Notes under the pieces: generated by a model
Seen by the model: the letters and a program-made list of their open reading frames with translations, nothing else
Told to the model about the DNA's origin: nothing
Database searches by the model: none
Shown: positions 1 to 64,000 of the stretch, in pieces
Numbering within the stretch: position 1 is the first letter of the stretch
How the letters are laid out: every line of letters starts with the position of its first letter
Made by a program: the position numbers and the translations under genes
Source: Natribaculum luteum
GTDB taxonomy: Archaea; Halobacteriota; Halobacteria; Halobacteriales; Natrialbaceae
Direction: 5' to 3'
Assembly (NCBI RefSeq): GCF_023008545.1
Contig: NZ_CP095397.1
Coordinates: 2,779,199-2,843,198 of the forward strand
Length of the DNA: 64,000 bases

Positions 1-460
1 CCGGAGCGAGCGAGATCGGGAGCATCTCGCCCTCGCCGTCGCCCGGCGAACCGCCAGGGGTTTCGTTCGTCGCCGGCGTTTCTGGCGTCGCGTTCATCGC
101 ACTGCCCCAGTCGAGTTGCGAGAGCGCGAGGACGATGGCGGTTACGACGACACTGACGACGAGAACCACCGCGAGGATCTTGACCAGTTCCCGCCGGTGG
201 ACGAGGAGGTACCAGGCGAGTGCGAGCGCCAGCAAGACGACGAGCGCGGCGAGGAGGTACTCGAGGAAGGCGGGAAAACTGCCGCCTGCGGAGGGGTCGT
301 CGGCTGGCGGTGCGTAGCCGGAGCCGGATCCGCTGTCGGCTCCGAAGCCGCCGGATCCACCGACCTCGAGCGTGTCGGAGACGGTCGCCGCAGCCATGCC
401 GACGGCAACGATACCCACCACGGCGACGGCGAGCCGTCCCAGGAAGTCGTTCGGGGACAC
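1..460 (-). CDS. Membrane protein, 3' end outside window (DUF4129-like N-terminal part?)
   Basis: The gene reads leftwards off the window edge, so only about 153 N-terminal residues are visible. They show a hydrophobic segment near residues 9-25, a Gly/Ser-rich low-complexity linker, then two adjacent membrane segments separated by a short basic loop (LVHRRELVK), followed by a Pro/Thr/Gly-rich stretch. This layout resembles haloarchaeal DUF4129-type membrane proteins, which is recall and not proof. I chose the GTG at 460 because a TATA-like TTTATC (about 487-495) sits ~30 nt upstream, fitting a leaderless transcript; an in-frame ATG at 517 lies upstream of that box and is the alternative. Confidence 0.6.
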   Translation of the reverse strand, partial: MSPNDFLGRLAVAVVGIVAVGMAAATVSDTLEVGGSGGFGADSGSGSGYAPPADDPSAGGSFPAFLEYLLAALVVLLALALAWYLLVHRRELVKILAVVLVVSVVVTAIVLALSQLDWGSAMNATPETPATNETPGGSPGDGEGEMLPISLAP

Positions 461-662
461 CTGTCTAGTCGGAGTATCAGTTCGGTGGTGATAAAGGGCA
501 GTGGATTGCGTTGACATTACACGGTCAGAGGGGAGACGGCGAGCAGACCGCCACCGTCCGACCGAACTTTCGTTGCGCTTAAGTACCCCACGCGGGTACG
601 TTCGAGTGCAATACGCTGCAGGGGACGCGTCCCCGAGTCCGGAAGGGCGATGATAGACGCGA

Positions 663-745
663 GTCGTGGTAGCCAAGCGGCCCAAGGCGCATGGTTGCTA
701 ACCATGTGGCGTCAAGCCTCCGGGGTTCGAATCCCCGCCACGACG
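663..745 (+). tRNA. tRNA-Ser (GCU anticodon)
   Basis: The acceptor arms GTCGTGG (663-669) and CCACGAC (738-744) pair perfectly. The anticodon stem CATGG/CCATG encloses the loop TTGCTAA with anticodon GCT at 697-699, reading AGC/AGU. A long variable arm and the T-loop GGTTCGAATCC complete a class II serine tRNA. No CCA is encoded. A TATA-like TTAAGT lies near 578-583. The gene immediately precedes the ribosomal protein/RNA polymerase operon. Confidence 0.97.
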
Positions 746-819
746 TCGGATTCAGACCACACCGGCAGCTTTCCGCCGGTACTCGCAACGCGCGCACAAC
801 AGACACAGATACACGACAC

Positions 820-1335
820 ATGAGCGAGGAAGAACCTCAACAACAGGAGGACGACGACGACCTTCGATACTTCGTCCGGATCGGTCAGACCGACCTCGAC
901 GGGACGAAAAGCGTCGAGCGCTCGCTCTCGGAGATGAACGGGATCGGTCGCCGAACCGCCCGAATCATCGCCGAAGAGGCGGGTGTCGACCGAACGGCGA
1001 CGTTCGGCCGACTCGAGGACGACCAGATCGACGACGTCGTCGAACTCGTAGAGAACTACGCCGACGAGGTACCCGAGTGGCTCACCAACCGCCAGCGGGA
1101 CTTCTACACCGGCGAAACGACCCACGAGATCGGCAACGATCTCCAGCTGACGCGACAGCACGACATCAACCGGATGAAGATGATCGACTCCTACAGAGGC
1201 GTCCGCCACAAGCGCGGCCAGAAGGTCCGCGGTCAGCGGACGAAGTCCACCGGTCGTACGGAGGGCACCATCGGAGTCAACGTCGAGGAGATCCGTGAAG
1301 AGGAAGCCGAAGGCGGCGAGGAGGGTGGTGAATAA
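820..1335 (+). CDS. rps13: 30S ribosomal protein S13 (uS13)
   Basis: 171-residue small-subunit head protein that contacts the P-site tRNA and the inter-subunit bridge. After an acidic N-terminal stretch rich in Glu/Gln/Asp comes the typical uS13 core with the helix-two-turn-helix (NGIGRRTARIIAEEAG) and the basic C-terminal segment (RGVRHKRGQKVRGQRTKSTG) that binds 16S rRNA, followed by an acidic tail. The ATG at 820 is chosen because the frame upstream runs back into the tRNA-Ser gene. The stop overlaps the rps4 start (TAATG), so the two are translationally coupled as first genes of the block. Confidence 0.97.
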   Translation: MSEEEPQQQEDDDDLRYFVRIGQTDLDGTKSVERSLSEMNGIGRRTARIIAEEAGVDRTATFGRLEDDQIDDVVELVENYADEVPEWLTNRQRDFYTGETTHEIGNDLQLTRQHDINRMKMIDSYRGVRHKRGQKVRGQRTKSTGRTEGTIGVNVEEIREEEAEGGEEGGE

Positions 1336-1856
1336 TGCCACTTGGAACCGATACCAAGCAGTACGAGACGCCGAATCACCCGTTCCAGGGTGAACGCATC
1401 GCCACCGAGCACTCGCTTCTCGACCGGTACGGCCTGCAGAACAAAGAAGAGCTCTGGCGTGCCCAGTCCGAACTTCGATCCTATCGGCGCGAGGCCCGCG
1501 ACCTGCTCGGACAGGCCCAGGGCGACGAGACGGTCCAGCGCCGCTCCGAGGAGTTCCTCGGCCGACTCAAGCGCGTCGGTATCCTCGACGAGGAAGACGG
1601 CCTCGGCGACGTCCTCGGCCTCGAGATCGAGGACGTTCTCGAGCGCCGACTGCAGACGGTCGTCTACCGCAAGGGGCTGGCCAACACGACCCAGCAGGCC
1701 CGGCAGTTCATCACGCACGGGCACGTCGTGCTCGGCGAGCAGCGCCAGCGGGTTCCATCGTACGTCGTCGACGTCGACGAGGAAGGCCTCGTCGCGTTCG
1801 ACGAGAACAGTCCGCTCGCTGACGAACTCCACCCGGAACGCGCGGAGGGTCAATAA
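1335..1856 (+). CDS. rps4: 30S ribosomal protein S4 (uS4)
   Basis: 173-residue 16S rRNA-binding assembly protein of the 30S body. The C-terminal half has an S4 RNA-binding domain: LQTVVYRKGLANTTQQARQF followed by ITHGHVVLGEQR. Length matches archaeal uS4. It overlaps rps13 by one base, has a purine-rich GAGGGTGGTGA just upstream, and ends one base before the rps11 start, so it sits in one transcript with its neighbours. Confidence 0.97.
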   Translation: MPLGTDTKQYETPNHPFQGERIATEHSLLDRYGLQNKEELWRAQSELRSYRREARDLLGQAQGDETVQRRSEEFLGRLKRVGILDEEDGLGDVLGLEIEDVLERRLQTVVYRKGLANTTQQARQFITHGHVVLGEQRQRVPSYVVDVDEEGLVAFDENSPLADELHPERAEGQ

Positions 1857-2246
1857 ATGAGTCAAGACGACGAAAAGTGGGGAATCGCCCACGTGCACGC
1901 ATCGTTCAACAACACCGTCATGACCGTGACCGACCTCACGGGCGCGGAGACGATCGCCAAGTCCTCCGGTGGGACGGCGGTCAAGCAGAACCGCGACGAG
2001 GCATCGCCGTACGCGGCCATGCAGATGGCCGAGTCCGTCGCCGAGGAGGTCAAAGCTGCCGGCATCACGGGTCTGCACGTTCGCGTCCGTGGCCCAGGCG
2101 GCAACCTCCAGAAGTCCCCGGGGCCGGGTGCGCAGGCGACGATCCGCGCGCTCGCACGCTCGGGTATCGAGATCGGTCGCATCGAAGACGTCACGCCGAT
2201 CCCACACGACGGATCGCGCGCACCGAAAGGCAAGGGCGGCTACTAG
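1857..2246 (+). CDS. rps11: 30S ribosomal protein S11 (uS11)
   Basis: 129-residue platform protein of the 30S subunit that binds 16S rRNA near the 3' end and the mRNA exit. Diagnostic segments are [18 protein letters not shown] near the N-terminus, the central [12 protein letters not shown] and the basic C-terminus [14 protein letters not shown]. The gene starts directly after the rps4 stop and is followed three bases after its stop by rpoD, the standard archaeal order rps13-rps4-rps11-rpoD. Confidence 0.98.
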
Positions 2247-2249
2247 ATC

Positions 2250-2999
2250 ATGACCGAGGAGTACGACGTCGAGTTCGTCGAACGCGAGGATCGCAAGGCG
2301 CGATTTCTCGTCCGCGGGGTTACGCCCGCGTTCGCCAACGGCATCCGCCGGGCGATGATCGCGGACGTCCCTACCATGGCCATCGACACCGTCAGGTTCG
2401 TCGAGAACTCGTCGGTCATGTTCGACGAGCAACTCGCCTTGCGGCTCGGGCTCGTCCCGCTGACGACGCCGCCGGAAGGCGAGTTCACCGAGGATGACAC
2501 CGTCACCCTCTCGATCGACGTCGAAGGCCCGGCGACCGCCTACTCGGGCGACCTCGTCTCGAGCGACGCCCTCGTCCAGCCGGCCGACGAGAACGTCCCG
2601 ATCATCGAACTCAAAGACGACCAGCGCCTCGAGGCAGAGGCCGACGCCGTCTTGGACCGAGGCAAAGACCACGCCAAACACCAGGGCGGGGTCGCGGTCG
2701 GCTACCGCCACCTCCAGCGCGTGGAGGTCGGCGACGACGTCCCCGAGTTCGAAGAACAGGAGCGTCGGATCGTCCGCGGCGTGATCGAAGAAGACGGCGA
2801 ACTCGTTCCGACGAGCGAGTTCGACCACGACCTCTCGAACCGGTACCCGGGGAAGGAGGTCCGCGTCGAGGACGTCCCGAACGCCTTCGTCTTCCACGTC
2901 GAGACCGACGGGTCGTTCACGGTCGACGAACTGGTCGCTCGAGCCGTCGACTCGATCGAGGCTCGCGCGACCGAACTCGAAGAAGCAGTACAGCTATAG
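2250..2999 (+). CDS. rpoD: DNA-directed RNA polymerase subunit D (Rpo3)
   Basis: 249-residue homologue of eukaryotic Rpb3/bacterial alpha, which dimerises with subunit L and seeds assembly of the archaeal polymerase. The alpha-type dimerisation motif is clear at the N-terminus ([20 protein letters not shown]). The inserted domain (about residues 150-215) that carries an Fe-S cluster in some archaea is present in outline, but the whole protein contains no cysteine, so no cluster can be bound here. It closes the ribosomal protein segment before the tRNA-Leu gene. Confidence 0.97.
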
Positions 3000-3127
3000 A
3001 ATGACTTCCCGCCTCTCACCCCACGAGACGTCGGTTGCCGGTGCCGAGAGCTACGAGGCCGGCGACCGCTCGAGATCGGCTCGAATCGAAAGGGGTTTGA
3101 AGGGGCACCCAGTAGACGGAAGTGCGA

Positions 3128-3212
3128 GCAGGGATAGCCAAGTCTGGCCAACGGCGCAGCGTTCAGGGCGCTGTCTCGTAGGAGTCCGCAGGTTCAAATC
3201 CTGCTCCCTGCA
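3128..3212 (+). tRNA. tRNA-Leu (CAG anticodon)
   Basis: Acceptor arms GCAGGGA (3128-3134) and TCCCTGC (3205-3211) pair perfectly, with discriminator A. The anticodon stem CAGCG/CGCTG encloses TTCAGGG with anticodon CAG at 3164-3166. A long variable arm and the T-loop GGTTCAAATCC fit a class II leucine tRNA. It lies between rpoD and rpl18e, the same position as in other haloarchaea. Confidence 0.97.
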
Positions 3213-3275
3213 TCACTTCTCCGTGACTGTGACTACATCCCGTGTAGTCGCCACTTCCACATTTGGAGGACATCA

Positions 3276-3629
3276 ATGAGTAGTAAAACGAACCCGAGGC
3301 TCAACGATCTCATCGCCGAGCTGAAGTCGACGTCCCGCGAAACGGACGCCGACGTCTGGCGAGACGTTGCGGATCGACTCGAGAAGCCCCGCCGCACCCA
3401 CGCAGAGGTGAACCTGGGGCGGATCGAGCGATACGCACGCGAAGAAGAGACGGTCGTCGTTCCCGGCAAGGTGCTGGGAAGCGGCGCGTTGCAAAAGAAC
3501 GTGACTGTCGCTGCCGTCGACTTCTCGTCGTCGGCAGAGACGAAGATCGACCAGGTCGGCGAGTCGGTACCGCTCGAGCAGTTGCTCGAAGAGAACCCAG
3601 ACGGATCTGACGTTCGGGTGATTCGATGA
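3276..3629 (+). CDS. rpl18e: 50S ribosomal protein L18e (eL18)
   Basis: 117-residue large-subunit protein specific to archaea/eukaryotes. It begins [19 protein letters not shown] and contains the typical [13 protein letters not shown] core. The start is supported by a strong Shine-Dalgarno GGAGGA about 6 nt upstream of the ATG. It overlaps the start of rpl13 by four bases (ATGA), so it opens the second half of the operon after tRNA-Leu. Confidence 0.97.
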
Positions 3630-4108
3630 GTCTCGCAGAATTTGACGCAGACGTCGTCGTCGACGCCCGCGACTGCATCCTGGGTCGCGTCGCGAGCCAG
3701 GTCGCAGAGCGCGCCCTCGAGGGCGAGCGCATCGCGGTCGTGAACGCGGAAGACGCGGTCATCACCGGCGACAAAGAAGACGTCTTCGAGACGTACCGCA
3801 AGCGGCTCCAGCTCGGTTCCGACAGCGGACCGTACTACCCCAAGCGACCGGACACGATCTTCAAGCGGTCCATCCGGGGCATGCTGCCGTACAAGAAGCA
3901 GCGCGGTCGCGAGGCGTTCGAAAACGTCCGCGTTTACGTCGGCAACCCGTACGGGGAGAGCGCGGGCTCGCGGAGTCCGCGAAGCGGAGACGGCGAAGCC
4001 GTCGAAGCCGAGATCCTCGAGGGGACGTCGCTGGATCGACTCTCGAACATCCGCTTCGTCCACCTGGGCGAAGTCTCTGACCAACTCGGTGCTAACGTCA
4101 CATGGTAA
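3626..4108 (+). CDS. rpl13: 50S ribosomal protein L13 (uL13) with in-frame insertion
   Basis: 160-residue 23S rRNA-binding assembly protein. Family segments are [16 protein letters not shown] at the N-terminus, [20 protein letters not shown] in the middle and [15 protein letters not shown] near the end. Haloarchaeal L13 is normally about 145 residues. The excess of ~15 residues lies in one loop after VYVGNPYG, where the protein reads [18 protein letters not shown]. At DNA level this stretch is a cluster of palindromes (3968-4003), listed separately. The reading frame stays open, so the protein should be functional. Confidence 0.97.
3968..4003. repeat. Palindrome cluster inserted in rpl13
   Basis: Three overlapping or adjacent perfect inverted repeats: TCGCGGA-G-TCCGCGA (3968-3982), TCCGC-GAA-GCGGA (3976-3988) and GACGGC-GAA-GCCGTC (3989-4003). 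Two have a GAA loop. They coincide with the extra residues of L13 and keep the frame. Confidence 0.8.
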
Positions 4109-4500
4109 CGAACACGAGCGGAAAGAAGAAGACCGCCGTCGCTCGCGCGACGGTGCACGACGGCGAAGGTCGCGTGCGAATCAACTCCCAGCCCGTCGAG
4201 CTGGTCGAACCGGAGATGTCCCGGCTGAAGATGCTCGAGCCGTTCCGCATCGCCGGGGAGGACCTGCGCAGCGAGATGGACATCGACGTTCGCGTCGAAG
4301 GTGGTGGCATCAGCGGACAGGCCGACGCCGTCCGAACCGCCATCGCACGCGGAATCGTCCAGTACACGAACGACGCCGAACTCCGCGACGCCTACATGGA
4401 GTTCGACCGATCGCTGCTGGTCAACGACGTTCGCCAGTCCGAACCCAAGAAGTGGGGCGGTCCCGGCGCTCGGGCTCGCTACCAGAAGTCCTACCGCTAA
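4102..4500 (+). CDS. rps9: 30S ribosomal protein S9 (uS9)
   Basis: 132-residue 30S head protein whose C-terminal tail reaches the P-site tRNA. It starts [20 protein letters not shown] and ends in the invariant basic tail [14 protein letters not shown]. It overlaps the end of rpl13 by seven bases and is followed by rpoN after 12 bases, the conserved archaeal order L18e-L13-S9-RpoN-RpoK. Confidence 0.98.
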
Positions 4501-4512
4501 GGTGATTCAGAC

Positions 4513-4707
4513 ATGATGGTACCGGTCCGGTGTTTCACGTGCGGTAACGTCGTGGGCGAACACTGGGAGGAGTTCAAAGCACGCGCTCAAGATGGCGACG
4601 AGGACCCAGCGGAAGTGCTGGACGACCTCGGCGTCGAGCGCTACTGCTGTCGACGGATGCTCGTCTCGCACACCGACCTCGTCGACGTCGTCTCACCATA
4701 CCAGTAA
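4513..4707 (+). CDS. rpoN: DNA-directed RNA polymerase subunit N (Rpo10)
   Basis: 64-residue zinc-bundle subunit, homologue of eukaryotic Rpb10, which bridges the D/L platform to the catalytic subunits. The atypical zinc site is visible as CFTCG near the N-terminus and the adjacent pair CC in [15 protein letters not shown] seven bases before the first ATG supports 4513; a second ATG directly follows. The stop TAA overlaps the rpoK ATG by one base. Confidence 0.97.
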
Positions 4708-4886
4708 TGCAGGGACAACGCCACAACCGATACGAGAAGGCACGCATCCTCGGTGCGAGAGCGTTGCAGGTCTCCCACGGGGCGCCCGTGCTGATCGAGA
4801 GCGACCAGACGGAGCCGATCCTGATCGCCGCCGAAGAGTACGACGCGGGAGTGCTTCCCTTCACCGTCAAGCGGGGTGGGCAATGA
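4707..4886 (+). CDS. rpoK: DNA-directed RNA polymerase subunit K (Rpo6)
   Basis: 59-residue homologue of Rpb6/omega that stabilises the clamp of the polymerase. The conserved N-terminal part [20 protein letters not shown] and the following PVLIE segment are present. The start is fixed by TAATG overlap with rpoN and the stop by ATGA overlap with eno, so three genes are tightly coupled. Confidence 0.95.
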
Positions 4887-6088
4887 CGCTGATCACCGAC
4901 GTCCGGCTCCGTGAAGTGCTCGACTCGCGGGGCAACCCGACCGTCGAGGCCGACGTCCTCACCGAGAGCGGCGGCTTCGGTCGTGCGGCTGCTCCCTCGG
5001 GGGCGAGCACGGGCGAGTACGAAGCGATCGAGCGTCCGCCCGGCGAGGCGATCGCGGCGGCACGCGAACACGCCGTTCCGCGCCTCGTCGGCGAGGCGTA
5101 CGCGGGCAATCAGCGCGAGGTCGACGCAATCTTGCGCGCTGCCGACGGCACCGACGACTTTTCGGAGATCGGCGCGAACAGCGCAGTCGCCATCTCGATG
5201 GCCGCCGCGAAGGCAGGTGCCGACGTGCTCGGTGCGCCGCTGTTCCAGCACCTCGGTGGCACGTTCCGCGGCGAGAACTTCCCGATCCCACTCGGCAACG
5301 TCGTCGGTGGCGGCGAACACGCCGCCGACGCGACCGACATCCAGGAGTTCCTTGCAGCACCCGTCGGCGCGCCGAACGTCGCCGACGCAGTCTTCGCCAA
5401 CGCCGCTGTCCACGGGGAGGTCGCCGACCTGCTCGCGGAACGGGGCGAGGCCTGCGGCAAGGGTGACGAGGGCGCGTGGGCGCCGTCGATCGACGACGCG
5501 GAGGCGTTCGAGATCGTCGACGAGGCCGTCTCGACGGTCGAAGACGACGTCGGCTTCGAGATCAAATTCGGTCTCGACGTCGCAGCCTCCGAGATGTACG
5601 ACGCCGACGCCGACGTCTACGAGTACGGAGACGGGACTCGAGACACGGACGAACAGATCGAGTACGTCGCCTCACTAGTCGAAGAGTACGACCTCGTCTA
5701 CGTCGAGGACCCGCTCGACGAGGACGACTACGAAGCGTTCGCCGAGCTCACCGACCGCGTGGGCGAGCAGACGCTCATCTGTGGCGACGATCTGTTCGTG
5801 ACGAACACCGATCGTCTCGCAGAGGGGATCGAACAGGGCGCGGCCAATAGCATCCTGATCAAGCCCAACCAGATCGGCACGCTGACCGACGCCTTCGACG
5901 CGATCGAACTCGCGACGCACAACGGCTACGACTCGGTCGTCTCCCACCGGTCTGGCGAGACCGAGGACGCGACGATCGCACACCTCGCCGTCGCGACCGA
6001 CGCGCCGTTCATCAAGACGGGCGCTGTCGGCGGCGAGCGAACCGCAAAGTTAAACGAGCTCATTCGAATCGCAGACGACGCGACATGA
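4883..6088 (+). CDS. eno: Enolase (2-phosphoglycerate dehydratase)
   Basis: 401-residue glycolytic/gluconeogenic enzyme that interconverts 2-phosphoglycerate and phosphoenolpyruvate with magnesium. Visible: N-terminal [14 protein letters not shown], the loop GASTGEYEA, metal ligands in [15 protein letters not shown] and CGDDLFVTN, the catalytic Lys region [11 protein letters not shown] and the SHRSGETED loop. The start overlaps rpoK by four bases; the stop overlaps rps2 by four (ATGA). Placement of eno between RNA polymerase and ribosomal genes is typical of archaea. Confidence 0.97.
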
Positions 6089-6864
6089 CTGACGACAACG
6101 CACAACAGGAGGGGCTCGACGCCGCCGAAGAGGAGATCGACGAGGAACCGGCCGAAGGAGCCGGTCCCGCCGCCGAACCCTCCGAGGACGTCGAACCCGC
6201 GGACGAACAGGACGCCGAGGCGGAAGCCGAGGCCGAAGCAGACGAGGGGCCGAGCCTCGACGACGACGTGATGTCCGACGAGGAGGCCGACCTGCTCATC
6301 CCCGTCGAGGACTACCTCGGAGCCGGTGTCCACATCGGTACCCAGCAGAAGACCGAGGACATGGAGCGGTTCATCCACCGCGTCCGGACCGACGGCCTCT
6401 ACGTGCTGGACGTCTCGAAGACCGACCAGCGCATCCGCACGGCCGCGGACTTCCTCGCGAACTACGCACCGGAGCAGATCCTCGTCACCTCCTCGCGCCA
6501 GTACGGTCGCTTCCCGGCGGAGAAGTTCGCCGAGGCCGTCGGTGCGCGAGCACGGACGGGCCGGTTCATCCCCGGCACGCTCACGAACCCCAAGTACGAC
6601 GGCTACATCGAACCCGACGTCGTCGTCGTCACGGACCCGATCGGCGACGCACAGGCCGTCAAGGAAGCGATTACGGTCGGCATCCCGGTCATCGCGATGT
6701 GTGACTCGAACAACCAGACCAGCAACGTCGACCTCGTCGTCCCGACGAACAACAAAGGTCGCAAGGCCCTCTCGGTCGTCTACTGGCTGCTCGCAAACGA
6801 GGTCCTCGACCGCCGCGGCGCGGAGCCGTCGTACTCGCTCGAGGACTTCGAGAGCGTGGTCTGA
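6085..6864 (+). CDS. rps2: 30S ribosomal protein S2 (uS2)
   Basis: 259-residue 30S subunit protein. About 65 N-terminal residues are a haloarchaeal acidic extension of Glu/Asp/Ala; the core begins at [20 protein letters not shown] and contains [29 protein letters not shown] and [16 protein letters not shown]. It is the last gene of the block and is followed by a T-run (6869-6874). Confidence 0.97.
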
Positions 6865-6868
6865 TCGG

Positions 6869-6874
6869 TTTTTT
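6869..6874 (+). terminator. Oligo-T terminator after rps2
   Basis: Six T residues lie five bases after the rps2 stop. Archaeal RNA polymerase terminates at T-rich tracts on the coding strand, and the next gene is convergent, so this is a likely end of the operon. Confidence 0.5.
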
Positions 6875-6913
6875 CGATTCTCGTCCGTTTCTGTTTCTGC
6901 CGGAGCGTCGCGT

Positions 6914-7108
6914 TTACTCCTCGTTCGACTCACCCGCAGTGGGGAGTGTCGCCCAGAACACGAGCACCCCGATCGCGAGCACGATGAGCACGATTACCGA
7001 CGTGATCGACAGTTGGATGTCGAAGAACCCGAGTGCCGTCCGTAACTCGACGCCGACCACGGCGATGATCGCGATCAACACGAGGAGCATTGCCCGGGAG
7101 ATCCGCAT
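6914..7108 (-). CDS. cbaE: ba3-type oxidase small membrane subunit (CbaE-like)
   Basis: 64-residue protein with two predicted membrane segments (about 7-24 and 33-54) and a short charged tail. It overlaps the stop of cbaA (ATGA) and is the last gene of the minus-strand oxidase operon, matching the position of a small hydrophobic subunit in the Natronomonas pharaonis cba cluster. Assignment rests on position and size; the sequence alone would only say small membrane protein. Confidence 0.65.
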   Translation of the reverse strand: MRISRAMLLVLIAIIAVVGVELRTALGFFDIQLSITSVIVLIVLAIGVLVFWATLPTAGESNEE

Positions 7109-8862
7109 CAGGTGATAATCCCTCGGATTGACTCGAGCGAGACAGAAGAGACGGTCGCGTCGACGGAGGTGGAGACGGCGTCGACGAAGACCGGGAACGC
7201 GTCGACGTTGGGCCCGAACAGGCCGCCGTCCTGAATGATGCCCGCGAGCGGCATCGAGTACGCGAGGAGGATGAGCACGAGGGCGATCGCAGTCCACAGT
7301 TTCAGGTTGTCGAGGACGCGAGGGGAGTCCTCGGGTCCGGAGAGTGCGGGCGGAAGCGTCCCGTCGACGAGCGGTTCACTGCCGCTGTTGAACGCGGTGA
7401 GGAGCATGTTCCAGAGAAAGAGGACTGCGGAGAGAAAGAGGAGCGTCCCGCCGAGGGCGACCTGAGCGTCCAGTTCGGCAACGGAGCCAACCAGCGGTTC
7501 GTACTCGAAACCCTGGTACTGTGGTTCTGCGGTTCGGCGCGGAATGCCGACCAGCCCACCGCGGTACATCGCGTTCGTCATGAACACGATGCCGACGAAC
7601 CAGAGGACGACCTGGAAGAGTCCGACCGACCGACTCACGAGCTGGTTGCCGGTCACTTGCGGAACGAGCCAGTAGGACCCAGCCATGAATGTGAGCGCGA
7701 CGGCCGTTCCGACCTGGGTGTGAATGTGGCCCGGGATCCAGAACGTGTTATGAACGAGGTAGTTGAGGCTCATGCCGGCGTTGACTATGCCCGTGAAGCC
7801 GCCAAAGGAGAACACGAGTCCCGCGAGCGCCATCCCGGTGAACGACGGATCGCGCCAGGGCAGTGCCCCCAGCCAGCCGAAGTACCCTTCGCCGCCGCGC
7901 TGACGGGCACCGTGTTCCATGCTCGCGACGACGGTAAACGCCGTCAGGAAACTCGGCAGCAGGAGGAACATCGTGTTCGTCATCACGATGAATTTGAATC
8001 CCTCCGCGATCCCGGGGTCCATGTACTGGTGGTGGATGCCGACCGGCGTCGAAAGCAGAATAAAGAGGATGAACACGACCCTCGCGAGCGGATCGCTGAA
8101 CAGGCGACCGCCGGAGAGCTTGGGGAGAACGTTGTACCACAGCAGGTACGCCGGCATCAGCCAGAAGTAGACGACCGGGTGACCGAAGTACCAGAACAGG
8201 GTCCGCGTCAGCAGCGGATTGACCGAGTCGACGAGTCCGAGCGACCACGGCAACAGGAACGCGAGGATCGAAATCGCGACGCCGATCGTCGAGATGTACC
8301 ACATGATCATCGTCGTCAGGACCATGAACGTCGGCAGCGGGATCCGCTCGTCGGGGTGATCGTCTTTCCAGGTCCACCACGTCCAGAACCAGCTGGCGCC
8401 GGCGAGCCAGGTGCCGATCACGAACAGAACCAGGCCGATGTAAAACAGCGGGTGAGCCTGCAACGGCGCGTAGAACGTAAAGAGGACGTCCGAACTCACG
8501 TCGGTCGCGTCGGTAAAGCCCGCGAGGATCGCGACCGCTACCAGTATCGACCCCAGTGACATCACGCCGTACCACATCCAGGTGAACCGTATGTCGACCG
8601 GACCGCGCTCGAGACTGCTGGTCACCGCCCACTGGAAGACGCCAACGAGAAAGAAGATGGTGAACGTGATGACCATGAAGACCCCGTGGCCCGTCAGGAC
8701 GGTGTAGTAGTCGGTCGAGTCGATGAAGCGGTAGACGTCCGTCCGGTGGAGCACCTGGATGAGCCCGAAGACCGCACCGAGTGTGAGTGCGACGAACGAA
8801 CTCCAGAAGGACATCCGGATCACGCGCGCTTCGGACGGATACTCATCGACGAACGTGCTCAT
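7108..8862 (-). CDS. cbaA: ba3-type terminal oxidase subunit I
   Basis: 584-residue haem-copper oxidase catalytic subunit (B-type family) that reduces oxygen and pumps protons in the cytoplasmic membrane. Twelve or more hydrophobic helices are visible. Haem and copper ligands: His in TGHGVFMVITF (low-spin haem), the WYFGHPVVYFW block with the CuB His and following Tyr, the pair in GIHHQYMDPG, and GHIHTQVG with CuB-side and haem histidines. It overlaps cbaB by four bases upstream and cbaE downstream. Halocyanin upstream suggests a blue copper protein as electron donor. Confidence 0.95.
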   Translation of the reverse strand: MSTFVDEYPSEARVIRMSFWSSFVALTLGAVFGLIQVLHRTDVYRFIDSTDYYTVLTGHGVFMVITFTIFFLVGVFQWAVTSSLERGPVDIRFTWMWYGVMSLGSILVAVAILAGFTDATDVSSDVLFTFYAPLQAHPLFYIGLVLFVIGTWLAGASWFWTWWTWKDDHPDERIPLPTFMVLTTMIMWYISTIGVAISILAFLLPWSLGLVDSVNPLLTRTLFWYFGHPVVYFWLMPAYLLWYNVLPKLSGGRLFSDPLARVVFILFILLSTPVGIHHQYMDPGIAEGFKFIVMTNTMFLLLPSFLTAFTVVASMEHGARQRGGEGYFGWLGALPWRDPSFTGMALAGLVFSFGGFTGIVNAGMSLNYLVHNTFWIPGHIHTQVGTAVALTFMAGSYWLVPQVTGNQLVSRSVGLFQVVLWFVGIVFMTNAMYRGGLVGIPRRTAEPQYQGFEYEPLVGSVAELDAQVALGGTLLFLSAVLFLWNMLLTAFNSGSEPLVDGTLPPALSGPEDSPRVLDNLKLWTAIALVLILLAYSMPLAGIIQDGGLFGPNVDAFPVFVDAVSTSVDATVSSVSLESIRGIIT

Positions 8863-9362
8863 GCGTTACCACCCGGTTCGTACTCGTCCTCGGGGTGGAC
8901 GATCAGTTGCCCCTCCATCGTGTGGTGGCCTGCACCACAGTACTCGTGACAGATGAGGCCGTACTCGCCGGGTTCCTCGAACTCGACTGTCAGCCTGGCG
9001 ACTTCACCCGGAATGGCCATCGTGTTGACGTTCGTCCCGACGACGCTGAACCCGTGGATCACGTCAGAACTGGTAATGTAGAACGTCACGGTGCTGTTGG
9101 CAGGCACTTCGATCGGATCGGGCTGGAAGATAAACTGCGACGCGACGACGTACGCCTCGTACTCGTTCTCGCCGACCTGCTCAACGCGTGGCTCTGCGAA
9201 CCGCCCGTCGTCGCCGACCGCGTTCGGGCTGAGCGTGCCACCGGAGTCGTCGATCATCGAGATTCCCAGCCCGACGGCTCCGTACGTGACCGTCGCGATG
9301 AACCCGACGACGAGCACCAGCGCCCCGACCAGCCAGAGTTTCTCGTAGGTGTGTATCCTCAT
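8859..9362 (-). CDS. cbaB: ba3-type terminal oxidase subunit II (CuA)
   Basis: 167 residues. One N-terminal membrane anchor (about residues 10-32) is followed by an extracellular cupredoxin domain with the binuclear CuA site: His in VIHGFSVVG and the cluster CHEYCGAGHHTM (two Cys, Glu carbonyl, His, Met). It accepts electrons from a soluble or membrane-attached donor and passes them to CbaA. The ATG at 9362 is preferred because it overlaps the upstream cbaD stop and directly precedes the anchor helix. Confidence 0.93.
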   Translation of the reverse strand: MRIHTYEKLWLVGALVLVVGFIATVTYGAVGLGISMIDDSGGTLSPNAVGDDGRFAEPRVEQVGENEYEAYVVASQFIFQPDPIEVPANSTVTFYITSSDVIHGFSVVGTNVNTMAIPGEVARLTVEFEEPGEYGLICHEYCGAGHHTMEGQLIVHPEDEYEPGGNA

Positions 9363-9541
9363 ACGACACCCACCACCGTCGGTCCGTTCCCGACGAACTC
9401 GACGAAGTACATGAACAGCCACATCACGACGAGAATGAGAAAGTACAGCGTGATCAGGGCGAGCGTCCCGATCGGGTCGAACTCGTCGTGACCGAGCGTG
9501 CGTTCCCGAGTTGTCTCGACGGCAATACTCGAGTTTGGCAT
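9359..9541 (-). CDS. cbaD: ba3-type oxidase small subunit (CbaD-like)
   Basis: 60-residue protein with a single strong membrane helix (about residues 26-50) and an N-terminal polar part of about 25 residues. It is the first gene after the operon promoter, ends overlapping cbaB (ATGA) and matches the short first subunit of cba operons in position and size. A TATA-like CTATAAG on the minus strand at 9569-9575 lies ~30 nt before the ATG, so the leader is at most a few nucleotides. Confidence 0.65.
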   Translation of the reverse strand: MPNSSIAVETTRERTLGHDEFDPIGTLALITLYFLILVVMWLFMYFVEFVGNGPTVVGVV

Positions 9542-9566
9542 GGATAGGGGTCTCACCACGCCTGGA

Positions 9567-9576
9567 TTCTTATAGC
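9567..9576 (-). promoter_or_regulatory. TATA-like box for the cba operon
   Basis: On the minus strand the sequence GCTATAAGAA lies about 30 nt before the cbaD start. It falls in the gap between halocyanin and cbaD, so the oxidase genes can be transcribed independently of hcpB. Confidence 0.55.
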
Positions 9577-9690
9577 TAACACGGAACGGCCACTTCTGAC
9601 GCCACTGGAGAAGGTCGAGTCTCGCATGCAACTCGTTCGCGCACAGTCGGCCAGTCACTTCTCGTACCTCTCGAAAAGGGACGAGAACGG

Positions 9691-10212
9691 TCACGTCGAA
9701 TACGTCTCGATGCCACCGGCCATCTCGGCGCCGTGGGCCAGACAGAGGTACAGCGTCATTTCGCTCGTCGCCTCGACGGTGAACTCGAGCGAACCGCCTT
9801 CGTCGTCGGTCATCTCGGTCGAGGCGACCTCGTCGTAGTCGTCGTTCCTGAGGGCGAGCCCATGCGTTTCGCCGTCCGCGTTCGTCCAGACGAACTTATA
9901 CTCGCGGCCCTCTGCGAGGAGGAGCGTCGGATTCACGTCGCCGTCGACGTGGGCCGGCGCTCGCCCGGTCCAGCCGTCGGTGGTCGCCTCGAGTTCGATC
10001 GTGTCGACGTCCGCCCACTCGTCTCTGTCGGCCGACGGGGCGCTGTCGTTGGCCACGTCGTCGAGGTCCCCCTCTGGTTCACCCTGTTCCGACGGCGGCA
10101 CGTCGTTGCCGTCGCCAGTCCCCTCGGTACAGCCGGCGACGAGCGCGGTCGCGACCGTTCCGCCGGCGAGCGTCAGCATCGATCGGCGTGAACGTCGATC
10201 GCCTCGTGACAT
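9691..10212 (-). CDS. hcpB: Halocyanin (type I blue copper protein), lipoprotein
   Basis: 173 residues. An N-terminal twin-arginine signal (SRRSMLTLAGG) ends in the lipobox LVAGC, so the protein is predicted to be exported folded and lipid-anchored outside. A Glu/Asp-rich linker leads to a plastocyanin-like domain whose copper ligands are His in THGLAL and the Cys, His, Met of YLCLAHGAEM. It probably delivers electrons to the CuA centre of CbaB. A TTATCTT box near 10231-10238 suggests its own near-leaderless promoter. Confidence 0.93.
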   Translation of the reverse strand: MSRGDRRSRRSMLTLAGGTVATALVAGCTEGTGDGNDVPPSEQGEPEGDLDDVANDSAPSADRDEWADVDTIELEATTDGWTGRAPAHVDGDVNPTLLLAEGREYKFVWTNADGETHGLALRNDDYDEVASTEMTDDEGGSLEFTVEATSEMTLYLCLAHGAEMAGGIETYST

Positions 10213-10333
10213 ACGCCCACTCGAACAGCCGAGAAGATAAGCGAGCGGCCGACGAGTGCGTGGTGGATCGTTCGGCCATCCCGCGGCGGTCGAATCGGAC
10301 AGCTATTAAGCGTCGTCGGACGAACTGGCGGGC

Positions 10334-11320
10334 ATGACTCTCTCGAGCGCTCCCGGCAAGGTGTACCTGTTCGGGGAGCACGCGGTGGTCTACGGCGAGC
10401 CGGCGGTGCCGTGTGCCATCGAGCGACGTGCTCGCGTGGAGGTGCGACGGCGCGACGACGACAAACTCCGCGTTCACGCCGAAGACCTCTCCCTCGACGG
10501 CTTCACCGTCGAGTACGGCGGACAGACGGACGACCGCCCGGACGTCGACGTTTCCGAGGGGCTGATCGACGCAGCGATGGGGTACGTCGACGGGGCGATC
10601 GACCAGGTTCGAGACGCCACGGGCGAAGACGAGGTCGGCTTCGACGTCACCATCGAGAGTGACATCCCGCTGGGGGCGGGACTGGGCTCGTCCGCAGCGG
10701 TCGTCGTCGCGGCCATCGACGCCGCGAGCCGCGAACTCGGCGTCACGCTCGAGCGCGATGAGATCGCCAGACGGGCGTTCGAAACCGAGTACGAGGTCCA
10801 GGACGGACAGGCCTCGCGTGCCGACACGTTCTGTTCGGCGACGGGCGGGGCAGTCCGCGTCGAGGGCGACGATTGCCGTTCGATCGAGGCCCCCGACCTC
10901 CCGATCGTCGTCGGCTTCGACGGCGGGGCAGGTGATACGGGCGCACTCGTCGCGGGCGTCCGGGCACTTCGCGAGGAGTACGAGTTCGCCGGCGACACGG
11001 TCGAAGCGATCGGCGACGTGGTCAGAAACGGCGAGGACGTCCTCGCGACCGGCGACCTCGAGGAACTCGGCCGGCTGATGAACTTCAACCACGGGCTGCT
11101 CTCGGCGCTTGGGGTCTCCTCGCGGTCGCTCGACGCGATGGTCTGGGCGGCCCGCGACGCCGGCGCCTACGGCGCGAAACTGACGGGCGCGGGCGGCGGC
11201 GGCTGTATCGTCGCGCTCGATCCGACGGACGCGACGGAGACGGCCCTGAAATTCACGCCCGGCTGTGAAGACGCCTTCCGCGCGGAGCTCGCCGAGGAGG
11301 GGGTGAAGCGGCTCGAATGA
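10334..11320 (+). CDS. mvk: Mevalonate kinase
   Basis: 328-residue GHMP kinase that phosphorylates mevalonate for isoprenoid (archaeol, carotenoid, retinal) synthesis in the cytoplasm. Motifs: N-terminal APGKVYLFGEHAVVYG, the GHMP ATP-binding loop PLGAGLGSSAAVVVAA, and the C-terminal KLTGAGGGGCIVAL. TATTAAGC at 10303-10310 lies ~27 nt before the ATG, indicating a leaderless transcript. It overlaps the isopentenyl phosphate kinase gene by four bases. Confidence 0.97.
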   Translation: MTLSSAPGKVYLFGEHAVVYGEPAVPCAIERRARVEVRRRDDDKLRVHAEDLSLDGFTVEYGGQTDDRPDVDVSEGLIDAAMGYVDGAIDQVRDATGEDEVGFDVTIESDIPLGAGLGSSAAVVVAAIDAASRELGVTLERDEIARRAFETEYEVQDGQASRADTFCSATGGAVRVEGDDCRSIEAPDLPIVVGFDGGAGDTGALVAGVRALREEYEFAGDTVEAIGDVVRNGEDVLATGDLEELGRLMNFNHGLLSALGVSSRSLDAMVWAARDAGAYGAKLTGAGGGGCIVALDPTDATETALKFTPGCEDAFRAELAEEGVKRLE

Positions 11321-12060
11321 TCGTCCTGAAACTCGGCGGAAGCGTCGTCACCGACAAGGACCGCGCGGAGACCCTCGACGGGCCGGCACTCGAGCGAGCA
11401 GCCGATGCCGTGGCCGCCGCCGTCTCGAGTGGCGCAGTCGAACGGCTCGTCGTCGTCCACGGCGGCGGCAGCTTCGGTCACCACCACGCGAGCGAACACG
11501 GAGTCAGCACGACGGAGGGGACCCACGACGCCGACGCCGCCCTCGCGATCCACGGGGCGATGAAGACGCTCGACGAGTTCGTCCTCGAGGCCCTGCTCGA
11601 GCGCGACGTCCCGGCGCTGCCGGTCCACCCGTTCTCGGCGGCCCACCGCGACGACGACGGTGATCTCCACCTGTCGACGGGACAGGTCCAGACCTTGCTC
11701 GCGGAGGGGTTCGTCCCCGTCCTCCACGGCGACGTCGTCGCCCACGCCGGCGAGGGCGTGACGATCGTCAGCGGGGACGAACTCGTGGCGGAGCTCGCGA
11801 CGGCACTCGAGGCCGACCGGATCGGCCTCTGCTCGACGGTTCCCGGCGTGCTCGACACCGACGACGCCGTGATCGACCGGATCACGTCGTTCGCGGACGT
11901 CGAGGCCGTCCTCGGCGGCAGCGACGCGACCGACGTGACCGGAGGCATGGCCGCGAAGGTCCGGGCGTTGCTCGAGTTAGACGCGCGGGCGTCGATCTTC
12001 GGCCTCGACGCGCTCGAGTCGTTCCTCGAGGGCGACGAACCGGGGACGACGGTGGAGTAG
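11317..12060 (+). CDS. ipk: Isopentenyl phosphate kinase
   Basis: 247-residue amino acid kinase-fold enzyme that converts isopentenyl phosphate to isopentenyl diphosphate in the archaeal mevalonate pathway. The N-terminal LKLGGSVVTDK contributes to ATP binding, and HGGGSFGHHHA holds the family's substrate-binding glycine loop and catalytic His. A TDVTGGMAAKV motif near the C-terminus is typical of the fold. It is translationally coupled to mvk (ATGA). Confidence 0.95.
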   Translation: MIVLKLGGSVVTDKDRAETLDGPALERAADAVAAAVSSGAVERLVVVHGGGSFGHHHASEHGVSTTEGTHDADAALAIHGAMKTLDEFVLEALLERDVPALPVHPFSAAHRDDDGDLHLSTGQVQTLLAEGFVPVLHGDVVAHAGEGVTIVSGDELVAELATALEADRIGLCSTVPGVLDTDDAVIDRITSFADVEAVLGGSDATDVTGGMAAKVRALLELDARASIFGLDALESFLEGDEPGTTVE

Positions 12061-12123
12061 CGACTGATCTCGCCGGGTGAGTCCCGGACCAACCGTTAGG
12101 GGCGTGCGCGTCGAACGTCTGAT

Positions 12124-12630
12124 ATGGCACTCGATAGCATCTTTTCGGAGCTCCCCGACCCGCAGTCACACAGCTTCCCGTCGTACTCGATCCCCGAAGG
12201 CGACCCGGTGATGCCCATCGCGGTCACTCGAGCGGAACTGTCGACGCTGCTGTCGCTGTACGACGACTTCGCGTCCGTCGATCCCACTGGCATCGATTCG
12301 AACCCGTTTCTCGCGGCGACGAGCAAGTACCTGCAACAGACCTTTGGCACGACGTTGCACCGACCGGACGAACAGCTCCACGACGACATCGCGGCGCTGC
12401 TCAACGACTTCTCGGACGACCTCGGCGGACGCGACCTCGGGGTCGTCGACGCGACGCCCAAACACCACCAGACGCTGTACTTCTTCCTGACCAGTTGCAA
12501 GGGCTACCACCTGGCCCCGCACATCCGGTTCGATCCGGACGAGAGCGCCGTCGAGACGCTGTACGACGTCTACGAACGGGTCACGGAACAGGAGTTCTAC
12601 CTGAAGCGCCCGGAGACCGTCCTCGAGTAG
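12124..12630 (+). CDS. Conserved haloarchaeal protein of unknown function
   Basis: 168 residues, soluble, acidic and without signal peptide or membrane helix. I recognise no domain. Features: an N-terminal IFSELPDPQSHSFPSY segment, a helical middle (AELSTLLSLYDDFASVD, DDIAALLNDFSDDLGG), and a C-terminal part with several aromatic and His residues (KHHQTLYFFL, KGYHLAPH) and one Cys. Codon use matches the surrounding chromosome. It stands alone between ipk and a convergent gene, so context gives no role. Confidence 0.75.
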   Translation: MALDSIFSELPDPQSHSFPSYSIPEGDPVMPIAVTRAELSTLLSLYDDFASVDPTGIDSNPFLAATSKYLQQTFGTTLHRPDEQLHDDIAALLNDFSDDLGGRDLGVVDATPKHHQTLYFFLTSCKGYHLAPHIRFDPDESAVETLYDVYERVTEQEFYLKRPETVLE

Positions 12631-12652
12631 CGACCGGCGTCCACTTCGACGA

Positions 12653-13177
12653 TCAGTCCTCGGGGGAGACCGTCCCGCGCTCGAGCACCTCCGACGTCTC
12701 GGCGTGCGTTCTCGAGAGCTCGACGTATCGGTCGCCGGCCTCGTGCCAGGTGGAGTCCTCGACTTGCTTGACGACCTCGGCGGGTGAGCCGACAGCGAGG
12801 ACCGAGTCGGGGATCGTCGTGTGCTCGGTGACGACGCTGTTCGCGCCGACGAGGCTCTTCTCGCCGACCTCGGTTCCGTCGAGGACGATCGCGCCCATCC
12901 CGACCATGCTCCGCCGTCCCACCGTCGCGCTGTGGACGATGGCGTTGTGGCCGACGGTCGCGTACGGACCGATCTCCGCCCCCTCGTGGATCGTGGCGTT
13001 GTCCTGGACGTTCGCCCCCTCGCGCAAGACGATGCGGCCGTGGTCGCCGCGAAGCACCGCGCCGGGCCAGACGCTCGCGTCGGCTTCGATCGTGACCTCG
13101 CCGACGACGACCGCGCTCTCGTCGACGTACGCCGAGTCGGCGATTTCCGGTTCGTGCCCGTCGAACGATCGGATCAT
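12653..13177 (-). CDS. Gamma-carbonic anhydrase-like hexapeptide-repeat protein
   Basis: 174 residues of left-handed beta-helix type. Hexapeptide repeats run through the middle (SVWPGAVLRGDHGRIVLREG and following VQDNATIH, IGPYATVGHNAIVHSATV, MVGMGAIVLDG, LVGANSVV). Three His that fit a gamma-class zinc site are present: H in RGDHG, and the two in VGHNAIVHSA. The start at 13177 has GGAGG six bases upstream on the minus strand; an ATG at 13216 is the alternative. Enzymatic carbonic anhydrase activity versus a YrdA-like role cannot be told from sequence. Confidence 0.9.
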   Translation of the reverse strand: MIRSFDGHEPEIADSAYVDESAVVVGEVTIEADASVWPGAVLRGDHGRIVLREGANVQDNATIHEGAEIGPYATVGHNAIVHSATVGRRSMVGMGAIVLDGTEVGEKSLVGANSVVTEHTTIPDSVLAVGSPAEVVKQVEDSTWHEAGDRYVELSRTHAETSEVLERGTVSPED

Positions 13178-13240
13178 GTCGCCTCCAGGGGCGACGACCC
13201 TCATAATAGTTCGCAACTTCTTCGCGTCCCGACGGCGCAG

Positions 13241-14782
13241 CTACCGGGTCCAGAACCCCCCGGTGAACAACACGAGCGCCGGGACGATCTCGAGGCGACC
13301 GATCCACATGAGAAAGACCATCAGGAGTTTCGACGTGGGAGGGAACGCTTCGTAGCTCCCGTACGGGCCGATCTCGCCGAACCCCGGACCGATGTTCCCG
13401 AGCGTCGCGAGGCTGGCGCTGATCGCCTCGAGCGGCGTCAACGACAGGTCGCCGACCCGACTGGCGTCGATCGCGATGACGACCGTCGCGACACCGAAGA
13501 CGACGAGGTACATGAACGAGAAACCGAGCATACCGCGGACGGCGTCTTCGTCGACGACGTTTCCGCCGAGGCGGATCGGACGGACCGCCTCGGGGTGAGC
13601 GGCCGTGAACAGTTCTCGACGCAGCGCCTTCATGACGATCAACCACCGGATGACCTTGATGCCGCCGCCGGTCGAGCCGGCGCTCCCGCCGACGAACATG
13701 GCGAAGAGCACCACGAGTTGGCTCTGCGAGTCCCACTGGGCGAAGTCGCTCGTGGCGTACCCGGTCGAGGTCAGCATCGACGTGATCTGGAACGCTGCCT
13801 GCCGGAGTGAGTTTTCGGTCACGCCCTGGGTCGCGCCGCCGAGTTCGGCGAGCGCGGGTGCCGAACCGCCGAACAGGAGCGCACCGGTTATCGCGGTCAG
13901 GACGGCAATCGCGCCGGTGTAGGCCCGGAACTCGGGGTTCTCGAAGATCTGCTCTACCTCGCCGGAAAAGAGGTGCCAGAACAGCGCGAAGTTCGTCCCG
14001 GCGACGACCATGAAGGGGATCGCAACCCACTGGACGGCCGCCGAGAAGGCCGCGACGCTGTCGGCCTCCGGCGAGAACCCGCCCGTCGGGAGCGTCGTGA
14101 ACCCGTGTGCGACCGCATTGTAGAACGTCATGTTCGGAGCCATTCCCACGAGGTGGAGTCCGTAGAGGATCGCGACGTACAGGACCGTGAATGCGAAGTA
14201 GATCATCCAGAGGATCCGCGCCGTCTCGGCGATCCGCGGCGTGAGTTTCTGGAGCTGTGGGCCGGGTGCCTCGGCCCGGATGAGTTGCGCGCCGTTGACC
14301 GCGAGTTCCGGGAGGATCGCGACCATCAACACGACGATCCCCATGCCGCCCAGCCACTGGGTGAGTTGACGCCACATGAGCAGCGCGTGCGAGTGTTGCT
14401 CGAGCGAAATCTCGCCCATCACGGTCGCCCCGGTGGTCGTGAACCCGGACATCGACTCGAAGAGTGCGTTCACGGGATCGACGAGCGTCGAGTCGGTGCC
14501 ATAGCCCGCGAGGACGTACGGAATCGCACCCACGAACGCCACGGCGAGCCACGAGAGCGCGACCAGCAACATCGCCTCTCGCGGTCTGACGTCCGGCTCG
14601 GAGCTGAGTTGCTCCAGGAGATGGCCGAGGCCGACGGTAACGACGAGCGTCCCGGCGAAGACGGCGACGTCGTCGCCGTAGACGAGTGCGACGACCAGCG
14701 GGACGAGCAAGGAGACGGCCAGGTACTTGAGAACGGTCCCCGTGAGCGCGACGCTCGCACGCCAGTCGACTCTGACGTTCAC
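13241..14782 (-). CDS. trkH: Trk-type potassium uptake protein TrkH
   Basis: 513-residue membrane potassium translocator made of repeated helix-pore-helix units. Selectivity-filter-like Gly motifs recur, for example SMSGFTTTGATVM, HGFTTLPTGGFSP, MLTSTGYATSDF and LGNIGPGFGEIG. The GGSAGSTGGGIKVIR segment is a signature of TrkH/KtrB. It needs a cytosolic TrkA gating ring; trkA is encoded at 17056-18390. Potassium is the main compatible ion of salt-in haloarchaea. Confidence 0.96.
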   Translation of the reverse strand: MNVRVDWRASVALTGTVLKYLAVSLLVPLVVALVYGDDVAVFAGTLVVTVGLGHLLEQLSSEPDVRPREAMLLVALSWLAVAFVGAIPYVLAGYGTDSTLVDPVNALFESMSGFTTTGATVMGEISLEQHSHALLMWRQLTQWLGGMGIVVLMVAILPELAVNGAQLIRAEAPGPQLQKLTPRIAETARILWMIYFAFTVLYVAILYGLHLVGMAPNMTFYNAVAHGFTTLPTGGFSPEADSVAAFSAAVQWVAIPFMVVAGTNFALFWHLFSGEVEQIFENPEFRAYTGAIAVLTAITGALLFGGSAPALAELGGATQGVTENSLRQAAFQITSMLTSTGYATSDFAQWDSQSQLVVLFAMFVGGSAGSTGGGIKVIRWLIVMKALRRELFTAAHPEAVRPIRLGGNVVDEDAVRGMLGFSFMYLVVFGVATVVIAIDASRVGDLSLTPLEAISASLATLGNIGPGFGEIGPYGSYEAFPPTSKLLMVFLMWIGRLEIVPALVLFTGGFWTR

Positions 14783-14880
14783 GGGAACCCCCCACCCACA
14801 CGACGTCGCGTTCGACTCACAGTGTAACGCGAATCAAGGATGGTGCATTAATCCATCGCAACGACGATCGACCCGTCGAC

Positions 14881-14962
14881 TGCTGGACAACACGGATCAC
14901 AGATCGATCGCACTCGAGTCGCCCACGCTGGTCGGCGACGAATACCGAGACGCGATCGGGCG
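14881..14962 (+). repeat. Dispersed ~83-bp repeat, copy A
   Basis: The first 38 bases match copy B (18488) at 33 positions, including GGACAACACGG and ATCGCACTCGAG equivalents, and the end GAGACGCGATC matches copies B and C. The middle is more diverged. It lies in the divergent gap between trkH and the next gene. Confidence 0.7.
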
Positions 14963-15051
14963 TGTACGGGCTGTCGTGTGAGCGTCACGTGGTTCGGCTG
15001 ACGTCATTCGTGGGTCGACGAACTATACTGACTCGCGTCTAACTGTCGCCC

Positions 15052-15279
15052 ATGGAGACTCGCGCACCGAGTATTCGTAACCCGCGGTCGTTCTACGACG
15101 TGTTCGGCGTCGCCATCTCCGGCATCGCCGTTATGGCCGCCGTGCTGTACGTCTGGCACGGCTCGATCGTCCGCCTCGAGATGGTCGCATTCGTCGCCAT
15201 CGTGTTCTTCTGGGTCGGCTGGGCGATCGACAAGATCCTCGAGCGAAGCGCACAGAGAACGGGTCGAGACCGCCGGTGA
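15052..15279 (+). CDS. Small membrane protein, unknown function
   Basis: 75 residues with two hydrophobic helices (about 18-38 and 43-62), a polar N-terminus and a basic C-terminus (AQRTGRDRR). No family recognised. A TATA-like ACTATACTG at about 15021-15030 lies ~25-30 nt upstream, consistent with a leaderless start at the ATG. It precedes the potassium channel gene by 114 bases on the same strand. Confidence 0.7.
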   Translation: METRAPSIRNPRSFYDVFGVAISGIAVMAAVLYVWHGSIVRLEMVAFVAIVFFWVGWAIDKILERSAQRTGRDRR

Positions 15280-15393
15280 GTGAATTTCCAGCAGGTGTCG
15301 GTGGGTCGTCGAAACCGACTCACGGTTCGCCACAGTCTACGCTCGATCGTCGGGAGCGGAACCATTTTACAGATATTGAACAATTCGGCGAAC

Positions 15394-17028
15394 ATGCGTA
15401 GCCTACAGCGTCGGGCCATCTACTACCTCGGGTTCATCGCGCTGCTCATCGTGTTCTATTCGACCGCGTACCACTACGGGATTCGGACGTTCGAGGGGGA
15501 GTCTCAGGCCTATCTGCACTCGCTGCAGTTCACCGTCGAAACGTTCACCGCGACCGGATACGGCTCGGACTCGCCCTGGGCGAGTCCCCAGATGAACCTG
15601 CTGGTCATACTCATGGACCTGACTGGCGTCGCGCTATTCTTCCTGGCGCTTCCCGTCTTGCTCTTCCCGCTGTTCGAGGACGTGTTCTCGCCATCGGTTC
15701 CGACGGCACTCGACGACGGCTTCAACGATCACGTCGTAATCTGTTCGTACTCGGCTCGAGCCGAGACGCTCATCGCGGAATTGCGTTCCCACGGGGTCGA
15801 GTACGTCCTCGTGGAACCCGACCGCGACCGGGCGATGGATCTCTACGCGGACGGGCACACGGTCGTTCACGTGGACCCGGCGTCGGTGTCGGGACTCGAG
15901 GGCGTCAACCTCGCGGACGCGCGGGCGCTCGTCGCCGACGTGTCCGACCGGATCGATGCGAGTATCGTCCTCGCAGCCAGAGAGACCGCCGAGGACGTCG
16001 CTGTCGTGAGCGTCGTCGAGGAGCCCGATCAGGCCACGTACCACAGACTGGCGGGTGCCGACGTCGTCTTCTCGCCGCGACGACTGGTCGGCGAGAGTCT
16101 CGCTCACAAGGTGACGGCGGGCGTCAGCACGAACCTCGGCGACACGATCCGGATCGGCGAGGACTTCGACATCGCGGAGTTTCCGATCCACCACGGGAGC
16201 AGACTGGCGGGGACGACCCTGGCCGACAGCGGCATCAGGGAGCGCTACGGCGTGAACGTCGTCGGGGCGTGGTTCCACGGCGAGTTCGAGACGCCGCCCC
16301 CGCCGAACGCCACGCTCGACAGCGGAACGATCCTGCTGGTCACCGGCCACGAAGACCAACTCGAGCGGCTCAAACGGGCGACGCTCTCGACCGTCCGCCG
16401 ATTTCGCCGCGGGAGGACGGTTGTCGTCGGCCACGGCGACGTCGGTCAGACTGTCACGGCGGCGCTCTCCGACGCCGACCTTCCCTACACCGTCGTCGAC
16501 AGACGCGACAGTGAGGGCGTCGACGTCGTCGGCGAGGCGACCGATCCGGACGTGTTGCGAGAGGCCGGCGTCGAGGAGGCGCGGACGGTCGTCCTGGCGC
16601 TGTCCGACGACACCGTGACAGAGTTCACGACCCTCGTCGTGCGAGACCTGAACGATGACGCCGAAATCGTCGCGCGCGCCGAGAGGGCCGAGACCGTCAA
16701 GAAAACCTACCGCGCGGGAGCCGAATACGTCCTGGCGCTCGCGACCGTGACCGGACGGTCGATCGCTTCCGAGGTGCTGGAGGACGAGGAGGTACTCTCG
16801 ACGGACACCCAGGTCGAGACCATCCGAACGACCGCGCCAGACCTCGTCGGCGACACGCTCGAGGGGGCCCGGATCAGAGAGCGGACCGACTGCACGGTCG
16901 TCGCCGTCGAACGGAACGGAGCGGTCATCACCGACCTTGGTCCCGGCTTCCGGATCCGTCGAGGGGACGAGCTGATAATCGCCGGCACCGACGAGGGCAC
17001 GAACCGGTTCGTCGAACTGTTCGGCTGA
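15394..17028 (+). CDS. Potassium channel with tandem RCK (TrkA-N/TrkA-C) domains
   Basis: 544 residues. TM1 (about 9-28), a pore helix with the potassium filter TATGYGSD (TGYG at 54-57) and TM2 (about 68-92) form one two-helix pore unit. The cytosolic part has two RCK units: a first TrkA-N starting HVVICSYSARAETLI with TrkA-C, then a second Rossmann unit starting RTVVVGHGDVGQTV with TrkA-C ending near the C-terminus. This is the MthK/Kch-like architecture with duplicated ligand-binding modules. The ATG at 15394 is preferred since it directly precedes TM1 and a T/A-rich ATTTTACAGATATT lies ~25-30 nt upstream. Confidence 0.92.
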   Translation: MRSLQRRAIYYLGFIALLIVFYSTAYHYGIRTFEGESQAYLHSLQFTVETFTATGYGSDSPWASPQMNLLVILMDLTGVALFFLALPVLLFPLFEDVFSPSVPTALDDGFNDHVVICSYSARAETLIAELRSHGVEYVLVEPDRDRAMDLYADGHTVVHVDPASVSGLEGVNLADARALVADVSDRIDASIVLAARETAEDVAVVSVVEEPDQATYHRLAGADVVFSPRRLVGESLAHKVTAGVSTNLGDTIRIGEDFDIAEFPIHHGSRLAGTTLADSGIRERYGVNVVGAWFHGEFETPPPPNATLDSGTILLVTGHEDQLERLKRATLSTVRRFRRGRTVVVGHGDVGQTVTAALSDADLPYTVVDRRDSEGVDVVGEATDPDVLREAGVEEARTVVLALSDDTVTEFTTLVVRDLNDDAEIVARAERAETVKKTYRAGAEYVLALATVTGRSIASEVLEDEEVLSTDTQVETIRTTAPDLVGDTLEGARIRERTDCTVVAVERNGAVITDLGPGFRIRRGDELIIAGTDEGTNRFVELFG

Positions 17029-17055
17029 CCGCGAGCAGCGAGTCGGCCATCCCCG

Positions 17056-18390
17056 TCAGATTACTTCGATGACGTCGTCGAGCGCTGCCGCGTCGACGAA
17101 GACGACGACGTGATCGCCGGGCCGGACGACGGTCGTTCCGCGAGGGGTCACGAGGTTCCCCGCGCGCGAGATCGCCCCGATCACGACACAGTCGGGGAGG
17201 TCCGCAGTCGCCTCCGCGATCTCCCGGCCCGCGAGGACGCTGTCGGTGCCGATCTCGAGTTCGATCACCTCCGCGCGATCGTGCTCGAGCATCGCGACCT
17301 TCTCGGTGTGGTCGGCGCGGGTAAACCGGACGATCTCCTCTGCGGTCTCCTCGCGCGGGTTGACGGCGACGTCGACGCCGACGGTCTCGAAGAGGTCGAC
17401 ATACTCGACGTTCTCGATGACGGCGACTGTCCGGTCGGCACCGATCCGGTCGGCGAGCAGCGAGACGAGCAGGTTCTTCTCGTCGCTGTCGAGGGCGGCG
17501 ACCACGACGTCGGCCTCGCCGACGTGTTCGCGGAGGAGAAACTCCGTGTCCGTGGCGTCGCTTTGCATGACGATCGTCTCGGGGAGTGCTTCCGCGAGCT
17601 CGCGAGCCCTGTCGGAGTCCTGTTCGATCAGTCGGGGCCGGTAGCCGTGTTCTTCGAACTCTCTCGCGGCGTGGAAGCCGACCTCGCCGCCACCGACGAT
17701 CACGACCTCCTCGGTGCCGTCGTCGCCCGGCGTGGCGACGTCGCTTGCGAACCCCTTCACGGAGTCGGGGCTCCCGATGACGACGACCCGGTCGCCGGGA
17801 CGGAAGACGGTGTCCCCGCGCGTGACGATCATCTCGTCGTCCCGGAAGATCGCGGCGAACGTCAGCGAGTCGTACCGGTCGGCCTCGCTGACGGACTGGT
17901 CGGCGACCGGGCTGTCCGCGTCGACCTCGAACTCGGCCATCCGGACGAGTCCGCCGGCGAACATCTCGACGTCGTGTGCGCCCGGCAGTCCCGAGATGCG
18001 AAAGATCGTCTGGGCGGTCAGCAGGTCCGTACAGACCATAAAGTCCACGCCAAAGGCGTTCTGAGAGCCCTGCCAGGTCTCCAGGAGCGTCCGCCGTCTG
18101 ACACGGGCGATCGTGAACGCGTCGCTTTCGGTCTTTGCTGTGCCACAGACGATCGCGTTCGCCTCGTCGCTGTCGGTGCAGGCGATCACCATTCCTGCCC
18201 GCTGGACGTCCGCCTCGCGAAGCGTCTCGAGTTCGGTCCCGTCGCCCTGGATCGCGAGCACGTCGAGCGAGTAGGTCAGTTCCTCGGCGACGTCGCCGTC
18301 GCGGTCGACCACGACGACGTCGTGCGTGTCTGCGAGATTCGCGGCGATCGCTCGGCCGACCTCACCAGCACCGACGACGATTACGTGCAC
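17056..18390 (-). CDS. trkA: Trk potassium system regulatory protein TrkA
   Basis: 444-residue cytosolic gating-ring protein with two TrkA-N/TrkA-C pairs. The first NAD-binding loop is VIVVGAGEVGRAIAANLA at the N-terminus; the second is VVIVGGGEVGFHAAREF near residue 225. Each is followed by a TrkA-C domain. It binds NAD(H)/nucleotides and controls TrkH. The gene is convergent with the RCK channel and shares the potassium locus with trkH. Confidence 0.95.
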   Translation of the reverse strand: MHVIVVGAGEVGRAIAANLADTHDVVVVDRDGDVAEELTYSLDVLAIQGDGTELETLREADVQRAGMVIACTDSDEANAIVCGTAKTESDAFTIARVRRRTLLETWQGSQNAFGVDFMVCTDLLTAQTIFRISGLPGAHDVEMFAGGLVRMAEFEVDADSPVADQSVSEADRYDSLTFAAIFRDDEMIVTRGDTVFRPGDRVVVIGSPDSVKGFASDVATPGDDGTEEVVIVGGGEVGFHAAREFEEHGYRPRLIEQDSDRARELAEALPETIVMQSDATDTEFLLREHVGEADVVVAALDSDEKNLLVSLLADRIGADRTVAVIENVEYVDLFETVGVDVAVNPREETAEEIVRFTRADHTEKVAMLEHDRAEVIELEIGTDSVLAGREIAEATADLPDCVVIGAISRAGNLVTPRGTTVVRPGDHVVVFVDAAALDDVIEVI

Positions 18391-18661
18391 GACGACCCCT
18401 CCCGTAGCATTGTTACACCGGCATTTCGCAGATGGCGGAAAATACGTTTCGAAGCGGATCGGACGGTCACTCGTCGCGGAGGTATACTGCCGGACAACAC
18501 GGTTCAGACATCGGTCGCACTCGAGACGCTGTCGTCGCTGCCGACAGCCGTCGAGACGCGATCACTGACCGTCGTCCTAGTTGCAACGGTCACAGACGGC
18601 GGAGACGACCGAGAGCGCCCCTCGAGCGTCGAGGTGAACGGGGTCGCGACTAACCCACGGA
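18391..18661. other. Non-coding gap trkA-rnj, first part
   Basis: Between the divergent trkA and rnj genes 484 bases hold no gene I can support. This first part contains the trkA promoter region and dispersed repeat copy B; the remainder is the rnj promoter and leader listed separately. Confidence 0.6.
18488..18570 (+). repeat. Dispersed ~83-bp repeat, copy B
   Basis: Against copy C (minus strand, 41690 to 41607) 40 of the first 47 bases and 14 of 15 bases at CGTCGAGACGCGATC are identical; the segment between is diverged. The bases before the repeat (GTCGCG, then ATACTG) also resemble those of copy C. Confidence 0.8.
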
Positions 18662-18874
18662 CTTTTTAACACCGGAGGGAGTAGGAGAGCCTAGCGAAAC
18701 CCGCGGGCAAGTGCGATCGTGACTCGCTGTGTCGCCGAGAGTCGGTCCGGTGACGGGGTGTCGCCGTGCGATCGCATAGCGGGATGGCCGACGCGCAACG
18801 ACGCCGGGGCCGCACAACCTGGAGTCCGCGGACCGTTTCGATGAGAGTCTCCACGGCTTTCAGTGCTACAAACC
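18662..18874 (+). promoter_or_regulatory. Promoter and long leader of RNase J gene
   Basis: ACTTTTTAACACC at 18661-18673 is a strong TATA-like element. A start about 27 nt downstream would give a leader of roughly 180 nt before the ATG at 18875, unusually long for a haloarchaeal mRNA. The stretch contains complementary or repeated blocks around GTGCGATCG (about 18712 and 18765). No start codon with a convincing coding frame is seen inside it. Confidence 0.45.
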
Positions 18875-20224
18875 ATGGAAATCGAAATTGCAACCATTGG
18901 CGGTTACGAGGAAGTCGGACGGCAGATGACTGCCGTTCGCGCCGGTGACGACGTCGTCATCTTCGACATGGGACTGAACCTTTCGCAGGTTCTGATCCAC
19001 GACAACGTCGAAACCGAACGGATGCACAGTCTCGACCTGATCGACATGGGCGCGATCCCGGACGACCGGGTCATGTCCGACCTCGAGGGCGACGTGCAGG
19101 CGATCGTGCCGACTCACGGCCACCTGGACCACATCGGCGCGATCTCCAAACTTGCCCACCGGTACGACGCGCCGGTCGTCGCCACGCCCTTTACCATCGA
19201 ACTGGTCAAACAGCAGATCGAGGGCGAACAGAAGTTCGGCGTCGAGAACGACCTGATCAAGATGGAGGCGGGCGAGACGATGACGATCGGCGACCACGGG
19301 GTCGAACTCGAGTTCGTCAACGTCACCCACTCGATCATCGACGCGATCAACCCCGTCCTCCACACGCCCGAGGGGGCGATCGTCTACGGGCTGGACAAGC
19401 GCATGGACCACACGCCGGTCATCGGCGACCCGATCGACATGAAGCGCTTCCGTGAGATCGGTCGCGAAGGAGAAGGCGTGCTCTGTTACATCGAGGACTG
19501 TACCAACGCGAACAAGAAGGGCCGGACGCCCTCCGAGCGCGTCGCTCGCGAACACCTCCGTGACGTCCTCTACAGCATCGAGGACTACGACGGCGGCATC
19601 GTCGCGACGACGTTCTCGAGTCACATCGCCCGCGTGAAGTCGCTGGTCGAGTTCGCCGACGACATCGGCCGCCAGCCCGTCTTGCTCGGCCGGTCGATGG
19701 AGAAGTACTCCGGCACCGCAGAGCGCCTGGACTTCATCGACTTCCCCACCGATCTGGGAATGTTCGGCCACCGCAAATCCGTCGACCGCACGTTCAAGCG
19801 CATCATGAACGAGGGCAAGGAGAACTTCCTGCCCGTCGTCACGGGCCACCAGGGCGAACCCCGCGCGATGCTCACGCGCATGGCCCGTGGCGAGACGCCG
19901 TACGAACTCGATGCCGGCGACAAGGTCGTCTTCTCGGCTCGCGTCATTCCCGAACCGACCAACGAGGGCCAGCGCTACCAGGCCGAGAAGCTGCTGGGGA
20001 TGCAGGGCGCGCGTATCTACAGCGACATCCACGTCTCCGGCCACCTCAACCAGGAGGGTCACTACGAGATGCTCGACGCGCTCCAGCCCCAGCACATCGT
20101 TCCCGCACACCAGGACCTGAAAGGGTTCTCCGGGTACGTGAACCTGTGTGAGAACGAAGGCTACCAGGTGGGTCGGGACGTCCACGTCACGCGAAACGGC
20201 AACCTGATCCAGCTCGTCGACTGA
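18875..20224 (+). CDS. rnj: Ribonuclease J (archaeal aRNase J, metallo-beta-lactamase/beta-CASP)
   Basis: 449 residues. The metallo-beta-lactamase core shows [11 protein letters not shown] (metal ligands), followed by later conserved segments such as [18 protein letters not shown] and [12 protein letters not shown]. The beta-CASP part includes [12 protein letters not shown] and [12 protein letters not shown], and the C-terminal [24 protein letters not shown] block carries further metal ligands. The enzyme degrades RNA 5'-3'. I chose the ATG at 18875 over a GTG at 18863 because the family begins at [15 protein letters not shown]. idsA follows after one base. Confidence 0.95.
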
Positions 20225-20225
20225 C

Positions 20226-21275
20226 ATGACCTCGCCCGAGGCACGCGAACAGGCGGTACTCGAGGAGGTTCGAAAGCGCCGCGAACGAGTGAACGCGGCG
20301 ATTCCCGACGAACTTCCGGTGACGCGGCCGGAGCGTCTCTACGAGGCGTCGCGATACCTGCTCGACGCCGGCGGCAAGCGCCTCCGGCCGACGGTCCTGC
20401 TGACCGTAGCGGAAGCGCTCGCAGACGTCGAGCCGCTCGCGGTCGACTACCGCGAGTTCCCGACGCTCGGTGACGAGCCGATCGACGTGATGGCCGCGGC
20501 GGTCAGCGTCGAGGTCATTCAGTCGTTCACACTGATCCACGACGACATCATGGACGACGACGACCTCCGTCGCGGCGTTCCCGCCGTCCACCGGGAGTAC
20601 GACCTCGAGACGGCGATCCTCGCCGGCGACACGCTCTACTCGAAGGCGTTCGAGATCATGCTCGAGACCGGTGCGAAGTCCGAACGGGCCGTCGAAGCCC
20701 TCGACGTCCTGGCGAAGACGTGTACGCGGATCTGCGAGGGGCAGTCGCTCGACGTCTGCTTCGAGGAGCGCGAGGAGGTAACGCCGGAGGAGTACCTCGA
20801 GATGGTCGAGCAGAAGACGGCGGTGCTGTACGCCGCCTCGGCCAGCCTCCCGGCGATTCTCCTGGGAGCGGACGAGGAGACCGTCGACGCCCTCTACGGC
20901 TACGGACTCGACGTCGGTCGCGCGTTCCAGATCCAGGACGACGTGCTCGATTTGACCGTCCCGAGCGAGAAACTCGGCAAGCAGCGCGGAAGCGACCTCG
21001 TCGAGAACAAACAGACGCTGATAACCGTCCACGCCCGCGAGCAGGGCGTCGACGTCGACGGGCTGGTCGATACGAACGACGTCGACGCGGTCACCGAAGC
21101 CGAGATCGACGAGGCGGTCGCCGAACTCGAGGCTGCCGGCTCGATCGAGTACGCAAACGACAAGGCCCGCAGTCTGGTCGATCGCGGGAAAGAACGCCTC
21201 GAGGTGCTGCCGGACAACGAGGCCCACGACCTGCTGCTCGAACTCGCGGACTACCTGATCGAGCGCGGGTATTGA
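20226..21275 (+). CDS. idsA: Geranylgeranyl/farnesyl diphosphate synthase (IdsA)
   Basis: 349-residue trans-prenyltransferase that condenses isopentenyl diphosphate with allylic diphosphates to make the C20 chain of archaeal lipids. Visible: the GGKRLRP substrate motif, the first Asp-rich motif LIHDDIMDDDD, and the second QIQDDVLDLT. It lies one base after rnj, the order usual in euryarchaea, where mvk and ipk normally precede rnj. Confidence 0.96.
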   Translation: MTSPEAREQAVLEEVRKRRERVNAAIPDELPVTRPERLYEASRYLLDAGGKRLRPTVLLTVAEALADVEPLAVDYREFPTLGDEPIDVMAAAVSVEVIQSFTLIHDDIMDDDDLRRGVPAVHREYDLETAILAGDTLYSKAFEIMLETGAKSERAVEALDVLAKTCTRICEGQSLDVCFEEREEVTPEEYLEMVEQKTAVLYAASASLPAILLGADEETVDALYGYGLDVGRAFQIQDDVLDLTVPSEKLGKQRGSDLVENKQTLITVHAREQGVDVDGLVDTNDVDAVTEAEIDEAVAELEAAGSIEYANDKARSLVDRGKERLEVLPDNEAHDLLLELADYLIERGY

Positions 21276-21356
21276 TAATGGTGGCTGTGACTGGTTGCCG
21301 ACGCAACCGCACGACGGTTCGCGGTTGCAGCGGTACAGACTCACAGCCATCGTTAT
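21276..21356. repeat. Long imperfect hairpin after idsA
   Basis: Arms TGGCTGTGA (21282-21290 region) and its complement TCACAGCCA (21341-21349) pair perfectly over nine bases, extended by TAA/TTA outside. Between them GCAACC and GGTTGC blocks form a second inner pairing. It starts immediately after the idsA stop and may serve as an RNA 3' end structure. Confidence 0.55.
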
Positions 21357-21476
21357 GATACCGTCGGCTGAAACCGGTTCCCGGCACAACCGGCGATGGG
21401 TCGCTGCCTTCTTTCGGGAGTCCGACTCGAGGCGACACCGCGGAGGTTTTGACCGGGGGGCCGGAACTACTCACCA

Positions 21477-23195
21477 ATGGACGACGAGTTACGAGAGCGC
21501 GTCGAGCGCGAAGCCGAGAAACACGCGCTGTTGAACGCCGTCAAACACGAGAGCGACGCCGCCGTCGGCGCGGTCATGGGCCCGCTGATGGGCGACAATC
21601 CCGAGTTCCGCGAGCACGCAGACGCGGTTCCGGGCGTCGTCGGCGGCGTGGTGAGCGAGGTCAACGAACTCGAGTACGACGAGAAGCGCGAGCGGCTCGA
21701 GGACCTCGCTCCCGACGAACTGGCCGAACTCGAGGCCGAAGACGAGGAAGACGAGTACGACCTCCCCGCGCTCCCGAACGCCGACGACTCCGACGAGATC
21801 CGGATGCGGTGTGCGCCGAACCCGAACGGCCCGTGGCACGTCGGCCACGCGCGGATGCCCGCCGTCATCGGAACCTACCGCGAGCGATACGACGGCTGGT
21901 TCTGCGTTCGCTTCGACGACACCGACCCCGAGACGAAACGACCCGACCTCGAGGCCTACGACCAGATCCTCGATGCCGTCGAATACCTCGGGTTCGAACC
22001 CGACGCGGTCTACCGGGCCAGCGATCGCGTCGAGACCTACTACGACCACGCCCGCGAACTGATCGAACTGGGCGGCGCGTACACCTGCTCGTGTCCGGCC
22101 GAGGAGTTCAGCGACCTGAAGAACGCAGGCGAGCCCTGTCCGCACCGGGACAAAGACCCCGAGACGGTCCTCGAGGAGTTCGAGCGGATGATCCAGGGCG
22201 AGTACGACAGCGGGGAGATGGTGTTGCGAGTCAAGACCGATATCGAGCACAAGAACCCCGCCCTCCGTGACTTCGTCGCGTTCCGGATGATCGACACGCC
22301 GCACCCACGCGAAGAGGCCAGTGAGTACCGCTGCTGGCCGATGCTCGACTTCCAGTCGGGGATCGACGATCACCTGATCGGCATCACCCACATCATCCGC
22401 GGGATCGACCTGCAAGACTCCGCGAAGAAACAGCGGTTCGTCTACGACTACTTCGACTGGGAGTACCCCGAGGTCGTCCACTGGGGGCACGTCCAGGTCG
22501 ACGCCTACGACGTGAAGATGAGCACGTCGACGATCAAGGAACTGATCGAGACGGGCGAACTCGACGGCTGGGACGACCCCCGGGCGCCGACGCTTGCGAG
22601 CCTCGAGCGCCGTGGAATCCGCGGCAAGGCGATCACGGAGGCGATGGTCGATCTGGGGACCTCGACGTCGAACGTCGACCTCGCGATGAGTTCGATCTAC
22701 GCGAACAACCGCGAACTGGTCGACGACGAGACCGATCGACGGTTCCTGGTGCGCGACGGCACCGAAATTCCGCTCGCCGGCAGTCCGCCCGAGGAGGCCA
22801 ACCCGCTGCTACACCCCGACCACGAAGAGCGCGGCGTCCGCGAGATTACCGTCGGCGACGCCGTCTTGCTCGAGCCCGACGACCTCCCCGACCGCGGGGA
22901 CCGCGTCTGGCTGAAGGGACTCGGCCCATTCGAGTACACCCGCGACGCGCTCCAGTACACCGGCGAGGACATCGAGATCGTCCGCGAGGAAGGCGTCGAC
23001 GTCGTCCACTGGGTGCCCGCCGCCGAGAGCGTTCCCGTCCGGATGCGAACCATGGACGGCGACGTCTCGGGCCGGGCCGAACCCGGCGTCGCCGACCTCG
23101 AGTCGGACGACCTCGTCCAGTTCGAGCGCGTCGGATTCGCTCGAATCGACCGCCACGACGAAGACGAGACGGTCGTCTACTACGCGCATCCGTAG
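21477..23195 (+). CDS. gltX: Glutamyl-tRNA synthetase
   Basis: 572-residue class I aminoacyl-tRNA synthetase, archaeal GluRS type with an N-terminal ~100-residue extension. The HIGH-type motif is in NPNGPWHVGHARM and the KMSKS-type motif in VKMSTSTIKEL. Middle segments RFDDTDPETKRPDLEAYDQI and DFQSGIDDHLIGITHIIRG are typical. It charges tRNA-Glu and, in archaea lacking GlnRS, also tRNA-Gln for GatDE amidation. Confidence 0.96.
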   Translation: MDDELRERVEREAEKHALLNAVKHESDAAVGAVMGPLMGDNPEFREHADAVPGVVGGVVSEVNELEYDEKRERLEDLAPDELAELEAEDEEDEYDLPALPNADDSDEIRMRCAPNPNGPWHVGHARMPAVIGTYRERYDGWFCVRFDDTDPETKRPDLEAYDQILDAVEYLGFEPDAVYRASDRVETYYDHARELIELGGAYTCSCPAEEFSDLKNAGEPCPHRDKDPETVLEEFERMIQGEYDSGEMVLRVKTDIEHKNPALRDFVAFRMIDTPHPREEASEYRCWPMLDFQSGIDDHLIGITHIIRGIDLQDSAKKQRFVYDYFDWEYPEVVHWGHVQVDAYDVKMSTSTIKELIETGELDGWDDPRAPTLASLERRGIRGKAITEAMVDLGTSTSNVDLAMSSIYANNRELVDDETDRRFLVRDGTEIPLAGSPPEEANPLLHPDHEERGVREITVGDAVLLEPDDLPDRGDRVWLKGLGPFEYTRDALQYTGEDIEIVREEGVDVVHWVPAAESVPVRMRTMDGDVSGRAEPGVADLESDDLVQFERVGFARIDRHDEDETVVYYAHP

Positions 23196-23390
23196 TGTCG
23201 TCACGTCTCCGACGTCGAGACGATGACCGAGGTGAGTGAGTCGCGATCGGTTCTCCGTCGGGGACGACGAGAACGCTAGCGAGAAGCGTCGTCCTCGAAA
23301 CGGCGATCCAGCGCGAGTGGCACGCGATGGCGGCACGGCTTGCTGGCATCTGCAACAATGCTTAATACGGTCACACAACCCCCTGTCGGT

Positions 23391-23642
23391 ATGTCAACGA
23401 ACCGGGGTGGCCAGACGCTGCGATTCGACGCGGGAAGATACGAGGAGTCCGTGCTCGGGCTGATTCTCCTCGTCCAGTTCACGCTCGCGGCGATGCTCGT
23501 CGTCACGACGGTGGGATGGGTGTTCTTCACGCTCGGTGCCTGGACGGATGCCGACCGGTCGGTCACGTTCCTCTTCGGGGCGATCCCGTACCTGGTCGGG
23601 ATGGCGATAGCCGTGTACCTGCTCAATTTCCTGTACGAGTAG
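23391..23642 (+). CDS. Small membrane protein, unknown function
   Basis: 83 residues with two hydrophobic helices (about 22-44 and 56-79) and a polar, Arg-containing N-terminus. No family recognised. An upstream ATG at 23358 lies on the TATA-like CTTAATAC, which sits ~27 nt before 23391, so the downstream ATG is taken as the leaderless start. Confidence 0.75.
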   Translation: MSTNRGGQTLRFDAGRYEESVLGLILLVQFTLAAMLVVTTVGWVFFTLGAWTDADRSVTFLFGAIPYLVGMAIAVYLLNFLYE

Positions 23643-23705
23643 CGTCGGCTGGCCCCGTCGCGACCCGTGACTGGCGTGCTCCGATCGAACCTGGATCGAG
23701 GCCAC

Positions 23706-23870
23706 CTACTCGAGCAAGTCCTCGCCACGCTCGGGGAGCGGATCGGCGACGACGCCGTCTCGTCGGCCGAGGACGCGAGCATGGGCTGCACAGACGAGTC
23801 GGTTGTCGGTCCACGGGACGTGCAACTCGACGGCGGCGGGTCTGTCGCAGTCGTCTTCGGAACACTCCAT
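23706..23870 (-). CDS. Short zinc-finger-like protein (54 aa)
   Basis: 54 residues, beginning MECSEDDCDRPAAVELHV. Putative zinc ligands are C3, C8, C27 and H30 (C-x4-C-x18-C-x2-H), with LVCAAHARVLG forming the second half-site. The rest is acidic. Codon use (C/G in third positions) is that of the chromosome, which supports a real gene. No function can be named; such small zinc-finger proteins are common in haloarchaea. It lies 70 bases upstream of the DUF456 gene start region on the same strand side. Confidence 0.7.
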   Translation of the reverse strand: MECSEDDCDRPAAVELHVPWTDNRLVCAAHARVLGRRDGVVADPLPERGEDLLE

Positions 23871-23939
23871 ACGCTATCTACGGCGTCCGGAACGTCAGTG
23901 TTTGTTCGCACGAGACGGCGAGACGACGGAGTGGAATGG

Positions 23940-24425
23940 TCACAGGAGGAGAGCCCAGACGACGAACCCCAGGAGAATCGTCGCCGTCAGCAGCACCTGG
24001 ATCGCCGTCGACGCGAGCATTCCGACGGTGGCGTAGAACGCCGACCGGGTGCTGCGGTCGACGTCGCCGTCCTGGACGAACTCGAGGAGGAACACTGTCC
24101 CGAAGAGGCCGACGAGTAGCCCCAGCGGACCGGTGACGAGCATGAGGACGATGCCGACGACGGCGGCGGCGACGGTCGTCTGCCAGGAGGCACCGCCGAC
24201 GCGAGCGGAGACGGCACCGGCGAGGTACTCGGCGAGTATCGTCGCCACTCCGAGGACGGTGAAGACGCCGAGCGCGACGAGTCCCGGTTCTGCGAAGTCG
24301 GTGTGCCACCAGTAGAGGTAGACACCCGACAGCGACAGGAGGCCGCCGGGGACGAGCGGGACGATCGTACCGACGACGCCGCCGACGAGCAGCGCGACGG
24401 CGACGACCGTGACAGCGTCGACCAT
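23940..24425 (-). CDS. DUF456 family membrane protein
   Basis: 161 residues, almost entirely hydrophobic, with about five to six membrane helices. Gly-rich turns typical of DUF456 are visible (GGVVGTIVPLVPGGLLSLSG, and AGAVSARVGGASWQT followed by GPLGLLVGLFGTVFLLEF). Function of the family is unknown. The ATG at 24425 is preferred over 24518 because the extra N-terminus is polar and unlike the family. Confidence 0.85.
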   Translation of the reverse strand: MVDAVTVVAVALLVGGVVGTIVPLVPGGLLSLSGVYLYWWHTDFAEPGLVALGVFTVLGVATILAEYLAGAVSARVGGASWQTTVAAAVVGIVLMLVTGPLGLLVGLFGTVFLLEFVQDGDVDRSTRSAFYATVGMLASTAIQVLLTATILLGFVVWALLL

Positions 24426-24630
24426 ATCGGGGCGGAGGAGCGCCGACGGCAAAGCAGTACCGCCACCCTCGAGCCACCCGTCGCGGCTGTAGCAACGGCT
24501 GAAACGACTTACACACATCGCACTCGTCGCGAAGGGTGTGCAATGACTGTCAGTGGCGACTATAGCTGGACCGTCGGCGTGACTCGTCCGGTAGCCCAGT
24601 TTTTATCGACCACCTATCCGTAGTCGACGT

Positions 24631-25050
24631 ATGGTTTCCCGCGTCCTCGTTCCAATGGACGACTCCGAGATGGCCGAGCGAGCACTCGAGTACGCACTCG
24701 AGGTCCACGACGACGCCGACGTCACGGTGTTGAACGTCGTGGGCGTCCCGTCGCCGTTCATGGGTGAGGCGGTGAGCATCGCACTCGAGGAGGACGTCGA
24801 GGAGGCGGCCGCCCGGCGCGCGGTGGCCGTTCTCGATCGGGCCGAGGAACTGGCCGCCGAACGCGGGCGGGAGATCGACACTGACGTCGACGTGGGACGG
24901 CCGGCGCGGGCGATCGTCGAGCGTGCCGACGACTTCGACGTGGTCGTACTGGGGAGCCATGGCGGAGACGCTATGGATCGACTCTACGTGGGCAACGTCG
25001 CGAAGACTGTCTTCGAGCGGTCGCCCGTCCCGGTGACCGTCGTTCGGTAG
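24631..25050 (+). CDS. Universal stress protein (UspA family)
   Basis: 139 residues with the alpha/beta UspA fold. The N-terminus VSRVLVPMDDSEMAERALEY and the C-terminal nucleotide loop GSHGGDAMDRLYVGNVA (G-x2-G-x9-G with Asn in place of Ser/Thr) indicate an ATP-binding member. GTTTTTATCG at 24599-24608 lies ~25-30 nt upstream, fitting a leaderless transcript. Confidence 0.93.
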   Translation: MVSRVLVPMDDSEMAERALEYALEVHDDADVTVLNVVGVPSPFMGEAVSIALEEDVEEAAARRAVAVLDRAEELAAERGREIDTDVDVGRPARAIVERADDFDVVVLGSHGGDAMDRLYVGNVAKTVFERSPVPVTVVR

Positions 25051-25113
25051 TCGGTTCGTCAGCCCGGCCCGTCGACGCGATACCATTACGTCGCGTGACC
25101 GAAACGTCTAGCC

Positions 25114-25833
25114 ATGGCAGACGGTGCGATCGTCGTCGGCGCTTCCTCGGGCATCGGCGAGGCGCTGGCGCGAGAACTGGCGGCCGACGGCTACGAAGTC
25201 GGACTCACCGCTCGACGAACGGAACGATTGAAAGAGATCGGCGCAGAGCTACCGACGAAAGCGTACGTCGCGACGATGGACGTCACCGACGCCGACCGCG
25301 CACGCGAGGCGTTCGACGACCTCGTCGACGCGATGCAGTCGGTCGATCTCGTCGTGATCAGCGCCGCCGTTGGCCACCTGAATCACGACCTCGAGTGGGA
25401 ACCCGAACGCGAGACGATCGACGTCAACGTCCGCGGCTTCGCGGCGATCGCGACGGCGGCGATGACTCACTTCGACGACCGCGGGACGGGACACCTCGTC
25501 GGCATCTCGTCGGTCGCGGCCGTCTTCGGCAACGGCGGTGCACCCGCCTACAACGCATCGAAGGCGTTCGTCTCGACGTACCTCGAGGGGCTGCGCCACC
25601 GACAGGCGGGCCGCAAGGGAGACGTGACGATCACGACGGTCGAACCCGGCTTCGTCGACACCGACCTGGCGATGGGCGAGTTCTGGATGTGCTCGCCGGA
25701 GACGGCGGCGAGACAGATCCTGCGGGCGGTCGATCGCGGGCGCGATCACGTCTACGTTACCCGGCGGTGGCGACTCGTCGCGTGGCTCCTGAAGGCGCTG
25801 CCCGAACGTGCTCTCCAGCGGCTGTTCGTCTGA
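25114..25833 (+). CDS. Short-chain dehydrogenase/reductase
   Basis: 239-residue NAD(P)-dependent oxidoreductase of the SDR family. The cofactor loop is VGASSGIGEALA and the Arg-rich end of the second strand (TARRTERL) favours NADP(H). Catalytic residues are the Ser of GISSVAAVFG and YNASK (Tyr-x3-Lys). A C-terminal hydrophobic and basic segment follows residue 215. The substrate is not evident. Confidence 0.92.
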   Translation: MADGAIVVGASSGIGEALARELAADGYEVGLTARRTERLKEIGAELPTKAYVATMDVTDADRAREAFDDLVDAMQSVDLVVISAAVGHLNHDLEWEPERETIDVNVRGFAAIATAAMTHFDDRGTGHLVGISSVAAVFGNGGAPAYNASKAFVSTYLEGLRHRQAGRKGDVTITTVEPGFVDTDLAMGEFWMCSPETAARQILRAVDRGRDHVYVTRRWRLVAWLLKALPERALQRLFV

Positions 25834-26220
25834 TTAGGGTCCGTCGACCTCCTCGAGGACGCCCTGTAACGCCGCTGCGAGCTCCTCGAAGCGATCTCGG
25901 GCCATCGCGTCCGTGGTGACGAACGTCCCGTGATCGCCGCCGATCACGCGAGTGAGATAGCCGGCTTCGAAGACGCGGATCGTGAACTGATAAGAACCGA
26001 GTTCGGTGTTTCGGTAGGCCATCTGCGACCGGAAGCCGAGCCGTTCGGTATCGGCGAACCCGACGAGGTCCGCGTCCGCCTCGAGGTCGCCACGGAGGTA
26101 CAGCTGCTCGACCTCGTCTTCGCTGAAGTACGTAATGCTGCGCAGTTCGTCGCCGACGACCGTCCGGGCCGCGCTCGTCAACTCGGTCCGTTCGTCTGCC
26201 GAGAGGGAACTCGAGGACAT
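25834..26220 (-). CDS. Conserved haloarchaeal protein (DUF7522-like)
   Basis: 128 residues, soluble. The segment VVGDELRSITYFSEDEVEQL followed by YLRGDL, and later YQFTIRVFEAGYLTRVI and GTFVTTDAM, resemble a haloarchaeal family I recall as DUF7522; that label is from memory. Function unknown. The ATG at 26220 avoids a hydrophobic extension that would start at 26259. Its stop is adjacent to the convergent SDR gene. Confidence 0.8.
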   Translation of the reverse strand: MSSSSLSADERTELTSAARTVVGDELRSITYFSEDEVEQLYLRGDLEADADLVGFADTERLGFRSQMAYRNTELGSYQFTIRVFEAGYLTRVIGGDHGTFVTTDAMARDRFEELAAALQGVLEEVDGP

Positions 26221-26287
26221 ACCGACAGCTACGCTGAACGTCAGTAAAAGACACGCCACCTATTCTCACACGCTGGGAGCGCGATGC

Positions 26288-28522
26288 CTAGCGGAACCGA
26301 TCGCGAACCTCGTGTGCGACGTCTGTCCCGTATCGATCGACCAGCGGACAGAGCGCGTCTCCGAGCGCACGCATGCATTGACCGGCGGAGTGATACTCGA
26401 GGCGGTCGGCCACCGCCGGCCACTCTCGCCCCTGGAGCGCCCGCAACACCAGGAGCCGTTCCTCGCGAGCGGAGAGGTCGATCTCGTCGGGATCGTCGAC
26501 GAGGTACCGGACGACGAGCCGGCGGAAGGGACCGGGATCGACGTCGAACAGCCCCGGTCCGTACGCCGCACCCGCGACGACGCGCCACTCGTGGTCGGTC
26601 AGCGCGAGCGGCGGGGTGGCGTCGACGCTCCGCAGGAGTTCGCGGGCGACGTCCGACTCGAGGTCGTCCAGCGCGTCCGAGGAGACGGCCGCAAACCGGC
26701 GGGCGAACCAGTCGGCGTGGCGGTCGTGCAGCCGGCTGCCGGCATCGCTCGTCGGCGCGAGCATGAGTGCGGAGTACTCGCCGCTGGTGTCGTTTCGTGT
26801 CGTCGAGATGTGCACGGTCCCGTAGCCGTTCTCGCGCCAGAACGAGAGCAGCCCCGGCGTCGCCCCGAAGCCGGTGCCGAGCCAGTCGACCGTCTCGAGA
26901 AACTCCTCGCGGACGCACTCGAGCAGCCGCGAGCCAAGGCCGCGCGAGCGCACGGCGTGGTGGGTCGCGATCCGCATGACGCGCACCCCGGTCGGGTCGC
27001 CCGCTTTCTCGTCGCGGAGCTGGCTCGTGAGCACGTCCGGGAGCATATTCCCGCGGACGCGGCCGCCCTCGTACATCGTCGCCCGCGTTTCCTGGGAGAG
27101 GTTCCCCTCGCGAGCGAGCAGGGCGACGCTAACGACGTGGCCGTCGAAGACCAGCGCCCGGACGTCGACGTTCGGCGCGTCGAGCAGCCGAGCGAGGTCG
27201 TTCGGTTCGGTGCGGTAGTGTGCGAGCACGAGCAGGCCGAACGTCTCGCGGAGGAGCCGTTCGTCGGCGAGGAGGTCGTCGGGCTCGAGTCGCCGATAGT
27301 CGACCGTCTCGGGCTGTGCGTCGGTCACGAGCGGGTCGACCGGTGGCCGGGCGTCGAGCAGCAGGGCGCGGAAGGCCCACGCCTCGATGGGATCGCCCGC
27401 GGCGTACCGGATCGGCTCCGCGAGCGTCTGCTCGCACACGTCGTGGTCGCTCTCCGCGAGACGGTCGCGAAACCGGACCGAGAACCCACGACCGGCACCC
27501 TCGTAGCCGTGGATCGTCGTCGCAAAGGCGATCCGGTCGGCCGCGAGCAGCGACTCGAGGCGTCGGACGGGGAGCGCGGCGGCCTCGTCGACGACGACGA
27601 GGTCGGCCGACGCCGCTTTCTCGACGGCCGCTGCCGGTTCGACGAAACGAATGCACCCATCGTCGGACTCGAGAACGTGATCGGCTGGCTCGTCTGTCGA
27701 CATCTCGAGCGTCTCGAGGAGTTCTCGCGCCCGGGCGAACACCTCAGCCGCGTTCCGGAACGCGGGTGCCGTCACGAGGACGTCCTCGCCGCTGGCGGCG
27801 AAACAGCCGGCGGCCAGCCCGATCGCGCTCGACTTCCCGCGGCCGCGGTCGGCCTCGAGAACGACCACCCGGTCGGCGTCGGCGAGCGACTCGAGCGCCG
27901 AGAGCGCGTCGACCTGATCGGCGGTGTAACAGGCGTCGTAGGCTGCTGCCGGGAACCGCCGATCGGCGGGACGCTCGATCGGCGACCCGGCGAGTCGCGG
28001 TGCGGGATCGGTCAGTCCGTCTCGTTCGAGGCGGCCGGCGTCGACGTCGACGATGGCGATTCCCCGGTGTGCGCGAAGCGTCTCGACCAGCCGCCGACGG
28101 AAGTTCCCGGTTACGTCCGCGAGGTCGAACGGCGGGACGGCGAGCGTCTCGTCGAACGCGTCGCGACGGTCGGGCCACGCCTCGAGCGGCGGGGCGAGCA
28201 CCACGAGGAGGCCACCGCCGTCGACGACGCCGGTCACCTGGCCGAGCGCGTTCGGGCGACACGCCTCGTGTCCGTCGACGATCACGACCTCGCGGGTCGT
28301 CCCGAGGAGTCGGTCGGCGTTCCGTCCCGGGACGTGTTCGCATCGAAGGCGATCCTCGGGGCCGACGAGCGTCGTGTCGGTGATCCCGACCTCGAGAGCG
28401 TCGAGGATCCGCTCTACGTGCTCGTACCCCTGTTCTCGGTCGCCCGCGAGAACGAGCAGCCGTCGCTCGTCGACGCGCGTCGCCTCCCGGCGGAGATCGG
28501 TTGCCACCTCGACGACGTCCAT
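26288..28522 (-). CDS. tmcA: tRNA(Met) cytidine acetyltransferase TmcA
   Basis: 744-residue RNA acetyltransferase that forms N4-acetylcytidine in tRNA (and, in archaea, other RNAs) using acetyl-CoA and ATP. Domains in order: N-terminal DUF1726-like part, a P-loop helicase-like module with VVLEADRGRGKSSAIGLA and a DEAA box (LVVVDEAAALPVRRLESLL), a GNAT domain with IATHHAVRSRGLGSRLLE, and a C-terminal tRNA-binding part. The length fits the family. Confidence 0.95.
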   Translation of the reverse strand: MDVVEVATDLRREATRVDERRLLVLAGDREQGYEHVERILDALEVGITDTTLVGPEDRLRCEHVPGRNADRLLGTTREVVIVDGHEACRPNALGQVTGVVDGGGLLVVLAPPLEAWPDRRDAFDETLAVPPFDLADVTGNFRRRLVETLRAHRGIAIVDVDAGRLERDGLTDPAPRLAGSPIERPADRRFPAAAYDACYTADQVDALSALESLADADRVVVLEADRGRGKSSAIGLAAGCFAASGEDVLVTAPAFRNAAEVFARARELLETLEMSTDEPADHVLESDDGCIRFVEPAAAVEKAASADLVVVDEAAALPVRRLESLLAADRIAFATTIHGYEGAGRGFSVRFRDRLAESDHDVCEQTLAEPIRYAAGDPIEAWAFRALLLDARPPVDPLVTDAQPETVDYRRLEPDDLLADERLLRETFGLLVLAHYRTEPNDLARLLDAPNVDVRALVFDGHVVSVALLAREGNLSQETRATMYEGGRVRGNMLPDVLTSQLRDEKAGDPTGVRVMRIATHHAVRSRGLGSRLLECVREEFLETVDWLGTGFGATPGLLSFWRENGYGTVHISTTRNDTSGEYSALMLAPTSDAGSRLHDRHADWFARRFAAVSSDALDDLESDVARELLRSVDATPPLALTDHEWRVVAGAAYGPGLFDVDPGPFRRLVVRYLVDDPDEIDLSAREERLLVLRALQGREWPAVADRLEYHSAGQCMRALGDALCPLVDRYGTDVAHEVRDRFR

Positions 28523-28621
28523 GGATGGATGTTCTCTCCCCGACGGTAAGATCCCCCCGAATCGACGGCCACCTCGCGTCGACGCCTCGGATTTTTATAC
28601 GATGCCGGGCCCAGACGGGCC

Positions 28622-29485
28622 ATGGCGAACGTGTTGCGGTACGTCTCGATGCTCGAGCGACTCGAGGGAAAGCTCGACCGCCTCTCCGATGGGTTCGACC
28701 TGCTCAGGGAGAGCCTCGCGGTGCTCGGCGAGAACCCGTGGCTGCTCGCGTATCCGCTGGCTGGCGGGGTCGTGAGTCTGGTGCTCTTCGGTACCGCCCT
28801 GGCGACACTCTACGCCGTGTGGCCGATCAGCTGGCTCGTCGTGCCGGTCGTCCTCCTCGGCACCTACGTCGCGATCGCGTACGTGCTGGTACTGTTCGTC
28901 GCCGCGCTCGTTCACGAGACCTACGACTACCATCGGGGAGTCGAGACGAGTCTTCGGACCGGGTTGTCAGCCGCGGCCGACAACTGGCGGACGCTGTTTC
29001 TCTGGTCGCTCGTCACGTCGACGATCGGGGTCGTCTTCGGCAACCTCGCGGACAAGCAGGGTGGCGTCGGCGGGCGCATCGTCGGCGAAGCGGTCGAACT
29101 GGGCTGGTCCGCGGCGACGTTTCTGATCGTCCCCGCGGTCCTCTTCGACGACGCGACCTGGCGGTCGATGTTCCAGACGTCGGCCGGACACCTTGGCAAC
29201 TCGTGGGGTGCAGTCGTCGGTGCGTTGCTCGGACTCCGACTGACGAGCTGGGCGCTCGCCACCGTCGGCTCGGTGATCACGGGCGCGATGGTCGCTGCCG
29301 GGTTCTGGCTGCCGCTGTACGCGCTGGTCGGCGGCACGTTCTTTCTCGGTGCGGCACTGTCGAACGCGACGCTCCAGGGCGTCACGAAGGCGACCGTCTA
29401 CCACCGGGTCACTGCCAGCGAACGCGACGACGAGCGCGAAATCGTCGAAAACAGCCCGGAGGAGGCAGTTCGCGCCCCTCTCTGA
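28622..29485 (+). CDS. Membrane protein (DUF6159-like)
   Basis: 287 residues with about six membrane helices following an amphipathic N-terminus (FDLLRESLAVLGENPWLLAY). Repeated small-residue helices and the segment SWGAVVGALLGLRL resemble the DUF6159 family, named from memory. Role unknown. TTTTTATAC at 28590-28598 lies ~27 nt before the ATG, giving a leaderless transcript. Confidence 0.8.
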   Translation: MANVLRYVSMLERLEGKLDRLSDGFDLLRESLAVLGENPWLLAYPLAGGVVSLVLFGTALATLYAVWPISWLVVPVVLLGTYVAIAYVLVLFVAALVHETYDYHRGVETSLRTGLSAAADNWRTLFLWSLVTSTIGVVFGNLADKQGGVGGRIVGEAVELGWSAATFLIVPAVLFDDATWRSMFQTSAGHLGNSWGAVVGALLGLRLTSWALATVGSVITGAMVAAGFWLPLYALVGGTFFLGAALSNATLQGVTKATVYHRVTASERDDEREIVENSPEEAVRAPL

Positions 29486-29571
29486 TCACCGACGTCGGTC
29501 GCCAGTGCTCGACGTGGCCGAGTTCGGTCCGAATGCGGACCGTTGGCACTCTCTCGAGCATTTGGACACGC

Positions 29572-29731
29572 TTTTAAGGTGGCGAACGTTACGGAGTCGT
29601 ACACCCTACGCGGGGTTGATGATGCTCCTAGCCCTACAGGACCTCCGCCGGACCACTCCGGCCCGGGGTCACACTGCAGCCCCGGTCGGGCAGGGGAGCG
29701 CGAGCCTGCGCGTAGGAGAGGTGAACAACCA
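29572..29731 (+). promoter_or_regulatory. Structured leader of rpl7ae with kink-turn-like loop
   Basis: CTTTTAAGG at 29571-29579 is a TATA-like box, so a leader of about 130 nt is expected. Within it 29607-29615 (TACGCGGGG) pairs with 29705-29714 (CCTGCGCGTA, one bulge), and 29623-29628 (TGCTCC) pairs with 29695-29700 (GGAGCG). The internal loop between these helices has box-C-like TTGATGA on one side and CGAG on the other. A further strong hairpin lies at about 29658-29690. The stem ends at 29714, directly before the Shine-Dalgarno GGAGAGGTGA (29715-29724). Confidence 0.55.
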
Positions 29732-30094
29732 ATGTCAGTATACGTAAACTTCGAAGTCCCAGCCGACCTCCAGGAAGACGCCCTCGAGGCGCTCGAGGTC
29801 GCACGAGACACCGGAAGCGTAAAGAAAGGAACCAACGAGACGACCAAGGCGATCGAGCGCGGCAACGCCGACCTCGTCTACGTCGCCGAAGACGTCACGC
29901 CCGAGGAGATCGTGATGCACCTCCCCGAGCTCGCAGACGAGAAAGGCATTCCGTACGTCTTCGTCGAGACGCAGGACGACGTCGGTCACGCCGCCGGTCT
30001 CGAGGTCGGCTCGGCCGCGGCCGCGATCGTCGACGCCGGCGAAGCCTCCGGCGACGTCGAGGACATCGCAGGCAAGGTCGAGGACCTTCGCTGA
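29732..30094 (+). CDS. rpl7ae: 50S ribosomal protein L7Ae (eL8)
   Basis: 120-residue kink-turn RNA-binding protein, part of the 50S subunit, box C/D and H/ACA RNPs and archaeal RNase P. Signature segments: [20 protein letters not shown] and [18 protein letters not shown], then CxE-equivalent [15 protein letters not shown]. The start is fixed by the strong Shine-Dalgarno eight bases upstream. It heads the operon rpl7ae-rps28e-rpl24e-ndk. Its leader may let L7Ae control its own translation. Confidence 0.98.
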
Positions 30095-30105
30095 GGTGAC
30101 CGAAC

Positions 30106-30330
30106 ATGAGTGCTGAAGAGGGAGAAAGCGGCTCTACGCCCGCCGAGGTCATTGAGATCGTCGGCAAGACCGGCATGCACGGTGAAGCCATGCAGGTCAA
30201 GTGCCGGATCCAGGAGGGCGAGAACAAAGGTCGCATCATCACCCGTAACTGCCTCGGGCCGGTCCGCGAGGGGGACGTCCTCCAGCTGCGCGAGACCGCC
30301 CGCGAGGCAGATTCAATCGGAGGACAGTAA
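30106..30330 (+). CDS. rps28e: 30S ribosomal protein S28e (eS28)
   Basis: 74 residues. The OB-fold core [20 protein letters not shown] and the invariant [19 protein letters not shown] identify S28e, which lies near the mRNA exit on the 30S head. A short acidic N-terminal extension is present. Shine-Dalgarno GAGGTGA overlaps the end of rpl7ae, eleven bases before the ATG. Confidence 0.97.
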
Positions 30331-30331
30331 G

Positions 30332-30721
30332 ATGGTCGAGAAGCGAACCTGCGACTACACGGGCGAAGAGATCGAGCCCGGAACGGGCATCATGTACGTC
30401 CGTACCGACGGTACCGTGCTCCACTTCGTCGACTCGAAGGCGGAGAAAAACTACAAACTCGGGCGCGAACCGCGCGACCTCGAGTGGACCGAGGAGGGCC
30501 GTCGCAACAAGGGTCCAGTGCAGGAACAGCCTGCTGAAGAGACCGAAGAGGCCGAGGAAGCCGAAGAGGCCGAGGAAGCCGAAGAGGCCGAGGAAGCCGA
30601 AGAGGCCGAGGAAGCCGAAGAGGCCGAGGAAGCCGAAGAGGCCGAGGAAGCCGAAGAGGCCGAGGAAGCCGAGACGGCTGACGCCGACAACGAGGACGAC
30701 GCGGAGGACGACGAAGAATGA
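30332..30721 (+). CDS. rpl24e: 50S ribosomal protein L24e (eL24) with acidic repeat tail
   Basis: 129 residues, about twice the usual haloarchaeal length. Residues 1-62 are the L24e core ([38 protein letters not shown]). Only one of the four zinc-binding Cys of the finger form remains (C7); the other positions read T, V and A, so this is the C-minus type. The rest is an acidic tail of EEA units encoded by perfect 18-bp tandem repeats (listed separately) and a final Asp/Glu-rich stretch. Shine-Dalgarno GGAGGACAG precedes the ATG; the stop overlaps ndk (ATGA). Confidence 0.93.
30551..30673 (+). repeat. 18-bp perfect tandem repeat in rpl24e
   Basis: The unit GCCGAGGAAGCCGAAGAG occurs six times without a mismatch (30551-30658), followed by a 15-base partial seventh copy. 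Each unit encodes AEEAEE. Alternating GAG/GAA codons are conserved in every unit, which points to recent copy-number expansion and not to selection on the protein alone. Confidence 0.95.
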
Positions 30722-31182
30722 GCGATCACGAGCGCACCTTCGTGATGGTCAAACCCGACGCGTTCGCGCGCGGCCTGGTCGGCGAGGTCATCTCGCGACT
30801 CGAGGAGCGCGGACTCAAGCTCGTCGGCATCAAGGTCGTCAACATGCCCCGCGAGCGCGCCGAAGAGCACTACGCCGAACACGAGGACAAGCCGTTCTAC
30901 GACGGTCTCGTCGACTTCATCACCTCCGGACCCGTGGTGCCGATGGTCTGGGAGGGACAGGACGCCACGCGGCAGGTCCGCCAGATGATCGGTGCGACGG
31001 ACCCGCTCGAGGCCGAACCCGGCACGATCCGCGGTGACTACGCACTCGATCTCGGTCGGAACGTCGTCCACGCGGCCGACCACGAGGACGAGGGTGCGAA
31101 CGAACGCGAGATCGCGATTCACTTCGACGAAGACGAACTGATCGACTACGATCAGCACGACGCGAACTGGCTGTACGAGTAA
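30718..31182 (+). CDS. ndk: Nucleoside diphosphate kinase
   Basis: 154-residue enzyme that transfers the gamma-phosphate between nucleoside triphosphates and diphosphates through a phospho-His. Visible: [19 protein letters not shown] at the N-terminus, the nucleotide-binding [14 protein letters not shown] and the active site [12 protein letters not shown] with the catalytic His. It closes the rpl7ae operon, as in many archaea. Confidence 0.97.
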
Positions 31183-31302
31183 CTCGTCGCGTCGGTTTCT
31201 CGACTCGACGGCTCGTTCCGACGAACGCCGTTCTCTCGATGCGCTTCGATCGATAGCGACGGCTGGGATGATTCCAGTCTGACCCGACTGACTGGCGTTC
31301 TG

Positions 31303-31324
31303 GGCCGTCTCGCGGCCGATTTTT
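31303..31324 (+). terminator. Hairpin and T-run after ndk
   Basis: GGCCG (31303-31307) pairs with CGGCC (31313-31317) and is followed by GATTTTT. It lies 120 bases after ndk and resembles a terminator. Confidence 0.4.
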
Positions 31325-31450
31325 GGATTGATGAATTCGATAGAACGATTATTACATATACTGTACTAGATATACGTAACATCTAATGCGCCTGCTGTAG
31401 TAGATGGAATCGGTGGCTTCGAATGGTAACTTACGGTAGGTGGTCAGTCG

Positions 31451-31813
31451 ATGCGTGAAAGGAAGCGAGAGGCGACAGCCCTAGCGACGGCGAGAACTCC
31501 GTCTCTCGACCTCGTGTTCGACATCCTCGCGGATCAACGCCGGCGGTACGCACTCTACTATCTGTACGGCTCGTCGGACGGCGTCGCGACGGTCGACGAG
31601 ATCGCAGATCACGTCGTCTCGCTCGAAGAGTACGGAGACAGTGTAGACGACCATCGGTCGCACGTCGTCACGTCGCTCCAGCACATGCATTTGCCAAAAC
31701 TCGAAGACGCGGGCGTCCTCGAGTACGACTCGCGTAGCGAGACGGTTCGCTACTGGAACCAGCCGTCGCTCGAGGAGTGGCTCGAGCACGCCCAGCACAA
31801 GGAACTCTCGTAG
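31451..31813 (+). CDS. HTH-domain protein (DUF7344-like)
   Basis: 120 residues. The segment SLDLVFDILADQRRRYALYYLY followed by ATVDEIADHV and SLQHMHLPKLEDAGVLEYD is the haloarchaeal winged-helix module found in many small regulators (DUF7344-like, from memory). It likely binds DNA. An AT-rich upstream stretch (31320-31390) contrasts with the surrounding GC. The gene stands alone. Confidence 0.85.
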   Translation: MRERKREATALATARTPSLDLVFDILADQRRRYALYYLYGSSDGVATVDEIADHVVSLEEYGDSVDDHRSHVVTSLQHMHLPKLEDAGVLEYDSRSETVRYWNQPSLEEWLEHAQHKELS

Positions 31814-31960
31814 TTCTCGGACCACTCGAGCGTCGCGTTCTCACCGTTCGATCGCAAGTCAAACCGGGACGAGTACGTCACCCCATCCTATGTGGTGTGT
31901 TATCATTCCCATCCTCAATATTTAACAGGTGAGCGGTCGACGTAGAAACAGGGTGTCACC

Positions 31961-32563
31961 ATGACTGACCACGAACTACCACCACTTCCGTACGACTACG
32001 ATGCACTGGAACCGTCGATCTCTGAGCAGGTACTGACCTGGCACCACGACACGCACCATCAGGGCTACGTCAACGGCCTCAACAGCGCCGAGGAGACGCT
32101 CGCGGAGAACCGCGAGTCGGGCGACTTTAGCTCGACCCCCGGTGCGCTCTCGAATGTAACCCACAACGGCTGTGGACACTACCTCCACACGCTGTTCTGG
32201 GAGAACATGTCCGCCGACGGCGGCGACGAACCCGAAGGAGACCTCGCCGACCGCATTGAGGAGGACTTCGGCTCCTACGAGGGCTGGAAAGGCGAGTTCG
32301 AGGCTGCAGCGGGCGCTGCTAGCGGCTGGGCACTTCTCGTCTACGACCCCGTCGCGAAACAGCTTCGCAACGTCGCGGTCGACAAGCACGACCAGGGCGC
32401 ACTCTGGGGTTCACACCCCATCCTCGCGCTGGACGTCTGGGAACACTCGTACTACTACGACTACGGTCCCGACCGCGGCAGCTTCATCGACGCCTTCTTC
32501 GACGTCGTCAACTGGGACAAGGCCGCAGAAGAGTACCAGAAGTGTCTGGACCACTTCGAGTAA
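31961..32563 (+). CDS. sod: Superoxide dismutase (Fe/Mn type)
   Basis: 200-residue cytosolic enzyme that converts superoxide to oxygen and hydrogen peroxide. Metal ligands: His in WHHDTHHQGYV, His in HYLHTLFWENM, and the D-x3-H pair in ALDVWEHSYYYDYG. The Gly-rich GAASGWALLVYD segment is typical. AATATTTAAC near 31916-31925 is the probable TATA element. A T7 run follows the gene. Confidence 0.97.
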   Translation: MTDHELPPLPYDYDALEPSISEQVLTWHHDTHHQGYVNGLNSAEETLAENRESGDFSSTPGALSNVTHNGCGHYLHTLFWENMSADGGDEPEGDLADRIEEDFGSYEGWKGEFEAAAGAASGWALLVYDPVAKQLRNVAVDKHDQGALWGSHPILALDVWEHSYYYDYGPDRGSFIDAFFDVVNWDKAAEEYQKCLDHFE

Positions 32564-32586
32564 GCGACGAGCCAGTACACCTTCGA

Positions 32587-32593
32587 TTTTTTT
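32587..32593 (+). terminator. T-run after sod
   Basis: Seven consecutive T residues lie 23 bases after the sod stop codon, consistent with archaeal oligo-T termination. Confidence 0.5.
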
Positions 32594-32723
32594 GGCACGG
32601 TCGACGCGGAGAGCGATAGCCGGCGGTATCGTCGACGAACGCGAGCGGCCCACGTCGGGAGAAGCATCAACGATTGTGATGTTTTTGGCATGATTTATCC
32701 GCCGTGCCACGAGTTGTCTACAC

Positions 32724-35699
32724 ATGGCCGTAGAGGAGCCCGACGGGACGGAGTCGATCGAGATCGGGTCGTCGAGAGTACCCGACGAGTACGAATCACT
32801 GGCGAACGACCTCGAGGCAGCCTGTGAAGGCGACGTCCGGTTCGATCAGTACACGCGGGTCTGCTACGCCACCGACGGAAGCATCTACAGCGCCGAGCCG
32901 GCGGGCGTCGTCTTCCCGCGAAACGTCGCGGACGTGCAGGCGGCGGTTCGAGCGGCGAGCGACCACGGCGTCCCCGTTCTGCCACGCGGGGCCGGCTCGT
33001 CGCTCGCGGGCCAGGCTGTCGGTGAGGGGTGTATCGTTCTCGACTGCTCGAGACACATGGACTCGATCCGCGAGGTCGATCCGGACGAGCGGACGGCGCG
33101 GGTCGAACCCGGCGTCGTCCAGGACGACCTGGACGACCACCTCGCACAGTGGGGGCTGAAGTTCGCGCCCGATCCCGCCTCCTCGAACCGGGCGACGGTG
33201 GGCGGCGGCATCGGCAACAACTCGACGGGCGCACACTCGGTCCGATACGGCATCACGGACGCCTACGTCGACGAGTTGCAGGTCGTCCTCGCCGACGGGT
33301 CGGTGATCCACACCCGCGACGTCGTCCTCGACAGCGAGGAGTACGAGCGGATCGTCGAGAAGGACGACCGGGAGGCAGCGATCTATCGGACCGTTCGGTC
33401 GATCGTCGAGGACAACGCCGAGGAGATCGAAGACCGGTATCCGACGCTCAAACGCTGCGTCAGCGGCTACAACCTGCAGAAAGTAATTCGAGAGGACGGC
33501 GAAGATGGAGAGGGCGATCGGATCATCAACCTCTCGAAGCTGATCGTCGGTGCGGAGGGCACGCTCGGCGTCGTCGTCGAGGCTAAACTGTCGCTCGTCA
33601 CCCGCCCCGAGGAGACGGCGCTCGTCGTCTGCTGTTACGACGACTTGCTCGAGGCACTCGCGGCCGTCCCCGAGGCGCTCGCGCTCGAGGCAAGCGCGGT
33701 CGAGTTGATGGACGACGAGGTGTTTCGGCTGGCTGCAGCGTCGACCGAGTACGCCCGGTACGCCGAACCGATCCCGGAGGGGACGAAAGCGGCGTTGATG
33801 CTCGAGTACGACTCGGAAGTCGTCTCCGACCTGCCGGATGCGATCGATGGGGCGGTCACGGAACTGGTCGACGACGGGAGCGCGTTCGAGGCGATTCCCG
33901 CGTTCACGCCCGAGAAACAGGGACGGCTCTGGAAGCTCCGGAAGGCCGCCATTCCGCTGTTGATGAGCATGGAGGGCGACCCGAAGCCGTACCCGTTCGT
34001 CGAGGACGCCTCCGTCCCGCCGGAAGAACTGGCCGAGTACGTCGACCGGTTCCAGGAGATCCTCGACGACCACGACACGACGGCCGCGTACTTCGCCCAC
34101 GCCGGCGTCGGGACCTTACACATTCGTCCCGTCCTGAATCTGAAAGACGAAGACGGCGTCGAGACCATGCGCTCGATCGCCGACGACGTCACCGACCTCG
34201 CACTCGAGCACGGCGGCGCGTTCTCGGGCGAACACGGCGACGGCCTCGCCCGAACGGAGTTCAACCCGAAACTCTACGGTTCCGACCTCTGGGCGGCGTT
34301 CAAGGAGGTGAAGTCGGCGTTCGATCCCGACTGGCGGATGAACCCCGGCAAGGTCGTCTATCGCGACGAGGATCCGACGGACATCCGCGAGAACCTCCGG
34401 TACGGTCCAGACTACTACTCGCTCGAGCCTCAGACGACTCTCGACTTCGATGACGACGGCGGCTTCTCGCACCTCGTCGAACTCTGTAACGGCTGTGGAA
34501 CCTGTCGGCAGACGGGCAGCGACGTGATGTGTCCGACCTACCGCGCGAGCGAGGAGGAGATCGCAACGACCCGGGGGCGGGCCAACCTGCTCCGGGCGAC
34601 GATCAGCGGCGACCTCCCACCCGAGGAACTGTATACAGAGCGGTTCCAGCGCGAGGTGCTCGACCTCTGTATCGGCTGTAAGGGTTGCAAGAGCGACTGT
34701 CCGACGGGCGTCGACCTGGCGAAGCTCAAAGTCGAGGTCAAACACCAGTACCACGACCGAGAGGGGACGAGCCTCCGCGAGCGACTGTTCGCGAACGTCG
34801 ATCGCCTCTCCGCGCTCGGCAGCGCACTCGCCCCGCTGTCGAACTACGCGTCGCAACTCCCCGCCGCTCGAGACGTCCTCGAACGAGTCGTCGGCGTCGC
34901 GCCCGATCGGTCGCTCCCCGAGTTCCGACGCGAGTCCCTTTCCACCTGGTTCGAAAAGCGGGGCGGTCCGCGGGTGTCTCCCTCGGCTGCGACCGACCGC
35001 GTCGTGCTGTTTCCGGACACCTACACCAACTACACCGATCCCGGGCCGGGGAAGGCGGCCGTCGCAGTGCTCGAGGCCGCGGGCGTCCACATCGCGATTC
35101 CGGACCTCGGACCGACGGGAAGGGCTGCCCACTCCCAGGGAATGCTCGATCTGGCGGCCGACCGGGGGCGGGCGCTGCTCGCGGATCTCGAGCCCTACCT
35201 CGAGCGCGACTGGTCGATCGTCTTCGTCGAACCCTCGGACGCCTCGATGGTCACAGACGAGTACGAGTCGCTCCTGTCGGACGCCCGCACCGAGACGCTC
35301 GCGGCGAACGCCTTCGGCGTCTTCGAGTACCTCGACCGGAACCGCCTCGACGAAGAGATTGCGTTCGACGCTCCTGACTCCCGGCTCGCCTTCCACGGCC
35401 ACTGTCACCAGAAGGCTCTCGGGCGGGATCACCACGCCGTCGGCGTCCTCCGGCGGGCCGGTTACGCGGTCGACCCGCTCGAGACCGGCTGTTGCGGGAT
35501 GGCCGGCAGTTTCGGCTACGAGGCAGACCACTACGACCTCTCGCGGGCCATCGGCAACCTTCTCCTCGAGACGGTCGAGGAGAGCGACCACGACGTCGTC
35601 GTCGCGCCCGGCGCGTCCTGTCGGACCCAGGTCGGCGACTTCGAGGGGTACGACCGGCCGCCCCACCCGATCGAGGCGCTCGCCGACGCGCTCGAGTGA
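32724..35699 (+). CDS. FAD- and Fe-S-binding D-2-hydroxyacid (D-lactate/glycolate-type) dehydrogenase
   Basis: 991-residue fusion of a GlcD-like and a GlpC-like protein. Residues ~60-290: FAD-binding domain (VVFPRNVADVQAAV, PRGAGSSLAGQAVG, GGGIGNNSTGAHS). Then an FAD-oxidase C-terminal domain ending near HGDGLARTEFNP. From ~590: two ferredoxin-type clusters, CNGCGTCRQTG and CIGCKGCKSDCPTGVD. The C-terminal part has two CCG-type motifs, HGHCHQKALG and ETGCCGMAGSFGYE. It should oxidise D-lactate, glycolate or a similar acid and feed electrons to the respiratory chain. GATTTATCC lies ~28 nt upstream (leaderless). Confidence 0.92.
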   Translation: MAVEEPDGTESIEIGSSRVPDEYESLANDLEAACEGDVRFDQYTRVCYATDGSIYSAEPAGVVFPRNVADVQAAVRAASDHGVPVLPRGAGSSLAGQAVGEGCIVLDCSRHMDSIREVDPDERTARVEPGVVQDDLDDHLAQWGLKFAPDPASSNRATVGGGIGNNSTGAHSVRYGITDAYVDELQVVLADGSVIHTRDVVLDSEEYERIVEKDDREAAIYRTVRSIVEDNAEEIEDRYPTLKRCVSGYNLQKVIREDGEDGEGDRIINLSKLIVGAEGTLGVVVEAKLSLVTRPEETALVVCCYDDLLEALAAVPEALALEASAVELMDDEVFRLAAASTEYARYAEPIPEGTKAALMLEYDSEVVSDLPDAIDGAVTELVDDGSAFEAIPAFTPEKQGRLWKLRKAAIPLLMSMEGDPKPYPFVEDASVPPEELAEYVDRFQEILDDHDTTAAYFAHAGVGTLHIRPVLNLKDEDGVETMRSIADDVTDLALEHGGAFSGEHGDGLARTEFNPKLYGSDLWAAFKEVKSAFDPDWRMNPGKVVYRDEDPTDIRENLRYGPDYYSLEPQTTLDFDDDGGFSHLVELCNGCGTCRQTGSDVMCPTYRASEEEIATTRGRANLLRATISGDLPPEELYTERFQREVLDLCIGCKGCKSDCPTGVDLAKLKVEVKHQYHDREGTSLRERLFANVDRLSALGSALAPLSNYASQLPAARDVLERVVGVAPDRSLPEFRRESLSTWFEKRGGPRVSPSAATDRVVLFPDTYTNYTDPGPGKAAVAVLEAAGVHIAIPDLGPTGRAAHSQGMLDLAADRGRALLADLEPYLERDWSIVFVEPSDASMVTDEYESLLSDARTETLAANAFGVFEYLDRNRLDEEIAFDAPDSRLAFHGHCHQKALGRDHHAVGVLRRAGYAVDPLETGCCGMAGSFGYEADHYDLSRAIGNLLLETVEESDHDVVVAPGASCRTQVGDFEGYDRPPHPIEALADALE

Positions 35700-35781
35700 G
35701 TCGCAGGCGGTCGCGACGTGTGACGACAGGTCGTCGTCTCGAACCACACCGTTTACGCCCGTCACGGCAGTACCGACGTGC

Positions 35782-36048
35782 ATGCCAGTCCCGAAGTCGG
35801 AGTTCGACCAGCTGTATCCGTGTGACTTCTACACCGCCGAGGAACTGTTCGATGACGACCGGATGTACACCGTCTACGAGATCGCCCGCCTCCTGCAGGA
35901 ACTCGAGCCAGACGCCGAACTCGATCCCGAGACCGAGGACATCCTCCTCGACTGGGCGATCCCGTGGATCATGACCAACGCCGACGATCTCGTCGTCGGC
36001 GAACCGCGCAGCGAGGACGAACCGGGCTACTACGGTCTGAAAGAATGA
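35782..36048 (+). CDS. Conserved haloarchaeal protein (DUF5827-like)
   Basis: 88 residues, acidic and soluble, starting MPVPKSEFDQLYPCDFYTAE with a core VYEIARLLQELEPDAELDPE and a conserved ILLDWAIPWIMTNADDLVV. I recall this as DUF5827; function unknown. It overlaps the following P-loop gene by four bases (ATGA), so both are probably made together. Confidence 0.85.
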   Translation: MPVPKSEFDQLYPCDFYTAEELFDDDRMYTVYEIARLLQELEPDAELDPETEDILLDWAIPWIMTNADDLVVGEPRSEDEPGYYGLKE

Positions 36049-36875
36049 TCCTCCTGGTCGCTGGTGCGGACCGAGTCGACGCCGGGAAGACGACCTTCTC
36101 CGCTGGCTTGCTCGCCCGGACCGGCGGGGCAGGATACAAACCGCGCGCGGGAAACGACTACTGGTTCGACCACGACGACTGTCTGCGGGCGCTCGAGTCG
36201 AGTCGGCTCTACGGCAAGGACGCACATCGGCTATCGAAGGCCGAGAACAACGGTCGCGCTCCCGAAGCCCTCAACCCGGTCCATCGGCTCTGGCGGCCCG
36301 CGCCGCGTGGCGGCAACGGACTGCTCGGCCGGAGCGACCGCGAGTTTGTCGTCGACCGGATTACGAACCCGGACGGCGACGACGAGTTCGTCGTCAACGC
36401 GACCGCCAAGATTCCAGAGGCTGTCGCCGCCTCCCTCCCGCTCTCGGACGCCGCCCGTGTCGAGAGCGTCGAAGAACTCAACGCCGCCGTCGAGCAGCGG
36501 TACGCGCCGGCGTTCGACGCGCTCGCCGCCGAAATCGAATCGACCCCACTCGCCGTCGTCGAGTCGTACGGCGACGTCGCACTCCCGCTGCAGTCGCTCG
36601 ACCCGGCTGCCATCGCGGCTGTCGCCGTCGTCGAACCCGGTCGCGCCCGGATCTACCGCGGCGACCGCTACTGTCGCGCCTGCGAGGTCGCCCGCTCGAG
36701 TCCGAACGATGGCACACTCGAGAAGCGCGTCCCGGACGTGATCGAGTACCTCGATCCACTCGAGCGCGTCCCGCTGTCGCCGCTCACGGGCGACAAGCGG
36801 AGTGATCCTGACCAGATCGCGTCGGCCTACGGGGACGCCTACGACGCGTTGCTCGCCGCGGCGAGAGACGTCTGA
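36045..36875 (+). CDS. Predicted P-loop ATPase/GTPase
   Basis: 276 residues. The N-terminus is a deviant Walker A, LLVAGADRVDAGKTTFSAGL, like that of dethiobiotin synthetase/MinD-type NTPases. The segment YKPRAGNDYWFDHDDCL and later AVVESYGDVALP are conserved-looking. Two Cys in RYCRACEV could bind metal. No precise role; translational coupling to the DUF5827-like gene suggests joint function. The last base is adjacent to the convergent hydrolase gene. Confidence 0.8.
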   Translation: MILLVAGADRVDAGKTTFSAGLLARTGGAGYKPRAGNDYWFDHDDCLRALESSRLYGKDAHRLSKAENNGRAPEALNPVHRLWRPAPRGGNGLLGRSDREFVVDRITNPDGDDEFVVNATAKIPEAVAASLPLSDAARVESVEELNAAVEQRYAPAFDALAAEIESTPLAVVESYGDVALPLQSLDPAAIAAVAVVEPGRARIYRGDRYCRACEVARSSPNDGTLEKRVPDVIEYLDPLERVPLSPLTGDKRSDPDQIASAYGDAYDALLAAARDV

Positions 36876-37454
36876 TCAGGCCTGACGCGCCATCCGTGCC
36901 GCGAGTTCGACGTGTCCGTAGGCCTCGTTCGTGACGCTCGGCCCGTGGCCCGCGTGCAGTTCCGCCAGTTCGGGATCGACGCGCTCTCGGACGCGGTCGA
37001 CGCTCTCGATCAGCGTCGCGCGGTCGCCCTCGGCCAGGTCGGTTCGGCCGAAGCCGCCGTTCTGGAAGATCAGGTCGCCGGCAAAGAGGATCTCCGCGTC
37101 GGGAGCGTAGAAACAGAGGTGGTCGTCTTTGTGGCCGGGCGTGTGCAAGGCGACGTACTCGTGATCGCCGAGCGCGACCGCCTCCTCGTCTTCGATCGCG
37201 TGGTCGATACCCTCCTGTGCCGTATCGTACCCCCACGCGTCGACGTCGAAGGCGTCTTTCACCGCGGCGAGGTTCCCCACGTGGTCCGGGTGGGTGTGGG
37301 TCACCACGACCGCCTCGAGGTCGTCGACGCGCTCGCGAAGCGGTGTGACGACGTCGAAGTTCGCACCGGCGTCGACGAGAACCGTCCGCTCGCCGGAGAC
37401 GAGAAAGGCGTTACTCGTGAACGCGGTCACTCCCTGCGCGAGATTCGTGATCAT
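36876..37454 (-). CDS. Metallo-beta-lactamase fold hydrolase
   Basis: 192 residues. The zinc motif VVTHTHPDHVGN (HxHxDH), further ligands His in TPGHKDDHL, Asp in FAGDLIF and His in HAGHGPSV make a complete glyoxalase II-like site. The ATG at 37454 is preferred; an upstream ATG at 37562 would add a polar N-terminus without family resemblance. Substrate unknown, possibly a thioester. Confidence 0.88.
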   Translation of the reverse strand: MITNLAQGVTAFTSNAFLVSGERTVLVDAGANFDVVTPLRERVDDLEAVVVTHTHPDHVGNLAAVKDAFDVDAWGYDTAQEGIDHAIEDEEAVALGDHEYVALHTPGHKDDHLCFYAPDAEILFAGDLIFQNGGFGRTDLAEGDRATLIESVDRVRERVDPELAELHAGHGPSVTNEAYGHVELAARMARQA

Positions 37455-37595
37455 GGCGACCGGTACGGCGGCGCGTGCTTTGTGCGTATCGAAGGCTGCT
37501 GGCGTTCGATCGACCTGACGGCAGTTAGTCACGTCCGTCGCTCGATTCGACTCGTCGGCCACGACGCTTTTGCCCGTCGGGCGGAACTACTCTGC

Positions 37596-38756
37596 ATGAT
37601 CGTACTCCACGGCGGATCGGTGGTCGACGCCACCGGGACGCGGACCGCCGACGTCGCCATCGAGGACGGCCGCATCACCGCTGTCGGCGACGTTCCAGAC
37701 GACGCCGACCGCGAGATCGACGTCTCCGGACAGTTCGTCACGCCAGGCCTGATCGACGCTCACGTCCACCTCGCCTTCGACGGCCGCCCCGACGTCTCGA
37801 CGTATCGAACCGAAAACGACTACGCGGGAGCCTACCGCGTCGCGGCGAACCTCGAGACGCTACTCGAGGTTGGCGTGACGACCGTCCGTGACCTCGGCAG
37901 CTGGGGGACGATGGCGATCGACGCTGCCCGCGCCGTCGACGAGGGAACGATCGCCGGTCCGCGAGTGCTTGCGGCGGGACGGGCCGTCACCATGACCGGC
38001 GGCCACGGCCACTGGTTCGCCCGCGAAGCCGACGGCCCGGCCGACGTTCGGAAAGCCGCCCGCGAACAGCTCAAAGGCGGCGCGCCCGTCCTCAAGTGCA
38101 TCGCCACCGGTGGCGTCCTCACGACCGGCAGCCGAACCGGCGTGCCCGAACTGACGCGGGCGGAACTCGAGGCCGCCGCTGACGTCGCTCGGGCGGCGGA
38201 CGTCCCGATCGCCGCCCACGCCCACGGGGCCGAAGGGATCGTCAACGCCGCCGAGGCTGGATTCGACAGCGTCGAGCACGGCACGTTCATGGACGCCGAC
38301 GCCGCCGAGCGCCTGGCCGACAACGGGACCTACTGGGTGCCGACCGCGAACGCGCTCTACGGCATCGTCGAGGCAGGATCTGATGCCGGCATCCCGCCCG
38401 AAGCCGTCGCGAAAGCCGACCGCTCTCTCGAGGCCTTCGACGACGCGTTCGACCACGCACTTGCGGCAGACGTGCCGATCGCCATGGGGACGGACGCCGG
38501 GACGCCGTTCAACGAGTTCGCTGCCGTTCCCGAAGAACTCGAGCGACTGGTCGATCACGGTCTCTCGCCCGAAGACGCACTCGAGGCCGCCACGGTCGAC
38601 GCCGCCTCCTTGCTCGATCTCGACGACGTCGGACTCGTCGAACCGGCGTTCCGTGCCGACCTCCTCGTTCTCGATGCGAACCCACTCGAGGACGTGACGG
38701 CGTGGCAGCGGCCCGCTACCGTCGTCGCGAACGGCACGATAGTTAAACGCTCGTGA
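37596..38756 (+). CDS. Amidohydrolase family metal-dependent hydrolase
   Basis: 386 residues with the TIM-barrel amidohydrolase architecture. Metal site residues: GLIDAHVHLAF (HxH), a Lys in VLKCIATGG that can be carbamylated, His in AAHAHG and VEHGTF, and Asp in MGTDAGTPF. The short beta-sandwich is formed by both termini (ITAVGDVPDDADREI; ADLLVLDANPL). It is close to imidazolonepropionase/Xaa-Pro dipeptidase-like members; substrate uncertain. It diverges from the MBL gene. Confidence 0.9.
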   Translation: MIVLHGGSVVDATGTRTADVAIEDGRITAVGDVPDDADREIDVSGQFVTPGLIDAHVHLAFDGRPDVSTYRTENDYAGAYRVAANLETLLEVGVTTVRDLGSWGTMAIDAARAVDEGTIAGPRVLAAGRAVTMTGGHGHWFAREADGPADVRKAAREQLKGGAPVLKCIATGGVLTTGSRTGVPELTRAELEAAADVARAADVPIAAHAHGAEGIVNAAEAGFDSVEHGTFMDADAAERLADNGTYWVPTANALYGIVEAGSDAGIPPEAVAKADRSLEAFDDAFDHALAADVPIAMGTDAGTPFNEFAAVPEELERLVDHGLSPEDALEAATVDAASLLDLDDVGLVEPAFRADLLVLDANPLEDVTAWQRPATVVANGTIVKRS

Positions 38757-38811
38757 CAGTATTGGTTTGAATTCACAAGCTCTTTTAGCCACGGCACGTA
38801 GTGTAGGACGA

Positions 38812-40023
38812 ATGTATCGGTCGGTTCTGGCAGGAATCGTCGCGCTGATTCTCGCCGTCTCTGTCGTCAGTGCAGGTGGATCACTCCCGGGAGCGAGTCA
38901 CACCACCGCAGATATTTCGTCTGCGACGCTCACGCCTGATTCAGCTTCGTCTCTCGAGACGAACGGACGCGTCACAGCAGTCCAGTCACAGCAGTTCGAT
39001 AGCACGACGTTCGAGGTCACCGTCTCCGAGAACGGGGACTCGACGTGGACGTTCCGCCACGAACGGCAGCTAAACACGTCTTCTGACTCTAACGAAACGG
39101 ACGAGTACAGAGAGTTCGCCGAACAGTTCGAAGAGGAAGAGACCGAACTCTACGTCCGCTTTACCGAGCAGGCCCAGGCACTTACGGCCACCGGCTCCAA
39201 CCAGACCGACCGCCAGATGGAGGCGACGAACTTCAATCGGTCGGCGGGTATCAACTACCGGCCGAATCCGATGGGCTACGTGGAGATGTCGTTTACGTGG
39301 ACCGGGTTCGCAACCGTCGACGACGACGGGTCCGTCACCGTCGGCGACGTCTTCGACGGCGGCCTCTACATCGGCCCCGACCAGTCGTTCGTCGTTCGAC
39401 CCGGCGACGGACTGGTCTTCGAGAGCGCCCAGCCCGAGGGTCAGTACCTCGGGACGTCGCTCGAGAGCGCGAGTTCGGTGACGTGGAACGGTGAACGGGA
39501 GTTCCCCGACGGTCAACCCCGCGTCGTCCTCGTGCCGGAAGGAAGCGACGGGAGCGACAGCCAGGTTGATGGTAACTCGTCTCTGACCGACTTGTTCTCG
39601 TCGACATGGCTCGTCGCCGGACTGGTCGTCGTCGCCCTCGGACTCGGCGGGTTCGCCTGGTATCGGTTCGGTAGCGGTGCGTCGACCGACGACTCGCCAG
39701 ACGACGGCCCCGCGCCGGACGCCGCTTCACAGCGGTTACCCGACGGGGCTGTCGATTCCGAGGCGGACCAGCCCCCCACACTCCCCGACGAGAGCCTGAT
39801 GACCGACGAGGACCGGGTCGTCAAACTCATTCGCGACAACGGCGGCCGGATGAAGCAAGTCAACATCGTCGAGGAGACCGGCTGGTCGAAGTCGAAAGTC
39901 AGCATGCTCCTCTCGGATATGGAAGAGGAAGGCACGATCAGCAAACTCCGCGTCGGCCGCGAGAACATCATCAGCCTCGACGGCTTCGAACCCGAAGCCA
40001 CCAAGTCTCCCTTCGAGGAATGA
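38812..40023 (+). CDS. Membrane-anchored HTH regulator with extracellular domain
   Basis: 403 residues. N-terminal signal peptide (about 3-25), an extracellular ~240-residue domain rich in Asn/Ser/Thr, one membrane helix (about 266-286, STWLVAGLVVVALGLGGFAW), a Pro/Asp-rich linker, and a cytosolic winged-helix module at the C-terminus (RVVKLIRDNGGRMKQVNIVE, then KSKVSMLLSDMEEEG). This layout suits a one-piece transmembrane sensor-regulator. The ATG at 38812 follows CTCTTTTAGCC by ~25-30 nt (leaderless). Confidence 0.88.
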   Translation: MYRSVLAGIVALILAVSVVSAGGSLPGASHTTADISSATLTPDSASSLETNGRVTAVQSQQFDSTTFEVTVSENGDSTWTFRHERQLNTSSDSNETDEYREFAEQFEEEETELYVRFTEQAQALTATGSNQTDRQMEATNFNRSAGINYRPNPMGYVEMSFTWTGFATVDDDGSVTVGDVFDGGLYIGPDQSFVVRPGDGLVFESAQPEGQYLGTSLESASSVTWNGEREFPDGQPRVVLVPEGSDGSDSQVDGNSSLTDLFSSTWLVAGLVVVALGLGGFAWYRFGSGASTDDSPDDGPAPDAASQRLPDGAVDSEADQPPTLPDESLMTDEDRVVKLIRDNGGRMKQVNIVEETGWSKSKVSMLLSDMEEEGTISKLRVGRENIISLDGFEPEATKSPFEE

Positions 40024-40115
40024 CCGACTCCGTGCGTGTCAGTGGGATACACTGCCGCCTCGAAACGGAACCCTTAAACACAACAGCGAGCAACGAAAGA
40101 GTGCAGGCAAGACGG

Positions 40116-40190
40116 GCTCCGATAGTGTAGTCCGGCCAATCATATTGCCCTCTCGAGGCAATGACCGGGGTTCAAATCCCCGTCGGAGCA
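40116..40190 (+). tRNA. tRNA-Glu (CUC anticodon)
   Basis: Acceptor arms GCTCCGA (40116-40122) and TCGGAGC (40183-40189) pair perfectly. The anticodon stem TTGCC/GGCAA encloses CTCTCGA with anticodon CTC at 40152-40154. T-arm GGGGTTCAAATCCCC is complete. A TATA-like CCTTAAAC lies ~35 nt upstream. The 3' end serves as an integration site (see repeats). Confidence 0.97.
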
Positions 40191-40192
40191 TT
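40169..40192 (+). repeat. Att-like direct repeat, copy 1 (inside tRNA-Glu 3' end)
   Basis: GGTTCAAATCCCCGTCGGAG plus CATT, 24 bases covering the T-loop to the end of the tRNA. It is repeated without mismatch at 40281-40304. Confidence 0.85.
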
Positions 40193-40221
40193 TTGCTGCG
40201 AACAAACCCGTGAGCAGCAAA
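40192..40221. repeat. Hairpin after tRNA-Glu
   Basis: TTTGCTGC (40192-40199) and GCAGCAAA (40214-40221) are perfect eight-base inverted arms with a 14-base loop. It lies in the spacer between the tRNA and the duplicated 3' fragment and may end the tRNA transcript or belong to the integrated element. Confidence 0.55.
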
Positions 40222-40280
40222 TGCGCCTTTGGATTTGAATGAGACCAGTCGCGCACAGCGAAGCGAGCACGTCTGGGCGT

Positions 40281-40304
40281 GGTTCAAATCCCCGTCGGAG
40301 CATT
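40281..40304 (+). repeat. Att-like direct repeat, copy 2 (tRNA-Glu 3' fragment)
   Basis: A perfect 24-base copy of the tRNA-Glu 3' end, 112 bases downstream. The sequence before it does not form the rest of a tRNA, so it is a fragment of the kind left by tyrosine-recombinase integration at tRNA genes. Confidence 0.85.
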
Positions 40305-40646
40305 CTTCCACTCTCAGACCTTCTACCGGCAGGTTTCACTTTTCGAAAACCGGTTAAGTTGCCCCGGTGAGCAATCAAACTCGTCTCAAGTGTGGCTGCT
40401 CAGGTCACGCTGTTTTTGTTGTAGATCGTTCGATCAATAATCATCAGCTAGATAATGAGTGAGAGTGCTGCGAAAGTGCTGCGTCAGTTTCCGTTATCAG
40501 TAGTCCGTACTGCCCTTTACCAGTCCTAATAGTAATCATAAGATAAACTGAATTACCAGAATACTTCAAACATTTAAAAGCAACCAGTCAACAATCGAAT
40601 TTGCCGGTTGGGCACCCAAACTCGTCGTCTGACTGGAGAGCAAGCT
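40305..40646. other. AT-rich non-coding stretch before integrase
   Basis: No gene supported. The base composition is far more AT-rich than the chromosome around it. CATTTAAAAGC at 40571-40581 is a good TATA-like element for the integrase, with a start expected near 40605. Confidence 0.6.
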
Positions 40647-41657
40647 ATGAAAGACTACAACGAGCCAACAATCTTGACCAACCCGACGAAGAAAATGTTG
40701 AACGCCCGCGAACAGAAACTCTATCGCAAACATCGAGAGAAACTCATTCGCTGGCTTGCGAACTGCGGGAAGGATCTGGACAAATTCGAAGGATATAGCG
40801 GCCGAACAGTGAAGATGACAGCAGACAGGCTGGACATGTTCTATCGCTGGGTCTGGCAAAATCAGACTAATGGATTCACAATTGACATTACCCACGACCA
40901 TGCTGATGCATACGTGGATTATCTCCGGAAGTACAAGGACTCCAGCACCTCGGATAAAAAGAAGCACGTCATGTGTGTCAAACGGCTGTTCAAGTGGCGG
41001 CACGACGAGCACGATGGAGATCTCTGGAAGCCGGATGTGACCTTCACCACCACCAACTCGAATCCACAAGACTACCTCGATCGCGAGGAACGACGAAAGA
41101 TTCGCAGTGCATCGCTAAAGCACGGAGAGGTCCCAGAACTCGAGGATATTGAACCGGGGGAACTCGATTACTGGAAACAAGTTCTGGCACAACGGCTCGG
41201 CAAGCCGAAGCACGAGATCAGCTCGGATGACTGGGGAGACGCGAACTCATGGAAGATTCCGTCTCTCGTCTGGGTTTCGCTCGATGCAGGACTACGACCA
41301 GCCGAGGTCGAAAAGGCATCCACCTCTTGGTTCCGGCCACAGAAAGCAGTCCTCCAAATCCCCAAGAACGATGCCGTGAAAAGTCGTGACAACTGGGAAG
41401 TCGCCCTTCGACATGATACGGCAGAAGTGCTCGAGGCGTGGCTGGAAGAGCGAGAGCAGATTGAAGCATACAACGACACCGATCGCATCTGGCTCAATCG
41501 CGAAGGAAATCCGTACCAAAGCGCATCATTGATTGGAGTTATCAATCGGGTCGCTGATACTGCAGGAATCGAGACCAAGAATCGTTCCTTGTCATGGTAC
41601 TCGATTCGATACTCGATCACGTCTCGACGTCTGGAGCCGTTGGCGACAGCGTTTTGA
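40647..41657 (+). pseudogene. Tyrosine recombinase/phage-type integrase, C-terminus lost
   Basis: 336 residues. The N-terminal core-binding-like helical domain (about 1-120) and the start of the catalytic domain are clear: Arg I in SLDAGLRPAEVEKAS, the beta-strand Lys region in VLQIPKNDAVKSRDNWEVAL, and an Arg II-like box in LSWYSIRYS. After this the frame runs into dispersed repeat copy C and stops at TTF-like residues LEPLATAF, before any Tyr nucleophile. It is therefore catalytically dead. Start: ATG 40647 with GGAGAG upstream; a TTG at 40608 close to the predicted transcript start is possible. Low GC marks it as acquired. Confidence 0.85.
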
Positions 41658-41690
41658 GTGCGATCGATGTATGAACCATGTTGTCCAACA
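41607..41690 (-). repeat. Dispersed ~83-bp repeat, copy C
   Basis: Minus-strand copy of the element seen at 14881 and 18488. Its inner end (GAGACGTGATCGAGTATCG on the minus strand) coincides with the point where the integrase sequence stops resembling its family, and it supplies the last integrase codons and the stop. Confidence 0.8.
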
Positions 41691-41807
41691 GTATGAGTCG
41701 TCGCGACCCACCAGCCCAACTACGAGTGGACCAATAATGTCGTTACCGGGTAACTCGTTCAGTGGAATCATGAGAAGCCGACAAACACGACGGGAGAGGG
41801 CCACTGC

Positions 41808-42023
41808 ATGACCGACGCTGATCGTTTCGGAACAGCGACGGTAATGATGGTCCTGGCAGTACTCGTCGTTATCCTCCTCGTCGGCGTCGGAGTCCTGCAA
41901 TTATACCTCAGCGAAGAAGCTGGACCGTTACTTCGCAACCTTGTCATCGCGGTAATTCTTCTTGCCTTTAGCACCGCGCTCTACCGACAGTGGCGTCGTG
42001 AATTCAATTCTGATTCGAAGTGA
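41808..42023 (+). CDS. Small membrane protein, unknown function
   Basis: 71 residues. Two hydrophobic helices (about 10-32 and 40-58), short polar N-terminus, and a charged C-terminus (RQWRREFNSDSK). No family recognised. It lies in the low-GC island between the truncated integrase and non-coding DNA, so it may be cargo of the integrated element. Confidence 0.55.
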   Translation: MTDADRFGTATVMMVLAVLVVILLVGVGVLQLYLSEEAGPLLRNLVIAVILLAFSTALYRQWRREFNSDSK

Positions 42024-42747
42024 CCGACGACCGCCGACTCGAGAGAACGTACGCCGGTGCTCACGTTCACATGTGGAGAAGGCGGTTGAGAGATCTAGTT
42101 AGTTAGATAGGGATTTCAACGCAGCGGTTTGAACAGCTGCAGATACATCTTCTCGAAAGAACACAAGAGTGAAAATATGCTAGTACAGACAGACACAGAG
42201 CGAGCCGCCGAGTACGCAAGTACCACAGCTTGGAAAGGGCCGAAACCAGAGAGCAGTTTTACCGGAGGCCACTGACTGAAGCGGTTCCGGGATCGAACAA
42301 TTCTGGTTGATTCCAATACTCCAGTACGGTTCTAGAGTGACGCGGAAATCTAGGAGTTATCTGGGACGTATTCGGAACCCTCAGTGAGGAATCCGGGACG
42401 GTTCTCAGAGACCTCTGGGAGCTATATAGGACAGATCACTAGAAGCGTGGGTGCGCAGAACGATGTGCAGACCCTCTCTGGGGCTCTCAGCCGGGCTGCG
42501 ATACATACTCATCATCACCGGTCGCTTCGTCGAGGATGGCAGCCGGGATTGGTTCTGCTCGATAACCTTCAGAAGTTGACTGATACCAGTCGATCGAAAG
42601 CAACCGACTAGCCGGGACGATTTGAGTGAAGTTGGCCCCCTTCCTCGACCTGCAGCATGTTGTTTCAACCGGGTCGCAGCCGCCTGAGTCACACCGAACC
42701 AACGATCTCCACAATAGTGATTACGAGGAGGATCGATATTGTGGGGT
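42024..42747. other. Low-GC non-coding stretch, island remnant
   Basis: 724 bases without a supported gene. Short open frames on both strands have poor codon use and no recognisable motif. It contains an imperfect direct repeat (42326-42367 and 42398-42432, sharing ACGGTTCT, then GGAG-TAT and GGGAC/AGGAC). It is probably decayed mobile-element DNA ending at the return of high-GC sequence near 42740. Confidence 0.55.
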
Positions 42748-43134
42748 ATGGGGTATACGACACAACGCGTAATCGACGGAGAGTTCGACGAGGTCGTCGA
42801 GCAGACGACAGACGCCCTCGCGGAGGAGGGGTTCGGGATCCTCTGTGACATCGACGTGCAGGCCACGTTCGAGAAGAAACTCGACGAACAGTTCCGCCAG
42901 TACTGCATCCTCGGGGCATGCAACCCGCCGCTGGCCCACCAGGGACTCGAGGACGAGATCGACCTCGGTGTGCTCTTGCCGTGTAACGTCGCGGTCTACG
43001 AGACGGACGACGGGGACGTCGTCGTGAGCGCGGTCGACCCCGAGCGGCTCGTCGGCATCGCCGAGAATCCCGACCTCGAGCCGATCGCCGAGGAGGTAGC
43101 AGAGCGATTCGAGCGGGTGCTCGACGCGCTGTAG
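42748..43134 (+). CDS. DUF302 domain protein
   Basis: 128 residues. EQTTDALAEEGFGILCDIDV, FRQYCILGACNPPLAHQGL and the VLLPCNVAVYE strand are characteristic of DUF302, an alpha/beta family of unknown function. Two Cys at C-x4-C distance in the YCILGACNPP segment may bind a ligand. The ATG at 42748 is preferred over the TTG at 42739. High GC shows it lies outside the island. Confidence 0.9.
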   Translation: MGYTTQRVIDGEFDEVVEQTTDALAEEGFGILCDIDVQATFEKKLDEQFRQYCILGACNPPLAHQGLEDEIDLGVLLPCNVAVYETDDGDVVVSAVDPERLVGIAENPDLEPIAEEVAERFERVLDAL

Positions 43135-43138
43135 CGGC

Positions 43139-43927
43139 TCACTCGCCCTCGAACTCGGGCGACTCCTTCTCGAGGAAACCGTGGAGACCGGCCGCGTAGT
43201 CGTCGGTGTCGGCGAGATCCGTGATTCGGTCTTTCTCCGCGTCGAGGTGGGTCTCGAGGTCGTTCTGGCCGCTCTCGTGCAACAGCGTCTTGATCTCCGC
43301 ATAGGCGAGCGTCGGCCCCGACGCGAGTTTCGAGGCCGTCGCCTCGAGGCGGTCGTCGAACTCGTCGGCGGGGACGGCGTCGGTCGCCAGACCATGTTCG
43401 ACGGCCGCCGTGGCGTCGATCGGTTCCTCGAGTAAGGCGAACGCCTGCGCCCGTCGCAGGCCGAGGAGTCGTGGCAGAAACCACGTCGCGCCACCGTCGC
43501 CCGAGAGACCGATGGTCGGGTAGGCGTACTCGAATCGGGCGTCGTCCGCGACGAGGACGACGTCGCCGGCGAGCGCGAGGCCGAGTCCGCCGCCGGCGAC
43601 GACGCCGTTGACGCCGGTCACGACCGGTTTCGGCGCGTCGACGAGCGCCTGAACGGCCGCGTGGAGCGGCGTCGCGATCGCGTCCAGTCGGTCGGCGTCC
43701 GTCTCGTCGCCGTCGAACGTCGAGAGGTCTGCACCGGTGTTGAACACTCCGTCGGTGCCGGTCAGAACGAGACATCGAACGTCGTCGTCGGCAGAAAGCG
43801 AGTCGATGGTGGTCGCGAGGTTCGCTGCCATCGCTTCGTCCATCGCGTTGTGTCGCTCCGGTCGGTCCATCACGATCCGTCCGACGCCCTCGGCGGTCTC
43901 TACGGACAGGTGTTCGGTCGACGTCAT
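43139..43927 (-). CDS. Enoyl-CoA hydratase/isomerase family protein
   Basis: 262-residue crotonase-fold enzyme. The oxyanion-hole segments are FNTGADLSTF (Gly) and VNGVVAGGGLGLALAGDVVL (Gly). Acidic catalytic positions lie near GLSGDGGATWFLPRLLG. This fits CoA-ester hydration or isomerisation in fatty-acid or aromatic degradation; the substrate is not fixed. It is convergent with the DUF302 gene, four bases apart. Confidence 0.92.
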   Translation of the reverse strand: MTSTEHLSVETAEGVGRIVMDRPERHNAMDEAMAANLATTIDSLSADDDVRCLVLTGTDGVFNTGADLSTFDGDETDADRLDAIATPLHAAVQALVDAPKPVVTGVNGVVAGGGLGLALAGDVVLVADDARFEYAYPTIGLSGDGGATWFLPRLLGLRRAQAFALLEEPIDATAAVEHGLATDAVPADEFDDRLEATASKLASGPTLAYAEIKTLLHESGQNDLETHLDAEKDRITDLADTDDYAAGLHGFLEKESPEFEGE

Positions 43928-44119
43928 GGTCGACAGTGTGTCTGACGGCGAGAAAAAACCGAGCGGTCACGCGGCGGAGAGCGTCGGCGAGCGTGCATCC
44001 GATCCCGACCGGCACGCCGGCGCGTCTGCGATCGATTTCTCGGCAAGCGTGAACGACAGCTCAAACAGACTGAACCGTTTTCAGGCAGTTTAATAGGTAT
44101 CGCTGAGTCTCTACGGTGT

Positions 44120-45490
44120 ATGGAGCGCGTTGACGTCGCGATCGTCGGCGGTGGCCCGGCGGGGACGTCTGCGGCAGAGCGGGCCGCAGCCCACGGTGCC
44201 GAGACGGTCCTCTTCGAGCAGGGCGTACCGCGGGAAGACCGGGACGGCCTCGGTCCGGACTCGACCGACGCCGCCGGAATGCTCGACTACTGGGTCGACA
44301 TCATGGACGTCGACTACCGGGAGCTGCCGGACGACGTCGTCTTGCAGGAACTCGACGCGGTCGATTTCGTCGGGCCGACGGCGAGCGTCGAACTGACCTC
44401 GACCGGAATCGAGTCCTCGTACGACCGGTTTGGGTACACGTTCAACCGTGCCCGCATGGACGACTGGCTCCACGAGCGCGCCACCGAGTCCGGGGTAGAC
44501 CTGCGCGTCGGCACCAGCGTCAAAGACCTCGAGACCGACCTCTCGGGGCCGACCCACACGCTCACCCTCTCGTCTGGCGAACTGATCGAGGCCGAGTACG
44601 TCGTCCTCGCGGACGGCCCACAGCGCCGGATCACGCTCGAGGCGCTCGACCAGTTCACCCCGCCGGGGACGAGCGTCTCGGAGTACCTCTCGCCGCCCGA
44701 GGCGAACCACATCGCCTACCAGGAGTACCGCGAGTTCCCCGAGGAGGTCTTCGAGGAGAACCGGCTGAAGTTCTGGTGGGGATACATGCCCGGTGAGACG
44801 GCCTACCCGTGGGTGTTCCCCAACGACGGCACCGTCGCCCGCGTCGGCCTGACGATGCCGATCGGGATGCGTCTCGAGGACGTCGCCCACCCCGAATCGT
44901 ACAAGCTCCTGGAGCCGACCGACGAGCAGCTGCCGAGCGGGTCCGAGTACGTACAGCGGTTGCTCGAACTCGAGTACGGTGACGAGTACGACGTCGAGGA
45001 GGACTTCCCGATCGTCGAAGACCGAGGGAAATCGAAGGGGACCGAGACGTATCCGATCTCCTCGACGCGGCCGATCGACTCGCCCGTGCAGGCGAACATC
45101 GCGGTCGCCGGTGGTGCGATGGGCACTACCTCGGCGTTCCACGAGGGCGGCTACCACGTCGCCGTTCGGTCGGGGAAAATTGCCGGCCGCCTCGCCGCGA
45201 CCGACTCCCTCGAGCACTACAACGACGTCTGGAAGCGCGCGATCGGGGACGAGATTCTCCGGAACGTCTCCTTTGCGGACATCGTCGCGGAGTACGAACC
45301 GGACGACTGGGACCGCGCCTTCGAGATCGTCAACGGGATGACCGCCGGCGACTTCGAGGGGTCGTTGTTGCGCAAGAAGTACTCCGCCGGCGTCGGTGCG
45401 ACGAAACTCGTCGCCGCCTACAAGCGCCGAAAGTTCACGTACCGAAACGGAAACTACGTCCAGCTCCGGGAAGACGAGTACGCGCTCTAG
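44120..45490 (+). CDS. FAD-dependent geranylgeranyl reductase-family oxidoreductase
   Basis: 456 residues. The N-terminal dinucleotide loop VAIVGGGPAGTSAAERAA, the segment RMDDWLHERATESGVDL, and the later VAGGAMGTTSAFHEGGYHVA place it in the geranylgeranyl/digeranylgeranylglycerophospholipid reductase family, which saturates isoprenoid side chains of archaeal lipids. Other flavoprotein roles in the family are possible. TTTAATAGG lies ~27 nt before the ATG (leaderless). coxC follows. Confidence 0.88.
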   Translation: MERVDVAIVGGGPAGTSAAERAAAHGAETVLFEQGVPREDRDGLGPDSTDAAGMLDYWVDIMDVDYRELPDDVVLQELDAVDFVGPTASVELTSTGIESSYDRFGYTFNRARMDDWLHERATESGVDLRVGTSVKDLETDLSGPTHTLTLSSGELIEAEYVVLADGPQRRITLEALDQFTPPGTSVSEYLSPPEANHIAYQEYREFPEEVFEENRLKFWWGYMPGETAYPWVFPNDGTVARVGLTMPIGMRLEDVAHPESYKLLEPTDEQLPSGSEYVQRLLELEYGDEYDVEEDFPIVEDRGKSKGTETYPISSTRPIDSPVQANIAVAGGAMGTTSAFHEGGYHVAVRSGKIAGRLAATDSLEHYNDVWKRAIGDEILRNVSFADIVAEYEPDDWDRAFEIVNGMTAGDFEGSLLRKKYSAGVGATKLVAAYKRRKFTYRNGNYVQLREDEYAL

Positions 45491-45542
45491 TCGCGACCGC
45501 GAGCGGTGTCGCTTTTTTGCCACTCGCCGTCGTACCGTCGGT

Positions 45543-46439
45543 ATGGGAAACGGCGTCGACCCCCCTGGCGACGCGACCGAGACGTCGAGGTCCGACGTGG
45601 TCGGCCGGCAGGATGCGGACGGCGAATCCCGACCCGGCCTTGGCGACCACGCAGATCACGACGAGCACGACCACCGGAGCCGGTGGCCGCTGGTCGCTGC
45701 CGCGGGCGCGGGTGGACTCTACGCCGGGCTCGGAATCTACCTCCTCGGGAGCATCGTCGCCGCCGTACCGCCCGCCGTGGGGATCGGCCTGGCCGGCGTC
45801 GGCGCAGTCGTCTTGCTCGTCGGCCTGGCCGGCTGGCTCGAGCAGGCGTTTCTCGTGCCGGCGCGAGCGGGGACGAGCCGCAAGTCCCGCGAGTCATACG
45901 TCAGCACGACGGCCCTCTTTCTCGTCACCGACGTCTCGACGTTCGGAGCGGTGTTCGTCTACTACTTCTTCATTCGCGTTGGCACGTGGCCACCCCAGGA
46001 GCTGCCGCCACTTCTCAGTTCGCTCGTCCTCGTCAACACCGTGGTCCTGGTCTCGAGCAGCGTGACGCTTCACTACGCTCACGAGGCGCTCGACCACGAC
46101 CGTCGGCGGCGGTTTCTCGGCCTCCTCGGGACGACGCTCGTCCTCGGCGTGGTCTTCCTGGCCGGACAGGTCTACGAGTACTACGAGTTCGTCGTCCGGG
46201 AGGGGTTTACGCTCTCGTCTGGAATCTTCGGGAGCGCGTTCTTCGGCCTGACCGGACTCCACGGGTTCCACGTCACGCTGGGCGTCGCCGCCATCGCGAT
46301 CCTCTGCTGGCGAGCGCTTCGCGGCGATTACGGCACCGAGCGCGACACGTCCGTTGCGACGGTCTCGCTCTACTGGCACTTCGTCGACGCCGTCTGGCTC
46401 TTTCTCGTGCTCGTGCTCTACGGCGGCGCGGCCGTCTGA
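45543..46439 (+). CDS. coxC: Cytochrome c oxidase subunit III
   Basis: 298 residues. A polar His/Asp-rich N-terminus precedes seven hydrophobic helices. Typical subunit III segments: VYYFFIRVGTWPP, HYAHEALDHDRRRRFL, GQVYEYYEF and the end LTGLHGFHVTLGVAAI with WHFVDAVWLFLVLVLY. It stabilises the aa3 complex. It lies on the opposite strand from coxA with one small gene between. Confidence 0.94.
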   Translation: MGNGVDPPGDATETSRSDVVGRQDADGESRPGLGDHADHDEHDHRSRWPLVAAAGAGGLYAGLGIYLLGSIVAAVPPAVGIGLAGVGAVVLLVGLAGWLEQAFLVPARAGTSRKSRESYVSTTALFLVTDVSTFGAVFVYYFFIRVGTWPPQELPPLLSSLVLVNTVVLVSSSVTLHYAHEALDHDRRRRFLGLLGTTLVLGVVFLAGQVYEYYEFVVREGFTLSSGIFGSAFFGLTGLHGFHVTLGVAAIAILCWRALRGDYGTERDTSVATVSLYWHFVDAVWLFLVLVLYGGAAV

Positions 46440-46475
46440 CGACCGTCTGCGCCGCGCCACCACCGCGACGATCGA

Positions 46476-47018
46476 TCACTCCCGCGGCGGGCGCCGCTTC
46501 ATCCGCTCTTCGAAGCCCGCCATCCGCCGGTAGATCGGTGGCGTGAGTACCCCGACGATCCCGAGCAAGATCGCGACGACACCGATCGGGAACAACAGGG
46601 GCTCGGCCTCGAGACACGAGTTCAGCGAGGCGATCGTCACGTAGTAAGACCGCCCGTCGACGTCGACGATCACGCCCTCGCGCAAGGTGTCCCGATTCTC
46701 GAGACCGCCCTCGACGGTCGCGTCGTCGGTCGGACCGTCGATCGCCTCCCGAACGGCCGCCTGCTCCGCCGGTGAGAGTCGGTCGTAGGGAAGCCGTTCG
46801 ACGGTTTCGCGGGGCGTGTCGGCCTCCTCGTCCTCGAGCGGCGTGACGGTAACGTCCGGATCGCTACAGAGGCCGAGCGAGTCCTGGACGACGACGTAAC
46901 CGCCAAGAATCGCGCTGGGGATGCCGGCAGCAATCAGGAGGACGCCCACGAACGGGACGGCGTAGACGACGATCCGTGACTCCTCGTCGCTCGTGGCGTC
47001 GGCGTCAGTCCTGCTCAT
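46476..47018 (-). CDS. Membrane protein downstream of coxA, unknown function
   Basis: 180 residues: N-terminal helix (about 17-40), an extracellular acidic domain of ~100 residues with two Cys (one just after the helix in LGLCSDPDV and one in SLNSCLEAE) that could form a disulfide, and a C-terminal helix (about 143-165) with a basic tail. PYDRLSPAEQAAVREAIDG is a notable segment. It overlaps the coxA stop by 14 bases, so it may be an oxidase accessory protein. Confidence 0.75.
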   Translation of the reverse strand: MSRTDADATSDEESRIVVYAVPFVGVLLIAAGIPSAILGGYVVVQDSLGLCSDPDVTVTPLEDEEADTPRETVERLPYDRLSPAEQAAVREAIDGPTDDATVEGGLENRDTLREGVIVDVDGRSYYVTIASLNSCLEAEPLLFPIGVVAILLGIVGVLTPPIYRRMAGFEERMKRRPPRE

Positions 47019-49290
47019 GACTCCTCCGACGGGGTGATCTGTACACGCCGAGGTACTCGAGCGTGCCGGCGAGCCCGAGGCCGTACGTCCAGTGGGCAAC
47101 GAGAGTGAACACGAGGTAGCCGACTAACTCGAGGTCCGTCTGACCGGCGTAGAACGCGATGGCGAACCCGGTGGAGATGACGGTCGCGTATCCGAGCCCG
47201 GTGACGAGGTTGAGTTCGCCCGGCAGGTACTCGCCGAGAGTGAGAAAGAGCAGCGGCCAGACCGTCATCCCGCCGACGAGGAAGACCAGGTAGCCGAGTC
47301 CGACGTTTGCTGACAGGCCGACGAGTCCGGCGAGATCGGCGAACGAGACGAGATCGAAAACGCCGATGATGACGGCGACGAACAGCACGCCCGACATGAG
47401 GAGCGTTCCGACGAGACCGCCGGCAGCCCCCACGATCGCGTTGCTTCCGACGCGCCGTCCAACTTCGAGTAGCTGCTGTGAGAACGTCTTCTCGACTTCC
47501 GTCGGCGGGACGTACGAGGGACGGACCTCCTCGGGTTCGACCGGCTCGATCCCACGCTCGCGCTCGAGTTTGTCCTCGAGCCACTGCCACTCGCGGGTGA
47601 ACTGGCCCGTCGACTTGAGATCCCAGGGATCGGCGTTCTCGAGCGGATCACCCTGAAAATACGACCAGAGCATGTTGTACAACCACAACAGGACGCTGAG
47701 TCCGATGAGGTAGGAGCCGACCGTCGCGACGACCTGCAGCGGAACGAACTCCGGCGGATAGGTGGCATAACGGCGCGGCAACTCGAGGAAGCCGATGACG
47801 ACGAGCGTCGCGAAGGTGAGTGCGGAACCAGCAACGAGGAGGGTAGCTTGAAAGATCGCAAGTCGACGGTCGTACATTCGCCTGGCGAGTATCGGATACC
47901 AGTAGTAACTCGCCGCGAACATCATCAGCGGGATGATGCCCATGAGGATGAGGTGGAAGTGACCGACGACGTAGTACGTGTCGTGGTAGATGATGTCGAC
48001 GGGGATCACGGCGAGGAAGACGCCGGTGATGCCGCCGTAGATGAACATGCCGATACCGCCGACACAGAGGATGGTCGGCGCCGCGAGCTTGACGTTGCCG
48101 TTCCACATGGTCGTGATCCAGTTGAACACCTTGATCGCGCTCGGGACGGCGATGGCGACCGACGTCGCCATGAAACTCGCACGGACGCGGGGATCGATTC
48201 CCGTCGTGAACATGTGGTGTGCCCACACGCCGAACGAGAGGACCCCGATCGCGAACGTGGAGTAGACGATGAACTTGAAGCCAAAGAGGTGACGGCCGAC
48301 GAACTTCGGCAAGATGAGACTCATCAGCCCTGTCGCAGGAAGGAAGATTATGTACACCTCGGGGTGGCCCCAGAACCAGAACAGGTGTTGCCAGAGGATC
48401 GGACTGCCGCCTTCGGTCGCGAAGAACGTCGTCCCGAAGTTGCGATCGAAGAGTAACATCAGCAGGGCGCTGCCGAGCAGCGGGAACGCAAAGAGTGCGA
48501 TACCGCTGGTCACGAGCATGTTCCACGAGAAGATGTCGAGGTCGCCCCAGCCGACGTCGTCGGCGCGCTCGTAGGCGATCGTGACGATGAAGTTGATCGC
48601 CGCGATCGTCGTCGCGATGCCACTCAGGTGCAGTCCGAGCAGGAGGAAGTTGATCTGTGGGTCCGGCGTCGCAGACGAGAGCGGCGGATACAGCGTCCAG
48701 CCGATCGCCGGTTCGCGAAGGGCCAGCAGGAACGAGATCCACTCCGACGGAACGACCAGCGAGAGCACCTTGCCGGTCACCTCGGCGAGGATCCCCAGCC
48801 GGGCGAGCACGAGCGCAGGCGGGAGCATCCAGAACCCGACCGCGTTCAGTCGGGGAAAGGCCATATCGTCGGCGCCGATCAAAAGCGGGAGGAAGTAGTT
48901 CCCGATGCCGAAGAAGACGGGCGCGACGAAGAAGATGAGCATCGTCAGCCCGTGCATGGTGAACAGTTCGTTGTACGTTTGCTCGGTCCAGATGTCGGCC
49001 GCGGGCGTCAGCAGGTGGGTCCGCATCATCATCGCGTCGACCCCGCCCCACAGCGCCGCGACGGTGCCAAAGGCGATGTAGAGCAGGCCGATCTCCCGGT
49101 GGTTCGTCGTCATCAGCCAGCGCACGGCCTCCGCACGCGCCGTCGAGACGGACACCCCGCGCTCGCCGATGACCGGATACCCACCGTCCGGCTGGGCCGA
49201 CACCTGCCGGCGACGAGCGTAGATCACGAGCAAGAGACAGCTCGAGAGGATGGTCAACAGCAGCGTCATCTCGACGAGCCCCCGGGTCAT
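47005..49290 (-). CDS. coxA: Cytochrome c oxidase subunit I with C-terminal membrane extension
   Basis: 761 residues. Catalytic subunit of an aa3-type haem-copper oxidase. Ligands: His in TMHGLTMLIF (low-spin haem), WGHPEVYIIFLP (CuB His and cross-linked Tyr), WAHHMFTTG (CuB) and VGHFHLILMG (haem a3/a). An N-terminal extra helix precedes the core, and after ~residue 600 an additional domain of four to five helices follows a charged linker; it resembles DUF6789-type membrane domains (from memory). It diverges from coxB. Confidence 0.95.
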   Translation of the reverse strand: MTRGLVEMTLLLTILSSCLLLVIYARRRQVSAQPDGGYPVIGERGVSVSTARAEAVRWLMTTNHREIGLLYIAFGTVAALWGGVDAMMMRTHLLTPAADIWTEQTYNELFTMHGLTMLIFFVAPVFFGIGNYFLPLLIGADDMAFPRLNAVGFWMLPPALVLARLGILAEVTGKVLSLVVPSEWISFLLALREPAIGWTLYPPLSSATPDPQINFLLLGLHLSGIATTIAAINFIVTIAYERADDVGWGDLDIFSWNMLVTSGIALFAFPLLGSALLMLLFDRNFGTTFFATEGGSPILWQHLFWFWGHPEVYIIFLPATGLMSLILPKFVGRHLFGFKFIVYSTFAIGVLSFGVWAHHMFTTGIDPRVRASFMATSVAIAVPSAIKVFNWITTMWNGNVKLAAPTILCVGGIGMFIYGGITGVFLAVIPVDIIYHDTYYVVGHFHLILMGIIPLMMFAASYYWYPILARRMYDRRLAIFQATLLVAGSALTFATLVVIGFLELPRRYATYPPEFVPLQVVATVGSYLIGLSVLLWLYNMLWSYFQGDPLENADPWDLKSTGQFTREWQWLEDKLERERGIEPVEPEEVRPSYVPPTEVEKTFSQQLLEVGRRVGSNAIVGAAGGLVGTLLMSGVLFVAVIIGVFDLVSFADLAGLVGLSANVGLGYLVFLVGGMTVWPLLFLTLGEYLPGELNLVTGLGYATVISTGFAIAFYAGQTDLELVGYLVFTLVAHWTYGLGLAGTLEYLGVYRSPRRRSHEQD

Positions 49291-49457
49291 CGTCCCACCC
49301 GGAGACGCCCGTCGCGACGAACTCGACGATACATAGAAACGCCCTCACCGCCGACGTCAATAAACCTCAATCGACGCGTTCTGAAATGTCGTGAGCCGAC
49401 GACACTCACCGTCGTAACGAAAGCCGTATTTCAAGATTCGCGACGAAAGCCACGACG

Positions 49458-50222
49458 ATGCGACGTCGTTCGCTACTCGTGGTCGCGACGGCCCTGCTCT
49501 GTACGCTCTGGCTCAGTTCTCCCGTCGCCGCCCAGGCCACGAACCGCGATCTCATCGACGGGCTCAACTTTCAGCTCCTGTACGTCGCGCTCCCGCTCTC
49601 GCTTTTCGTCCTGATAATCCTCGTCTACGCCGCCGTCACGTTCCACGACAACGACGACCCGAGACCGACGACCGAAGATCCGGCACTCGAGATCACCTGG
49701 ACGGCCGCGACCGCGATCATCCTGCTTTTCGTCGGCGTCTCCGGCTACTCCGTGCTCGTGAGCCCGTACGTCTCGCCGGCACAGCCGACCGACTTCGCTG
49801 GCGACGAGGCGGAACGGGGGCTCGAGTCGTTGCCCGACACCGACGACGAGGAGGTCCGCGTCCTCGCGTATCGGTGGGGCTGGGAAGCGACCTACCCCGA
49901 CGCGAACGTGACGACTCGCGACGAGATCGTCGTCCCGGTCGACGAGGACGTGACGATCTGGCTGACGTCCGACGACGTCATCCACTCGCTTTTCGTCTCG
50001 GATCTGGGTATCAAACAGGACGCTTTCCCTAACGAGTACACACGGATCAGGACCCACGTCTACGAACCCGGCGAGTACGACGCCACGTGTACGGAGTTCT
50101 GTGGCGCGGGCCACTCGAGGATGCGCGCCACTGTCGTCGCGCTCGAACCCGAGGAGTACGAGCAGTGGCTCGAGGAGAACGCCGACTCGGCGAACGCGAC
50201 CGCGCCGTCGGTCTCCGGGTGA
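49458..50222 (+). CDS. coxB: Cytochrome c oxidase subunit II (CuA)
   Basis: 254 residues: signal peptide (about 1-25), two membrane helices (about 42-62 and 82-102) and an extracellular cupredoxin domain. CuA ligands are His in VIHSLFVSDLG and the cluster CTEFCGAGHSRM. The aromatic electron-entry patch YRWGWEATYP is present. TATTTCAAG about 27 nt before the ATG suggests a leaderless transcript, divergent from coxA. Confidence 0.95.
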   Translation: MRRRSLLVVATALLCTLWLSSPVAAQATNRDLIDGLNFQLLYVALPLSLFVLIILVYAAVTFHDNDDPRPTTEDPALEITWTAATAIILLFVGVSGYSVLVSPYVSPAQPTDFAGDEAERGLESLPDTDDEEVRVLAYRWGWEATYPDANVTTRDEIVVPVDEDVTIWLTSDDVIHSLFVSDLGIKQDAFPNEYTRIRTHVYEPGEYDATCTEFCGAGHSRMRATVVALEPEEYEQWLEENADSANATAPSVSG

Positions 50223-50610
50223 TCGCTTCGACGACCGGACGAGAAAGCGTTTTCACGCCACGTCACCTACTTCTGGTGCGTGCCTCAAGTCCCCGTCCGA
50301 GCCTACCCGTTCGGGTGCGATGACAGAACGGCGAACCCGGGCGCGCGACACCACTGACTCGGGGACTCCTGACGGAGTCTCCCGCCCGGCACGAGGGTTA
50401 GCCAGCCGACGCGGCACGCCGCCACGGGATGAGGCTGGACGTTAGTGTTCCGGGCGACATTTCGAACGACCGTAGATACGTCTCCGGTACGTAGACGACG
50501 GCGTCGACGAGCGCGTTCTATACTCGCTACTGGCTCTGTACAGCGTCGGTCCGGAAAACTGTCACCGACAGTGAGAAATCGCGACAGAACTCGAGATCGG
50601 CCAGAACGAA
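50223..50610 (+). other. GC-rich structured gap after coxB, candidate ncRNA
   Basis: 388 bases without a supported gene. Several strong inverted repeats: GGGGACTCC/GGAGTCTCCC around a TGAC loop (about 50360-50383), CCGGGC/GCCCGG enclosing it, GTTCG/CGAAC upstream, and AGCCAGCC/GGCTGG with an inner GCGGC/GCCGC downstream (about 50400-50440). The strand cannot be decided from sequence. Confidence 0.4.
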
Positions 50611-50925
50611 CTAGTCTTCGACGTAGATCTCAGGATCGACGACCGACGAGGGAGCGAGGCCGCCGCGGTTGACGATCGTGACGTCGGCTACGTCTCCAGA
50701 GAACCGGAACCGCTGTGTCCCACTCTCGATGGTTCCCTCTGCAGTCGTGCCAGAGACGATCGTCATCGCGTCCGACGCACCCGGCTCTTCCGGTTCGAAC
50801 TCTCCGTCGAACGTCACTTCGAAACTCGCAGGTGTACCCTGTCCAACGACTGTAAGCGTATTCGGTAGCATTTCGTTATTTCGGGGCTCATTGTCCCGGT
50901 TTCGTACCGGATCCTTGCGTCCCAT
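50611..50925 (-). CDS. Conserved haloarchaeal protein, beta-rich
   Basis: 104 residues. After a polar N-terminus come LTVVGQGTPASFEVTFDGEF, SGTTAEGTIESGTQRFRFSG and DVTIVNRGG, a beta-strand pattern seen in small haloarchaeal proteins and at the ends of some secreted ones. Function unknown. A TATA-like GTTTATAG on the minus strand (about 50949-50956) lies ~27 nt before the ATG. Confidence 0.75.
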   Translation of the reverse strand: MGRKDPVRNRDNEPRNNEMLPNTLTVVGQGTPASFEVTFDGEFEPEEPGASDAMTIVSGTTAEGTIESGTQRFRFSGDVADVTIVNRGGLAPSSVVDPEIYVED

Positions 50926-51164
50926 ACGTCGGTCAACTCTGGCAGTAGACTATAAACCTTCTTGTCTAAGAATTGCCATTAATTCGTGAATCACATTTTT
51001 ACCGGAGGTTAAATAAAGTATTTTGCACCTGCACGGTGTCTACACGTTCGAAAGCCGCGTATCGAACGCTACGCCAAAGGCGAACAAACGCGTCTTCCGT
51101 CGAGGCTCTCACGCTGAAAGGATCGACAGACGATTGATGAAACTGGAACGCGAATCGACGATCC

Positions 51165-52532
51165 ATGTCGACGGAGTTCGGCCACGTCACCCCCGACAAT
51201 CTGGCGCTGTTTACCGACCTGTACGAGTTGCGAATGATGCAGGCCTACCACGAACAGGGGCACAATCCGACAGCGACGTTCAGCCTGTTCTTCCGTGACC
51301 TGCCGCCCGACCGCGGCTACATGCTCGCCGCTGGCCTCGAGCAGGCCGTCCACTACGTCGAGAACGTTACGTTCGGCGATCGCGCGATCGAATACCTGGC
51401 CGAACAGGGGTTCGACGACGAGTTCCTCGCCCACCTCGAGGACTTCGAGTTCACCGGCGAGGTTCGCGCACTCCCGGAGGGGACGCCCGTGTTCGCGAAC
51501 GAACCGCTGCTCGAGGTCACGGCACCGATCCTCCAGGCGCAACTGCTCGAGACGGCCGTCATCAACCAGATCGGCTACCAGACGCTCATCGCGACGAAAG
51601 CGATGCGGATGCGCGACGTGATCGAGCGCGAGGGAGACGGCCAGCAACTGGTCGACTTCGGGTCGCGACGAGCACACGGCACCGACGCGGGGGTCAAAGC
51701 TGCCCGGGCCGCGTACGTCGGCGGCTTCGACGGCACGTCGAACGTCGCCGCCGGGGAACTGTTCGACGTCCCGGTGTACGGGACGATGGCTCACTCGTGG
51801 GTCCAGAGTTTCGAGGACGAACTCGAGTCGTTCGAGACGTTCGTCGACGAGTACGGCGCGGACAGCATCCTGCTGATCGACACCTACGACACGGTCAACG
51901 GCGCGAAGATCACGAAGGAGATAGTCGAGGAGCGGGGCGTCGACGTCCGCGGCGTTCGGCTGGATTCGGGCGACCTCGCCGCGCTTTCGAAGGAAGTCGA
52001 CGAGGTGATCCCGGAGGTCGACCAGTTCATCTCCTCGGGGATCGACGAGTACGCGATCCGTGAGTTCCTCGCCAGCGACGGCGTCGGATCGGGGTTCGGC
52101 CCGGGGACCGCACTCGTGACGAGCACGGACGCGCCGAAAGTCGAGGGCGTCTACAAACTCGTCGCCGTCGAACGCGACGGCGAGATGCAGCCGACGATGA
52201 AACTCTCGACGGGCAAGGTGACCTACCCGGGTGCAAAGAGCGTGCGACGGACGACGGACGGCGATCGGTTCACGGGCGACGTCGTCGGCCTTCGAGACGA
52301 GGACCTCCCCGGCGACGAACTGCTCGTCACCGTCGTCGAAGATGGCGACCGCGTCTACGACTTCCCGGACCTCGAGACCGTCCGGGCCACCGCCGTCGAG
52401 AACGTCGGCCGACTCCCCGAGGAACATCGACAACTCGAGGATCCCGACCCCTACGAGGTTCGCATTAGCGACGGTCTCGACGAACAGACCGAGGACCTCC
52501 AGCGGACGCTCGAGGGTCGGCTCCCCGATTGA
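51165..52532 (+). CDS. pncB: Nicotinate phosphoribosyltransferase
   Basis: 455 residues. It makes nicotinate mononucleotide from nicotinate and PRPP in NAD salvage. Visible: LALFTDLYELRMMQAYHEQG, FGSRRAHGTDAGVKAARAAY with the catalytic HG region, GTMAHSWVQSFEDE, VRLDSGDLAALSKEV and STDAPKVEGVYKLV. It is the long form of the family. Neighbours are unrelated. Confidence 0.95.
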   Translation: MSTEFGHVTPDNLALFTDLYELRMMQAYHEQGHNPTATFSLFFRDLPPDRGYMLAAGLEQAVHYVENVTFGDRAIEYLAEQGFDDEFLAHLEDFEFTGEVRALPEGTPVFANEPLLEVTAPILQAQLLETAVINQIGYQTLIATKAMRMRDVIEREGDGQQLVDFGSRRAHGTDAGVKAARAAYVGGFDGTSNVAAGELFDVPVYGTMAHSWVQSFEDELESFETFVDEYGADSILLIDTYDTVNGAKITKEIVEERGVDVRGVRLDSGDLAALSKEVDEVIPEVDQFISSGIDEYAIREFLASDGVGSGFGPGTALVTSTDAPKVEGVYKLVAVERDGEMQPTMKLSTGKVTYPGAKSVRRTTDGDRFTGDVVGLRDEDLPGDELLVTVVEDGDRVYDFPDLETVRATAVENVGRLPEEHRQLEDPDPYEVRISDGLDEQTEDLQRTLEGRLPD

Positions 52533-52606
52533 ACGGCGGGCCGGCGATCGAACCGTCGTTCACGTTCGGTCGACAGTCATTAACACCCCGACGTCCCACC
52601 TCGCGT

Positions 52607-52822
52607 ATGGACCAGCAGGGATTCGTTCGGCTCGCGGTCGTCGCGTTCGGCCTCGTCGTCCTGAGCTTCGTCGTCCTCGGCTTTAGCCGGCTCGTCCTGC
52701 CCTACCGGGTAGCGCAGACGCTCGCGGCGCCGATCGGGATCGCTGGGTTCCTGCTCGGAACCTACCTGTTCGTTCGGGCGACGCTCTCGTCGATCGGCGT
52801 CTCCCCTATCGACACCGAGTGA
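52607..52822 (+). CDS. Small membrane protein, unknown function
   Basis: 71 residues with two helices (about 7-29 and 39-61) and short polar ends. No family recognised. CATTAACACC ~27 nt upstream of the ATG supports a leaderless start at 52607. The stop is 60 bases from the convergent next gene. Confidence 0.75.
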   Translation: MDQQGFVRLAVVAFGLVVLSFVVLGFSRLVLPYRVAQTLAAPIGIAGFLLGTYLFVRATLSSIGVSPIDTE

Positions 52823-52881
52823 GACGGACTACTGGAAGTCGTTTCCGGTACAGCAGACCGTATGAGCGCGAGTGCCGGCGA

Positions 52882-53490
52882 CTAGCTGACGAACTGGGTT
52901 CGAAGCGAGAACACGGTTCCCGACGCCGTAAGCGAGAGTACCGCAAGTCTCGCCACGGACAGTCCCGTTCCCGACGGTTCGAAGGGGTGTCCACCGCCGG
53001 AGCCGGCGAACGACGCCAGCGCACTCTCGCCACCGTAGCCGACGGCGAACAGGCCGAGCGTCAGCAGAATCATCGCCGATCCCGTAACGAGCCCGATCAG
53101 CGAGGCGAGTTCCTCGAGGTTCAAAAGCCGTTTCGCCTGAGTTTCGGAGACTGGCTCGAGTCGGCGACGGTACAGTTCCACGGCCGTGAGACTGCCAGCG
53201 GCGGTGAAGACGACGACGACGGCGAACAGCCCGAGGAGCACGACTTTCGGGGATGCGGTGAGCGGATCGCGCCCTGGGAACGTCTCGCTCGCAGACGAGG
53301 GGAGAGTCAGGGCGATCGGCGCGACGAGCGCGACGAGGGCGAGCAACCCGGACATCCACGTTAGTTTCTGTGAAATCGGCTGTTTGAAGTAGCTAAATCG
53401 CCTCACGCGGAGTCGATCGTACGTCGACCCGTCGAGCAACGCGTCGGCGATCCAGTCTTCGGAGGGCGACTCGCTGTCAGTGTCGGTCAT
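52882..53490 (-). CDS. Membrane protein, unknown function
   Basis: 202 residues. A polar N-terminus containing RVRRFSYFKQPISQKLTW leads to four hydrophobic segments (about 44-64, 80-105, 127-152 and 176-196). Function unrecognised. Its start diverges from the bacteriorhodopsin gene, with 162 bases between; the region holds an AT-rich TATAAAATA that may be its or an upstream promoter. Confidence 0.75.
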   Translation of the reverse strand: MTDTDSESPSEDWIADALLDGSTYDRLRVRRFSYFKQPISQKLTWMSGLLALVALVAPIALTLPSSASETFPGRDPLTASPKVVLLGLFAVVVVFTAAGSLTAVELYRRRLEPVSETQAKRLLNLEELASLIGLVTGSAMILLTLGLFAVGYGGESALASFAGSGGGHPFEPSGTGLSVARLAVLSLTASGTVFSLRTQFVS

Positions 53491-53590
53491 GCGTAGTCAG
53501 GGGAACCGGTTGATCCGTTGATGACGTATGGGCCACATAAAGATTTCTCAATCGGCGTATAAAATACAGCAAATAACGAATGTACTGAAG

Positions 53591-53633
53591 CCCTAACAGA
53601 CGTTCAACTGGTTAGGGAGTGCGAGTATGATTT
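53591..53633 (+). promoter_or_regulatory. Dyad, UAS-like element and TATA of bop
   Basis: CCCTAAC (53591-53597) and GTTAGGG (53611-53617) form a perfect seven-base dyad with a 13-base spacer. Overlapping its right arm, ACTGGTTAGG (53607-53616) matches nine of ten bases of ACTAGTTNGG, the core I recall for the Bat-dependent bop activator site of Halobacterium. AGTATGATTT (53624-53633) is a plausible TATA region, giving a start next to the ATG at 53653. Confidence 0.5.
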
Positions 53634-53652
53634 CTCGAGACTTACGGGGAGT

Positions 53653-54375
53653 ATGGCCACAGTAGGCCCCGAATCGATATGGCTTTGGATCGGTACGATC
53701 GGAATGACGATCGGTACGCTGTACTTTATCGGCAGAGGGCGGAACGTCACCGATCGAAAGATGCAGGAGTTCTACGTCATCACGATCTTCATCACGACGA
53801 TCGCTGCGGCGATGTACCTCCTGATGGCGACGGGAACCGGCGTCACGACGGTTACCGTCGACGGTGAGCCCCTGACGATCTACTGGGCGCGGTACGCCGA
53901 CTGGATCTTCACGACGCCGCTTTTGTTGCTCGACCTCGCGCTGCTCGCCGGCGCGAACCGGAACACGATCGCGACGCTGATCGGCCTCGACGTGTTCATG
54001 ATCGGGACCGGAACCATCGCGGCGCTCGAGACCGTCGGCGCCTATCGGATCCTCTGGTGGGGCATCAGCACTGGCGCACTGCTCGCCCTGCTGTACATCC
54101 TCGTCGGCACGCTCTCGCGCTCGGCCGCCGACAAGCCGGCAGAGGTTCGCCAGCTGTTCACCACGCTCCGGAACCTGGTGATCGCCCTCTGGTTGCTGTA
54201 TCCGATCGTCTGGATCGTCGGCACCGAGGGCACCCTCGAGCTCATCCCGCTGTACTGGGAGACCGCCGCGTTCATGGTGCTCGATCTCTCCGCGAAGGTG
54301 GGCTTCGGGTTCCTCCTGCTGCGGAGCCGGTCCGTGCTCGAGCGGGCGACGAGTCCCGCCGGAGTCCCGGCCTGA
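53653..54375 (+). CDS. bop: Bacteriorhodopsin-type light-driven proton pump
   Basis: 240 residues, seven helices. Key residues (bacteriorhodopsin number in brackets): R80 (82), D83 (85, proton acceptor), T87 (89), D94 (96, proton donor), D113 (115), Y183 (185), E192 (194), E203 (204), D211 (212) and K215 (216, retinal Schiff base) in LDLSAKVGFGFLLLRSR. The complete donor/acceptor set marks an outward proton pump and not a sensor or chloride pump. No brp/blh or bat gene is in the window. A T6 run follows. Confidence 0.96.
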   Translation: MATVGPESIWLWIGTIGMTIGTLYFIGRGRNVTDRKMQEFYVITIFITTIAAAMYLLMATGTGVTTVTVDGEPLTIYWARYADWIFTTPLLLLDLALLAGANRNTIATLIGLDVFMIGTGTIAALETVGAYRILWWGISTGALLALLYILVGTLSRSAADKPAEVRQLFTTLRNLVIALWLLYPIVWIVGTEGTLELIPLYWETAAFMVLDLSAKVGFGFLLLRSRSVLERATSPAGVPA

Positions 54376-54411
54376 GCACCGCGACGGAATTCCGTCCGAC
54401 CGAGAACGACC

Positions 54412-54417
54412 TTTTTT
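54412..54417 (+). terminator. T-run after bop
   Basis: Six T residues lie 36 bases after the bop stop, consistent with oligo-T termination before hisD. Confidence 0.45.
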
Positions 54418-54517
54418 CGACGGATCGATCGACAGAGGCCGCGTTCGTCTCGAACGGTGGCGACGGCAACGACCGGGAAGAGAAACCGTTTTTCGACGGC
54501 CACCCGAACCCTTCACC

Positions 54518-55801
54518 ATGACCATCGACGTGCGGGAGATCGCCGACCTCGGCCCCGACGAGCGGACCGCGTTCTTCGAACGCGACGCCGGCATCGACGA
54601 GGTCCGCGGCGACGTCCGCGAGATCGTCGACCGCGTTCGCGAGGAGGGCGACGTGGCCGTCCGCGACTTCACTCGAAAGTTCGACGGCGTCGAAGTCGGC
54701 AACCTCGAGATCACCGACCGGTGTGAGCGGGCCTACGACGAGATCGACGCGGCCGTCCGCGAGGCGATCGAGACGGCAGTCGAGAACGTCCGCGAGTTCC
54801 ACGAACAGCAGGTTCCCGATGACTGGCGACGCGAGTTCGACGAGGGGCGCGAACTCGGGCGGCGGTTCCGGCCGATCGACCGCGCCGGCGTCTACGTCCC
54901 CGGCGGCACCGCGGCGTACCCCTCGAGTGCGATCATGGGAGTCGTGCCGGCGGTCGTCGCGGGCGTCGACCACGTCTCCGTCGTGACGCCGCCGGCCGAC
55001 GAGATCAACCCGGTGACGCTGGCGGCGATTCACGCAGCGGGTGCCGACGTCGTCTACAGCGTCGGCGGCGCACAGGCGATCGCCGCGCTCGCCTACGGGA
55101 CCGAGACGATCACGCGCGTCCAGAAGATCGTCGGTCCCGGAAACCGGTGGGTGACCGCGGCGAAAGCCGAGGTGCGAGGCGACGTCGAGATCGACTTCCT
55201 CGCCGGGCCGAGCGAGGTCGTCGTCGTGGCAGACGAGACGGCAGATCCCGAACTGGTCGCCGCGGAACTCGTCGCGCAGGCCGAACACGACCCGAACGCC
55301 GCCGCCGTCGCCGTTACCGACGACGCAGACCTCGCCGAGGCCGTCGCCGACGCGGTCGACCGACAGACCGACGACCGGGAACGCGCCGAGATCGTCCGCG
55401 AAGCGCTTGCAGGCGACGGGAGCGGCGTCCTCCTCGCCCGATCGATGAGCGAGGCGATCCTCTTCACCGAGGAGTACGCGCCCGAACACCTCTCGATCGT
55501 GGCCGACGACGACGAGGCGATCCTGGAACGGATCGACAGCGCAGGCAGCGTCTTCCTCGGCCCACACACGCCGGTCGCCGCGGGCGACTACGCCAGCGGG
55601 ACCAACCACGTCCTCCCGACCAACGGCGGCGCACGCGTCGTCGGCGGCCTCTCCGTCGAGACGTTCGTCCGGTCGACGACGGTCCAGCGGCTCTCGGCGG
55701 ACGGACTCGCGGACCTCGCCGACACGATCACGACGCTGGCCGACGCCGAGGGACTCGAGGCCCACGCCGAGAGCGTCCGCAAGCGCGTCGACGAGGACTG
55801 A
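54518..55801 (+). CDS. hisD: Histidinol dehydrogenase
   Basis: 427-residue zinc enzyme that oxidises L-histidinol to L-histidine in two NAD-dependent steps. Conserved segments: GVYVPGGTAAYPSSAIMGVV, the VGGAQAIAALAYGT loop, KIVGPGNRWVTAAK, DFLAGPSEVVVVAD and EEYAPEHLSIV (catalytic Glu/His region), and GDYASGTNHVLPT. No other his gene is in the window. Confidence 0.96.
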   Translation: MTIDVREIADLGPDERTAFFERDAGIDEVRGDVREIVDRVREEGDVAVRDFTRKFDGVEVGNLEITDRCERAYDEIDAAVREAIETAVENVREFHEQQVPDDWRREFDEGRELGRRFRPIDRAGVYVPGGTAAYPSSAIMGVVPAVVAGVDHVSVVTPPADEINPVTLAAIHAAGADVVYSVGGAQAIAALAYGTETITRVQKIVGPGNRWVTAAKAEVRGDVEIDFLAGPSEVVVVADETADPELVAAELVAQAEHDPNAAAVAVTDDADLAEAVADAVDRQTDDRERAEIVREALAGDGSGVLLARSMSEAILFTEEYAPEHLSIVADDDEAILERIDSAGSVFLGPHTPVAAGDYASGTNHVLPTNGGARVVGGLSVETFVRSTTVQRLSADGLADLADTITTLADAEGLEAHAESVRKRVDED

Positions 55802-55860
55802 AACCGATCGGATCTTTCTCGAGCGTCAAGGTTAACACGCTCGCGACAGAAGTACGTGAT

Positions 55861-56229
55861 ATGAGTACGGACAGCATGGAGGGCGGGGAGACGCGCCCCC
55901 GGATCGAGGTCACCGAAGACGCCGCTGCGCAAGCGCTCGACCTCCTCGAGGACGAGGGACTGGACGTCGGCGAGGCGGGGCTTCGCCTGTTCGTCCAGCA
56001 GGGTGGCTGTGCCGGTCTCTCCTACGGAATGCGGTTCGACACGGAGCCAGAAGAGGACGACGCGATCTACGAACACCACGACCTCAGGGTGTTCGTCGAC
56101 CCGGCCAGCCTGAAGTACATCGAGGGCAGCGTCCTCGACTACGAGAGCGGCCTCCAGGCGGAAGGGTTCCACGTCGAGAACCCGAACGTCGTCAGCGAGT
56201 GTGGCTGTGGCGAGTCCTTCCGGACGTAG
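55861..56229 (+). CDS. Iron-sulfur cluster assembly protein, IscA/ErpA (HesB) family
   Basis: 122 residues. An acidic N-terminus is followed by the A-type carrier fold: LRLFVQQGGCAGLSYGMRF (first Cys), FVDPASLKYIEGSVLDY, and the C-terminal CGCGESF (two Cys). The three Cys bind an Fe-S cluster for transfer. It lies 59 bases after hisD, same strand. Confidence 0.93.
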   Translation: MSTDSMEGGETRPRIEVTEDAAAQALDLLEDEGLDVGEAGLRLFVQQGGCAGLSYGMRFDTEPEEDDAIYEHHDLRVFVDPASLKYIEGSVLDYESGLQAEGFHVENPNVVSECGCGESFRT

Positions 56230-56430
56230 CTAGTCCTCGAGTTTGAACGCGACGGTAACTTCTGCCTGATACTCCCGGTCGTCGACGCTCGCGATCTCGA
56301 CGCCGAGTTCGTCGACCTCGATCCAGTGGACGTTCTGTAGCGTCTGCTCGGCGCGATCGATCGCGTCGTCGGTGGCCGCCTCGAAACTCTCGGTACTCGT
56401 CCCGATCAGCGTGATCTTCTTGAAGACCAT
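56230..56430 (-). CDS. Dodecin (flavin-storage protein)
   Basis: 66 residues, starting [20 protein letters not shown] with the conserved W of [12 protein letters not shown], which stacks on flavin in the dodecameric shell of halophilic dodecins. The C-terminal strand [13 protein letters not shown] is typical. The ATG at 56430 is preferred over 56454. A TATA-like GTTTAAGTAA lies ~30 nt upstream on the minus strand. Its stop is adjacent to the convergent IscA-like gene. Confidence 0.93.
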
Positions 56431-56544
56431 GGCAAATGTCACTACACCACACAATTACTTAAACGTATACCGCAGACGACGGGTCGTCGCTCGAGTGACG
56501 GCTGCATCCCGAATCTTCATATGGGCGCTGTGGGACTTCGATGC

Positions 56545-57795
56545 ATGGCCAGCGCGGCATCGCTCTCCGAACCGCAGGTCCTCGCACACGCCAAGCGACG
56601 GCTGTTCCCCGCCGCCGACGAGCCAAATGCCTATGCAGTCTGTGACACGCAGTTCGCCATGGACGAGTGGCTTCCCGGCCGCCCCATCTCGCCGACCGTC
56701 CGCGAGCAGCTCGCGCCGTTCAACCACGTTCGTCTGGGATCGGGCTACCCCGACCTCGTCGGTGTGCGAACCCTCGAGTCCGACCTGCTGGCAGTCGAGC
56801 GCTTCGGGGACCAGCCGCCGCTGATCGCCGTCGAAGCGAAGGGCTATACGGACGCCGGTGTCGACGTCGAGCGTGGCGTCGTACAGGCGTACGACCGCCT
56901 CCACGAGGCGAACGCTGCCTACGTCGCTGCCCCTGTTGCGGCCATCTCGGAGTCGACAAGAACGATCGCGCGCGAACTGAACGTCGGCGTCCTCGGCGTC
57001 ACTCACAGTGGAACCGTCGAACCGCTCGAGGTTCCACGCGTCGTCGGGAATCGAACCTCCGACGAGGCGACGGCGATTCGCTTCCAGGCGACCGCACAGG
57101 GGGTCGCCGACAAGTCGTTCGGTCTGAACCACCCGAAGAACTACCTCGCGGTTCCGCTCGCGCTGTCCCATCCGGACGAGACCGAGACAGTCCTCGCCGA
57201 GCGCGTCGTCCGCGCCACGGACGACGCTCGGAGAGGGGCTGCGTTCCTCGGGCTTATCGAGGAGCACCCCGACAGGATCGGCCTCACACCGCTCGGCGAG
57301 GAGGTGGTTCGCTTCGCGCTGAGCCAGTACGAGTCGATCGACGACGCACTGGCGGTCTTCGAAGACTGGCAGGGATCGCCGAAGCGATTCTGCGACCTCG
57401 CGCCGAACTGGGGGCTGCTCACGAGACGCGTCGTCTGGACGTATCCCGCGACGCAACTGCTCGTCGAAGAACTGCAGACGATGCACGACGACGGCATTCG
57501 TGATCCGTCGCTGGTCGATCTCGTCGAGTGGCTTCACGTCCACCATCCGACGTTCACGGTCGAACTGTTCCTCCGCGGAACGGACGACGTTCGTTCTCGA
57601 GTGTTAGACGAGACGGGCACCCTCGAGGTGGACGAACTCGCCGACGGGAACGTCTTCCACGCGCCGACCGTCTTCCAGCTGAAGGCGATGTTGTTTCACG
57701 CCGGCATCCTCGCCGACCGCGGCGCGGAACCACACCGGCTCGACCCAACGACCGACAGCTGGCGGTTACGGGAACCGCTCGAGGTCGTTCCGTAG
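56545..57795 (+). CDS. Predicted PD-(D/E)XK nuclease-like protein
   Basis: 416 residues. The N-terminal ~180 residues carry a putative PD-(D/E)XK site: D70 in SGYPDLVGV, E97 and K99 in PLIAVEAKGY, and Q114 in GVVQAYDRL, in correct order and spacing. The middle and C-terminal parts are helical with winged-helix-like segments (RIGLTPLGEEVVRFAL; TVFQLKAMLFHAGIL), suggesting DNA or protein contact. No restriction or CRISPR partner is adjacent. ATG 56545 is preferred to 56521, since TTCATATGG lies ~27 nt upstream of it. Confidence 0.75.
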   Translation: MASAASLSEPQVLAHAKRRLFPAADEPNAYAVCDTQFAMDEWLPGRPISPTVREQLAPFNHVRLGSGYPDLVGVRTLESDLLAVERFGDQPPLIAVEAKGYTDAGVDVERGVVQAYDRLHEANAAYVAAPVAAISESTRTIARELNVGVLGVTHSGTVEPLEVPRVVGNRTSDEATAIRFQATAQGVADKSFGLNHPKNYLAVPLALSHPDETETVLAERVVRATDDARRGAAFLGLIEEHPDRIGLTPLGEEVVRFALSQYESIDDALAVFEDWQGSPKRFCDLAPNWGLLTRRVVWTYPATQLLVEELQTMHDDGIRDPSLVDLVEWLHVHHPTFTVELFLRGTDDVRSRVLDETGTLEVDELADGNVFHAPTVFQLKAMLFHAGILADRGAEPHRLDPTTDSWRLREPLEVVP

Positions 57796-57860
57796 GTCTC
57801 GACCAGAGCGATCGGTCAGGAGAGAGAGAACGGCACTTCGCGAGGACTCTGCTGCTCGAG

Positions 57861-58835
57861 TCAGCGTCGCGAACCGGTGTCGACGCGCGGATCGAGGACG
57901 CTGTAGCCGACGTCCTGGACGACGTTGCCGAGGACGCCGACGACGATGACGACGAGCGTACAGCCGAGGACGACCGGGAGGTCGCGAGCGTTCACCGCGT
58001 CGTACAGCACCATCCCGAAGCCGTCGATGCCGAACAGGTACTCGAGGACGAAGACGCTGAGGACGAGTACCGCGAGCATCTCGGTGAAAAACAGCGAGAT
58101 CAGCGGTATCGCGGCGGTTCTGAGCACGTGTCTGGCGACCCGCCAGTCGCTCGCCCCTTTCGCCCGGAGGAGTTTGACGAACGCCGCGGAGACGTACTCC
58201 ATCGACTCCGAGCGGGCGTAGCTCACCTGACCGGCGAGGAGCGTCGTCGTCAGTAACGCGACGGGCAGGAGGTGCTCGCTGAGCACCGAGCCGTCGCCGA
58301 CCGAGACCGGGATCCCGAGCAGGACGAGAACGAGAGAGCCGATCCAGAAGTTCGGGAGACCGAAGAGCAGGTACGTCGTGAGGCGGCCCGCCGTTTCCCC
58401 GCGGGAGCCGCGTCGGAGCGCCGCGTAGACGCCGAGCGTGATTCCGATCGTGACCGCAAGCACCATCGCGGGCAGCACGTACGCGGCGGTCCGCAGTACC
58501 GACTCGAAGACGAGCGACGTCACGAGGTCGCCGGTTTCGATGGAGTGTCCCCACCGGAGGGTGACCATGTCGACCATCCAGTGCACGTAGTTCTCGAGGA
58601 AGGGGCCGTCGAGGTTACGTTCGGCGAGATACTGTCGTCGGATCTCGTCGCGTTGTGTCGCCATCTCCTCCGGCGACTTGCCTGCGAAGGCGGCGCCGAT
58701 CATCGCCCCGCCGATCAGGCCACCGAGGTTGGTGTCCCGGGTCTGGGTGAGCAGGAGGAAGACGATCGTCAGCACGGCCCAGCCGGCCACGGCTCCGAGC
58801 GCTATTCGGCGACCGATTCGTCTGTACAGGCTCAC
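57861..58835 (-). CDS. dppB: Dipeptide/oligopeptide ABC transporter permease (DppB-type)
   Basis: 324 residues, six helices, with the binding-protein-dependent permease signature region around KLLRAKGASDWRVARHVLRT (EAA loop, contacts the ATPases). An N-terminal helix is followed by the long extracellular segment typical of DppB. It diverges from dppC with 116 bases between, while in most operons the two are adjacent and co-oriented. Confidence 0.9.
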   Translation of the reverse strand: MSLYRRIGRRIALGAVAGWAVLTIVFLLLTQTRDTNLGGLIGGAMIGAAFAGKSPEEMATQRDEIRRQYLAERNLDGPFLENYVHWMVDMVTLRWGHSIETGDLVTSLVFESVLRTAAYVLPAMVLAVTIGITLGVYAALRRGSRGETAGRLTTYLLFGLPNFWIGSLVLVLLGIPVSVGDGSVLSEHLLPVALLTTTLLAGQVSYARSESMEYVSAAFVKLLRAKGASDWRVARHVLRTAAIPLISLFFTEMLAVLVLSVFVLEYLFGIDGFGMVLYDAVNARDLPVVLGCTLVVIVVGVLGNVVQDVGYSVLDPRVDTGSRR

Positions 58836-58951
58836 GGCGTTTCACCGCCGGAACCGGCGCGTAGCTGGTGTCGGGAGGGCATCGGCTCTCCCTTGTTGAC
58901 AAATCACATAAGTATTTGTGAGAAACGCTAGAGTGTGAACGTAGAGTCTCG

Positions 58952-60130
58952 ATGCCCGCTCCAGAAGACCCTCCAGAGACCGCCGCGTTTCAACGCGTCG
59001 ACTGGGACGACCTCGAGAATCGGTGGCACCGGCCGCGGCTTCGAACGGTTCTTTTCCTGTGCTCACTCGTCGGCCTCGGTGGGCTCTACCTGTACGACAG
59101 GAACTACGCTCACGTCTACCTCGTCGGCGAGTGGAAGGTCTCGCTTCTGGACTGGCTGTTCTTGCTCTCGCTGGCAGTGTTCGTCTCGTACGTCCTCGTG
59201 CCTGCGGCGCGAAACCGCAAGCGGGTCCTCGGCTACTGGCGACGGCTCCGCCGGGATCGTCCGGCGCTGATCGCCAGCGCGTACGTCGCTGTATTCGTAC
59301 TCGTCGGCCTCGTCGGGCTGCTAGTCACGGGCGACGTTCGGATCCGGTTCGAACACCAGTTCCAGCCGCCGATCGGATTCACGTCGGACGCGTCTCTGGT
59401 CCACGACTGTCTCGGGACCGCCGCCGACGGACGCTGTGGCTGGTCCCTGCAGTACCCACTCGGGACGGACGTCCGCGGGTACGACGTGCTCGCGCTCTCA
59501 GTCCTCGGGGCCCGCGTCGCCCTCTACGTCTCGATGATCACGGCGACGATCGTCGTCCCGATCGCGCTCGGCGTCGGCGTGGTCGCGGGATACGTCGGCG
59601 GCTGGGTCGACGACCTGGCGATGGCGTACGTCGACGTCCAGCAGTTCGTGCCGGCGATCCTTCTCTACTTGCTGTTCAAGGTGTACTTCGGCCGGTCGCT
59701 GTTCCTGCTCGTCGTCGCGTTCGGCCTGCTAAGCTGGGGTGGGATCGCCAGACTGGTCCGCAGCGAGACGCTCCAGCGGCGCGAAGAGGGGTACGTGCTC
59801 GCGGCCCGCAGCGCCGGGGCGAGCAGGCTGTACGTCGTCCGGAAGCACCTCCTGCCGAACGTCTCGAGTACGGTCGTTCCCGCCGTTGCACACCTGATTC
59901 CGGTGCTCGTCCTCACGGAGGCCGGAATCGCCTTCCTCGGATTCGGCGAGACGGAGCTCAACTCGTGGGGGATGACGGTCGCCCACGGCCTCGACGCGAC
60001 GTGGGCCGATCCGCTGGACCAGTGGTGGGTGTCGCTTGTCCCCGCCGTCTTCCTGACGACGACCGTCGCGGCGTTCAAACTCGCCGGCGATGGGCTGCGG
60101 GACGCGCTCGACCCGCGGGGTGACCGATGA
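58952..60130 (+). CDS. dppC: Dipeptide/oligopeptide ABC transporter permease (DppC-type)
   Basis: 392 residues, longer than usual DppC (~300) because of two extra N-terminal helices (about 31-46 and 62-84). The canonical part starts near RDRPALIASAYVAVFVLVGL and contains PLGTDVRGYDVLALSVLGAR and the EAA loop YVLAARSAGASRLYVVRKHL. It overlaps dppD by four bases. Confidence 0.92.
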   Translation: MPAPEDPPETAAFQRVDWDDLENRWHRPRLRTVLFLCSLVGLGGLYLYDRNYAHVYLVGEWKVSLLDWLFLLSLAVFVSYVLVPAARNRKRVLGYWRRLRRDRPALIASAYVAVFVLVGLVGLLVTGDVRIRFEHQFQPPIGFTSDASLVHDCLGTAADGRCGWSLQYPLGTDVRGYDVLALSVLGARVALYVSMITATIVVPIALGVGVVAGYVGGWVDDLAMAYVDVQQFVPAILLYLLFKVYFGRSLFLLVVAFGLLSWGGIARLVRSETLQRREEGYVLAARSAGASRLYVVRKHLLPNVSSTVVPAVAHLIPVLVLTEAGIAFLGFGETELNSWGMTVAHGLDATWADPLDQWWVSLVPAVFLTTTVAAFKLAGDGLRDALDPRGDR

Positions 60131-61140
60131 CCGAACCGTTGCTGTCGGTGTCGAACCTGCGGACGCAGTTCCGAACCGACCGGGAGACGGTGCGAGCGGT
60201 CGACGGCGTCGACTTCGACGTCTTCCGCGGCGAGACGCTGGCGATCGTCGGCGAGAGCGGGTCGGGAAAGACCGTCGCCTGCGAGTCGATTACCCGTCTG
60301 CTTGAGGAGCCGCCGGCCGAACTCGTCGACGGCGAGGTGGTGTTCGACGGGGTCGACCTGACGACGCTCCCGGAGGCCACACTCCGAGAGATTCGCGGAA
60401 ACCGCATCGCACACGTCTTCCAGAACCCACAGCGGTCGCTGTCGCCGGTGTACACCGTCGGCGAGCAACTCGTCGAGGCGATGGCGATCCACGACGTCGC
60501 GTCCGGGACGGCGGCGCGCGAGCGAGCGGTCGGCCTGCTCGACCGCGTCGGCATTCCGCGGCCGTCGGTTCGCGTCGACGAGTATCCACACCAGTTCTCC
60601 GGCGGCATGCGCCAGCGGGTCGCCATCGCGATCGCGCTCGCGGCCGAACCGGACCTGCTCGTCGCCGACGAACCGACGACGGCGCTCGACGTGACCGTCC
60701 AGGCCCAGCTGCTCGAACTCCTCACCGACCTCCAGGAGACACTCGAACTCGCGGTGATCCTCGTCACGCACGACTTCCGCGTGGTCGCCGAGCTCGCCGA
60801 CCGCGTCGTCGTGATGTACGACGGCAAGGTGATGGAGCGTGGCTCCGTCGGGGACGTGTTCGACGGGCCGGCACACCCGTACACGCAGGCGCTGTTCGGT
60901 GGTGAGGACGTGGCCGATCGACGGGTCGACGACGCCGACGATACAGCGCCGACGGTCGGCTGTCGGTTCCACCGCGAGTGCCCGCACGCGATTCCCGACT
61001 GCCGCCGCGGCGATCAGCCGCCGTTACGTCCGACGGGAACCGGGCAACGGGCCGCCTGCGTCTACTACGACGAGCGCCACGATTCATCGGTCGTACGCGG
61101 TCGCCGACTCGAGCGGGAGGTGACGAGCGATGACCGGTGA
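60127..61140 (+). CDS. dppD: Dipeptide/oligopeptide ABC transporter ATP-binding protein (DppD-type)
   Basis: 337 residues. Walker A GESGSGKTVACES, signature FSGGMRQRVAIAIALA, Walker B LLVADEPTTALDVT and the switch His in ILVTHDFRVVAEL. The C-terminal oligopeptide-transporter domain carries Cys in FHRECPHAIPDC and ends ACVYYDERH. It overlaps dppF by eleven bases. Confidence 0.95.
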   Translation: MTEPLLSVSNLRTQFRTDRETVRAVDGVDFDVFRGETLAIVGESGSGKTVACESITRLLEEPPAELVDGEVVFDGVDLTTLPEATLREIRGNRIAHVFQNPQRSLSPVYTVGEQLVEAMAIHDVASGTAARERAVGLLDRVGIPRPSVRVDEYPHQFSGGMRQRVAIAIALAAEPDLLVADEPTTALDVTVQAQLLELLTDLQETLELAVILVTHDFRVVAELADRVVVMYDGKVMERGSVGDVFDGPAHPYTQALFGGEDVADRRVDDADDTAPTVGCRFHRECPHAIPDCRRGDQPPLRPTGTGQRAACVYYDERHDSSVVRGRRLEREVTSDDR

Positions 61141-62464
61141 GGCGATCTTCTCGGTTCACGACCTCGAACGACACTACTCGGTAACCCGGGGACTGTTCCG
61201 GCGCGAGGTCGGTCGCGTTCGCGCGGTCGACGGCATCTCGTTCGACCTCGAACGGGGCGAGACGCTCGCGCTCGTGGGCGAATCCGGCTGCGGAAAGTCG
61301 ACGGCCGCTCGAACCCTCGTCGGACTCGAGGACCCAACCGGGGGGACGGTCCGGTTCGACGGAACCGACGTGACGACCGCCGACGGCCGGGCAGCGACCG
61401 ACTTCCGTCGGCGCGTCGGGATGGTGTTTCAGGACCCGGACTCGAGTTTCAACCCACGAATGCCGGTCGGCGAGGCGGTCGGCGAGCCGCTTCGAATCCA
61501 CGGCATGCGCGACGAGCAGCGAGAGCGCGCCATCGTCACCGAACTGCTCGAGCTCGTCGGGCTGTCCGAGGCGCACTACGATCGATACCCACACGAGTTC
61601 TCCGGCGGACAAAAACAGCGGCTCGCGCTCGCCCGTGCCCTCGTCCTCGATCCCGAGGTCGTCGTCGCGGACGAACCGGTCAGCGCACTCGACAAACGCG
61701 TGCAGGACGACGTCCTCGACCTGATGGCGGACCTCCAGGAACGGTTCGACCTCTCGATCCTGTTCATCAGCCACGACGTCGACGTCGTCCGGTCGTTCTG
61801 CGACCGCGTCGCCGTCATGTACCTCGGCGAACTGGTCGAGCGCGGCCCCGTCGAGACGGTATTCGAGGAGCCGGCCCACCCGTACACTCGGGCGCTGCTG
61901 GGTTCGGTGCCGGCACTCGATCCCGGGGACCGGGGAGAGCTGGTGACGCTGACCGGAGAGGTCGGCGATCCGGCCGATCCGCCGACCGGCTGTCGGTTCC
62001 ACCCGCGCTGTCCGGCGGTGATACCGTCGCCCGAGTACGACCTCCCACGGGAGGAGTGGCGCGCGCTGCTCGACCTCCGGTTTGCGGTCGCCGACGCAGC
62101 CGACGCGGACGAAGACCTTCGGACGGGCGATCGATCGCTCCGGGAGGACCACGGCGTTCCCGCGCCCCTGTCCGATCCCGACGCCGAGGCGGTCCTCGAG
62201 CGAGCGCTCGCTGACGTCGCAGACGGCACGGTCGAGCGCGGTGCTCGCCAGCTTTCCGAGGAGTTCACGACGATTTGCAAGGAGAAAAACCCCCGGAGGG
62301 AGACGTCGACGGCCGACCGATTACCTGCCATCAGCACGTCGACTGACTCCCCTCGATCGGAACGTGCAACCTCGAGTCAGCGTCGTTCGCGCTCGAGCGG
62401 CTGTCGTCCCGTGCGAAGAGTGTCGTCCCCGAAACGGTCGCCGAGTCGTGAAGGCTTTTGGTGA
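61130..62464 (+). CDS. dppF: Dipeptide/oligopeptide ABC transporter ATP-binding protein (DppF-type), probably frameshifted near 3' end
   Basis: 444 codons as read. Walker A GESGCGKSTAARTL, Q-loop MVFQDPDSSF, signature FSGGQKQRLALARALV, Walker B VVVADEPVSALD, His switch LFISHDVDVV, and FHPRCPAVIPSPEYDLP of the C-terminal domain. After EEFTTICKEKNP (about 62293) the frame turns Arg/Ser-rich with atypical codons. One extra base in the A5C5 run at 62285-62294 gives KPPEGDVDGRPITCHQHVD and a stop at 62344-62346, resembling the usual ending with C-x-P and CH. Either a sequencing error or a real mutation. Confidence 0.9.
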   Translation: MTGEAIFSVHDLERHYSVTRGLFRREVGRVRAVDGISFDLERGETLALVGESGCGKSTAARTLVGLEDPTGGTVRFDGTDVTTADGRAATDFRRRVGMVFQDPDSSFNPRMPVGEAVGEPLRIHGMRDEQRERAIVTELLELVGLSEAHYDRYPHEFSGGQKQRLALARALVLDPEVVVADEPVSALDKRVQDDVLDLMADLQERFDLSILFISHDVDVVRSFCDRVAVMYLGELVERGPVETVFEEPAHPYTRALLGSVPALDPGDRGELVTLTGEVGDPADPPTGCRFHPRCPAVIPSPEYDLPREEWRALLDLRFAVADAADADEDLRTGDRSLREDHGVPAPLSDPDAEAVLERALADVADGTVERGARQLSEEFTTICKEKNPRRETSTADRLPAISTSTDSPRSERATSSQRRSRSSGCRPVRRVSSPKRSPSREGFW

Positions 62465-62484
62465 TGCCGGTACCACGTGACCGC

Positions 62485-63678
62485 ATGGCAGACAGCGACG
62501 ACGCGCCACGAGTAGGAGAGCTGACACCACCGGAACGAACGCTGATGGGTCCTGGCCCGAGCGACGTCAATCCGCGCGTGCTGCGCGCGATGAGCACGCC
62601 GCTGGTGGGACACCTCGATCCCTCGTTCGTCGAGATCATGGACGAGGTCCAGGAACTCCTGCGGTACACCTTCCGGACGGACAACGAGTGGACGATTCCC
62701 GTCTCCGGCACCGGCTCTGCGTCGATGGAGACGGCCATCGGGAATCTGGTCGAACCGGGCGATACGATGCTCGTCCCGACGAACGGCTACTTCGGCGGTC
62801 GCATGGCCTCGATGGCCCGCCGCGCCGGCGGCGAGGTCGTCGAAGTCGACGCACCCTGGGGCGAACCGCTCGATCCCGCCGACGTCGAGGCCGCACTCGC
62901 CGAACACGAACCCGACGTCTTCGGCTTCGTCCACGCGGAGACGAGCACGGGCGTCCGCCAGCCCGACGTGCCGGCGCTCACCGAAGCGGCCCACGACCAC
63001 GGCGCGCTCGTGATCGCCGACACCGTCACCTCGCTGGGCGGCGTCGAACTCCGCGTCGACGAGTGGGACATCGACGTGGCCTACTCGGGCCCACAGAAGT
63101 GTCTCTCCTGTCCGCCGGGTGCGAGCCCGCTGACGCTCTCGGACGAGGCGATGGAGAAGGTGCTCTCCCGTGAGGAGGATCCCCGGTCGTGGTACCTCGA
63201 CCTCTCCCTGCTCGAGGGCTACTGGGGTGACGAGCGGGCCTACCACCACACCGCCCCGATCACGAACGTCTACGCGATCCGCGAGGCGCTGCGGCTGGTC
63301 GCCGAGGAGGGAATCGAGGAGCGCTGGGACCGCCACGAACGCATGGCCGGTGCGCTGAAGGCGGGCGTCGAGGCAATGGGGCTCGAGATGAACGCCCCCG
63401 ACGAGTACTGGCTGCCGAGCCTGAACGCCGTCCGCGTCCCCGAGGGCGTCGACGACGGCGAGGTCTGTGCCGAGCTGCTCGAGCGCTACGACCTGGAGAT
63501 CGCCGGCGGACTCGGCGACCTCTCTGGCGAGATCTTCAGAATCGGCTGTATGGGCCACTCCGCACGGCCGGAGAACGTGCTGTTCGTCGTGACCGCGCTG
63601 GGTGACGTCCTCGAGTCGATGGGCGCGGACGTCGACGCCGAGGCGGGCGTCGCAGCGGCGCGACGCCACCTACGCTGA
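62485..63678 (+). CDS. Class V aminotransferase (alanine-glyoxylate/serine-pyruvate type)
   Basis: 397 residues, PLP-dependent, fold type I. Visible: LMGPGPSDVNPRVLRAM at the N-terminus, GTGSASMETAI, HAETSTGVRQPDV, IADTVTSLGGVELRVDEW with the PLP Asp, the Schiff-base Lys in YSGPQKCLSCPPG, and GLGDLSGEIFRIGCMGH near the end. It likely uses glyoxylate or pyruvate as amino acceptor. The ATG at 62485 is preferred; GGCTTTTGG ~27 nt upstream is a possible promoter. Confidence 0.93.
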   Translation: MADSDDAPRVGELTPPERTLMGPGPSDVNPRVLRAMSTPLVGHLDPSFVEIMDEVQELLRYTFRTDNEWTIPVSGTGSASMETAIGNLVEPGDTMLVPTNGYFGGRMASMARRAGGEVVEVDAPWGEPLDPADVEAALAEHEPDVFGFVHAETSTGVRQPDVPALTEAAHDHGALVIADTVTSLGGVELRVDEWDIDVAYSGPQKCLSCPPGASPLTLSDEAMEKVLSREEDPRSWYLDLSLLEGYWGDERAYHHTAPITNVYAIREALRLVAEEGIEERWDRHERMAGALKAGVEAMGLEMNAPDEYWLPSLNAVRVPEGVDDGEVCAELLERYDLEIAGGLGDLSGEIFRIGCMGHSARPENVLFVVTALGDVLESMGADVDAEAGVAAARRHLR

Positions 63679-63990
63679 TACTCTCGGTCCTGGTGGAGCG
63701 CGTTCGACCTGATACTCTTCTCCGTCGACGACGATGACGGCCCACTCGTAGTCGGGATCGGTCTCGCGAAGTCGCCGCTCGAGGCCGTCTGCGTCTTCCG
63801 GTTGTGCGACGAAACAGCGGAATTCACCGGATCCAGACGGAATCTCTCGCGTATCGCTTACCGTATTCACGTAGACGACTTTCCACGCGCGTTCTGCTCT
63901 GAATTCGGGGCCGTTGCCCTCGACGGTGTAGCCGAGTTCTGCGAAAATCGACCTGGCCTGCTCGACGAGTCGCATGTTAACAGGACCCAT
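63670..63990 (-). CDS. Conserved haloarchaeal protein (DUF7116-like)
   Basis: 106 residues, soluble. MGPVNMRLVEQARSIFAELG begins the protein and GEFRCFVAQ, DYEWAVIVVDGEEYQVE are conserved-looking segments of a haloarchaeal family I recall as DUF7116. Function unknown. The stop overlaps the end of the convergent aminotransferase gene by nine bases. Confidence 0.8.
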   Translation of the reverse strand: MGPVNMRLVEQARSIFAELGYTVEGNGPEFRAERAWKVVYVNTVSDTREIPSGSGEFRCFVAQPEDADGLERRLRETDPDYEWAVIVVDGEEYQVERAPPGPRVSA

Positions 63991-64000
63991 TCAGTGGGAT

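Follow-up and report, generated by a model that had tools for sequence, protein, structure and literature searches.

The window, a 64,000-nt (64-kb) stretch of the Natribaculum luteum genome (G000:C1:2779199-2843198), contains an integrase gene whose last codons are made of repeat DNA (Table 1). The open reading frame (40647-41657) encodes 336 amino acids from an ATG to a TGA stop, and an upstream TTG start is also listed in the table of open reading frames. Its G+C content is 51.8%, compared with 65.0% for the window, and its composition is foreign. Relatives were found with tblastn in 49 phage records, every one at <60% identity. The integrases of HSTV-2 (Halorubrum sodomense tailed virus 2) and HRTV-7 are 37.6-37.8% identical to it over 92%, and the HSTV-2 match, at 37.6% over 92% of the query, exceeds the family threshold of ≥30% identity over 60% of the protein given in a review of archaeal tyrosine recombinases (PMC8371274). 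On this basis we assign the integrase to the HSTV2-type archaeal tyrosine recombinases, from which it differs in that the catalytic C-terminus is absent. A family-wide search returned integrase matches in 66 of 125 genomes of the host family, with integrase fragments being common, and the sister genome has just a 49% relative. A tRNA-Glu gene adjoins the integrase at 18 of the 28 loci scanned; two of these 18 (L053 and L102) carry the same protein.

Table 1 Features of the integrase locus and other repeat copies in the window
Feature	Position	Strand	Evidence
MITE copy, degenerate	14879..14977	-	
MITE copy, diverged 5' end	18485..18577	-	
tRNA-Glu (CTC), likely attachment gene of this integrase group	40116..40190	+	ARAGORN, Rfam
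Exact duplicate of the tRNA 3' end, 22 bp	40281..40302	+	2 matches, 0 expected
End of collinearity with the sister species N. breve (G001)	40374	.	Similarity stops
HSTV2-type tyrosine recombinase, surviving part (core-binding region, Arg I, Arg II)	40647..41615	+	
Junction overlap ATACTCG, readable as integrase R-Y-S codons or MITE nt 24-30	41609..41615	+	L075, MITE consensus
MITE copy truncated at its 5' end (model nt 24-108 of 108), right terminal inverted repeat intact; supplies the last codons and TGA 41655-41657	41609..41693	+	
TGA, right half of the 3-bp target duplication; the left half is absent	41694..41696	+	Duplication statistics; unoccupied N. longum CTGAG
Segment common to N. longum and N. 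breve plasmids, with 71-aa membrane-protein-like ORF (41808-42023)	41694..42037	+	

To the left of the integrase, window positions 34671-40374 are collinear with N. breve (G001:C1) at 93.9% identity. Similarity stops 72 bp past the second copy of the tRNA 3' end, and the remaining approximately 8.3 kb fetched from N. breve at that place have no match in the window. The duplicated tRNA 3' end is also present in N. breve, which has no integrase at this place, and it is therefore older than the integrase. The arrangement of tRNA, spacer of approximately 90 bp and 3'-end copy (40190-40302) recurs, whole or in pieces, in all 21 genomes searched. Hence, the duplication is not evidence for an att site of the integrase itself, and no distal copy is found in the window. 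The interval 40374-43139 is a synteny break, with the left side matching N. breve C1:320 kb (reverse strand) and the right side, from 44037 onward, matching near C1:400 kb. The genomes of the two Natribaculum species are thus also rearranged relative to each other at this locus. Elsewhere in the window, 9-bp tandem repeats of GCCGAAGAG type, encoding acidic Ala-Glu, lie at the end of an open reading frame (30533-30700).

The initial annotation described a tyrosine recombinase broken at a repeat and lacking its Tyr nucleophile, and both points are borne out. Across 42 aligned rows, including at least 4 that duplicate others, homology to full-length integrases reaches SWYSIRYS (41592-41615), with R-Y-S (codons 41607-41615) as the last homologous codons, and then departs from every relative, as the reading frame enters repeat DNA and stops at 41657. 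Of the 42 rows, 40 extend approximately 45 residues past SWY..R(H/Y)S, toward ..QLRH..TTMKYD..DALDRMG, and QLRH and KYD, which we take to hold the second catalytic His and the Tyr of tyrosine recombinases, are present in nearly all of these 40 extensions. The Pfam integrase domain is matched up to profile position 125 of 172 in the window protein and up to position 167 in the full-length relative L050. Given that homology ends at Arg II, the complete catalytic set with the C-terminal His and Tyr is absent, and the truncated product should be inactive.

A natural family of integrases that end at this position is not seen, as none of the 40 rows possessing a C-terminus does so. As for the two rows that lack one, L111 is a partial match and L068 is cut by unrelated IS-like sequence; the latter (G122:C1:2502.3 kb) is a related integrase interrupted nine residues before SWY. 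A downstream Tyr in another frame was likewise not found. Comparison of the C-terminal parts of the 40 relatives with the 64-kb window gave nothing convincing, the sole in-place match being the repeat-encoded tail (41592-41651, E 0.006), and the remaining top matches, at other places in the window, seem to be chance similarities. The lost part, which might have survived nearby or elsewhere, was also not recovered in a genome-wide search with a 53-residue C-terminal query; at E < 1e-11 this query matched only a pair of full-length integrases (C1:868-870 kb), and its two other hits were weak (E approximately 0.6). The integrase truncation is real and is ordinary genome decay.

The repeat is a MITE. 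The full element is 108 bp long, non-coding, has terminal inverted repeats with the ends TACTRCYGGACAACA, and is present in many copies. We combined 40 copies scored by similarity with 70 exact end-motif sites into a set of 60 distinct copies, from which three duplicate retrievals had been dropped; these are a sample and not a census, given that first looks returned 199-215 candidates and several listed copies were left unfetched. All end-motif sites not yet covered proved to be MITE copies once fetched. Most of the 60 copies start at element nt 1 or 2. Identical 3-bp flanks are found in 30 of the 48 copies that have both ends (shuffle mean 10.6, max 20, 10,000 shuffles) and, outside this genome, in 34 of 39 copies with both ends, where 40 were fetched and 1 was skipped for an incomplete end (shuffle mean 14.6, max 26). 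The duplicated target reads T-N-A and is bordered by G or C (C/G before in 38/45, G/C after in 33/45), and the window copy keeps only the right half of this duplication. Short length, absence of coding capacity, terminal inverted repeats, a short target duplication and many copies are shared with the prokaryotic MITEs described in PMC10969869 and PMC3119063. In contrast to these, the whole element is predicted to form one conserved hairpin, copies in this genome frequently lie on stop codons, and no parent transposon was found among the IS ends examined. The predicted fold has a z-score of -7.4 (one copy against mononucleotide shuffles), 59-68 of the 68 ungapped sequences retain any given predicted pair, and both sides have changed at several pairs, which suggests that the family keeps a covarying full-length hairpin. 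No transposase flanked on both sides by MITE-type ends emerged among 30 of 57 PF01609 loci fetched from this genome. In two copies, L041 (G000:C1:1280.9 kb) and L047 (187.0 kb), the MITE is interrupted near nt 89-97 by similar-looking sequence, and in L047 the MITE end resumes approximately 80 bp later; a second small element therefore appears to be nested there.

Forty-five of the 60 copies span the model completely (nt 1-108), and 24 of these 45 coincide exactly with the stop codon of a coding-like frame in this genome (own-genome loci L009-L047 and L082-L099; p 1.6e-8). The control sites all come from the window, where genes were assigned by a simple rule of codon position; here the count was 23 of 140 non-coding target-like sites, or 43 of 420 when any T-N-A was accepted. 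The excess is weak in other genomes (11 of 39 copies, p 0.053 against the 23/140 control). At such sites the 3-bp duplication repeats the stop codon.

The MITE family occurs in 57 of the 125 host-family genomes, covering 21 of 29 genera, and on seven plasmid records. It had no match in a phage collection, nor in viral contigs with one exact 27-mer. A literature search, for which subscription papers were mostly beyond reach, returned no description of a 108-bp family of this kind, which is apparently undescribed. A similar case is SMR-A of Haloquadratum walsbyi (PMC3119063), with which it shares a length of approximately 110 bp, prominent terminal inverted repeats and the absence of a known mobiliser; however, SMR-A makes no target duplication, whereas the MITE described here makes one of 3 bp.

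At the integrase, repeat homology begins at 41608/41609, which corresponds to model nt 23/24, and is 88% to other copies. The first 23 bp, the left terminal repeat and the left duplication are missing, and the true MITE end is on the opposite side, at 41693 followed by TGA. The junction is thus an internal point of the MITE and not its conserved end, as the initial annotation had it, and so it is not an insertion boundary. At R-Y-S the relative L075 reads CGA TAC TCG, so that ATACTCG could derive from the integrase or from the MITE. At a random junction, 7 or more shared bases have a chance of approximately 4e-4, a figure that holds only if the intact gene resembled L075; given that R-Y-S is read by only 1 of 40 relatives, the microhomology could be just 1 nt. 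Just one further MITE copy begins at nt 24, namely L029 (L100:1251-1585; G000:C1:3599.4-3599.8 kb). It lies just behind a tRNA-Arg CCT with a duplicated 3' end, and its left flank shows weak similarity to an inverted MITE (E 0.09-0.22). A role of the repeat as att or recombination site of the integrase was rejected because the copies carry transposition-type duplications and most were found without seeking an integrase.

The DNA to the right of the MITE has a history of its own. It is found on the N. longum plasmid CP095395.1 (82.6% identity, similarity from 41694) and on the N. breve TRM20010 plasmid CP095391.1 (83.6% identity, similarity from 41703), and the fetched stretches of both plasmids hold neither a MITE at this place nor an integrase. 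The N. longum site reads GGGCC-TGA-GGCGCCGCGACCC, an unoccupied CTGAG target, and N. breve has TGT where N. longum has TGA. Since this flank occurs in two plasmids without MITE or integrase, it was most likely here, and not in the integrase, that the MITE inserted, with the integrase being joined to the interior of the MITE by a separate, later deletion or recombination. It does not follow, then, that the repeat arrived after the integrase, as had been proposed; of the two routes offered for its arrival, recombination is retained as the likely cause of the junction, whereas insertion into the integrase is not supported, given the missing left repeat and duplication and the MITE- and integrase-free right flank.

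We consider it probable, at roughly 85%, that the integrase lost its C-terminus by deletion or illegitimate recombination that joined the Arg II codon to MITE nt 23/24. An HSTV2-type integrase would have been present at the tRNA-Glu(CTC), presumably from a provirus or an integrative plasmid, and independently a MITE would have transposed into a CTGAG target beside the plasmid-borne 71-aa gene. The join would then have cost the integrase its C-terminus (approximately 45 codons) and the MITE both its first 23 bp and its left target duplication, perhaps using the ATACTCG microhomology, which would amount to 7-10 nt if the intact gene resembled L075. Against this model stands that an intact pre-deletion allele was not found. 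At only 83% identity and on a plasmid, the N. longum segment is a related copy and not the immediate ancestor, and the N. breve segment has TGT in place of TGA. The start of L029 at the same nucleotide hints at a breakage hot spot, which is outside the account given by the model. Overall, the locus is a graveyard of mobile DNA.

Other histories of the junction have been weighed. It is unlikely that the MITE landed at the stop codon of the integrase itself, or directly after it, and that a small deletion of approximately 160 bp then took the gene end together with the left end of the MITE. The frequent siting of complete copies on stop codons in this genome and the TGA of the right duplication speak for such an event, but what lies left of the corresponding site in the N. 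longum and N. breve relatives is unrelated DNA and not the end of an integrase gene. A transposition of the repeat directly into the integrase, with later loss of the MITE left end and the 3' end of the gene, would account for how closely integrase homology and repeat abut (within approximately two codons); nevertheless, we regard it as very improbable, given the absence of the left terminal repeat and left duplication, the lack of any integrase DNA on the right side of the MITE in the window, including the C-terminus, and the occurrence of the right flank elsewhere without an integrase.

It is also conceivable that selection has preserved the shortened protein as a working N-terminal domain, such as a DNA-binding regulator, whose new end comes from the MITE. 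All 336 codons are open, free of stops or frameshifts, and homology spans the whole N-terminal part. However, no relative ends here and fragments of such integrases are common in the host family, and on the sequence at hand we would call a selected function quite improbable. Loss of the C-terminus by a join to the interior of the MITE is the reading that we retain.

These results resolve the anatomy of a repeat that could otherwise be misread as an integrase boundary or an att site, and the MITE family deserves study separate from the decay of the integrase. Tentatively, and at rather less than even odds, the repeat may be an undescribed, family-wide, 108-bp fold-back mobile element of the Natrialbaceae, with a hairpin kept by compensatory change and a C-T-N-A-G target that favours stop codons, so that insertion would duplicate the stop and the gene would stay intact. 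Given its presence in 57 of 125 genomes, its precise target and duplication and its conserved hairpin, both the mobiliser of the family and any role that it may have at gene ends are directly testable.
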